A program made the translations under genes and the position numbers. From Planctomycetota bacterium (GTDB lineage: Bacteria > Planctomycetota > B15-G4 > JADJEK01), in the NCBI GenBank assembly GCA_016213895.1, contig JACQZJ010000074.1, forward strand, positions 1 through 36,686: a stretch of 36,686 nt of DNA, given 5' to 3'. This document shows positions 1 to 36,686 of the stretch, in pieces. A model generated the notes under the pieces. It was not told the DNA's origin. It made no database searches and saw only the letters and a program-made list of their open reading frames with translations. Each line of letters starts with the position of its first letter. The stretch's first letter is position 1.

Positions 1-180
1 ATCGTCAAGCTGATCTCTCGGACCGCAACAGCAACAGGTCTCAAGGTGATGTGCCGCCTGGACCGGCGCAGATACCCGACGGGCCGCAAGGTCACCGACG
101 AGGAGCTGCGGCGAGTGAACCTGGTGCGCAACAAGTTCCACGGCGACTGGAACTACGTCATTCGCCCGAGGTCGTCATAG
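1..180 (+). CDS. ISAzo13-family transposase, C-terminal fragment
   Basis: Reading frame 1 is open from the window edge to TAG at 178-180 and gives 59 residues. The tail has the pattern RRYPTGRKVTDEE, then NKFHGDWNYVIRP, which I recognise as the conserved C-terminus of ISAzo13 ('Rhodopirellula transposase') DDE enzymes. The catalytic residues lie upstream, outside the window, so activity cannot be judged. The gene points into the window. A second copy of the same tail is on the minus strand at the far end, with Leu replaced by Met at the codon holding base 106. The fragment is partial because of the window edge, not because of visible mutation. Confidence 0.85.
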   Translation: MVKLISRTATATGLKVMCRLDRRRYPTGRKVTDEELRRVNLVRNKFHGDWNYVIRPRSS

Positions 181-216
181 GCGGTGCGCGATGGTTATTT
201 ATTTACGCGGCCTTAC
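1..216 (+). mobile_element. ISAzo13-family insertion sequence, 3' end (left copy)
   Basis: This is the right-hand end of an insertion sequence whose remainder lies outside the window. Bases 52-216 recur in reverse complement at 36522-36686 with a single difference (C at 106 against A in the other copy). Identity stops sharply after 216, which places the IS terminus at or within a base or two of there. The last 20 bases are AT-rich compared with the surroundings (repeated TTATT/TTTA), as is common for IS termini. Family assignment rests on the encoded transposase C-terminus. No target-site duplication can be checked because the other end of the element is missing. Confidence 0.85.
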
Positions 217-285
217 CGTCACGGTCTTCGTCGTGGGAGAGGACGCGGCTTCCGCGGACCCGGCTTCAGCCTGAGCCGCGCCGCT
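217..285 (+). pseudogene. Rearranged fragment of a polysaccharide-deacetylase gene
   Basis: Bases 215-250 match 8803-8838 of the intact deacetylase gene with about two mismatches, and bases 245-272 then match 9009-9042 almost exactly. The 170 or so bases between those two parts of the gene are absent, and the join falls on a short sequence (GCGGC) present at both places. This is therefore a copy with an internal deletion across microhomology. It has the same orientation as the intact gene and is cut on its 5' side by the IS end at 216. On its 3' side it runs into an IS1634-type transposase remnant around 272-285. It lacks both metal-binding motifs of the enzyme and cannot be functional. Confidence 0.75.
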
Positions 286-639
286 CTGCCGCCGAGAGCG
301 GGCTCCTGCACGCCATCAGACGCACGCCCGGGTAGTCCGGAGAATGGACTTCGGCCAGGTCCTGCTCGTCGAACAGGGAACGCTGGATCGCGCACTGTCG
401 TACCGGCCGGCGGATCGCCGGGAAACGCAGCGCCGTGATCCAGCTGATCCCCTCGTGGCTGCGCCGATCCTCGGGAATCCGTGCCTCGGTCAACACGTCG
501 CAATCGCCCACGATCACCGCCTGGTCCGGACGAAGCCGCTCGCGGATCCTCCGCGCCGCGCTCGTCGCGGTCTGCGTGTCCCCCGTGGTCCCCTCGGACA
601 CTTCCACTGCCACCGGGCAACCCTCTTGCCTGGCGGAAC
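266..639 (-). pseudogene. IS1634-family transposase remnant
   Basis: The minus strand encodes a stretch resembling the middle of IS1634/IS4-superfamily transposases: QEGCPVAVEV, then VIVGDCDVLTEARI, GISWITALRFPAIR, LFDEQDLAEV and a final CRSPLSAAER. The aspartate in VGDCDVL is where the family usually has GDRGM, so the RG dipeptide is changed. There is no start codon in a suitable place, since a TAG lies just upstream near 657. The frame ends at a TGA (268-266) inside deacetylase-derived sequence. N- and C-terminal thirds are missing. It is a dead fragment marking an older insertion next to the metal-efflux operon. Family identification is from memory of conserved blocks. Confidence 0.7.
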
Positions 640-877
640 TTCCGGTCAGGAGAGGCTACAATGCCATGGTCCGATTCAACGAGCGGGTCGGCGTCGGCTC
701 CCGGACGCTGCGGAAAGTGGCGGGCCCCGTGGCCTTGCGGCGAGGGCGTCTGCGGCTATAGCACCGTTGTTCGCGAAGCGCGGCACATGTTCATCTTTCT
801 CACTCGGACTTGCCTCATCACGACTCATCGCCCCGCGGACTTCTTGCATCGATCGGAGGTGTCCCCTGAACCGTCGC
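640..877. other. Leader region of the metal-efflux operon
   Basis: No gene is supported here. Several short open frames exist on both strands, but none has family resemblance or convincing codon use. The promoter of the efflux operon should lie in this stretch, yet no clear -35/-10 pair or MerR/ArsR-type palindrome could be picked out by eye. A strong Shine-Dalgarno sequence (GGAGGT) is present at 855-860. It sits 5 bases from an in-frame CTG at 866 and 17 bases from the first in-frame ATG at 878. Confidence 0.5.
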
Positions 878-2260
878 ATGGCTACCGTCGCTGGCATGAT
901 CGCGATGATCACCGCAGGGGTCACCATCCCCGTTGTCGCGCACGAAGGGCACGGCAAGACGGAATCCGCATCGCTCGACCCCAACGCGCCCAAGAAAGTT
1001 TCGCCCGAGACCGCGATGGCCATCGGCCTCAAGACCGCGGAGGTGGATTTCGGCCAGGTCGAGGAGGTGTTGAGGCTCACTGGCACGGTCCGCGCCAGGC
1101 CCGACCGATCGTACGTCGTGTCGCCTCGGACCGCGGGCATCGTGCGATCGATCGGCGTGCAGCCAGGCGACGTGGTGATGAAGGGGGACGCGCTCGCGGA
1201 GGTCGAGTCGCAAGAGCTTGCCAAGAACCTCTATGATGTGCGGCGACTGGAGGCGGAGTATGAGCGACTCCTGGCCGACGGGAAGCGAACCGAATCGCTC
1301 GTCCGCTCGCTGGACATCGAAGTTCCCGCGGCAACGACGGTCGCGGAGATCGCCGAGGCGGAGGCTTCGCGTCTCGCAGCGAGCGGCGAGGCGGTGTCGG
1401 CCAACCTGCTGGCCCAGCGACGGAGCGAAGCCGTCAAGCTCCGGGCCGACGCGGTCCTGAAGGCGCTGGCTCTCGACCAAGCGAAAGCCGATGTGCAATC
1501 GCTCCGATCGCAGGCGGAGTCGACGCTGCGCTCGGTCGAGGCACTCAAGGGCGTGCTTCCGCCGGCGCAGGCGACCGGCAGCACCGAGGTACTCGCCGAC
1601 CCGGCACGTCCGGGCCTGGTCCGGTTCCTCTCTCCCATTGACGGTGTGGTCGTGATGCGCGCGGCGATCGCGGGCCAAGGCGCTGAAGCTGGCGCCAAGA
1701 TGCTCACGATCGCCGATGTCTCCAGCGTGCAGATTGAGGGCGAGGTGCCCGAGAGCCTCGTGAATGGTCTGGCTGCTGCCGGCACGCCCAGCGTGCGTGT
1801 GCGACGTTCCGGTGACGACTCGCTCGTGTCCACCGGCACGGTTCGCTTCATCAGCCCCGTGATCGACGCGAGCAAGCGCACGGCCCACGTCATCATCGAC
1901 TCCGACAACCCCGGGGGCGTGCTCCGGCAGGGCATGTTCGTGGAACTCGCCGTGGTGCTGCGGCAGACCGACTCAGCCGTCGTGGTCCCACGATCCGCGG
2001 TGCTGGCCGACGGGCCTCAGCACTACGTGTTCGTCCAGGACGGGGAGTACTTCAAGCTCAAGGACATCGCCACCGGTACCTCAGACGACCGCGTGGTTGA
2101 GGTGAGGATGGGCCTCACTCCCGGAGACGTCGTGATCGTCCAGGGCGCGTTCGCCGTCTCGCAGCTGCGCGGTATTGCTGGCGGCACCACGCCGTCGCCC
2201 GCTGCCGCACCGGCTCAGACCGCCGCGGAACCCTCCTCACCCAGCGGCGGCACGCGCTGA
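878..2260 (+). CDS. Periplasmic adaptor subunit of heavy-metal RND efflux (CzcB/CusB-type, HlyD family)
   Basis: The gene encodes a 460-residue membrane-fusion protein linking an inner-membrane RND pump to an outer-membrane channel. It begins with a hydrophobic signal segment (about residues 1-24), followed by a His-rich HEGHG patch. Next come a barrel/lipoyl half near RPDRSYVVSPRTAG, a long Ala/Glu/Arg-rich helical hairpin (about 120-220), the second lipoyl half (FLSPIDGVVV) and beta-barrel plus membrane-proximal segments ending in FVQDGEYF. Length fits the family. The start is ambiguous: ATG 878 is used here, but CTG 866 has far better spacing to the ribosome site. The C-terminal tail is low-complexity Ala/Pro/Ser. 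The pump gene follows 24 bp downstream. Metal specificity (Cu/Ag or Zn/Co/Cd) cannot be read from the sequence. Confidence 0.88.
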   Translation: MATVAGMIAMITAGVTIPVVAHEGHGKTESASLDPNAPKKVSPETAMAIGLKTAEVDFGQVEEVLRLTGTVRARPDRSYVVSPRTAGIVRSIGVQPGDVVMKGDALAEVESQELAKNLYDVRRLEAEYERLLADGKRTESLVRSLDIEVPAATTVAEIAEAEASRLAASGEAVSANLLAQRRSEAVKLRADAVLKALALDQAKADVQSLRSQAESTLRSVEALKGVLPPAQATGSTEVLADPARPGLVRFLSPIDGVVVMRAAIAGQGAEAGAKMLTIADVSSVQIEGEVPESLVNGLAAAGTPSVRVRRSGDDSLVSTGTVRFISPVIDASKRTAHVIIDSDNPGGVLRQGMFVELAVVLRQTDSAVVVPRSAVLADGPQHYVFVQDGEYFKLKDIATGTSDDRVVEVRMGLTPGDVVIVQGAFAVSQLRGIAGGTTPSPAAAPAQTAAEPSSPSGGTR

Positions 2261-2284
2261 TGCGTCGTCAAGGAGCTTGACTCC

Positions 2285-5200
2285 GTGCTCAACGCGATCA
2301 TCCGATTCTCGCTGAAGAACCGGGTGCTGGTCCTGATGGCCGCGCTCCTGGTGTCGGTGTACGGACTCTACGTTGCGGTGAACACCAGGACCGACGTGCT
2401 GCCGGACCTCAACCGCCCGGTTGTCACGATCATGACCGAGGCACTCGGTCTGGCCCCGGAGGAGGTCGAGGCCCAAGTCACGTACTTCATCGAGACCGCC
2501 GTCAACGGCGCGCCCGGCGTCGACCGCGTCCGCAGCAGCAGCGCCCTGGGGCTCTCGGTAGTCTATGTCGAGTTCGAGTGGAACAGCGACGTCCGCTATA
2601 ACCGCCAGATCGTGCAGGAGCGGCTCGCGTCGATCAGCGAGAAACTGCCGCCGGGCGTGGTCCCGGCGATGGCCCCGATCTCCAGCATCATGGGCGAGAT
2701 CGTCCTCATGAGCGTGCGGAGCGGCACGCTCTCGCCGCTGGAGGTCCGCACGCTCGCGGAGTTCACGCTCCGGCCAAGCATCCTCTCCATTCCCGGCATC
2801 GCCCAGGTCACAGTGATGGGCGGCGAACTCAAGCAGTTCCGCGTAGAGGCCGACCCCGACAAGCTCCGCCTGTACGACCTGACGATGGACGACCTGGAGA
2901 AGGCGCTCAGCCAGTCCAACCAGAACACTGGTGGCGGGTTCGTCGTGACGGGAGCACAGGAACTGGTTGTGCGCAATCTGGGCCGGGTGCAGACCGCGGA
3001 CGACATCGCCGAGTCGCTCGTAGCCAACCATCCAGGCGACCACGACGACCCGCCCCGTGCAATCCTCGTGAGGGACGTGGCGCGTGTGGTCGAAGCAGGC
3101 ACCACCATCAAGCGTGGCGAGGGCTCCGCGAACGCCAAGCCCGCCGTCGTCATGGCGATCCAGAAACAGCCGTCGGCGGACACGATCGCGCTGACCGGGG
3201 CCCTCGATCACGTTCTGGAGCAGATGAAGCCGACCTTGCCGTCAGACCTGGAGATCAACCCGGACGTCTTCCGCCAGAAGCACTTCATCGAGGCGTCCAT
3301 CAGGAACGTGCTGCAAGCACTGCGCGACGGCTCGGTGCTCGTCGTTATCATCCTGGTACTGTTCCTGATGAACGTGCGGACGACGCTCATCACGCTGACC
3401 GCCCTGCCTCTGTCGATCGTCATGACCATCCTGGTCTTCCACTGGTTCGGCATGAGCGTCAACACCATGACGCTCGGCGGTCTTGCGGTGGCGATCGGGG
3501 AGCTGGTGGACGACGCGGTGGTCGATGTGGAGAACGTGTTCCGCCGCCTCCGCGAAAACCGCCACTCGGCGAACCCGCTGCCGGCGATGCGCGTGGTTTA
3601 CCAGGCATCCAGCGAGGTTCGCAACCCCATCATCATGGGCACGATCATCGTGAACATGGTCTTCCTGCCCACGTTCTTCCTGCCGGGCATCGAGGGCCGG
3701 CTGTTCTGGCCCCTGGCTCAGGCGTACATCATCAGCATCTTCGCGTCCCTGCTGGTGGCCCTCAGCACCACACCGGTGCTCGCGTACTACCTGCTCCCCA
3801 GCATGAAGCGGACGAGGGACGGGCGCGACGGTCCCGTGCTTCGTTTCTGCAAGCACCTTGCGATGAAGTCATATTCACTTGCCCTGCCGCACCCGTGGAA
3901 AGTCATGGGCGCGGGTGCGACCGTCTTTGCCGTTGCGCTCTTCGTGGTCACGCGGCTGGGCTCGGAGTTTCTGCCGTCCTTCAACGAGGGCACGGCGGTG
4001 GTGCAGTTCTACGGCAAGCCGGGCCTGTCGCTGAAGGAGTCCGACGGGCTGGGCCGCAAGGCCGAGGAGATCATCCTTTCGATTCCGCAGGTCAAGCAGG
4101 TCGCTCGTCGCACCGGCCGCGCCGAACAGGACGAGCACGCGATGGGCGTCCACGCGAGCGAGATCGAGGTGGATTTCTGGACCAAGGAGGAATCGAGGAC
4201 CCCTGATGAGAGCGGACTGTCCAATGGCCGCACTCCCCCGTCCCCGAAGGACATTCGCCCGCGCGAAGAGGTCTTCGCCAGGATCGAGTCCAGGCTCAAG
4301 GCCTTCCCCGGCTTCGCGGTGGGCATCGGCCAGCCCATCAGCCACCGCATCGAGCACCTGCTCTCGGGCGTGCGGGCCCAGGTGGCCATCAAGATCTTCG
4401 GCGACGACCTGAACACGCTGCGCTCGCTGGCGGAACGGACCAGATCGGCGATGGACGGGATCGAGGGTGTCGCGGACCTGCAAGTGGAGCAGCAGGTACT
4501 GGTGCCGCAGCTACACATCGCAGTGAATCGCACGGCAGCAGCACGCGTGGGCTTTACGCCCAAGGCCCTCACTGACGCCATGGAGACGGCGACCAAGGGC
4601 AGGATTGTGGGCCGGGTCCTGGACGGCCTGCGCACGTTCGATATGGTGCTGACGCTCGACGACGAGTACCGGAACGACCCGAGACGGCTGGGCGACGTGC
4701 GGCTGATCTCCCCTACAGGGGCGGTCGTGCTGGTGCGCGACGTGGCTGACATCATCGAGAAGCTCGGCCCTAACGAGGTCCAGCGCGAGAACACCCGGCG
4801 CCGCATCGTGGTGCAGTGCAACGTACGAGGCCGCGACCTGGGCTCGACGGTGCAGGAGGTCCAGGATTCCATCCGGCAGGACGTCCAGCTGCCGCAGGGC
4901 TACACGATGGAGTTCGGCGGCGTGTACGAGGCCCAGAAGCGATCGACGCGGCTGCTCCTGATCCTGGGCATGTGCAGCCTGATCGCGATCTTCGTGCTGC
5001 TGTACACGCGCTACAAGTCATCGCAGGTGGCAATCCAGATCCTGCTCAACGTGCCGTTCGCGTTTGTCGGGAGCGTCGCGGCACTGGTGATCGCCCGCGA
5101 GCCGTTCAGCGTGGCGTCGTTGGTGGGCCTCATCTCCCTCACGGGCATCGCCACGCGCAACGGCGTGCTGATGATCAGCCACTACATTCACCTGATGACC

Positions 5201-5614
5201 CACGAGGGCTTGCCCTTCGGCCGGGAGCTGGTGGTCAGGGGCTCGCAGGAGCGGGTCGCGCCGGTGCTCATGACCGCGCTTACGGCTGGGCTGGGCCTGG
5301 TCCCGCTGGTGTTGTCGCGCGGCGAGGCCGGCAAGGAGATCCTGTTTCCCGTCGCGCTGGTGATCTTGGGCGGGCTCATCACCAGCACGGCACTGGACTT
5401 CTTCGTCACGCCGACGGTCTTCCTGAGATTCGGCAGGCATGCGGCGGAGCGGCTTGCCCGCGAGCACAAGCGAAGCCGGGAGGACCCGCTGGCGGAGATG
5501 TCGGATCACGGCGTCGATGGGATCGTGGCCACCGTGGAGGTGCGCGAGCCCGAACCTGGAACAGCCCGCGGGAGTATTGAGGCTCCGCAGGCCTCTGAAA
5601 GGACCGAGCCATGA
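2285..5614 (+). CDS. Heavy-metal RND efflux pump, inner-membrane permease (CzcA/CusA family)
   Basis: The gene encodes a 1109-residue proton-driven transporter, normal length for HME-type RND pumps. It has an N-terminal helix (NAIIRFSLKNRVLVLMAALL), two large periplasmic porter loops and clusters of transmembrane helices around residues 345-510 and 890-1060. The TM4 signature is complete: E406, D409/D410 and E416 in the ELVDDAVVDVEN segment match the acidic proton-relay pattern of CzcA/CusA. The end of the protein is a charged cytoplasmic tail rich in Glu/Pro. Translation starts at GTG 2285 with AAGGAG at 2270-2275. The stop overlaps the next gene's ATG (ATGA, 5611-5614), so the two are probably translationally coupled. 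Codon use is less GC-extreme than in genes after 8.6 kb. The exact substrate metal is undetermined. Confidence 0.93.
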   Translation: MLNAIIRFSLKNRVLVLMAALLVSVYGLYVAVNTRTDVLPDLNRPVVTIMTEALGLAPEEVEAQVTYFIETAVNGAPGVDRVRSSSALGLSVVYVEFEWNSDVRYNRQIVQERLASISEKLPPGVVPAMAPISSIMGEIVLMSVRSGTLSPLEVRTLAEFTLRPSILSIPGIAQVTVMGGELKQFRVEADPDKLRLYDLTMDDLEKALSQSNQNTGGGFVVTGAQELVVRNLGRVQTADDIAESLVANHPGDHDDPPRAILVRDVARVVEAGTTIKRGEGSANAKPAVVMAIQKQPSADTIALTGALDHVLEQMKPTLPSDLEINPDVFRQKHFIEASIRNVLQALRDGSVLVVIILVLFLMNVRTTLITLTALPLSIVMTILVFHWFGMSVNTMTLGGLAVAIGELVDDAVVDVENVFRRLRENRHSANPLPAMRVVYQASSEVRNPIIMGTIIVNMVFLPTFFLPGIEGRLFWPLAQAYIISIFASLLVALSTTPVLAYYLLPSMKRTRDGRDGPVLRFCKHLAMKSYSLALPHPWKVMGAGATVFAVALFVVTRLGSEFLPSFNEGTAVVQFYGKPGLSLKESDGLGRKAEEIILSIPQVKQVARRTGRAEQDEHAMGVHASEIEVDFWTKEESRTPDESGLSNGRTPPSPKDIRPREEVFARIESRLKAFPGFAVGIGQPISHRIEHLLSGVRAQVAIKIFGDDLNTLRSLAERTRSAMDGIEGVADLQVEQQVLVPQLHIAVNRTAAARVGFTPKALTDAMETATKGRIVGRVLDGLRTFDMVLTLDDEYRNDPRRLGDVRLISPTGAVVLVRDVADIIEKLGPNEVQRENTRRRIVVQCNVRGRDLGSTVQEVQDSIRQDVQLPQGYTMEFGGVYEAQKRSTRLLLILGMCSLIAIFVLLYTRYKSSQVAIQILLNVPFAFVGSVAALVIAREPFSVASLVGLISLTGIATRNGVLMISHYIHLMTHEGLPFGRELVVRGSQERVAPVLMTALTAGLGLVPLVLSRGEAGKEILFPVALVILGGLITSTALDFFVTPTVFLRFGRHAAERLAREHKRSREDPLAEMSDHGVDGIVATVEVREPEPGTARGSIEAPQASERTEP

Positions 5615-6903
5615 ATATGAGATTTCCAACCCTTGGTGCAGCCGTCGCGGCTGCGGCGTTGTGGGCGACGCCTGTTTACGCCCAGCACGAGCCCGGGCAG
5701 GCCGCCGGGAAGCACGAGACCCCGGACACCTACGTCGCGGCCGTCGCTGAGATCGATGAACGGCTGCAGAACATCGACGGGCTGATCAAGAGCGGGAAGC
5801 TTGACGGTGTGCATGCCGAGGCTCAAGTGATCGTGGGGGTAGCCAACACGCTGGCGCAACTGGCCCTGAAGCCTGGCTCGGGCGTGCCCAAGGAAGCCGT
5901 GAAGGAGATCAACAAGACCGCCAAGGAGCTGGCGGGCAAGTTCGACGCCATCGACGAAGCAGGCGACTCGGGTGATGAGGCGGCCACGCGCAAGGTGTAC
6001 GCCGAGATGGTTGCACTCCAGGCTACGCTCAGGAAACACGCCCCCGCGGAGGAGTCGGCTCGCGATCTCTACTCGTGCCCGATGCACCCGGAGGTCCGCC
6101 AGGTTGGCCCGGGTACGTGCCCCAAGTGCGGTATGGCCCTGGTGAAACACACGACCGACAAGTACTCCGTGGACGTGCAGCCCTCGGGCGGCGCGATCAC
6201 GGCCGGGAAGTCGGCCACGCTCAAGCTGGCGCTCAAAGACCCGACCGGTGCGCTCGTCACCAAACTGGAGACGGTGCATGAGAGGATCCTGCACCTGCTG
6301 GTTGTCTCGAGGGATCTGTCGTGGTACGCGCACGAGCACCCGGTCGTGCAGCCCGACGGCACGTTCACGCTGACCGTCACGTTCCCGCAGGGTGGTGACT
6401 ACGTGCTCTACCACGACTTCAGCCCCCCGGGCGTGGGCCAGCAGGTCGTGCAGGCGCCGCTCAAGGTGGACGGCAGTGCCCCGGCGCCCGTCGCGCTCGA
6501 GGTTGACGCGGCGGCGCCCAAGGCCATCGATGGGTACATGATCGCGCTCGACACCGGGGGCGAGGTCAAGACCGGCGGCGAAACGCACATGGCGTACACG
6601 ATCACCAGGGACGGCAAGCCCGTGACCGACCTGCAGCCCTACCTGGGCGCAATGGGCCACCTGGTCATCATCAGCCAAGACCTGGAGAGCTTCGTGCATA
6701 GCCACCCGCACGAGGAGGGTGCGGAGCACGCGGGTGGAGGCGAGGGTGGGCCCAGGGTGGACTTCGAGGCGCACTTCCAGAGGCCCGGCCTGTACAAGGG
6801 CTGGGCCCAGTTCCAGCACAGCGGCAAGGTCATCACCGCGCCGTTCACCTTCGAGGTCATGCGGGGCGACGCGGGCCCTGAACCGCACGATCACGGCGGC
6901 TAA
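5611..6903 (+). CDS. Secreted metal-binding protein with HMBD (CxMH..CxxCG) domain
   Basis: The gene encodes 430 residues: a signal peptide ending near residue 25 (VYA/QH), an alpha-helical segment (about 30-145) and a compact heavy-metal-binding domain at 154-177. That domain has ligand candidates C156, M158, H159, C170 and C173 in the order YSCPMHPEV...GTCPKCGM. Two beta-type domains follow, rich in His (YAHEHP, VHSHPHEE), with a His-containing tail HDHGG. In many organisms the HMBD is fused to the adaptor (CusB-like) or to a copper ATPase. Here it is a separate protein encoded between pump and outer-membrane factor, so a CusF-like role as metal chaperone or sensor for the pump is inferred. 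The stop codon TAA lies inside an IS-terminus-like sequence (6902 onward), so the native C-terminus may have been slightly altered. Confidence 0.8.
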   Translation: MNMRFPTLGAAVAAAALWATPVYAQHEPGQAAGKHETPDTYVAAVAEIDERLQNIDGLIKSGKLDGVHAEAQVIVGVANTLAQLALKPGSGVPKEAVKEINKTAKELAGKFDAIDEAGDSGDEAATRKVYAEMVALQATLRKHAPAEESARDLYSCPMHPEVRQVGPGTCPKCGMALVKHTTDKYSVDVQPSGGAITAGKSATLKLALKDPTGALVTKLETVHERILHLLVVSRDLSWYAHEHPVVQPDGTFTLTVTFPQGGDYVLYHDFSPPGVGQQVVQAPLKVDGSAPAPVALEVDAAAPKAIDGYMIALDTGGEVKTGGETHMAYTITRDGKPVTDLQPYLGAMGHLVIISQDLESFVHSHPHEEGAEHAGGGEGGPRVDFEAHFQRPGLYKGWAQFQHSGKVITAPFTFEVMRGDAGPEPHDHGG

Positions 6904-6930
6904 GGCCGCGTAAGTAAACAAGGGTGACCG
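6902..6930. repeat. Solitary IS-terminus-like sequence
   Basis: The stretch starting TAAGGCCGCGTAAGTAAACA closely resembles the reverse complement of the ISAzo13 end at 36522-36543 (TAAGGCCGCGTAAATAAATA). They differ at two of the first 20 positions and diverge afterwards. No transposase sequence adjoins it. It is either the opposite terminal inverted repeat of a related element left behind after deletion, or a scar of excision. It supplies the TAA stop of the HMBD gene. Confidence 0.55.
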
Positions 6931-6995
6931 AAGAACCTCACTCGACCCGGGCCGCGAGAGCGGCGCGCACCGATTGACCGGCGGAGACCACCGGC

Positions 6996-8399
6996 ATGGG
7001 AAGACTCAAGGCGGCACTCCTGACGATCGCGCCTGGCGTGATCGCGGTCCTGGCGGCATGCGCGTCGCTGGACCCCAGGCCCGATGTCGACCGCGCCAGC
7101 CGGACCGTGCGGGAGCGATCGTTCTTCGCAACGGGCTGGGAGGCCCCCTGGCCGCGTGAACTCGAAGACTGGGACGGCGCGAGTCCGCTGTCGGTGGGGC
7201 GGGCGGTCGTGCTCTCGCTGAAGAACAACCGGGAGATCCGTCGCCAGGTGGAACTCATCGGCGCCGGCCGCGCCGACCTCGTACAGGCGGGCCTGCTGCC
7301 GAACCCCGTGCTCTCGGTCGCGCTGCGCTTTCCGATGGACCCGGCGTCCGGGTCGTCGCAGGCGGGGGCCTCGGTGGTGCAGGATCTCGTGTCGCTGTGG
7401 CTGCGGCCGCGGCGGACCGAATCGGCCGAGGCACGGCTGAATGAAGCCGTGCTCGCGCTGTCGGACCGCTCGCTGCGGCTGGTGGCGGACGTGAAGCAGA
7501 GCCACGCGAAGGTAGTCTATGGACAGCGGGCTTTGGAGCTGACGCATGACAGCCTGGTGACCGTGGACCGGTCGATCGAGGTGCTCGAGCGCCGGATTCA
7601 GGGCGGCGAGGGCACCAGGCTCGATGTGAACCGCGCTCGCCAGCAGCATGTCGTGCTGGAGGCCGGTTTCAAGCGGCAGGAACGCGACCTGGCCAAGGAG
7701 AAGCGGGTGCTCCTGCGGCTTGTCGGCTTCGCCGCCGCCGGTGCGGAGTGGGTGGCGAGCGAGGACGGCGTGGACGATCAGGCCGGCCAGGAACCAAGCC
7801 TGGCGGAGTCTCTCGACGAGAAGGGCGTGATAGCGCTCGCGGCCACGCAACGGCTGGACGTTGCCGCTGCCCTGGCAGTGGTCGAGGCCAATGCCGCCGA
7901 CCTCAACATCGAGGAACTCAGCCGCGTGGAAAGCCTCGGGCTGGGCCTCACGTTCGAGCAGACCGAGGACAAGGCTCGCTTCCTCGGGCCGGACGTTGAG
8001 ATCCACGTCCCCATCTTCGACATGAATCAGGCGCAGATCGCCAAGGCGGGGTCGGCGGCCAAGGCGGCCCTGATCAACTACGAGGCGGTTGTGCAGCAGG
8101 CCGTGGCGCAGGCTCGGGGCGCGTACATCGAGGCCCGCACGTCCACGGACATAGCCCACATGTATCGGCATCGAGTGCTCGCCGTCGCGGAAGAGAATCT
8201 GACCCTCGCCGAGGCGACGCTCAAGGCCGGCCAAGACGACGTGACGGTGCTCCTTTCGGCGCAGCAATCGCTCATCGAAGCAAGACAGTCGGTCAACAGC
8301 TTGCTGTTGGAAGCGGCGCTGGCGAGGATCGAACTGGAGTACGCGGTCGGGGGCAGGCTTACCCCGACCTCGACGAATGTAGTCCGACCCGAGGATTGA
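6996..8399 (+). CDS. Outer-membrane factor of the metal-efflux system (TolC/CzcC-type lipoprotein)
   Basis: The gene encodes a 467-residue outer-membrane efflux protein. Residues 1-22 form a lipoprotein signal with lipobox LAAC (Cys22), as in NodT/CzcC-type channels. Two homologous halves follow the usual pattern: LSVGRAVVLSLKNN with AGLLPNP in the first half, and long heptad-rich helices such as ALAVVEANAADLNIEEL and AEENLTLAEATLKAG in the second. The start ATG has GGAG at 6983-6986, spacing 9. It is the last gene of the efflux operon, separated by 92 bp from the metal-binding protein. That gap holds the IS-end-like scar, so coupling may have been disturbed. Together with the two upstream transporter genes it makes a complete tripartite exporter. 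Confidence 0.87.
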   Translation: MGRLKAALLTIAPGVIAVLAACASLDPRPDVDRASRTVRERSFFATGWEAPWPRELEDWDGASPLSVGRAVVLSLKNNREIRRQVELIGAGRADLVQAGLLPNPVLSVALRFPMDPASGSSQAGASVVQDLVSLWLRPRRTESAEARLNEAVLALSDRSLRLVADVKQSHAKVVYGQRALELTHDSLVTVDRSIEVLERRIQGGEGTRLDVNRARQQHVVLEAGFKRQERDLAKEKRVLLRLVGFAAAGAEWVASEDGVDDQAGQEPSLAESLDEKGVIALAATQRLDVAAALAVVEANAADLNIEELSRVESLGLGLTFEQTEDKARFLGPDVEIHVPIFDMNQAQIAKAGSAAKAALINYEAVVQQAVAQARGAYIEARTSTDIAHMYRHRVLAVAEENLTLAEATLKAGQDDVTVLLSAQQSLIEARQSVNSLLLEAALARIELEYAVGGRLTPTSTNVVRPED

Positions 8400-8401
8400 G
8401 C

Positions 8402-8416
8402 CGGCGTGCTACGCCG
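8402..8416 (+). terminator. Short hairpin after the efflux operon
   Basis: CGGCGT (8402-8407) pairs with ACGCCG (8411-8416) around a 3-base loop, two bases after the stop codon of the outer-membrane factor gene. No T-run follows, so it is only a candidate terminator. Confidence 0.3.
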
Positions 8417-8636
8417 CATCGAGCACGAGACCAAGGTCGAGAACCTGACTTCCTGGGAATGGAAGGCTCAGGGCGGGGCGACGCCCGCCTGCGTCCCGTA
8501 GCGCACCTCCACCCCCGTTCCGCAGTCTCAGCCGACGGACCGTCGGAAGTCGAGACTGGGTTCACCGGACGTGTATACTCCTCGGACATCTCGCGGAGAG
8601 CTACACCTGCTCTGGCAGAGGTATATCCTGGACGGC
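8417..8636. other. Junction between efflux block and deacetylase gene
   Basis: No gene is supported. The stretch contains a perfect 6-bp palindrome, CCGACG/CGTCGG (8532-8537 and 8541-8546), and a TATACT box at 8574-8579 that could be the -10 element for the deacetylase gene. A -35 element is unconvincing. Base composition shifts to the GC-richer style of the rest of the window across this region, so the right border of the acquired block probably lies here. Confidence 0.4.
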
Positions 8637-9623
8637 ATGGCGGAACCTGGCATCAGCACTCGGCCTTGGGCGAGCCTCTCGCTCGACCTCGACAACCTCT
8701 GGTCCTACCTCAGGGTCCACGGCGACGCGGGCTGGGAGTCGTTCCCGAGCTACCTCGACGTGGCCGTGCCGCGCATCCTGGGCTTCCTGGCCGAGCGCAA
8801 TCTCACCGTCACGGTCTTCGTCGTGGGGCAGGACGCGGCGCTCGAGGAGAACCGCGCGCCGCTCGGCGCGCTCGCGGCCGCGGGCCACGAGATCGGCAAC
8901 CACTCGTTCAGCCACGAGCCCTGGCTGCACCTCCTCGAGGAAAGCGCGATCGAGGACGAGATCGTGCGCGCCGAGGAGGCGATCGAGGCCGCGACCGGGC
9001 AGCGGCCGCGCGGCTTCCGCGGACCCGGCTTCAGCCTGAGCCTCGCCGCGCTGCGCGTGCTGGAGAGGCGCGGCTACCTCTATGACAGCTCGACCCTGCC
9101 GACGTTCGCCGGCCCGCTCGCGCGCCTCTACTACCTGATGCGCTCCGACCTGAAGGGCGAGGAGCGGCAGAAGCGCGCGCGCCTCTTCGGCGGGTTCTCC
9201 GAGGGCTTCCGTCCCCTCCGCCCGTACCGCTGGCGCCTGGAGGGCAGCGGCGTGGTCGAGGTGCCGGTGACTACGCTGCCGCTTCTGCGACTGCCCATGC
9301 ACGCGAGCTACGTGCTCTACCTCAGCACCTTCTCGCCCGCGCTGGCGCGGGCGTACTTTGCGCTCGCCGCGCGGCTCTGTCGCACGCTGGGGGTCCGTCC
9401 CTGCCTGCTGCTTCACCCCCTCGACTTCCTGGGCGGCGACGACGTGTCGCGGCTCGACTTCTTCCCGGCCATGCGCCTGCCGGGAGCGGTCAAGCTCGAG
9501 CGGCTCGGCCGCTTGCTCGAAACCTACACGCGCTGCTTCGACGTGCGCCCGCTCGGCGAGTGGGTGCGGAGGACCCTGGAGGAGGGCCCGCTCGCCGAGG
9601 TCGAGCCGCGCTTCGCGCAGTGA
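8637..9623 (+). CDS. Polysaccharide deacetylase (NodB-homology, carbohydrate esterase 4 type)
   Basis: The gene encodes 328 residues and is predicted to remove N- or O-acetyl groups from a polysaccharide. The NodB signature is clear: SLDLDN near the N-terminus (D17 and D19, the catalytic-base/metal aspartates) and GHEIGNHSFSHEP with metal-binding H89 and H93. Then comes RGFRGPGFS, the third motif with the conserved Arg/Pro. There is no signal peptide, which points to a cytoplasmic or membrane-associated substrate such as a lipid-linked glycan. The start is ATG 8637. A GTG at 8571 is in frame but lies on the likely -10 box. Nine bases separate it from the following glycosyltransferase gene, so they should share a message. 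A damaged partial copy of this gene sits at 217-285. Confidence 0.88.
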   Translation: MAEPGISTRPWASLSLDLDNLWSYLRVHGDAGWESFPSYLDVAVPRILGFLAERNLTVTVFVVGQDAALEENRAPLGALAAAGHEIGNHSFSHEPWLHLLEESAIEDEIVRAEEAIEAATGQRPRGFRGPGFSLSLAALRVLERRGYLYDSSTLPTFAGPLARLYYLMRSDLKGEERQKRARLFGGFSEGFRPLRPYRWRLEGSGVVEVPVTTLPLLRLPMHASYVLYLSTFSPALARAYFALAARLCRTLGVRPCLLLHPLDFLGGDDVSRLDFFPAMRLPGAVKLERLGRLLETYTRCFDVRPLGEWVRRTLEEGPLAEVEPRFAQ

Positions 9624-9632
9624 CGAGGACCC

Positions 9633-11288
9633 ATGTCCGGCCGCACGGCGTCCATCATGATCCTGCTGCTCGCCGTGGTCGTGCGGCTGCCGGACGCGCT
9701 GCGGTCCGTGGACGGGACGGTGCTCGACAACGTCGCGTGGCGCGAGTGCGACACGGCCATGATGGCGCGGAACTTCAGCCGCGGCGACATGAACCCGCTC
9801 CGTCCCACGGTCGACTTCGGCGGCGACGGCGAGGGACGGGTGGAGGCGGAGTTCCCGTTCCTGCCCTGGGCGATGGCGCTGTGCTACCAGGTCCTTGGCG
9901 AACGTCCGGAGGCGGGGCGGCTCTTGAACCTCCTGGCGTCGCTCGCCGCCCTGGCCCTCTTCCTGCGGCTCGCCGCGGGCCTTCTGCCTCCCTTCGGCGC
10001 CTTGGCCGCGGGTCTCTTCTTCGCGCTCTCCCCGCTGCCTACCGGGCTCGCCACCTCGCTGCAGCCGGACGGCCTCATGCTGCTCGGGGTGATCGGCGCG
10101 GCGCGCTTCTTCCTGCGCTACGCCGAGGAGCAGCGCGGCCGCGATCTGGCCTGGGCCGCGCTCTTCCTCGCCGCGGCCCTGCTCGCCAAGGCCTCGGCCG
10201 CGCACCTCGGTCTCTTCTTCCTCCTGCTCCTCCTGGGCGGCGGTTCCCGCGCCCTGCTGCGCTCGCCGCTCCTCTGGGTCGTGGGCCTGCTCGCCGTTCT
10301 ACCCGCCGTCCTGTGGTATCTCCACGGCCGCGCCGTGTGGCTGGAGCACGGCAACTCGCTCGGCCTCTCCAGCGAGCAGCACTGGGCCGGCGCCGCGCTC
10401 TTCACCGATCCGCGCTTCGTCATCGGGGTCCTCACGAACCAACTGCGCCACGTGTTTCCTCCGGCCGTGCTGCTGCTCGCCGCCTGGGCCGCGCTGCGCC
10501 TCCGCCACGAGCGCTGCGTGCGGGTCGCCCTCGCCTGGTGGCTGTCCACCGCGGTCTTCTTCCTGCTCTCGGCGCGCACCTCGGGCGATGACTGGGCGTT
10601 CTACTACCACGCCGTCTCGACGCCGGCCGCGGCCCTGCTGTTCGGCGCGGCGGTCGCGGCCCTGGGACGCCGCATGAGCGCCGGTTTGCCGGCAAGGGAG
10701 CGCGGCCTCGGCGCCGTGCTCGCCGCGGCTGCCGCTTGCGCCGGGCTCGCGGTCTTCGTGGCGCCGCGCCTGGCCGCGCTTTTCGGCTGGCCGCTGCTCC
10801 TGGCCCTGAGCGGTCTTCTCGCCTTCCTCGCCGCGATCTGGGCGCTGCGCGGCCGCGCGGCGGGCGCCGGGCTCCTGCTCCTCGTGCTCTGCGCGCCGCA
10901 GAGCCTGCTGCACCTCGGGCTCAAGGTCGCCCTCGCGCGCGCCGGCCCGCGCATGAGCGCTCCGTATCGCGCGGCCCGCGAGATGGCGCCGCTCCTCCAA
11001 GGCGGGGGGCGGATCGCCGTGGCCGGCGATCGCAGCCTGGACGAGGACGGCTGTCCGGTCGATCATCGCGTGCCGTACATGTTCTACTGGCTCGAGCGCC
11101 GCGGCTTCTCGCTGCCTCTCGAGCAGGTCGGCGTGGAGGAGCTGCGCGGCGCGGCGCGGCGCGGGGCGCGCTGGTTCGTCATCGAGAGGTGGCAGCTGCG
11201 CTCCGTTCCCGGCCTGGAGGAGGCGCTTGCCGGCGCGTTTCCGCCGCTCTATGAGGGCGCGGCGGCCAGGCTGTATCGACTCGACTGA
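9633..11288 (+). CDS. Polytopic GT-C glycosyltransferase (family 39/ArnT-like)
   Basis: The gene encodes 551 residues with an N-terminal membrane helix and some ten further hydrophobic segments, followed by a soluble C-terminal part. After the first helix comes an acidic periplasmic loop, WRECDTAMMARN (E38, D40). This is the position of the catalytic acidic residue in GT-C enzymes that use polyprenyl-phosphate sugars. It probably transfers a sugar from a lipid carrier to an envelope acceptor. The tight link to the deacetylase upstream suggests that both work on the same lipid-linked glycan, as ArnT and ArnD do in lipid A modification; this is inference by analogy. The gene is convergent with the DUF1501 gene, 16 bp away, with no obvious terminator between. 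Confidence 0.8.
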   Translation: MSGRTASIMILLLAVVVRLPDALRSVDGTVLDNVAWRECDTAMMARNFSRGDMNPLRPTVDFGGDGEGRVEAEFPFLPWAMALCYQVLGERPEAGRLLNLLASLAALALFLRLAAGLLPPFGALAAGLFFALSPLPTGLATSLQPDGLMLLGVIGAARFFLRYAEEQRGRDLAWAALFLAAALLAKASAAHLGLFFLLLLLGGGSRALLRSPLLWVVGLLAVLPAVLWYLHGRAVWLEHGNSLGLSSEQHWAGAALFTDPRFVIGVLTNQLRHVFPPAVLLLAAWAALRLRHERCVRVALAWWLSTAVFFLLSARTSGDDWAFYYHAVSTPAAALLFGAAVAALGRRMSAGLPARERGLGAVLAAAAACAGLAVFVAPRLAALFGWPLLLALSGLLAFLAAIWALRGRAAGAGLLLLVLCAPQSLLHLGLKVALARAGPRMSAPYRAAREMAPLLQGGGRIAVAGDRSLDEDGCPVDHRVPYMFYWLERRGFSLPLEQVGVEELRGAARRGARWFVIERWQLRSVPGLEEALAGAFPPLYEGAAARLYRLD

Positions 11289-11304
11289 AGCGCGGTCGGC
11301 CGGA

Positions 11305-12519
11305 TCAGGGGCGCAGCAGGTCGAGCGGCGCGAACTCCTCGCCGAGCACTGCCCTGGCGTCGAAGCCCAGCCACTTCTCGAGCACCGTGGCGTACACGCG
11401 GCGGAAGTCCGTGTGGTGCTTCGGCGCGTCGTCCACCAGGTCGGTGAGGCTCGGGTGCGGGCCGGCGAGGCCGCCTTTCAGGCCGCCGCCAACCAGGAAG
11501 AGCGGCGCAGCCTCGCCGTGCCCGGTGCCGCGGCGGCCGTTTTCGCTCACGGTGCGGCCGAACTCCGAGAAGGTCATGAGCAGGACGCGCGGGAGGGCGC
11601 CGATCCGCCGCAGGTCGCGCATGAAGGCGGCCACCGATTCGGCGAGCTGCCTGAGCAGGGCGCAGTGGTTGCCGAGCTGGTTGGCGTGGTTGTCGAAGCC
11701 GCCGATGCCGCCGCCCCCCAGCTCGCAGTAGATGATGCGCACCCCGATGTCGGCTTCGATCAGCCGCGCAGCCTGGTGCAGGTCCTGGGCGAGCGAGAAG
11801 GACGGGTAGCCGGCCGCGCCGCTGTCCTGCCTGGCGAGCGGCTCGAGCCGCAGGCTGTTGGAGCGTGCGCGGCGATCGACTGCGCGCACGTGCTCGAGAA
11901 GCGGATTGTCGCTCGGCGAGCTTCCGTGCTCCTGCGCTTCGCGCAGCACCAGCTCCTCGAGCGAACGCAGCGCCGGCACGACCGTCGCTTCCGCGCTCAG
12001 GCCGAAGGGTCGCGGGATGGAGCCCACGAACGCGGCCGGCACGCCCGGGCCATCCACGTTCCACGCCAGGTCCGCGGCCCGGCCGAGCCAGCCGCCTGGA
12101 GCACCGCGCGCTTCGCAGTCGGCCGTGTGCCAGGCGCGCATCGCGCCGTCGTGGTCGCGGTCCTGGCGCGGGTAGCCCACGCCCTGGACGATGCTCAAGA
12201 GCTCCTCGTCGAAAAGCCCCCGGAACTCCTTCATGTCCGGATGGAAGCCGAGGTCCGCGCTGATGCGGTGGAGCGTCGCGGCCGGCAGGCGCAGGGTCGA
12301 GCGGCTGCGGCCGTAGACGTCGTCGGTGAAGGGCACCACCGTGTTCAGCCCGTCGTTGCCGCCGGTGAGCTGCACCACGACCAGGACCGTGTCGCGCTCC
12401 TGTGCGCGCTGCGCGGCCGCGAGCGCGCGTGCAAGGAAGCCCGGCACGCCGCTCGCGAACGAGGCGAGCGCCGAGGCGCCGAGCGAGGCCTTCAGGAAGT
12501 GGCGGCGCGAGGTCGGCAT
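11305..12519 (-). CDS. DUF1501 family protein, Tat-exported
   Basis: The gene encodes 404 residues of the DUF1501 family, which belongs to the alkaline-phosphatase/sulfatase-like fold and is abundant in Planctomycetota. Its reaction is unknown. A twin-arginine signal is visible at the start (TSRRHFLKASLG, followed by a hydrophobic, Ala-rich stretch). Family blocks seen include VVVQLTGGNDGLNTVVP, YCELGGGGIGGFDNH, LMTFSEFGRTVSENG and a GTGHGEAAPLFLVGG segment. The start ATG at 12519 is preceded by GGGAGGA with good spacing. It is last in a minus-strand row after DUF1800 (16 bp gap), the standard genomic pairing of these two families. The products are thought to work together outside the cytoplasm, but no substrate can be inferred here. 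Confidence 0.9.
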   Translation of the reverse strand: MPTSRRHFLKASLGASALASFASGVPGFLARALAAAQRAQERDTVLVVVQLTGGNDGLNTVVPFTDDVYGRSRSTLRLPAATLHRISADLGFHPDMKEFRGLFDEELLSIVQGVGYPRQDRDHDGAMRAWHTADCEARGAPGGWLGRAADLAWNVDGPGVPAAFVGSIPRPFGLSAEATVVPALRSLEELVLREAQEHGSSPSDNPLLEHVRAVDRRARSNSLRLEPLARQDSGAAGYPSFSLAQDLHQAARLIEADIGVRIIYCELGGGGIGGFDNHANQLGNHCALLRQLAESVAAFMRDLRRIGALPRVLLMTFSEFGRTVSENGRRGTGHGEAAPLFLVGGGLKGGLAGPHPSLTDLVDDAPKHHTDFRRVYATVLEKWLGFDARAVLGEEFAPLDLLRP

Positions 12520-12535
12520 GGCGTTCCTCCCGGAT

Positions 12536-13930
12536 TCAGGCCAGTTGATACTCGGGGAAGCGCGCGAGCGCGCGGGCGAGAGCGCGCGCAGCGGCGGCCG
12601 GCCCGCCGCTCGTTCCGTGCACGGCCTGGAGCAGCGCGCCGGCGTCGAGGTCTCTGTCGCCCTGCAGGAGGAGGTCCACCAGGAAGCGCGCGGCCGAATC
12701 CTCCCGCTCGCAGCCGTGGCGGCGCGCGACCTGGTGCGGATCGAGGCGGTCGCCGTAGCGTCCCGCGCCCCGCAGCAGGTCCGCGGCCAGGTTGTGCCGC
12801 CTCGCCAACGTGGCCTCGTCGATCCAGCGCCGGCCTCCGGCCCAGCCCTTCGCCGCGGGCGGTCGGAACAGCTCCTGGCCGAGCGCGGCCAGGTCTTTCG
12901 CCAGCTCCGTGGTGGAGACCACGCCCTCGAGGGCGATGACCAGGCCGAGCGCGTACTCGATCGGGCTCTTGACCTTGCGGCGATAGGCCCGCGCCGAGAA
13001 GAACAGGTTCGAGCGCAGCACGGTCTCCACGAGCTTGCCGAAGTCGTGCTCGTGCGCGAACGCCGCGGCCAGCGGCGCAATGAGCGCACGTTCCGGCTCG
13101 TCCTCGTCCGCGATCAGCCAGCGACAGAGCTTCTGCGCCAGCCTCTCCGCCGTGGCCGGCTGCTCGAGCAGGACGTCGATGAGGTCGTCGCCGGCGAAGC
13201 TCCCCTGCCGGCCCAGGATGCGCTTCACGCCCGCGTCGTGCTCGCGCGCCACGAAGGCGTAGCGGCCGTCGCGCACGAAGCCGCCGGTCAGGGCGCGCGC
13301 GGCCTCCTGCACGTCCTCTTGCGAGAAGGCGCCCGGGCCCAGCGTCACGTTCTCCAGCAGGTGCCGCGCGAGCCGCTCGTTCGGCCGGGAGCGGTGGCTT
13401 TGCTCGGCGCCGTGGCCGAGCAGCGTGGCCGGGTCGCGAAGGAGCGACGCGAGCAGGATTCTCGTGTCGCCCAGGGCCTGGCTGCGCAGCAGGCGGACGT
13501 GCTCCTGGAGGAGGCGCGCGCTGCCGGCGCGGGAGCCGTCCGCGGCCACGTGCCCGAGCCAGAAGAGGGTCGTCTTCTCCTGCAGCGGGTGGGGCGTCTC
13601 GAGCATGCGCCGCAGCCACCAGCCGCGGAGCGCGTGCTCGCCGCCGGCGTCAGCCGCGGCAGCCTCGTGCTCGTCGAAGGCGCGGTCGAAGGCCGCTGCG
13701 TCGGCTTCGGGCCGGAGCAGCACGTCGATCGTCCGCTGCGGGCCGGCCGCGAACGCCTGCTGGAGGCGCGCATGGCTCGCGCCGAAGCCCGCGCGCCGCA
13801 GCAGGTGCGCGGCCAGCGCCAGATTCCAGGGCCGGCCGTCGCCCGGCTGGTACGGCTGCCAGGCCTGCTCCGGATCGGCGGGCGCCGGGCCGGCTTCGGA
13901 CCCGCGGGAGAGGGTCGTGCGAGCGGTCAT
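12536..13930 (-). CDS. DUF1800 family protein
   Basis: The gene encodes 464 residues matching the DUF1800 pattern: an early HLLRRAGFGAS motif, then ENVTLGPGAFSQEDVQEAARALTG in the middle, LCRWLIADEDEP and a VKSPIEYALG block. The function of the family is not known. No signal peptide or Tat motif is visible at the start (MTARTTLSRGSEAG), although its DUF1501 partner carries a Tat signal. Co-export as a folded complex is conceivable but speculative. The gene lies 28 bp after the DUF3352-like gene and 16 bp before DUF1501, which argues for one operon. The C-terminal tail is Ala/Arg rich. No frameshift or internal stop is seen. Confidence 0.88.
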   Translation of the reverse strand: MTARTTLSRGSEAGPAPADPEQAWQPYQPGDGRPWNLALAAHLLRRAGFGASHARLQQAFAAGPQRTIDVLLRPEADAAAFDRAFDEHEAAAADAGGEHALRGWWLRRMLETPHPLQEKTTLFWLGHVAADGSRAGSARLLQEHVRLLRSQALGDTRILLASLLRDPATLLGHGAEQSHRSRPNERLARHLLENVTLGPGAFSQEDVQEAARALTGGFVRDGRYAFVAREHDAGVKRILGRQGSFAGDDLIDVLLEQPATAERLAQKLCRWLIADEDEPERALIAPLAAAFAHEHDFGKLVETVLRSNLFFSARAYRRKVKSPIEYALGLVIALEGVVSTTELAKDLAALGQELFRPPAAKGWAGGRRWIDEATLARRHNLAADLLRGAGRYGDRLDPHQVARRHGCEREDSAARFLVDLLLQGDRDLDAGALLQAVHGTSGGPAAAARALARALARFPEYQLA

Positions 13931-13958
13931 GTCTGGTCTCTTTCCGGCGCGGGCGCCC

Positions 13959-15725
13959 TCAGCGCGCCGGCGCCTCGACGTTCAGCCGGGCGGCGGCGCG
14001 GAAGCGCGTGGCGCCCTGGAGCGAGCCGGCGCAGAGCTCCAGGCGATCCACGAGCCGCGCCAGGGCGATGAACGTGCTGACCTCGGCCTCGGCTTCTTCC
14101 ATCGTGTGGCCCTTCTCGATCATGTTCTGCCGCACGAGCGTGGCGTGATTGGCTTCGAGGAGCGAGGCGAGCTGGCCGCCGTCAAGCTCGATCAGGGTGT
14201 CGGCGCCGGCGAGGGGCGCCTGCCGCGCGTCCTGGTCGAGGGCGTCGAGGATGTCGCGCGCGAGCCCCTCGGAGGAGCTGAGGATCAGGTGGTCGCCGCG
14301 GAGCGCCAGCGCGGGCCGGAAGTTGAAGCGCTGGTGCAGGCGCGCGCGGTCCTCGGCGCCGGCGGACGAGAAGTAGGCCACGGTCATGCGCGTGTCGCCG
14401 TGCGTGACGCGGTCGATGATCAGGCCGGGCAGGGCCTGCTGGCCGCGCGTGAAGTTGATGAGCCCGAGCGCCTTCTGCCAGGCTTCCTCGATCACCTCGG
14501 CGAACTCCTCGGGCTCGTCGAGCTCGAGGACGGCGGCGAACGCGGGCAGCTGGACGAGCGGCGTGCCGATGGCAAGATCGTACTCCTGCTCCGCGACGAC
14601 CAGGCGCATGGCGGGCCGGGCCTGGGCGAGCACCTCGCCGGTCAGCTCGCGGCCGGTGAAGAAGATGCCCATCATGTTCTCGAAGAAGATCAGCTCGGAG
14701 GTGCGCTCCGGGAAGAGGTCGTCCTTGGCCGCGTAGAAGCGCGCCAGGTCGCGGTACAGGCTGATGGCGGCCACGCGCCGGGGGAGAGCGAGATGGGGCA
14801 GGGCGCCGTCCCCGGGAGCGGCTGGCAGGGCGAAGGCCGCTGGGCCTTGCGGGTCGCGCTCGATCTCGTTCAGCGTGGCCTCGAGGACGAGCGCGTCTTG
14901 CTCGATGCGCAGCGCGCCCGCCAGCCAGGAGGACTGGCGCAGCGCCTCAGCCATGCCGGAAAGCAGCAGGGCCGCGAGCGGGTTCCGGCGGTTCTCCTCG
15001 AGCGCGCGCTGGACGCGGGGGGCGCGCCCCAAGCGCGCGAGGTCGAGGTAGAGGCACGCGGCCGCGTCCTGCAGGGCGGCGAGGCGCGCGGCCTGGAACG
15101 CGGGCACGGTCGCGAGGCTCGCGCCGGCGTCGCCGGCCTGCAGCTCCAGCGCGGCGCGGAGCGCTTCCTGGCTGCTGGCGAGGACCAGGCGCGTGCCGAT
15201 GAGCGCGTGCGCGCCCTTGTCGTCGAACGTCCAGCAGGTGACGCCGGCATGCTCGCTGGATGACACGCGCTCCGCCTTGCCCTGCTTCTCGGCCTCGGCG
15301 CGCGCGATGCCGAGCAGGACGCCGTGAAGGCTCTGCAGCATGTCCGCGTCGCTGCCGTCGACGATGAGGAGCGCCGCGCCGCCCGGGCAGAGCGCGAAGG
15401 AGAAGCCGCCGCTCGTGAGGCGCGCGAGGGCGCTCCGCCAGTCGGTCTCGAGGTCGGCTTCCAGCAGCTTGACCAGGCCGAGGAAGTCCTGGAATTCCTT
15501 GGTCTCTTCGTTTCGCCGGTAGGCCGGCAGGCTCGTGACCAGCGCGGTCGCCTTCTCGCCGCAGAGCATCTCCAAGAGCGGCGCCGGGCGGAGAATTTCG
15601 AGAGCGAAGACCGCGTCCTCCGGGATCCAGCTCGCGGCCGGCGCACGTACCTCCTCTTGCGCCCCGGCTGGTCGCGGGCAGAGGAGCAGCAGCGACGCCA
15701 GGAACAGGACATCTCTCAGCTTCAT
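13959..15725 (-). CDS. Secreted protein of unknown function, DUF3352-like
   Basis: The gene encodes 588 residues with a signal peptide (MKLRDVLFLASLLLLCPRPAGA, cleavage before QEE). The body alternates helices and strands with recurring phrases: a lead-in WIPEDAVFALEI, then 'ALxxRLxSGGFSFALCPGGAALLIVDG', 'ALIGTRLVLASSQEALRAAL' and 'ALRGDHLILSSSEGLARDIL'. These are typical of planctomycete DUF3352-like proteins. The assignment is tentative. The ATG at 15725 was chosen over a longer open frame because it has GGAGGAAG just upstream and starts exactly at the signal peptide. It is the first gene of the tight run with DUF1800 and DUF1501. A 151-bp gap separates it from the glycosidase gene upstream, which may still be in the same transcription unit. 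Confidence 0.72.
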   Translation of the reverse strand: MKLRDVLFLASLLLLCPRPAGAQEEVRAPAASWIPEDAVFALEILRPAPLLEMLCGEKATALVTSLPAYRRNEETKEFQDFLGLVKLLEADLETDWRSALARLTSGGFSFALCPGGAALLIVDGSDADMLQSLHGVLLGIARAEAEKQGKAERVSSSEHAGVTCWTFDDKGAHALIGTRLVLASSQEALRAALELQAGDAGASLATVPAFQAARLAALQDAAACLYLDLARLGRAPRVQRALEENRRNPLAALLLSGMAEALRQSSWLAGALRIEQDALVLEATLNEIERDPQGPAAFALPAAPGDGALPHLALPRRVAAISLYRDLARFYAAKDDLFPERTSELIFFENMMGIFFTGRELTGEVLAQARPAMRLVVAEQEYDLAIGTPLVQLPAFAAVLELDEPEEFAEVIEEAWQKALGLINFTRGQQALPGLIIDRVTHGDTRMTVAYFSSAGAEDRARLHQRFNFRPALALRGDHLILSSSEGLARDILDALDQDARQAPLAGADTLIELDGGQLASLLEANHATLVRQNMIEKGHTMEEAEAEVSTFIALARLVDRLELCAGSLQGATRFRAAARLNVEAPAR

Positions 15726-15876
15726 GAGCTTCCTCCGGCGGCTTCGCGCCGCGGCCGCGACCACGAGCCTACGCCGCTCGCGCGCACTCGGTAACGATGC
15801 GCGCAAGAGGAAAGGGCAGGGGGATCCGAGGAAAACCCGCGCTGGGCGGACCGCAGGTCCCCGGACGCGCCCCTGC
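15726..15876. other. Gap between glycosidase and DUF3352-like gene
   Basis: No gene, terminator with a T-run or strong promoter could be identified. Only short GC-rich inverted repeats are present (for example GACC/GGTC around 15850). Confidence 0.4.
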
Positions 15877-18800
15877 CTACTCGATCGGGAGCACGACGAG
15901 CCCGGAGAAGCCGAGATCCGGCGCCGGGGTGAGGTGGTAGCCGAAGGCCTGGAAGTAGACGGTGACGCCGAGGAGCGCCGGGGCCTTCGGAACGAACAGG
16001 GAGAAGCTCGCGGCGCCCGCGGCGTCGAGGAGCCCGTTCGCGACCGCGATGCTCTGGTGCGGCGGGACGAGCAGGTTGCCGTAGGGCGGAAGGGGCAGGT
16101 AGAAGGGCGCCGCGGCCGCGAGCAGGCCGAAGACGTCGAAGGGATCGCCGCCGCCGAGCGTGACGGAGGAGGATCTGCCCAGAAGAAGGGGCGCGATGGA
16201 CAGATCGAGCGCGGGCGCGCCGGCCAGCGCGTAGTTCAGCTCGAGCACGGGCGCGGCGCCGGCGCTGGCGTCGTTCCAGCCATAGGCGCTGCCGGGCGCG
16301 ATGCTCCCCTCGGTGACCACGAACCCGACGCGGTTGCCCGGCTGCCAGTCGGGTCGCGCGACGATGACCTGCGCCAGTTGATCGAGTGGCGGCGTGGCGT
16401 GGACGCTGCCGGCGCTCCAGGCAAGGCCCGCGGGCCAGCTCACGACCTGGGAGCGCACCGGCTGGTGGTCGAGCAGGTCGATGGCCTGTCCGTCCACGAA
16501 GGGCGGGCAGTCGCCGGCGTCGAACACGCGGATCTCGAGCGCGCCGTTCGCGTCGGGGTTCTGGAAGGGGCCGGCGGTGACGCGCACCACGGCCGAGGTG
16601 ATGGTGGCGAAGCGCGGCACGGGCAGGGAGAAGATGAAGCCCGCCGAGTTCGCGTCCGCGTCGTTCGAGACGTAGTCGTTCGGGTCGGAGGCCGAGAAGC
16701 CGGAGACGCGCACCACGTCCTGCACCGAGGTCGCGTCGCTCGAGTCCGCGGCCAGGCCCAAGGCGAGGCGCACGAGGGCGGCGGGCGTGGCCTCGGCGGC
16801 GGGCGAGGGCGGCCCCTCCTGGCGGGCGTCGCGCGCGCGCACCTCGTAGACGTAGGGCACGCCGTTCTGGACCGTGTAGTCGCTGAAGAACTCGACGCGC
16901 GGCGTCTCGGCGATGAACGCGAAGGCGTGCGGCCCGGGCCCGCCCAGACTCCGGTAGACGCGGTACCCGGCGACGTCGAGGGCGTTCACCGGAGTCCAGG
17001 CCAGGTGGACCTGGTATGAGCCCGGCGCGGCGATGAGGCTCGCCGGCGCCGGAGGCGGCGCGTCCCGCGGAGTGGCCGCGGCCTCGTTCGAATCCGCGCT
17101 CTCGAGCGCGGCGTCGTGGGAGCGGACGACGTAGTAATACGCGACGCCGGGATGGGCGCGATCATCGATGAAGCCCGGCGCCGGCCCGGCTTCCGCGATG
17201 GGCTGGTAGGGCCCGCCCGAGAGCGGGCCGCGATAGACGCTGTAGCCCGCGACGTCCGGATCCAGCGGCGGATTCCACGTCAGGTGCACGGCATTGTCCG
17301 CGGCGAGCGCCGTGAGCCCGGCCGGCGCGTCGGGCGGGGCGTCGCCCGTGAGCACGGAGAGCGCGCCGCGCGCCGGGCCTTCCATGCCGGCGCCGTTCAC
17401 GGCGGTCACCCGATACGAGTACGCCATGTGCGGGTGCAGGTGGGGATCGACCAGGGTAGTCACGTTCCCGCCGACCGTCTTCCACAGGCCGATCGGTTCA
17501 TTGCCGGCCGCGCGATGCACGCGGTAGCCGGTCACGCCCGACTCCGGGTCGAAGGCCGCACCCCAGGAGAGGGCGACCTCCTGCCCGCGGGCCGTGGCCT
17601 TCACCCAGGGCGGTGCGCCGGGCGGCGTGCGGTCGAAGGTCACGGTCACGGTGGTCGTCGCCGTGGACGGCCGGTGCTTGTGGTCGTCGACCACGAGCTG
17701 GAAGGCGAGCAGTCCCTCGGCGGCGCTGCCCACCTGCGGCGCGACGAAGCTCGCCAGCGGCGTGCCGCCCCCGGACAGGCGCACGCGCTTGCCGGAGATC
17801 TGGAACCAACGGAACTCGGGCGCGTCGTCGCTGTCCGTGCTGGCCCTGCCGTCGAGCGTCACCGTCTGTCCGGGCGCGACCATGTGGTTGAGCCCGGCAT
17901 TCGCGATGGGCGCGGCGTTCGTGCTCCCCGGAACGAGGCGCAGCGTGGTGAATCCGCGCGCCGGCACGGCCGCGCTCACCACGCCGTCCACGGGCGCGAG
18001 GGGCGCGAGGTCCCTCTCGAGCAGGTCGGTGGCGCAGGACTGGCCCACGGCGAAGCGCCCGGCCGCGAGCATGGCGCTCGCGCCGGAGAGGCCGGCGTCC
18101 CAGAGGCGCGCCACGTAGCCGTTCGCCGGCCCCTCCTCGGCCACCTTGAAGGCGGTGAGCAGGGCACTGCCCGGAGAGACCTCGAGGAAGGACAGGAAGT
18201 CGCCCGGCAGGTCGCCGGCCTGATCGGCGGGCAGGGGGAGCGCGCGCGGCCGGCGCAGGCCGGTGAGCGCGTGGCGTGCGTTCGCCGGACCGTCGAACGG
18301 CCCGAGGTAGCCCTGCACCACGAAACGGAAGCGGAACTGCGTCTCGTCGTCCTGGTCGCCGAGCCAGGCCAGGTCGCCGTTCGGCGGCGAGTTGTCGAAG
18401 CCGATGAAGTTCACGCGCGGCGAGGCGACTTGAGGGTCGTACCAGACCGTGCTGGCGCCGAGGGACAGCATGTACGTGTCCGGCGCGGCCACGCGCACGC
18501 CCCCTTCCGCTCCCTTGGCGTCGGTTCCGTGCAGGTCGGCCCAGCGCTGCATGGCGAAGTAGCCCATGGTGCTGCCCGGCAGATGGTCTCCGGGCGGACT
18601 CTGCGTGGCGTAGCCGGGCCGCGTCACGGCCGCGCCCGCCTCGTAGCGGTGCTGCACGGCGCTGAAGTTCCAGGGGAAGTCGAAGCGTACCTCGTCGCTC
18701 GTGTCCGAGCCCGGCGGGCGCGTGACCGCGTTGTCGAACTCCACCCGGTCCACGCCGCCATGCAGCGTGATCGTGGTCACAGAGCTGCGCCCTGCCGCGC

Positions 18801-20955
18801 TCGCCGTCACCACGAGCGAGGCCGAGAGCGGCCCGACGTCCCGCGCACTGATCGAGGCGGAAGCGGGATAGGACCCCTTGGCGCAGAAGGCGTTCGCGCC
18901 GGGCGCGCCCAGGCTCTTCGAGACCAACTCGCGGTTGCCGCGCGTCTTGTCGACGAGCGAGATGACGGCGCCGCTCGCCGGGCTGACGGCGACGCGGTAG
19001 TACTCGTTCTCCAGGATGCCGGCCTGGGGATCGACGAAGACCGCGGGCGCTCCGCCGCCCGCGCTCAGCTGCACGCGGAACGTGCGGTAGCCGACCGCGG
19101 GCAGGTCCCGCGCCAGGAAGCGCAGCACGTGCGGCGGCGCGGCGTCGAGGACCTGGGCGGGCAGCTCCGCGCCGCTTGCCGCGTCCTGGACCGTGAACGG
19201 TCCCGTTCCCGCGACCTCGGTCTCGACCACGGCGTCGTGGCCATACTGGGTCGCGTTCAGCACCAGGAGCGTCTCTCCCTCGAGTTGATCGCCGGTCCTG
19301 ACGCGGGCGCCGATGGCGTGCTCCGCCTCGTCGAGGATGAGCTCGGCCGCGGTCGCGGCGAACTGCGCGCAGTCCTTCTTCAGCTGGCCCGCCGGGCCGG
19401 CGTCGTACGGCGAGCCCATGGTGGACGTGCTGGTCGCGGTGTGCTCGGCGAAGACGAGGAGCCGCTTGTAGGCTTCTTCGATCAGCTCGCGGTGGGCGGC
19501 GGCGTCCGCCGGGTCGAGCGACGCGGCCACGGCCGAGAGGCTCTCGGCCGAGACGAGCTGCTCGCGCGCCGCGCGCGCCAAGGCGCAGGCGCGCGCGTGA
19601 TAGAGCAGCCACACCTCCCAGTCGGCGCCGAAGCAGCCCGCATGCAGCGGCAGTGCCGCGCCGTGCGCGGCGAGCAACTGCTCCACGTCGAGGAAGAACT
19701 GCTCGGCGCGGCTGTTCTTCAGGCGCGGATACTCGTAGCCCGAAGCCTGCATGTCCGCGTTCCAGGCGCGGATCGTGGCCGTGAGCCGGGCAGGCCCGAT
19801 GTTCCAGAAGTCCCAGCCGAGCCCGTAGAGCATGATCTGATCCACGGGGTAGGCGGCGCCGTAGCCCTCGAAGCGGCTGATTGCGGAGAGGATGTCCTGC
19901 TCCTGGGCCGGCGTGAGCGGGTCCACGTCGCTGCCGTGCGCCCAGAGCTTGTAGCACTCGGCGTAGCCGCCGAAGGACTGGTTGTCCCCGCTGAAATGGT
20001 CCCACTTGAGCAGCACCGAGCTGCCGTCCGGCCCGGTCCAGCGGAACAGGGAGTCGGGGCCGAGCTGGGGCCCGCCGTTCACCTGCCCGGCGCAGTTGCA
20101 GATCCCCTTGACCGCGTACGGCGACCCGGACTGCGCGAGCACGGTGGCGAGCCCCCAGGCGATGGACGAGGTCTCCATGGGCACGGCGCAGCGGACGTGC
20201 GCGCCGTGAGCGCGCTCCAGGGCGCGCGCCGGATAGAGGGCGCGGACCATCTCCTCGGTGCCCAGGCAGCCGGTGAGCAGCACCGTGTAGAGCGATCCCA
20301 CGCCCAGGTGCCCGCTCCCCTCCGCGCTTTCGAGGCGCGCCGCCTCCTTGGGCCGCTCCATCTCCCAGACGTCCCACCAGATGGTCTGATCGAAGCTGAA
20401 GTGGGTCTGCTCGTCGTGCGGGAAGGCGGTGAGCTTGTCCTGCTCGATGGCCGAGAGGAAGAGGTGCGCCAGGGCCTCCATCTTGTCGCGCGTCTGCTGC
20501 TCGTTCGCCTCGTCCCACATGTAGTCGAGGTGCTTGTCCATGACCACGTGGATGGTCCAGGGGCGATGGACTCCCAGGGTCTTGGGCGGCAGCGCTTGCG
20601 AGTTGCCGCCCACGGTCAGGGTGACGACGCCGTTCGTGTCCGGCGCGGCCGGCCAGATGCGCTTCATGTGCGCCACCAGGTCGCTCGTGCCCGCGGGGAC
20701 GGTCACGGGCGTGGCCACGGTCTCGCCGCCCGCGTTGATCGACACCGTGCCGCTGAGCGAACCGCCGCTGCCGTTGCTGGTGTTGACCAGCACGACGCCG
20801 CGCAGCGCAGTCGCGTCGCTGCGGAAGAAGACCGTCTCCGTGGCGCTGTTCAGCGTGACGCCGGGGATCTGCGCGAGCGCAGGCGCACCCAGCGACAGGA
20901 GGATCAGCGCGGCCGCGGCGAGGCCGCGGAACGTGCGCGGCCAGGCGGCGCTCAT
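15877..20955 (-). CDS. Large secreted GH38-like alpha-mannosidase with PKD- and FN3-like domains
   Basis: The gene encodes 1692 residues. A signal peptide (1-28, ending APALA) is followed by a beta domain (30-130). Next comes a GH38-type catalytic region, with H142 and D144 in KHLDYMW at the place of the family's His-x-Asp zinc site. ETSSIAWGLATVL around residue 261 aligns with the family's nucleophile block, where I would expect Asp; here it is Glu261. The C-terminal mannosidase module is clear in ILENEYYRVAVSP and VISLVDKTRGNREL (from about 640). A PKD/REJ-like domain starts near 1011, and three fibronectin-III-like repeats start near 1110, 1205 and 1299. A beta-rich end (1385-1692) without recognisable anchor follows. 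Its start overlaps the upstream stop (ATGA). It probably acts on extracellular mannose-containing glycans; the activity is uncertain because of Glu261. Confidence 0.78.
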   Translation of the reverse strand: MSAAWPRTFRGLAAAALILLSLGAPALAQIPGVTLNSATETVFFRSDATALRGVVLVNTSNGSGGSLSGTVSINAGGETVATPVTVPAGTSDLVAHMKRIWPAAPDTNGVVTLTVGGNSQALPPKTLGVHRPWTIHVVMDKHLDYMWDEANEQQTRDKMEALAHLFLSAIEQDKLTAFPHDEQTHFSFDQTIWWDVWEMERPKEAARLESAEGSGHLGVGSLYTVLLTGCLGTEEMVRALYPARALERAHGAHVRCAVPMETSSIAWGLATVLAQSGSPYAVKGICNCAGQVNGGPQLGPDSLFRWTGPDGSSVLLKWDHFSGDNQSFGGYAECYKLWAHGSDVDPLTPAQEQDILSAISRFEGYGAAYPVDQIMLYGLGWDFWNIGPARLTATIRAWNADMQASGYEYPRLKNSRAEQFFLDVEQLLAAHGAALPLHAGCFGADWEVWLLYHARACALARAAREQLVSAESLSAVAASLDPADAAAHRELIEEAYKRLLVFAEHTATSTSTMGSPYDAGPAGQLKKDCAQFAATAAELILDEAEHAIGARVRTGDQLEGETLLVLNATQYGHDAVVETEVAGTGPFTVQDAASGAELPAQVLDAAPPHVLRFLARDLPAVGYRTFRVQLSAGGGAPAVFVDPQAGILENEYYRVAVSPASGAVISLVDKTRGNRELVSKSLGAPGANAFCAKGSYPASASISARDVGPLSASLVVTASAAGRSSVTTITLHGGVDRVEFDNAVTRPPGSDTSDEVRFDFPWNFSAVQHRYEAGAAVTRPGYATQSPPGDHLPGSTMGYFAMQRWADLHGTDAKGAEGGVRVAAPDTYMLSLGASTVWYDPQVASPRVNFIGFDNSPPNGDLAWLGDQDDETQFRFRFVVQGYLGPFDGPANARHALTGLRRPRALPLPADQAGDLPGDFLSFLEVSPGSALLTAFKVAEEGPANGYVARLWDAGLSGASAMLAAGRFAVGQSCATDLLERDLAPLAPVDGVVSAAVPARGFTTLRLVPGSTNAAPIANAGLNHMVAPGQTVTLDGRASTDSDDAPEFRWFQISGKRVRLSGGGTPLASFVAPQVGSAAEGLLAFQLVVDDHKHRPSTATTTVTVTFDRTPPGAPPWVKATARGQEVALSWGAAFDPESGVTGYRVHRAAGNEPIGLWKTVGGNVTTLVDPHLHPHMAYSYRVTAVNGAGMEGPARGALSVLTGDAPPDAPAGLTALAADNAVHLTWNPPLDPDVAGYSVYRGPLSGGPYQPIAEAGPAPGFIDDRAHPGVAYYYVVRSHDAALESADSNEAAATPRDAPPPAPASLIAAPGSYQVHLAWTPVNALDVAGYRVYRSLGGPGPHAFAFIAETPRVEFFSDYTVQNGVPYVYEVRARDARQEGPPSPAAEATPAALVRLALGLAADSSDATSVQDVVRVSGFSASDPNDYVSNDADANSAGFIFSLPVPRFATITSAVVRVTAGPFQNPDANGALEIRVFDAGDCPPFVDGQAIDLLDHQPVRSQVVSWPAGLAWSAGSVHATPPLDQLAQVIVARPDWQPGNRVGFVVTEGSIAPGSAYGWNDASAGAAPVLELNYALAGAPALDLSIAPLLLGRSSSVTLGGGDPFDVFGLLAAAAPFYLPLPPYGNLLVPPHQSIAVANGLLDAAGAASFSLFVPKAPALLGVTVYFQAFGYHLTPAPDLGFSGLVVLPIE

Positions 20956-21749
20956 GGCTTTGCCTCCGCGCGCGCCGCCGCGCGCGCGCGCCGCAGCTCG
21001 CGCAGCAGGCCGTCGTGCAGCACCATCCTCCAGAGCCCGCTCTCCATCCGTTCGAACGTCACCTCGAACACGCCGTCCCGGTCGCGGTCGACGTGGTAGC
21101 AGTCGAAGGACCCGTCGCCGTTCGTGTCGGCGCGTTCGCTCTCGGCGCTGCCGTCACCGTCCGCGTCCAGGCGCTCGAGCCCGGCGCCGCGGCGCACGGC
21201 GTGCTCCTGCCCCGCCACGTGCCGCAGGAAGTCCTCCCCGGCCGGCGCCCGGGGCGCGGCGGCGGGCTGCCAGGCGCGGCCCGGCCGCGGCGCGGCGAGG
21301 AAGGCGTGGGCGGTGACGGGGATGATGCCGCCGCGTCCGGGCGCGAGGGCGGCGAGCGCCGGAGGGTCGCCAAGAGCCGCGTCGTGGAGGGCGGTCGAGC
21401 AGATCTCGCAGGCGGCGAGGTCGTGCGCGGCCTCGCCCGCGTTTGCGGCCACGTGCTGCGCCAGGTCGACCTGGCCGCGTCCGGCCCACCGCAGCAGCGT
21501 GGCGCGCAGCGCGCCTTGCGGCAGAGGCGCGCCCCGTTCGGCGGCGGCGCGCGCCCCGCGCGCTTCGCACGCCTCGAGCGCGACGTGGCCGGCCTTGCTG
21601 GTGAAGAAGGCCAGCAGGCGGTCGCGCAATGTCCATAGCGTGGGATCGCCGTGGGGATGCGCGTTTGCCGGGGAGGGGGCCACAAGAAGCACGGCCAACC
21701 CGAGAAATCCCAGAGACGCTGCCCTGCGGCACGGTTCGAGGAACGACAT
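20952..21749 (-). CDS. Secreted hypothetical protein with Asp-rich Ca-binding-type repeats
   Basis: The gene encodes 265 residues and I do not recognise a family for the main body. It has a signal peptide (about 1-30, ending SPANA), followed by an Ala-rich helical region containing a CEICSTALHDAAL segment with two cysteines. At about residues 193-228 there are consecutive DADGDG, DTNGDG and DRDRDG loops of the EF-hand/thrombospondin-3/dockerin calcium-binding type. It ends in a basic Arg/Ala-rich tail. The stop overlaps the glycosidase start by four bases, so both proteins are made from one message with coupled translation. A plausible role is a partner or stabiliser of the glycosidase in the periplasm or outside the cell, but that is inferred from position only. 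Confidence 0.7.
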   Translation of the reverse strand: MSFLEPCRRAASLGFLGLAVLLVAPSPANAHPHGDPTLWTLRDRLLAFFTSKAGHVALEACEARGARAAAERGAPLPQGALRATLLRWAGRGQVDLAQHVAANAGEAAHDLAACEICSTALHDAALGDPPALAALAPGRGGIIPVTAHAFLAAPRPGRAWQPAAAPRAPAGEDFLRHVAGQEHAVRRGAGLERLDADGDGSAESERADTNGDGSFDCYHVDRDRDGVFEVTFERMESGLWRMVLHDGLLRELRRARAAARAEAKP

Positions 21750-21802
21750 GCGCCTCGCGATCTGGGCAGGTCGAGGTGTCGAATCTCAGTTGTTGAGGGC
21801 TG

Positions 21803-21834
21803 ATCCTATCGCTCGACCCCCCGCCGCAGTCAAG
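21803..21834 (-). promoter_or_regulatory. Candidate sigma-70-type promoter for the glycosidase operon
   Basis: On the minus strand TTGACT (21834-21829) and TAGGAT (21808-21803) are separated by 19 bases, about 54 bases upstream of the 21749 start. The -35 box fits well (5 of 6); the -10 box and spacing are weaker. It lies in the 181-bp region between two divergent genes. Confidence 0.35.
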
Positions 21835-21930
21835 GCCGCTCTGCAAGAAAGGCGGCGCTCGAGGGAGCAAGGCTCGGAAGGTGAAACACGGCCGACCCGG
21901 CCGCGCCCGGCGCCGCTATCATCGGACAGG

Positions 21931-23518
21931 ATGGAGCAAGACGGCACGGGCGCGAGCCGCCGCACGGCTTTTCTCCTCCTGGTCGCCGCGGTCCTGGCGC
22001 ACTGGGCCGCGGTCTTCGGCCTGTTCGGGCCGCGCATCCTCTGGGGCGTCGATCCGGTGATCGACGGCGATCTCGCCGTGCACCAGCACCGCGTCCTGGT
22101 CCTCAGGGAAGCGGGAGCGTGGTGCACGCTGGCGTGGGACCCGAGCTACATGGGCGGAGCGCCGGTCGGCGGCGCCACGGACGCGGACAACCGTCTGGGC
22201 CAGTTCGGCGTGCTGCTGCTGCGCTTCCTGCCGCCGGGAGCGGCGTGGAACTGGACCCTGCTCCTGCTCTTCGCCCTCGTGCCGCTGCTCGTGCACCGCG
22301 CCGCGGTCTGGGCCGGGTCGGGCCCGGCGGCGCGCGCCATCGCGGCATGGCTCGGCGTGCTGCTCTTCTGGTACACGCGCGCGCAGGGCCAGACCTACCT
22401 CGCCTGGGGGATGTACGGATGGGTCCTCGCCGCCGCGGCCGCGCCTCTCTTGTTCAGCGGCTTGTTGCGCGTCCTCGAGCGGCCCGGCGCGAAGAGCGCC
22501 CTCGCCTATGGAGCCGCCGTCGCCTTCGCGGGAACGGCCCACGCCCTGAGCGCGCTGTTCCTGCCGCTCGTCGCTCTCCTCTTCCTGGCGCGCATCCGCC
22601 AGGTCGGCGCGCGCCAGCTCGTGGCGCTCGCCCTTGCCGCGGGCACGGCCGCGCTGCTGCTCCTGCCCTCGGCCCTGCCGCTTCTCGCCACGGCCGGGGA
22701 GGTCGGCAGGAACGCCGCCTCGCTCAGCCTCTACTTCCAGGCCAACCTCGACCAGGTGGTGCTGAACCTGTGCCGGCCGGAGCGCGGCCTCGCCCTTGTC
22801 CTCTTGCTCCTGGCCGGCGTGGGACTGGGGGCGCGCGCCCTTGGCCGCGGCCAGGCGGAACTGGCCGCGGCTGCGCTCCTGACCGCGTTTCTCGCCTTGT
22901 TCGCCTGGCTCTTCCGCTTCCCGCCCGAGCTGCAGCCCACGCGCTTCCTGCTGCCGGCGCTGTTCCTGGCCGTGCCCGCGGCCGCGCAGGTCGTGGCGCG
23001 CGCCGGTCGCGGCAAGATCGCGAGCGTGGCTGCCGCCGCGCTCGGCGTCGCGCTCGCGCTGCCCCACCTGCATACCCTGGCCTCGGCCGCGCTTCTGCGC
23101 CAGCCTCTGGTCACCGAGCCGGACGCGCCCGCGCTCGCACTTGCGGAACACCTGCGCCAGGGCACGAGCGCGGAGAGTCGCATCCTGGTGGAGGATGACG
23201 TCGCCGGTCCCTTCGCCGGCGACCACTTCGGCGCGCCGCCCTTCGTCGCCTGTCTCGCGCGCCGGCTGGAGCCCGCCGGGCTTCGCGGGAGGCGCGCCCT
23301 CCGCGCCCGCCGAGGCCGCGGTGAACGAGATCCGCGTGCGCGGCGCGCCCAGTTCGCCCACGCCCCTGCGCTGGCAGTACGACCCGCGCTTCGTTTGCGA
23401 GCCGCCGCTGCCGATGCGCGCGGAGCCGAATCCGCACAGCCCGGTCGGCTTCATCCTGGTGGAGAACGGGGGGACGGCGGACTTCGTGCTGCGTTACCGT
23501 CCCACGCTGCTGCCCTGA
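21931..23518 (+). CDS. Polytopic membrane protein (YfhO/GT-C-like), apparent frameshift near 23280
   Basis: From ATG 21931 the product has about ten transmembrane segments and an acidic first loop (GVDPVIDGDLAVHQHR, then WDPSYMGGAP), as in YfhO-like or GT-C-type glycosyltransferases that act on lipid-linked sugars. The first frame is convincing up to about residue 450 (DHFGAPPFVACLARRLEPAG), then turns into Arg-rich sequence typical of a wrong frame and runs to 23574. The +1 frame instead gives balanced protein sequence (AVNEIRVRG, RWQYDPRF, VGFILVENGGTADFVLRYRP). It stops at 23516-23518, exactly on a perfect hairpin. I therefore read the gene as about 528 residues with a single-base shift between 23265 and 23300. 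This could be a sequencing error, a recent mutation or programmed shifting. The start codon lacks a good ribosome site. Confidence 0.68.
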
Positions 23519-23539
23519 GCCTCTCCGCAGGAGAGGCTC
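23517..23539 (+). terminator. Perfect 10-bp hairpin at the end of the membrane-protein gene
   Basis: GAGCCTCTCC (23517-23526) pairs fully with GGAGAGGCTC (23530-23539) around a GCA loop. It overlaps the TGA stop at 23516-23518. There is no T-run downstream, so it may act as a weak or Rho-assisted terminator or an RNA-stabilising stem. Its placement supports the stop codon of the shifted frame as the true gene end. Confidence 0.55.
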
Positions 23540-23727
23540 ATCCGGAATCCACGATTCTCAGGCGGATTGCTTGAGCTTGGGGAGCCCCGGGGATGCGTCG
23601 CGAGCGGGCAGGACCGCGAGGATGCCGGGGAAGGGCGCTATTCCCCGAGGGACATGGACCCCTCGTAAGGCAGGCCCGCCGCGGGTAGTTTGCGGACCTG
23701 CTTCTCTCCCCTGCTGGAGCGCCGCCC

Positions 23728-26700
23728 ATGCGCCGACTGGCCGTCCTGCTGCTCTTCTTCCTGTCCGGCGCGGCCGGGTTGATCTACCAGGTGGCCTGGA
23801 TGCGCCGGCTGACGCTGATCTTCGGCGTCACCGCCGAGGCGGTCAGCACGGTGCTCGCCGTGTTCATGGGCGGCCTGGCGCTCGGCTCCTGGCTGCTCGG
23901 CAGGGCAGGCGACGACACGCGCGCGCCGCTGCGCTTCTACGGCTGGCTCGAGCTGGGCATCGCGCTCTTCGGCTTCCAGAGCGTGATCCTGCTCGACGGG
24001 CTCATGGACTCCTACGTCAGCCTGCGCCGCACGGGCGCGCTGCCTGACGAGTGGCTGCCGCTCCTGCGCTTCTTCCTGGCGTGCGCCGCGCTGATCGGCC
24101 CGACCACGCTCATGGGTGGCACGCTGCCCGTGCTCATCCGGGCGGCGTGCCGCGCGCGCGAGCGCATCGCCCGCGCGGCCGGCCTCTTCTACGCGATCAA
24201 CACGCTCGGCGCGGTGGCCGGGACGCTCTTCTGCGCCTTCTTCCTGGTGCGCGTTGCCGGCATCCAGAACGCGATCTTCACCGCGGCCGCGATCAACTTC
24301 GCCGTGGGCCTGGCCGCGCTGTGGCTGGCGCGCGGCCAGGCGCCGAGCGCGGCGGCTGCGCCGCCCGATCCTTCGCCGCTGCTCGAGGTCGCGCCGGTGC
24401 CCGCACTCGCGCCCGCGCCCGCGACATCGGGAACGGTGCGCGCCGTGGTTTTCGCCTTCGGCGTGTCCGGCTTCCTCGCGCTCGCCTACGAGGTGCTGTG
24501 GACGAGGTACCTCATCTACGTGGTGCGCGAGAACTCGGTCTACGCCTTCAGCATGATGCTCGCCGCGTTCCTGCTGGGGATCGTGGCGGGCAGCCTCATC
24601 GCCTCGTGGCTGGGCGACCGGATCAAGGACCTGGTCGCCTTCTTCGGCGGGGTGCAGGTGCTGATCGGCGCGGCGGCGTTCGCCACGGTCGCGGCCATGG
24701 GCTTGATCGCGGACACGCGCTGGTGGGGCTCGGACGGTTTCTGGACGGGCAGCGCCATCCGCTTCGGCCGCTGCCTGGCCGTGCTCTTCGTGCCGTGCAC
24801 GCTCTCGGGCACCACCTTCGCCATCGTCGCCAAGGTCTACGCGCGGCGCGTCGACACCCTCGGCCGCGACGCCGGCATCGCCTACGCGGTGAACACGCTC
24901 GGCGCCATCCTCGGCGCGATCGCCGGCGGCTTCCTGGTGCTGCCGCTGCTCAAGCTGCGCGCCGGCCTGGTGGTCCTCGGGGCAATGAACGTGCTGATCG
25001 GCCTCTGGCTGCTCCTGCGCCGCCGTCCCGAGGGACGCGCGCGGAAGACCGCGATCGTGACCGGGATCCTCGCCGCCGCCGGCCTGGCGTCGGTCTTCTG
25101 GGCGGGAGATCCGGCGCGGAAGGCGCTGGAGGACTGGGCGGAGAAGATCGTGTTCTACGAGGACGGGCGCGAGTCCTCGGTGGCCATCGTGCAGGCCGAG
25201 GAGTCAGAGGACCTGCACCTGCTCGTGGACGGCGACGGGCAGGCCGGCACGGGCATCGGCATGCAGATCCACCTGCGTCTGCTCGGCCACCTGCCGGCGT
25301 TTTTCCACCCGAACCCGCGCGAGGCGCTGTGCGTGTGCTTCGGCGCGGGCATTTCCCTGGGCTCACTGGCCCAGCACCCGGTGGAGCGCGTGGACATCGT
25401 GGAGCTTTCCCGGGCGGTGATCACGGGGGCGAAGCACTTCGCGCCGTTCAACCACGACCCGCTGCATGACCCCAAGGTGACCCTGACCATCGACGACGGC
25501 CGCAACTTCCTTCTGGCCTCGGACCGGAAGTACGACGTGATCACCTCCGACCCGGTCGATCCGGACGACGCGGGCGTGACCAGCCTCTACTCCAGGGAGT
25601 ACTACGAGCTGGTGCGCGACCACCTGAACGAGGGCGGCGTCGCCTGCCAGTGGCTGGCCGGGTACGGCGCGGAGGAGACCAAGCTGCTCATGCGCACCTT
25701 CCAGTCGGTCTTCCCCAACGCCTCCCTCTGGTTCGGCGAGGCGATGATCCTGGTCGGGCTGAAGGGCGAGCCGCGCGCCACGCTCGCGGACCTGCGCGCG
25801 CGCTTCACGCACGCGCCGGTGCGGGACAGCCTGGCGGTGATCGGCGTCACCAGCCCGGAGGAGCTGCTCGCCCTGCGCCTCCTCGGGCCGCAGGCCTTGC
25901 GCTCTTTCGTCGGCGCAGGTCCCTTGAACACCGACGACCGGCCGCTGATCGAGTACCTCGGCCCGAGGACGCGCTGGAGCGAGGACGACGACCAAGACGT
26001 CTTCTGGCAGGCCCTCACCGCGCGGCGCGATCCCGACATGAGCGACTGGCTCGCGGGCTGGACGCCGGAGGACCAGGCGGCCGTGGCGCCGGCCTGGCAG
26101 TGGACCAGTTGGATCCTGGAGCGCCAGCATTTCGAGTGGGGCGGGTCGGATTGGCGCAAGCGCGCCGAGGAGAAGAACCTCTCCGCCGAGGAGAAGGACC
26201 GGCGCTACCTGGCGCGCGAGAAGGAGCGCGCGGAGAAGCGCGCGCACTACCTGGAAACGACCTGGAAGATCCTCGGCAGCCCGGTGTCCAAGGTGCACCT
26301 GGTCATGACCGGCCTCGGCCGCGACGATCCGCGCGACGAGACCGTGGAAGCCCGGCGCCGCTACGAGGAGGAGATCGCGGCGGGCTGCGCGGCCTGGGGC
26401 GCGGGCGAGGTGGAACGCGCGCGCGAGCGCTTCGTTGTCGCGGCCGAGGCGCGTCCTCAGGACAAGCGCGCGACCGTGATGCGGGCGGCCTGCTTGCTGC
26501 GCGGCGACGACCTGCTCGGGGCGTTGCGCGCCATGCTTTCCTTCGAGCCGCAGGGCGAGGAGCGCTGGTTCGGCGTGGCCGAGCTGCGCTCGCACCTGGT
26601 GCGCCACGTCTTCGACCGCATGGAAGGCATGAGCGAGGAGGAGAGGGCGGCCGCGGGCCGCGTTCTCCTCGAGGTGACCCCGGCGGACGAGGAGCGGCCC

Positions 26701-26892
26701 GAGTCCTCGGATGCCTATCCCTGGCTCGAGGACGAGGACCGCGGGCCGCCGAAGCCGCGGCCCACGGCCGAGAACGCGGGCGCGGTGGACGCGTGGCGTC
26801 TCTGGTACCGCGACGCCGCCCGTGACCTGACCGCGAAGGAGGGCGCGTTCACCTGGCGCAAGGACGAGGAGGAGAAGGAGGACGGCGGCTGA
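23728..26892 (+). CDS. Fused membrane transporter-like / spermidine-synthase-like protein
   Basis: The gene encodes 1054 residues. Residues 1-460 are a polytopic region made of two related halves: LSGAAGLIYQVAWMRRLTL at the start and GFLALAYEVLWTRYLIYV at about 250, each followed by membrane helices. Residues 470-720 match the spermidine-synthase methyltransferase-like fold: FYEDGRESSV, CFGAGISLG (cofactor loop, about 537), VDIVELS, then TIDDGRNF and SDPVDPDDAGVTSLYSREYY. This 'fused MFS/spermidine synthase' architecture is widespread, but its reaction is largely unproven. Residues 720-1054 form a long charged extension, with a Lys/Glu-rich helix (AEEKNLSAEEKDRRYLAREKERAEKR) and a TPR-like helical tail, beyond the usual length. 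The start ATG has GGAGC nearby. It is monocistronic and convergent with the histidine kinase. Confidence 0.82.
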   Translation: MRRLAVLLLFFLSGAAGLIYQVAWMRRLTLIFGVTAEAVSTVLAVFMGGLALGSWLLGRAGDDTRAPLRFYGWLELGIALFGFQSVILLDGLMDSYVSLRRTGALPDEWLPLLRFFLACAALIGPTTLMGGTLPVLIRAACRARERIARAAGLFYAINTLGAVAGTLFCAFFLVRVAGIQNAIFTAAAINFAVGLAALWLARGQAPSAAAAPPDPSPLLEVAPVPALAPAPATSGTVRAVVFAFGVSGFLALAYEVLWTRYLIYVVRENSVYAFSMMLAAFLLGIVAGSLIASWLGDRIKDLVAFFGGVQVLIGAAAFATVAAMGLIADTRWWGSDGFWTGSAIRFGRCLAVLFVPCTLSGTTFAIVAKVYARRVDTLGRDAGIAYAVNTLGAILGAIAGGFLVLPLLKLRAGLVVLGAMNVLIGLWLLLRRRPEGRARKTAIVTGILAAAGLASVFWAGDPARKALEDWAEKIVFYEDGRESSVAIVQAEESEDLHLLVDGDGQAGTGIGMQIHLRLLGHLPAFFHPNPREALCVCFGAGISLGSLAQHPVERVDIVELSRAVITGAKHFAPFNHDPLHDPKVTLTIDDGRNFLLASDRKYDVITSDPVDPDDAGVTSLYSREYYELVRDHLNEGGVACQWLAGYGAEETKLLMRTFQSVFPNASLWFGEAMILVGLKGEPRATLADLRARFTHAPVRDSLAVIGVTSPEELLALRLLGPQALRSFVGAGPLNTDDRPLIEYLGPRTRWSEDDDQDVFWQALTARRDPDMSDWLAGWTPEDQAAVAPAWQWTSWILERQHFEWGGSDWRKRAEEKNLSAEEKDRRYLAREKERAEKRAHYLETTWKILGSPVSKVHLVMTGLGRDDPRDETVEARRRYEEEIAAGCAAWGAGEVERARERFVVAAEARPQDKRATVMRAACLLRGDDLLGALRAMLSFEPQGEERWFGVAELRSHLVRHVFDRMEGMSEEERAAAGRVLLEVTPADEERPESSDAYPWLEDEDRGPPKPRPTAENAGAVDAWRLWYRDAARDLTAKEGAFTWRKDEEEKEDGG

Positions 26893-26919
26893 TCCCGCGC
26901 GTCGCCTGGGGGCGGGCCG

Positions 26920-28926
26920 TCACTCGTCCAGGAGCGCGCGCACGCGCGCCAGGAAGGCGCGCCGGTCGAACGGCTTCTCGAGCAGCTGGACGCCCTCCTC
27001 CAGCACGCCGTGGCGGGCGATGACGTCCGCGGTGTAGCCCGACACGAAGAGCGTCTTCACGCCCGGCGCCGCCTGCTCCAGCTCTCCGGCGAGCCTCTTG
27101 CCGTCCATGTCCGGCATGATGATGTCGGTGACCAGCAGGTGGATTTGGCCCTCGTGTCCGCGCGCGATCTCCAGGGCCTGGAAGCCGCTCGCCGCCTCGA
27201 TGGCGGCGTAGCCGGCTCGCGCCAGCATGCGTACCATGAGCCCGCGCACCGCCGGATCGTCCTCGCATACCAGGACGGTCTCGCTGCCGGCGAGCGCGTG
27301 GTCCAGGTCTTCTTCGGCGGCGGACGGCGCGCTGCACGCCGTGCCGGCCGCGGCGGCCGCCGGCAGGTAGACCCTCAAGGTGGAGCCGCGCCCGGGCTCG
27401 CTCTCGACCGTGACGTGGCCGCCTGACTGCCTGACGATGCCGTACACGGTGGAGAGCCCCAAGCCCGTCCCTTCGCCCACCTCCTTGGTGGTGAAGAAGG
27501 GCTCAAAGGCGCGCTCCAGCGTCTCCGCATCCATGCCACAGCCGCTGTCGCTCACGGCCAGCATCACGTAGGGTCCGGGGCCCGCCTCGACGTGCCACGC
27601 CAGGGTCCGCTCGTCGAGGTGCACGTTGGCCGTCTCCAGGCGCAGCGTGCCGCCCTCCGGCATGGCGTCGCGGGCGTTGAGGACCAGGTTCATCACCACC
27701 TGCTCGATCTGCGCCGGGTCGGCGAGCACGCTGCTCAAGTCGGGAGCGCAAGCGTGCTCGAGCTTGATCTGCTTGGTGATCAGCCGTCTGAGCATGCGCT
27801 CCATCTCGGCGAGCGTGTGGTTGAGGTCGAGGAGCTGCGGCCGCGAGGGCTGGCAACGGCCGAAGGCGAGGAGCTGCCGCGTCAGGTCCGCGGCGCGCAG
27901 CGCCCCGCGCCGGATCTCCTCGATCTCCTGGTGCAGCGCGTCTCCCGGAGCGACGCGGCCCGCCAGCTCCGCGCGCGCCAGTTCGACGTTGCCGAGGATG
28001 GAGGTCAGGATGTTGTTGAAGTCATGGGCCACGCCGCCGGCGAGCTGGCCGACCGCTTCGAGCTTCTCTGATTGGCGCAGCCTGGCCTCGAGCGCGACCT
28101 GGCCGGTGATGTCGCGCGCCACGGAGCAGATCAGGCCCTCGGCCAGCAGCGGGTACGAGTTCCACGAGATGCGCCGGAAGGAGCCGTCCCGGCAGCGGTA
28201 GCGGTTCTCGAAGGAGATGACGCTCTCGCCCTGGGCGAGCTGTTCCAGGGCCTTGTCCGTCGCCGGGTGGTCCTCGGGATGGACGAAGTCGATCCACGGC
28301 TTGCTCAGCATCTCCTGCGCGGTCCAGCCGAGGAGGCGCTGCCAGGCCGGGTTGATCTGCTTGAAGTAGCCGTCGAAGCCGGCGATGCAGAACATGTCCA
28401 GGGAGAGGTCGAAGAGGCGGTCGCGCTCGCGCTCGGCGCGCTTGCGGCTGGTGATGTCGAGCGCGGTGAAGGTCACGCCCGCGGACGGATCGCCGGGCGC
28501 GAGCGGCGAGGAGCTGAGCAGCACGTCGATGAGCGCGCCGTCCTTGCGCCGCCAGCGCGTCTCCACCGTGCCGGTGCCGCGCTCGAGGATCTGCGCGTAC
28601 TTCTCGCGCCCGACGCGTTCGAACTCCTCGTCGCTGGGATAGAGCATCCTGGCGTTCTGGCCGATGAGTTCCTCTGCCGTGTAGCCGACCATCTCGCACA
28701 CGCGCTCGTTGACTTCCAGCAGGACGCGGTCGGCCACCTGGCCGATGCCCACGGGCGCGGCGCGGAAGATGCTCTTCAGGCGCTGCTCGCTGCGCCTGAG
28801 CTCCGCCTCGAGCTCCCCTTCGCTTCCCCGCGCCTCACCCGCGGGAGCATCCTGGTCGCGGGAGCGGTCCATGCCGGCCTTCTCGAAGTCCTCCACCAGA
28901 ACCTCCCGGTGCCGCTGCAGCGCCAT
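26920..28926 (-). CDS. Hybrid sensor histidine kinase (PAS-PAS-HisKA-HATPase-REC)
   Basis: The gene encodes 668 residues with no membrane segments, so it is a cytoplasmic sensor. PAS domains are at about 46-165 and 170-285, each ending in a PAC-like DIT motif. The phosphoacceptor is H301 in GVAHDFNNIL. The ATP-binding domain shows the N box NLVLNARDAMP near 412, the G1 box DSGCGM and the G2 box GTGLGLSTVYG. A C-terminal receiver has phosphoacceptor D601 in LVTDIIMPDMDG and the conserved Lys in EKPFD. The architecture fits ntrB-type hybrid kinases that pass phosphate through their own receiver. No response regulator is next to it, so its target lies elsewhere. The start at 28926 is favoured; Met19 (28872), preceded by AGAAGG, is an alternative. 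Confidence 0.9.
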   Translation of the reverse strand: MALQRHREVLVEDFEKAGMDRSRDQDAPAGEARGSEGELEAELRRSEQRLKSIFRAAPVGIGQVADRVLLEVNERVCEMVGYTAEELIGQNARMLYPSDEEFERVGREKYAQILERGTGTVETRWRRKDGALIDVLLSSSPLAPGDPSAGVTFTALDITSRKRAERERDRLFDLSLDMFCIAGFDGYFKQINPAWQRLLGWTAQEMLSKPWIDFVHPEDHPATDKALEQLAQGESVISFENRYRCRDGSFRRISWNSYPLLAEGLICSVARDITGQVALEARLRQSEKLEAVGQLAGGVAHDFNNILTSILGNVELARAELAGRVAPGDALHQEIEEIRRGALRAADLTRQLLAFGRCQPSRPQLLDLNHTLAEMERMLRRLITKQIKLEHACAPDLSSVLADPAQIEQVVMNLVLNARDAMPEGGTLRLETANVHLDERTLAWHVEAGPGPYVMLAVSDSGCGMDAETLERAFEPFFTTKEVGEGTGLGLSTVYGIVRQSGGHVTVESEPGRGSTLRVYLPAAAAAGTACSAPSAAEEDLDHALAGSETVLVCEDDPAVRGLMVRMLARAGYAAIEAASGFQALEIARGHEGQIHLLVTDIIMPDMDGKRLAGELEQAAPGVKTLFVSGYTADVIARHGVLEEGVQLLEKPFDRRAFLARVRALLDE

Positions 28927-29047
28927 GCCGGTCGCGCATGACGGCAGGCGATTGTGGCAGAGGGGGTGCGCGCGGAGGGGTGGGAAAAAGGCCGCGCGAC
29001 GCTCGCCGGTCGTCCCTGTTGCATGCCTGGAACCGCGGGCCGCGGAG
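28927..29047. other. Gap between dockerin-like gene and histidine kinase
   Basis: No gene is seen. The promoter for the kinase is expected here, but no convincing box pair was found on the minus strand. Confidence 0.35.
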
Positions 29048-30082
29048 CTACGGCAGACCGAGCGAGCCCTGATTGACCAGGCCGTCCGCGAAGTTCTCGT
29101 TGAACGCGCGGAGCGCGGCCTCGAGGTCCTGAACCGTTGCATCGCCGCTGCCGTTTCCGTCCAAGTCCACGGGCGCGTTGAGCTCGCCGGAGATCACCAG
29201 GTCGCTCAGGTAGATGACCTCGGCCACGCTCAGGCCGCGGATGAGGGGGTGGACGTTGGCGACGAACACCAGGCCGGCGATCTTCACCTGCGGCAGGCCC
29301 TTGAGCGGATCGAAGATGCCCGCCAAGTCGAAGCCCGCGTTGAGCTTGGCGGCCGCCAGCTCGCCGGCGAAGGCGCCGGCCGAGGTCGCCAGCGGATTCA
29401 CCTGGTCCTGATCGAGCACGGCCGGCAGCCCGGCCGCGGGCAGGAAGTCCTCGACCGCCTGGGAAGCGGTGAGAAGCGCGGCGAAGAACAGGTCGGAGTC
29501 CGGACCATCCGGATCGCCAAGCACGAGGCCGGCCGGAAAGACCGGGGCGAAGTGCGCGTCGCGCAGGCAGCCGACCATGCCGGTGGCGCAGTCTTCGCCC
29601 CAGCGTCCCTGGGTGAACGTGACCAGGTCGCCTGGCAGGAACCCGCCCTGGCCGCAGGAGTTGGCCACGATGTTGAGCGTGGCCGAATTCGAGACGCGCA
29701 CCAGGCTCGGATCGGACTTGTCCACCGCCAGGTACTGCATGTGTCCGAAGATGCCGGGGTACTTCGGATCGCAGGGCACGAAGTGCAAGAAGGACTCGTC
29801 CGGCATGGACATGAAGATCGGCACCACGGCCGCGAGCGACGGGCCGACGCAGAGCGTGCCGAACTGCGTCGGCGTGGGCCCGCCCTCGCTCGAGAGCAGG
29901 AGCAGGACGAACGAGCTGTTCGGCGCCGTGAGCGAGACCTCGAAGCTGGTTCCGACCGGGACCTGGGGAGGGTCGATCACGAGCGTGAAGCCCGGATCTC
30001 CGGGGCAGCCTCCCCAGCAGGGGGAGGCGGCAGCGAACAAGACGGCGCAGGCGAGCGTGAACGGCTTCCAGGCTGCGAACAT
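29048..30082 (-). CDS. Secreted protein with C-terminal dockerin-like repeat
   Basis: The gene encodes 344 residues with a signal peptide (MFAAWKPFTLACAVLFAAAS...). A beta-rich domain with several Cys follows (GGCPGDPGFTL, GTLCVGP, FVPCDPKY, NSCGQGG, DCATGMVGCL), then a helical part. Near the end there is one calcium-loop segment, DLDGNGSGDATVQDLEAAL, of the dockerin/EF-hand type. In planctomycetes such segments are common in secreted proteins and need not indicate a cellulosome; no cohesin gene is visible. Function is not recognised. The start ATG at 30082 was chosen because GGAGG lies 8 bases upstream; a GTG nine bases earlier sits too close to that site. It is divergent from the sigma-factor gene with 156 bp between. 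Confidence 0.72.
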   Translation of the reverse strand: MFAAWKPFTLACAVLFAAASPCWGGCPGDPGFTLVIDPPQVPVGTSFEVSLTAPNSSFVLLLLSSEGGPTPTQFGTLCVGPSLAAVVPIFMSMPDESFLHFVPCDPKYPGIFGHMQYLAVDKSDPSLVRVSNSATLNIVANSCGQGGFLPGDLVTFTQGRWGEDCATGMVGCLRDAHFAPVFPAGLVLGDPDGPDSDLFFAALLTASQAVEDFLPAAGLPAVLDQDQVNPLATSAGAFAGELAAAKLNAGFDLAGIFDPLKGLPQVKIAGLVFVANVHPLIRGLSVAEVIYLSDLVISGELNAPVDLDGNGSGDATVQDLEAALRAFNENFADGLVNQGSLGLP

Positions 30083-30238
30083 GTGTTGCACCTCCAGTTG
30101 CGGCGGCCCCGGTGGGCGGGGCCGGCGCGCGCCCCGAGGTGGGGCGCGTGCCGTTCCATTCCACGGGTCATGTTACCCCATGCGCCCGCGCGGCCGTCAA
30201 CAGCCGGGCCGTGCGAGAGCGCTACAATGTTCTGCGGA

Positions 30239-30871
30239 ATGTCGATGTCTCTCCCGGATCACGATCCCGCGGGCGCGTCGCGCTCTCTCCTGGAAAGAGC
30301 GAGCCGCGGCGACGCCCTCGCCGTCGACGCGCTGATCGAGCGGCATCTGCCGGGCCTGCGCGCCTTCATCCGCCTCAAGGCCGGAGCGGCGGTGCGCGGC
30401 AAGGAGTCGTGTTCCGACCTCGTGCAGTCGGTGTGCCGCGAGGTGCTCGAGGGCGCTGGCCGCTTCGACTATCGCGGCGAGGCGGCGTTCCGCCAGTGGC
30501 TCTTCACCACGGCCTTGAGGAAGATCGTCGCCCGCCAGCGCCACCACCTCGCCGAGAAGCGCGATGTCAGGCGAGAGCGGCTCCTCTCCCCGATCGAGTC
30601 CGCGAGCCGCGACCGCGATCTGCTCGAGGCCTACACCGGACTGCACACGCCGAGCCGCCTGGCCGCGGCGCGCGAGGAGGTCGAGCGCGTCGAGCTGGCG
30701 ATCGCGCGGCTGCCGGAGGAGTACCGCGAGGTCATCTGCCTCTCGCGCCTCATGGGGCTCGGCCATGCCGAGATCGCGGAGCAGCTCGGCCGCAGCGAGG
30801 GAGCGGTGCGCGTCCTCTTGCACCGCGCCCTGGCGCGCCTCTCCCGCCTCCTCGAACAGCCGCAGGCCTGA
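30239..30871 (+). CDS. ECF-type RNA polymerase sigma-70 factor (planctomycete type)
   Basis: The gene encodes 210 residues with sigma region 2 (about 20-100) and region 4 (about 150-205). Region 2 contains ESCSDLVQSVCREVLE, followed by FDYRGEAAFRQWLFTTALRKI, the pattern of the planctomycete-specific ECF group. Region 4 has the helix-turn-helix LPEEYREVICLSRLMGLGHAEIAEQLGRSEGAVRVLLHRAL. Members of this group are usually linked to a Ser/Thr kinase, which is thought to control them in place of an anti-sigma factor. Here the kinase gene is adjacent but convergent (6 bp between stops), not in the same operon. ATG 30239 was taken; ATG 30245 is in frame too. A TACAAT box at 30223-30228 lies only 10 bases before the start, suggesting a very short leader. 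Confidence 0.9.
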   Translation: MSMSLPDHDPAGASRSLLERASRGDALAVDALIERHLPGLRAFIRLKAGAAVRGKESCSDLVQSVCREVLEGAGRFDYRGEAAFRQWLFTTALRKIVARQRHHLAEKRDVRRERLLSPIESASRDRDLLEAYTGLHTPSRLAAAREEVERVELAIARLPEEYREVICLSRLMGLGHAEIAEQLGRSEGAVRVLLHRALARLSRLLEQPQA

Positions 30872-30877
30872 TCCGCG

Positions 30878-33800
30878 TCACTTCCCGTCCGGCGGCCGCG
30901 CCACGGCCGCGCGGTACTCGGCCAGCTCCTCGCGCAGCCTGGCGAGGAGTTGGGCCTCGGCCGGGTCGGCGGGCGGATCTCCGAGCAGGGCGAGCGCCTG
31001 CCCTGCGGCCTCGGCCGCGCCGCGCGCGTCGCCCGCGCCGAAGAGGATGAGCGCCAGCGTGCGCAGGGTCGCGGCGTCCTGGCCGCCGCTCAGCTCGACC
31101 GCGCGCCGGGCGAAGCGGACGGCGCGCTCCAGGTCGCGGCGCTCGGGCGCGTGCGCCGAGAACAGCAGCCAGGCGTAGTCGGCGTTCTCCTTCGCGCCCG
31201 CGCCTTCACGCAGCGCGGCGCCTTCCAGGATCTCAAGCTGCAGTCCCTGGCATTCGTCGATGACCTCCTCCCGGCCCGCGCGCTGCGCCAGGGCGGCGCG
31301 CGACTGCAGCGCCTGCAGCAGGGTGGTGCGCGCGTCGTCGTCCTCCGGGTCCGCCTGGTGCAGGGAAAGGAGCAGCGCTTGCGCGCGGCGGAAGTCCGTC
31401 TCCGCCGCCTCCGCGCCGCCGGTCGCGCCGCGGGTGATGGCGCGGTTCACCAGGGCCGCGCCCAGCGTGTGCCGCGACAGGGCGTGGCCGGGATCGCGCG
31501 CGCTCAGCTCCTCGCACAGGCGGATCGACTCGTCGAAGGAGAGGACCGCTTCCTCGATCTCGCCGGTGCGCTGCTGGAGCAGGCCCTTGCGGCGCTGACA
31601 GATCGCCAGCTCCGCGAGCGCGGCGCGGTCCGAAGGGTCGCGGGCGAGCAGGTCCTGGAAGAGGCGCACCGCGCGGCTGGAGCGCTCGAGCGCGTCCTCC
31701 TTGCGGCCCATGATCTCGCACACGTTCATGCTGTTCATGAGCGCCGCGCCGAGCTGGTGGCCGGCCACGAGCTTGCGCTCCGAGGCGTAGAGCCGCTCGC
31801 CGACCAGGACGGCGCCATCGTACACGGTGAGCGCGCGTCCCAGGTCGCGCTGCGCCTCGTAGGCGCCGGCGAGCGTTCCGTAGGCGGCCTGCAGCAGCTC
31901 GCCGTAGCGCGCGTCCGAGGCGTCCGCTGCGTAGAGCCTCTCGCCCACGGCCACGGCCTCCTTGCCGGCCAGGACCGCCGCGTTCGGGTCGCTCTCGTAG
32001 CTGGCGACGCGAGCGTGGATCTGGGCCAGGAGGATCTGGCAGGCCGCGTTCTCCGGCTGCGACTCGACCAGCGCCGCGGCCTCGGCGCGCGCCTGCTCCA
32101 GGTGCCGCATGGCGCCGCCCTTGTCGCCCGTGTCCCAGAGGAGCGGCGCGAAGCGCTCGTGCGTCTCGGAGAGCGCCAGCCGGTCCGCGGGATCGGCTCC
32201 GGACCGGCCGGCCAGTTCGCTCCAGACGCGCAGAGCTTCTCCTTGATGCACGAGGGCGTCCTGGCTCGCGCCGCGCTCGAAAAGGAGCGCCGCGATCACG
32301 GCATGCGCCTGTCCCAGGCGGCGCGACCGCTCCACGCTGCCGGATTCGCCCGCGGCGCGCTGCTCGAGCGCGTCGAGCACCTCGCGCCGCAGGTGCAGCG
32401 CGGTCTCGGCGTCTCCCTGGAGGCGGTGAGCGTCGGCCATCCCGCTCAGGGCCGAAAGGCGGCCGAAGAACGCCGTGTCCCGCAGGGCGGGCTCGTCCGG
32501 GAGGCCCTGGAACAGTGCGAGGCCGCGCTCGTGCTCGCGGATCGCGGATCCGGTGTCGCCGAGCGTCACGTACACGCTGCCCAGGCGCACGTGGGCGGCC
32601 GCGAGGTCGGCGCGCAGCGACAGGTCGCCCGCCGCGGCCTCGGCGAGCTTGGCGAGCAGGCCACGGGCGCGCTCCACGATGAGCGAGCGCGCTGGCGTCG
32701 ATCCGGGCAGGTTCTCGATCTTGTCGTGGAACTCGAAGAGGAAGGCGGTCGCCACGGTGCGGATGTCGTTGAAGCGATCGAGAGCGACTTCCTTCTCCTC
32801 TTCCAGCGCGCGCGCGTGGCGCGCCTGTTGGATGCCCACCGCGACCGCGGAGATCACGAACAGGGCGAGGCCGACGAGGAGGGCCGCGCCGGCCGTGGGG
32901 TGGCGCTGGCCGAAGCGCAGCAGGCGCAGCCAGGGGCCGGGCCGCCGCGCGGCGATCGGCCGGCGCTCGAGCACGTTGCCCAGGTCGCGCGAGAAGTCGG
33001 CGGCGGTCTGGTAGCGCCGCTCGCAATCCCGGTCCATGGCGGTGAGCGTGACCGTTTCCGCGTCCCACGGCACGGCGCGGTTCATGACGCGAATCGGCGT
33101 GGGCCGTCCCTCGGCGATGCGGCGGCTGGTGGAATCGTGGCTCTGGTCGAGGTAGGGCGACTCGAGGGTGAGCAGCTCGTAGAGGGTGATGCCGAGGGAG
33201 TAGACGTCGGTGCGCTGATCCACGGCCATGCCGGCCACCTGCTCCGGAGACATGTAGGGCAGCGAGCCGGGCTGGCTGCCGGTGCGCGTCAGGCGCGTGG
33301 CCTCGCGCGTCTGCGCCAGGCCGAAGTCGAGAAGCAGGGCGCGGCCGCTCTGCGTCACCGCGATATTGGACGGCTTGACGTCGCGGTGCAGAACGCCGCG
33401 GCCGTGGGCGTGCTCCAGGGCGTCGGCCACCTGCCGGGCGAGGCGGAAGCAGGCGTCGCCGTAGCTCCCCGCGAACATGCCGGCCGAGGCGCGGGCGAGG
33501 TCCGCGCCCGCGGAGGCGCCGGCCTGGGCCGAGCACTCCTCGATGGCGCGCGCCAGGTCGGCGCCCGCGAGATCCTGCTGCCTGCGGCCGCGCAGGGCCT
33601 TCAGCACGTCGCCCAACGTGCACCCTTCGATCTTCTCCATGGCGAAGTAGGGCACGCCCTTCTCCCGGCCCACGGTGTAGATCGGCACGATGCCCGGATG
33701 GTGCATGCGCGCGACCGCCGCCACCTCGCGCTGGAAGCGCTCGAGCGCGTCCTCGAAGTACATGTTCTCGGGCCGCACGAGCTTGAGCGCGACCGTGCGG

Positions 33801-34105
33801 CCCAGCGGAAGCTGCTCGGCCTCGAAGACCACGCCCATGCCGCCGCCGCCGATGCGCCGGATCAGGCGGAACTCGCCGAGCCGCTCGGGAAAGGCGCCGG
33901 CCTCGCGCGCCTGCGCGCCGACCAGTCCCATCTCTTTGAGCCGGGCGATGTGCGAGCGCAGCGCGGCCGCGTGCTCGGGGTGCTCCCGGCAGATCTCGTC
34001 GACCGCTCCCTCGTCCTGTCCGATGCGCTCGAGGCACTCGAAGACGAGGCGTTCGATCGGATCTTGGGGCTCTCCGGAAAGGCCGCCGGCACCTTCGTCG
34101 CTCAC
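30878..34105 (-). CDS. Transmembrane Ser/Thr protein kinase with TPR-like C-terminal half
   Basis: From GTG 34105 the product is 1075 residues. A short acidic N-terminus with an EHAAALR helix precedes the kinase domain. That domain has a Gly loop (IGGGGMGVVFEAE), catalytic Lys108 (VALKLV), HRDVKPSN with Asp242, DFG at Asp260 and SPEQVAG. A low-complexity insertion lies between the lobes (around SAQAGASAGADLARASAG). One transmembrane helix sits at about 397-420 (LLVGLALFVISAVAVGI). The remaining 650 residues are Ala-rich helix pairs like TPR repeats and would be extracytoplasmic, perhaps binding peptide or protein signals. TTG 34123 (18 bases upstream, AAAGG before it) is an alternative start. 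Its tail-to-tail arrangement with the sigma-factor gene suggests functional pairing. Its 5' 168 bp exist as a degenerate copy in front of the hydrolase gene. Confidence 0.9.
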   Translation of the reverse strand: MSDEGAGGLSGEPQDPIERLVFECLERIGQDEGAVDEICREHPEHAAALRSHIARLKEMGLVGAQAREAGAFPERLGEFRLIRRIGGGGMGVVFEAEQLPLGRTVALKLVRPENMYFEDALERFQREVAAVARMHHPGIVPIYTVGREKGVPYFAMEKIEGCTLGDVLKALRGRRQQDLAGADLARAIEECSAQAGASAGADLARASAGMFAGSYGDACFRLARQVADALEHAHGRGVLHRDVKPSNIAVTQSGRALLLDFGLAQTREATRLTRTGSQPGSLPYMSPEQVAGMAVDQRTDVYSLGITLYELLTLESPYLDQSHDSTSRRIAEGRPTPIRVMNRAVPWDAETVTLTAMDRDCERRYQTAADFSRDLGNVLERRPIAARRPGPWLRLLRFGQRHPTAGAALLVGLALFVISAVAVGIQQARHARALEEEKEVALDRFNDIRTVATAFLFEFHDKIENLPGSTPARSLIVERARGLLAKLAEAAAGDLSLRADLAAAHVRLGSVYVTLGDTGSAIREHERGLALFQGLPDEPALRDTAFFGRLSALSGMADAHRLQGDAETALHLRREVLDALEQRAAGESGSVERSRRLGQAHAVIAALLFERGASQDALVHQGEALRVWSELAGRSGADPADRLALSETHERFAPLLWDTGDKGGAMRHLEQARAEAAALVESQPENAACQILLAQIHARVASYESDPNAAVLAGKEAVAVGERLYAADASDARYGELLQAAYGTLAGAYEAQRDLGRALTVYDGAVLVGERLYASERKLVAGHQLGAALMNSMNVCEIMGRKEDALERSSRAVRLFQDLLARDPSDRAALAELAICQRRKGLLQQRTGEIEEAVLSFDESIRLCEELSARDPGHALSRHTLGAALVNRAITRGATGGAEAAETDFRRAQALLLSLHQADPEDDDARTTLLQALQSRAALAQRAGREEVIDECQGLQLEILEGAALREGAGAKENADYAWLLFSAHAPERRDLERAVRFARRAVELSGGQDAATLRTLALILFGAGDARGAAEAAGQALALLGDPPADPAEAQLLARLREELAEYRAAVARPPDGK

Positions 34106-34123
34106 GCGGCCAGTTGACCACAA
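33956..34123 (-). repeat. Duplicated kinase 5' segment, source copy
   Basis: This 168-bp stretch encodes the first 56 residues read from TTG 34123. It aligns without gaps to 35819-35986, with 29 of 56 residues identical by my count. Identity is complete over the first 20 bases (CTTGTGGTCAACTGGCCGCG, minus strand) and again over EHAAALR at the end. The middle has diverged. Confidence 0.75.
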
Positions 34124-34195
34124 GAGGCCTTTGCGGGGAAGGAGCCCGAGAGAGGCGGGGGGGACAGCCTGTACCGCGCGTCCCGGCCTTCCTCC

Positions 34196-35857
34196 TCAGG
34201 GCCGGAGCGGCAGGAAGAGCGCGCTCGGGTGCTTCTCGCTCATGTGCACCGTGTTGCGGGCCAGCCGCGGCTCGCACCCATCGAGGAAGTCATCGCCGGT
34301 GTTGGGATTCACCGCGAAGCGCGGGTAGCTGCTGCTCGCGATGAAGAGGCCGACGCGGTGGCTGCGGGCGAAGACCAGGCTGATGGACCCGAGGTCGATT
34401 TCGAGCGGCACGATGATCCCCGGTGCGACCGCCTCTGATCTCTCGAAGCCGTTTCGGAAACGCAGGCGGCGGATGCCGTCGAGCATGAGGATCTCGCGGC
34501 CGTCGGGGTAGACGTCCACCAGCCGCGCGGCGAAGTCCGTGTCCGGCGCGTCGCTCGAGACGAACAGCCGGACCATCACCTTGCCCGTGGCCTCCACGGG
34601 CCGGTCCAGCGGCGCGGTCGCGAAGCGCAGCACGTCGGGCCGCCCGGTCAGCCACGACTGATCGAAGGGCAGGCGCGTGAGCGCGAGGCCCAAGAGCGCG
34701 TTGGTCTCGGTCCTGCAGCTCGGCACAGGGTGTCGGGGATCGTGAACGAAGGTCCTGTTGCCCGCCTGCTCGGACGGGGCAGCGCTCCGCAGGAAGCCGT
34801 CCGTTCCGAGGAACCACGGCGTCTCCTCGGTCTCGAACGGCGGCCAGTCCGCGGCGCTGCGCCATTCGTTTCCCGGCGCGTCCTCTGCCTCGACGTCGCC
34901 CAGGGTGTAGTAGCGCACCGCCGGCTCGGACTCGACGCCGTTCTTCGTGCCGTTCAACCAGTGGTCCAGCCAGTACATCTCGGCGCGGAGCAGGTCGAGC
35001 AGGAAGTTCTGCTTGAGGGTCAGGTCGCCGAGTCGGGCTGAAAGCAGGTGGCCGAAGGCCCCCATGATCAGCTTCTGCCCGCTCCTGCCGCCTCCGCGCA
35101 GCCGGAAGTTCCTGAGCGTGCCCTCCGAGAACGCGTCGAACCAGCCGCCGATGAAGAGCGCGGGGACCGGTTCGGCCGGGAGGTGCGTTGCCGCGTCGAA
35201 GGGCCCCCAGAAGTCGTCCTGGAGCGGATGGGCCTTCCAGATCTCGAAGGCGGCGGGGCTCGCGTTCACCACCATCCACGACCGGACCAGCCCCTCGCGG
35301 AAGACGCCTCCCTGGTAGGACGCCTCGCCGTAGAAGCAGGAAGGGCAGAAGGAGACGGCCAGGCATTGCAGTTCCGCCTGGCAGCGAGCGGGCATGAGCA
35401 CCTGGGTGATGCCCCACGCCGACTGGCCGGCGCTGGCGATCCGGCCATTCGACCACTCCTGCGAGCGGATCCACGCGAGCGTGTCCTCGGTATCGGTGAA
35501 CATCGCCGGTACGTCCCCGCCGCTCAGTGGATCCTCGCCGTCGCTGCGCCCCTTGCCGCGGGTCTCCTGGATGACCAGGGCGATGCCGAAGTGGGCGAGC
35601 CCCACGCGGTACCGCGTGACGAACTCCTGGATAAACCTGCTTCCCAGACCCTCCAGGGGGTAGACCGAGCGGATCAGGACCGCGGGGAACGCTGGTCCAC
35701 CGCGCGCCGGCAAATGGACGTCGGTGGCCAGCACGACGCCGTCCCGCATGGGCACGAGGTGCTCCTCTGCGGGAGCGTGGCGCAGGATCGCGGTGCATGC
35801 GAGAAGGACGAAGCACGCGCGCAGCGCGGCCGCGTGCTCGGACTGCTTTCGGTGCAT
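34196..35857 (-). CDS. CocE/NonD-family alpha/beta hydrolase (X-Pro dipeptidyl-peptidase-like), secreted
   Basis: The gene encodes 553 residues. Landmarks of the CocE/NonD family are visible: VPMRDGVVLATDVHLP at the start, QETRGKGRSDGE, and nucleophile Ser146 in AGQSAWG. The catalytic acid is Asp241 in GGWFDAF and the catalytic His is His270 in GAFGHLL. A C-terminal jelly-roll-like domain contains VMVRLFVSSDAPDTDFAARLVDVYPDGR. Known members hydrolyse acyl esters or peptides. The nucleophile motif has Ala-Trp where Tyr-Leu/Gly is usual. The N-terminus (MHRKQSEHAAALR, then CFVLLACTAIL) looks like a signal peptide whose first part is derived from the kinase gene's N-terminal coding sequence. The frame remains open upstream to TTG 35986, so a longer product is possible. 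It is divergent from the last gene of the window. Confidence 0.85.
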   Translation of the reverse strand: MHRKQSEHAAALRACFVLLACTAILRHAPAEEHLVPMRDGVVLATDVHLPARGGPAFPAVLIRSVYPLEGLGSRFIQEFVTRYRVGLAHFGIALVIQETRGKGRSDGEDPLSGGDVPAMFTDTEDTLAWIRSQEWSNGRIASAGQSAWGITQVLMPARCQAELQCLAVSFCPSCFYGEASYQGGVFREGLVRSWMVVNASPAAFEIWKAHPLQDDFWGPFDAATHLPAEPVPALFIGGWFDAFSEGTLRNFRLRGGGRSGQKLIMGAFGHLLSARLGDLTLKQNFLLDLLRAEMYWLDHWLNGTKNGVESEPAVRYYTLGDVEAEDAPGNEWRSAADWPPFETEETPWFLGTDGFLRSAAPSEQAGNRTFVHDPRHPVPSCRTETNALLGLALTRLPFDQSWLTGRPDVLRFATAPLDRPVEATGKVMVRLFVSSDAPDTDFAARLVDVYPDGREILMLDGIRRLRFRNGFERSEAVAPGIIVPLEIDLGSISLVFARSHRVGLFIASSSYPRFAVNPNTGDDFLDGCEPRLARNTVHMSEKHPSALFLPLRP

Positions 35858-35986
35858 CTCGTGGATCACCCCCTCCTCGCGCCCGGTACAATCGACGCGC
35901 TCGAAAGTGGGGCGCTCGACTCGATCCTCGGGATCTTGGCAAAGGCGGCCGGCAATTGCGTCAAACACGCGGCCAGTTGACCACAA
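35819..35986 (-). repeat. Degenerate duplicate of the kinase gene's 5' end, fused to the hydrolase gene
   Basis: Translated in the hydrolase frame, this segment reads LWSTGRVFD, then a diverged middle and EHAAALR. It matches kinase residues 1-56 (from TTG 34123) ungapped at about half the positions. It joins the hydrophobic core of the hydrolase signal peptide immediately after EHAAALR. The duplication may have carried a promoter or translation start with it. Confidence 0.75.
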
Positions 35987-36020
35987 GGAGCGCGCGCGGG
36001 AAAGGCGCCGGGAGCCGCAC
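35858..36020. other. Region between the hydrolase gene and the last gene
   Basis: Most of it (to 35986) is the kinase-derived duplicate. The remaining 34 bases hold the ribosome site (GGAG 36011-36014) of the plus-strand gene. A TACAAT at 35887-35892 lies inside the duplicate on the plus strand, but no -35 partner was found. Confidence 0.45.
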
Positions 36021-36539
36021 ATGACACGGGCCGGGTTGATTGCCGTGCTGCTGCTCTTTGCCCTGGCCGTTACCCTGCTCTTCCGCGGCGGGGGGGAAGA
36101 GGAGCCGCGCGGCGAGGCGCCGGCCGATCGCGCGGCGCCGGCCCGGGCGGACCCACCACCCGTGCCCGCGGCCGCGCGTCCTGCCAGCGAAGACGAAGCC
36201 ACGGGCGGCGCTGCTCCTGCAACGGTCGCGCCGCCCTCGAGCACGGTTCTGCCGGACGGCGTGCCCGCCGCCTCATCCAACCTGCCCGCCGTCCGCGGCA
36301 CGGTGGTCGTGGAAGAACCCGATGGCCGCCTCATCACTGGACTGTCCGGCAAGATGACGATCGTGGTGGACGAGAGGCTCGCGCGCGAAGGCGGCCGCAT
36401 CCGCACGGAACAGGTCGACGTGAAGGAGGGCTCGTGGAGCGCCGTGTTCCTCCCCGGCACGATCATCAAGGTCCAGGATGCCGTTCTGGGCGAGCGGGAG
36501 GTCCTGGTCGATGCTCCGGCCGTAAGGCCGCGTAAATAA
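36021..36539 (+). CDS. Membrane-anchored or secreted hypothetical protein, truncated by IS insertion
   Basis: The open frame has 172 codons. An N-terminal hydrophobic segment (TRAGLIAVLLLFALAVTLLF) acts as anchor or signal. A long Ala/Pro/Glu-rich linker (about 24-90) follows, then a compact beta-type stretch (GTVVVEEPDGRLITGLSGKMTIVVDE, then GSWSAVFLPGTIIKVQDAVLG) resembling the start of a carboxypeptidase-regulatory-like domain. The IS end begins at 36522, so only residues 1-167 are native. The last five residues (VRPRK) and the TAA stop come from the IS. The intact gene was almost certainly longer. A GGAG ribosome site lies 6 bases before the ATG. I do not recognise a specific function. 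Confidence 0.7.
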   Translation: MTRAGLIAVLLLFALAVTLLFRGGGEEEPRGEAPADRAAPARADPPPVPAAARPASEDEATGGAAPATVAPPSSTVLPDGVPAASSNLPAVRGTVVVEEPDGRLITGLSGKMTIVVDERLAREGGRIRTEQVDVKEGSWSAVFLPGTIIKVQDAVLGEREVLVDAPAVRPRK

Positions 36540-36686
36540 ATAACCATCGCGCACCGCCTATGACGACCTCGGGCGAATGACGTAGTTCCAGTCGCCGTGG
36601 AACTTGTTGCGCACCAGGTTCACTCGCCGCATCTCCTCGTCGGTGACCTTGCGGCCCGTCGGGTATCTGCGCCGGTCCAGGCGGCA
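36522..36686 (-). mobile_element. ISAzo13-family insertion sequence, 3' end (right copy)
   Basis: This is the inverted counterpart of the left-edge element: 164 of 165 bases equal the reverse complement of 52-216. The terminus at 36522 interrupts the preceding open reading frame. Its 3' end faces into the window, as does that of the left copy. Confidence 0.87.
36558..36686 (-). CDS. ISAzo13-family transposase, C-terminal fragment (right copy)
   Basis: Forty-two codons plus TAG (36560-36558) of the same transposase tail as at the left edge, with Met in place of Leu at one position. The frame is open at the window edge, so the rest of the gene lies outside. The single difference from the left copy suggests two real, slightly diverged IS copies rather than one sequence read twice, although a sequencing or strain variant would look the same. 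Confidence 0.85.
   Translation of the reverse strand, partial: CRLDRRRYPTGRKVTDEEMRRVNLVRNKFHGDWNYVIRPRSS

Follow-up and report, generated by a model that had tools for sequence, protein, structure and literature searches.

A diverged direct repeat of a kinase 5′ end at the start of a CocE/NonD hydrolase gene in a Planctomycetota bacterium

Introduction

How did the beginning of a hydrolase gene come to resemble the beginning of a neighbouring protein kinase gene, and is the resemblance used? Bacterial genes with unrelated front ends are frequent, and intermediate states are seldom caught. Chimeric genes can arise by partial duplication, in which part of a neighbouring gene supplies the new 5′ end; to our knowledge, the described examples are mostly eukaryotic. 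The locus was analysed in a contig of 36,686 nt from an uncultured bacterium (JACQZJ010000074.1, assembly GCA_016213895.1; hereafter the window) and compared with a same-genus genome (G001), the other genomes of the order and 392 genomes of the phylum.

Results

Extent and layout of the repeat

The features listed here lie on the minus strand, in the order duplicate, hydrolase, kinase:

30878..34105, minus strand: Ser/Thr protein kinase with a TPR-like C-terminal part (GTG start; TTG 34123 alternative)
33938..34146, minus strand: first copy of the direct repeat, comprising the kinase 5′ end and the 23 bp that precede the TTG
34147..35800, minus strand: segment between the repeat copies, hydrolase body, 1654 bp
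35801..36009, minus strand: second, diverged copy of the direct repeat, forming the 5′ end of the hydrolase gene
34196..35857, minus strand: CocE/NonD hydrolase (Peptidase_S15 + PepX_C; proposed ATG 35857 within the duplicate, GTG 35968 alternative)

The initial annotation described a degenerate, ungapped duplication of 168 bp of the kinase 5′ end, placed directly before and in frame with the hydrolase, with protein drift to about half identity. Each of these points held. Positions 33956-34123 and 35819-35986 aligned without gaps over 168 bp (126/168, 75% nucleotide identity), the translated copies were 47% identical over 60 aa, and the frame that joins the duplicate to the hydrolase has no interruption between 36547 and its stop codon at 34196. 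The best-scoring segment was larger: 209 nt (33938-34146 against 35801-36009), gap-free and 73% identical (152/209). The copies differ by 57 substitutions in 209 bp, and the hydrolase copy has neither indel nor stop.

In a genome-wide BLAST with the kinase 5′ end, this segment (E = 5.2e-28) had no equal; the second-ranked hit covered only 32 nt (E = 6e-4), and the repeat is therefore not a chance match. Further copies of the kinase 5′ segment were sought in the genome, and only short GC-rich matches and an ordinary paralogous kinase (contig C103) were found. An assembly artefact might be suspected, as the genome is a draft of 218 contigs and the contig ends 677 bp past the repeat, in an insertion sequence; however, the two copies are mismatched at 27% of sites, a divergence that is not a product of assembly errors, and the E value of 5e-28 opposes coincidence. 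Chance similarity or artefact is thus extremely improbable. A transposon target duplication was rejected: 209 bp is far too long, and no transposase is encoded in the insert. The Rfam search of the region gave no match.

The insertion sequence at the contig edge belongs to the ISAzo13 family (PF07592), has an apparent TAA target duplication and interrupts a divergent gene adjoining the duplicate (36021-36539, 36526-36686 and, on another contig of this genome, C39:1-155). The divergent gene runs on uninterrupted in G001, which makes C110 and C39 probable neighbouring contigs joined through this element.

Constraint on the two copies

The kinase scored 130.6 bits against PF00069 (Pkinase; cut-off 31.7), and its G001 orthologue is 88% identical with the GTG conserved. 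A short N-terminal module (..CLDRxExxG..CxEHPEHAxxLR..) recurs in other Ser/Thr kinases of the order, and the window kinase is an ordinary member of this group. The duplicate carries the sequence of the module without its conserved residues: FECLER has become FERVDC, HPEH has become QSEH and only EHAAALR is kept, so that the set of residues conserved in related kinases (CLDR, HPEH and LR) is no longer complete.

Mismatches between the copies are spread evenly over the codon positions (15/12/15), with dN 0.31 and dS 0.28, whereas the kinase and its G001 orthologue differ by dN 0.07 and dS 0.25. One copy is therefore constrained and the other is not: these rates indicate that the kinase is under purifying selection and that the hydrolase copy is unconstrained, or changing under a new role. 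Given the indel rates between the genomes, the absence of indels and stops from the duplicate is suggestive only as a sign of frame constraint.

An ECF-type sigma factor frame, identified by eye at about 30200-30871 on the plus strand, lies tail to tail with the kinase, and this pair is kept in G001.

The hydrolase and its start region

The hydrolase scored 320.4 bits against TIGR00976 (curated cut-off 66.3), and PF02129 and PF08530 were both above their cut-offs. The catalytic Ser, Asp and His, in GQSAWG, GGWFD and GAFGH, align with those of seven homologues (patterns GxSxxG and GGW[FY]D). The domain order and catalytic positions are those of the CocE/NonD family; the leader, unlike those of the relatives, is kinase-derived. 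Among the 392 phylum genomes, the nearest hydrolases reach at most 44% identity, and their leaders are their own and unrelated; no close donor was identified for this reason. At E 1e-40, none of the other 13 genomes of the order gave a match to the hydrolase (a weaker relative is present in G002), and a scan of the genome_contigs set with the hydrolase as query gave no match. Horizontal acquisition is probable.

Homologous hydrolases with the same N-terminus in genomes lacking the kinase had been named as counter-evidence by the initial annotation; no hydrolase with this N-terminus was found in the 392 phylum genomes, nor any other protein with it outside the two kinases. The description of the locus as gene birth was overstated, because this CocE/NonD enzyme is old and retains a complete catalytic triad, and its distant homologues have their own leaders.

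The features of the hydrolase start are as follows:

35872..35877, minus strand: AGGAGG, inferred ribosome-binding site 14 nt ahead of the ATG, not present in the kinase copy
35819..35841, minus strand: 23-bp identical block at the inner end, coding EHAAALR, identical to kinase 33956-33978
35768..35857, minus strand: apparent signal peptide MHRKQSEHAAALRACFVLLACTAILRHAPA (hydropathy and inspection), n-region kinase-derived

The best start for the hydrolase is ATG 35857, which is ATC in the kinase copy; the AGGAGG-ATG spacing of 14 nt is long. By inspection, the protein would begin with a charged n-region (MHRKQSEHAAALR), a core (ACFVLLACTAIL, mean hydropathy 2.72) and a RHAPA cleavage site, which together make an apparently good signal peptide. 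The earlier proposal that the EHAAALR of the duplicate forms the n-region agrees with this anatomy, and the residues are encoded by the identical 23-bp block. Just past EHAAALR, 11/18 positions are identical to the kinase (P 0.004) and relatives have similar cores of their own; the kinase origin of the hydrophobic core is uncertain.

The outer copy might instead be the dead remnant of a tandem kinase (an untranslated leader or pseudogene scrap), with the hydrolase using its own start and the fusion incidental. The near equality of dN and dS in the duplicate would suit such a remnant, the window (70% GC) is rich in long spurious open frames, and the hydrophobic core is perhaps the hydrolase's own (compare LRVLVLLAWL in L110). 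However, no start downstream of the duplicate leaves a signal peptide, the only suitable ATG being inside the duplicate, and 209 bp with 57 substitutions contain zero indels and two long identical blocks. A dead remnant is unlikely on this balance.

Identical blocks

The second identical block lies at the start of the kinase and at the corresponding place in the duplicate:

34103..34124, minus strand: 22-bp identical block CTTGTGGTCAACTGGCCGCGTG, kinase copy, ending with the kinase GTG start
35966..35987, minus strand: 22-bp identical block, hydrolase copy, same sequence as 34103..34124

Two runs of at least 22 are unexpected for 57 randomly scattered mismatches (P = 0.00025). The block had been reported as 20 fully identical bases and is in fact 22 bp long. 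Conservation of the 20-mer in relatives, a test named in the initial annotation, was found in the one same-genus genome available: the start region of the G001 kinase is TTGTGGTCAACTGaCCGCGTG, in which the 20-mer is kept. Across 14 genomes of the order, the 13-mer TTGTGGTCAACTG has just three occurrences, two in the window copies and one ahead of the G001 kinase. The linker and upstream DNA around the start block show little conservation between G001 and the window. These observations favour a functional start-region element, and the shared 22-bp block probably serves the expression of both the kinase and the hydrolase.

The earlier claim of a captured promoter went further than the evidence: only 23 bp upstream of the TTG were duplicated, and the promoter scan found no sigma-70-type consensus (the terminator scan found no terminator). 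Promoter capture at the hydrolase is plausible.

Comparison with G001 and timing

The G001 kinase is syntenic (88% nucleotide identity) and collinear exactly to 34123, where the sequences begin to differ. G001 has one copy of the kinase 5′ end and no detectable hydrolase. Of the private states of the duplicate, 14 are common to the window kinase and 5 to the G001 kinase (one-sided binomial P ~0.03, a weak signal), and the duplicate and the window kinase share 6 nt absent from G001. An intergenic stretch is 23% different between the genomes, which is similar to the 27% between the copies; together with the 14 v 5 states, this suggests that the duplication dates near the species split. The duplicate branch is longer than the neutral expectation since the split, and the duplication is therefore possibly older: it may slightly predate the split, with later loss in G001.

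Upstream of the G001 kinase, a dispersed repeat sets in no more than 7 bp from the start. Beyond it lie genes that are found on contig C59 in the window's genome, where they adjoin another copy of the repeat. With this repeat and the C59 genes adjoining the kinase, the G001 junction is read as either rearranged or misassembled, and the duplicate may have been lost in G001 for that reason. A hydrolase may also have been missed in G001, because the neighbouring gene runs into the end of a contig there. The dispersed repeat is ~240 nt long and was found at L105:5123-5363 and at about 60 sites in the window's genome, with ~69-92% identity to the G001 copy. Its sequence folds into a long hairpin with imperfect pairing, and in G001 it lies at the rearranged edge upstream of the kinase. 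No Rfam family matched it at four loci.

The same comparison bears on a further explanation, in which the duplicate arrived with the hydrolase from a bacterium with a divergent kinase of the same 5′ end and was integrated by homology at the kinase. That no other genome of the order gave a hydrolase match at E 1e-40 fits this account, as do direct repeats around an insert, the expected trace of single-crossover integration. A donor kinase would nevertheless predict differences mainly at third codon positions and retained family residues, neither of which was observed, and the duplicate is closer to the window kinase than to the G001 kinase. This origin is very unlikely.

Discussion

The explanation that we prefer, and consider quite probable, is that the 5′ end of the kinase was partly duplicated around a probably acquired hydrolase, which gave the hydrolase a chimeric 5′ end. 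The arrangement is observed and its timing inferred: a segment bearing the hydrolase would have been placed before the kinase gene near the split from the sister species, leaving the hydrolase flanked by 209-bp direct copies of the kinase 5′ end and the kinase with its own 5′ end complete. Such a repeat could have formed when a circle with kinase homology integrated by a single crossover, or by tandem duplication and subsequent deletion. The outer copy, released from its kinase role, would have drifted while retaining the start-region block; the substitutions ATC to ATG and GAC to GAG would have supplied the new start codon and the AGGAGG, and the kinase-derived EHAAALR, whose place in the anatomy is observed, would have come into use as the n-region of the signal peptide.

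A more far-reaching version is doubtful. It holds that an export signal was remade from the DNA of a cytoplasmic kinase, which supplied the n-region and half of the core (SHIARLK to ACFVLLA), that an ATG and a ribosome-binding site arose there anew, and that the 22-bp element co-regulates both genes.

The rnk-citT fusion of the E. coli long-term experiment is a known case of promoter capture by tandem duplication, in which the captured promoter was found experimentally to drive expression (PMC5918244). There, likewise, a gene was placed behind the 5′ region of another gene, with a truncated fusion frame at the junction; the rnk-citT duplication is large and recent (PMC5918244), whereas the window repeat is 209 bp long, old, diverged and in frame with the hydrolase, which it may or may not help to express.

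The window locus is a new instance of a known process, the making of a chimeric front end. Within the class of chimeric genes it differs from most described cases in being bacterial and in that the donated piece appears to have become a start region and the n-region of a signal peptide. Because the donor and its derivative lie side by side and a single-copy relative is available, the steps from a coding fragment to a leader and n-region can be read site by site. The locus also offers a small candidate control element that has been kept in both copies.
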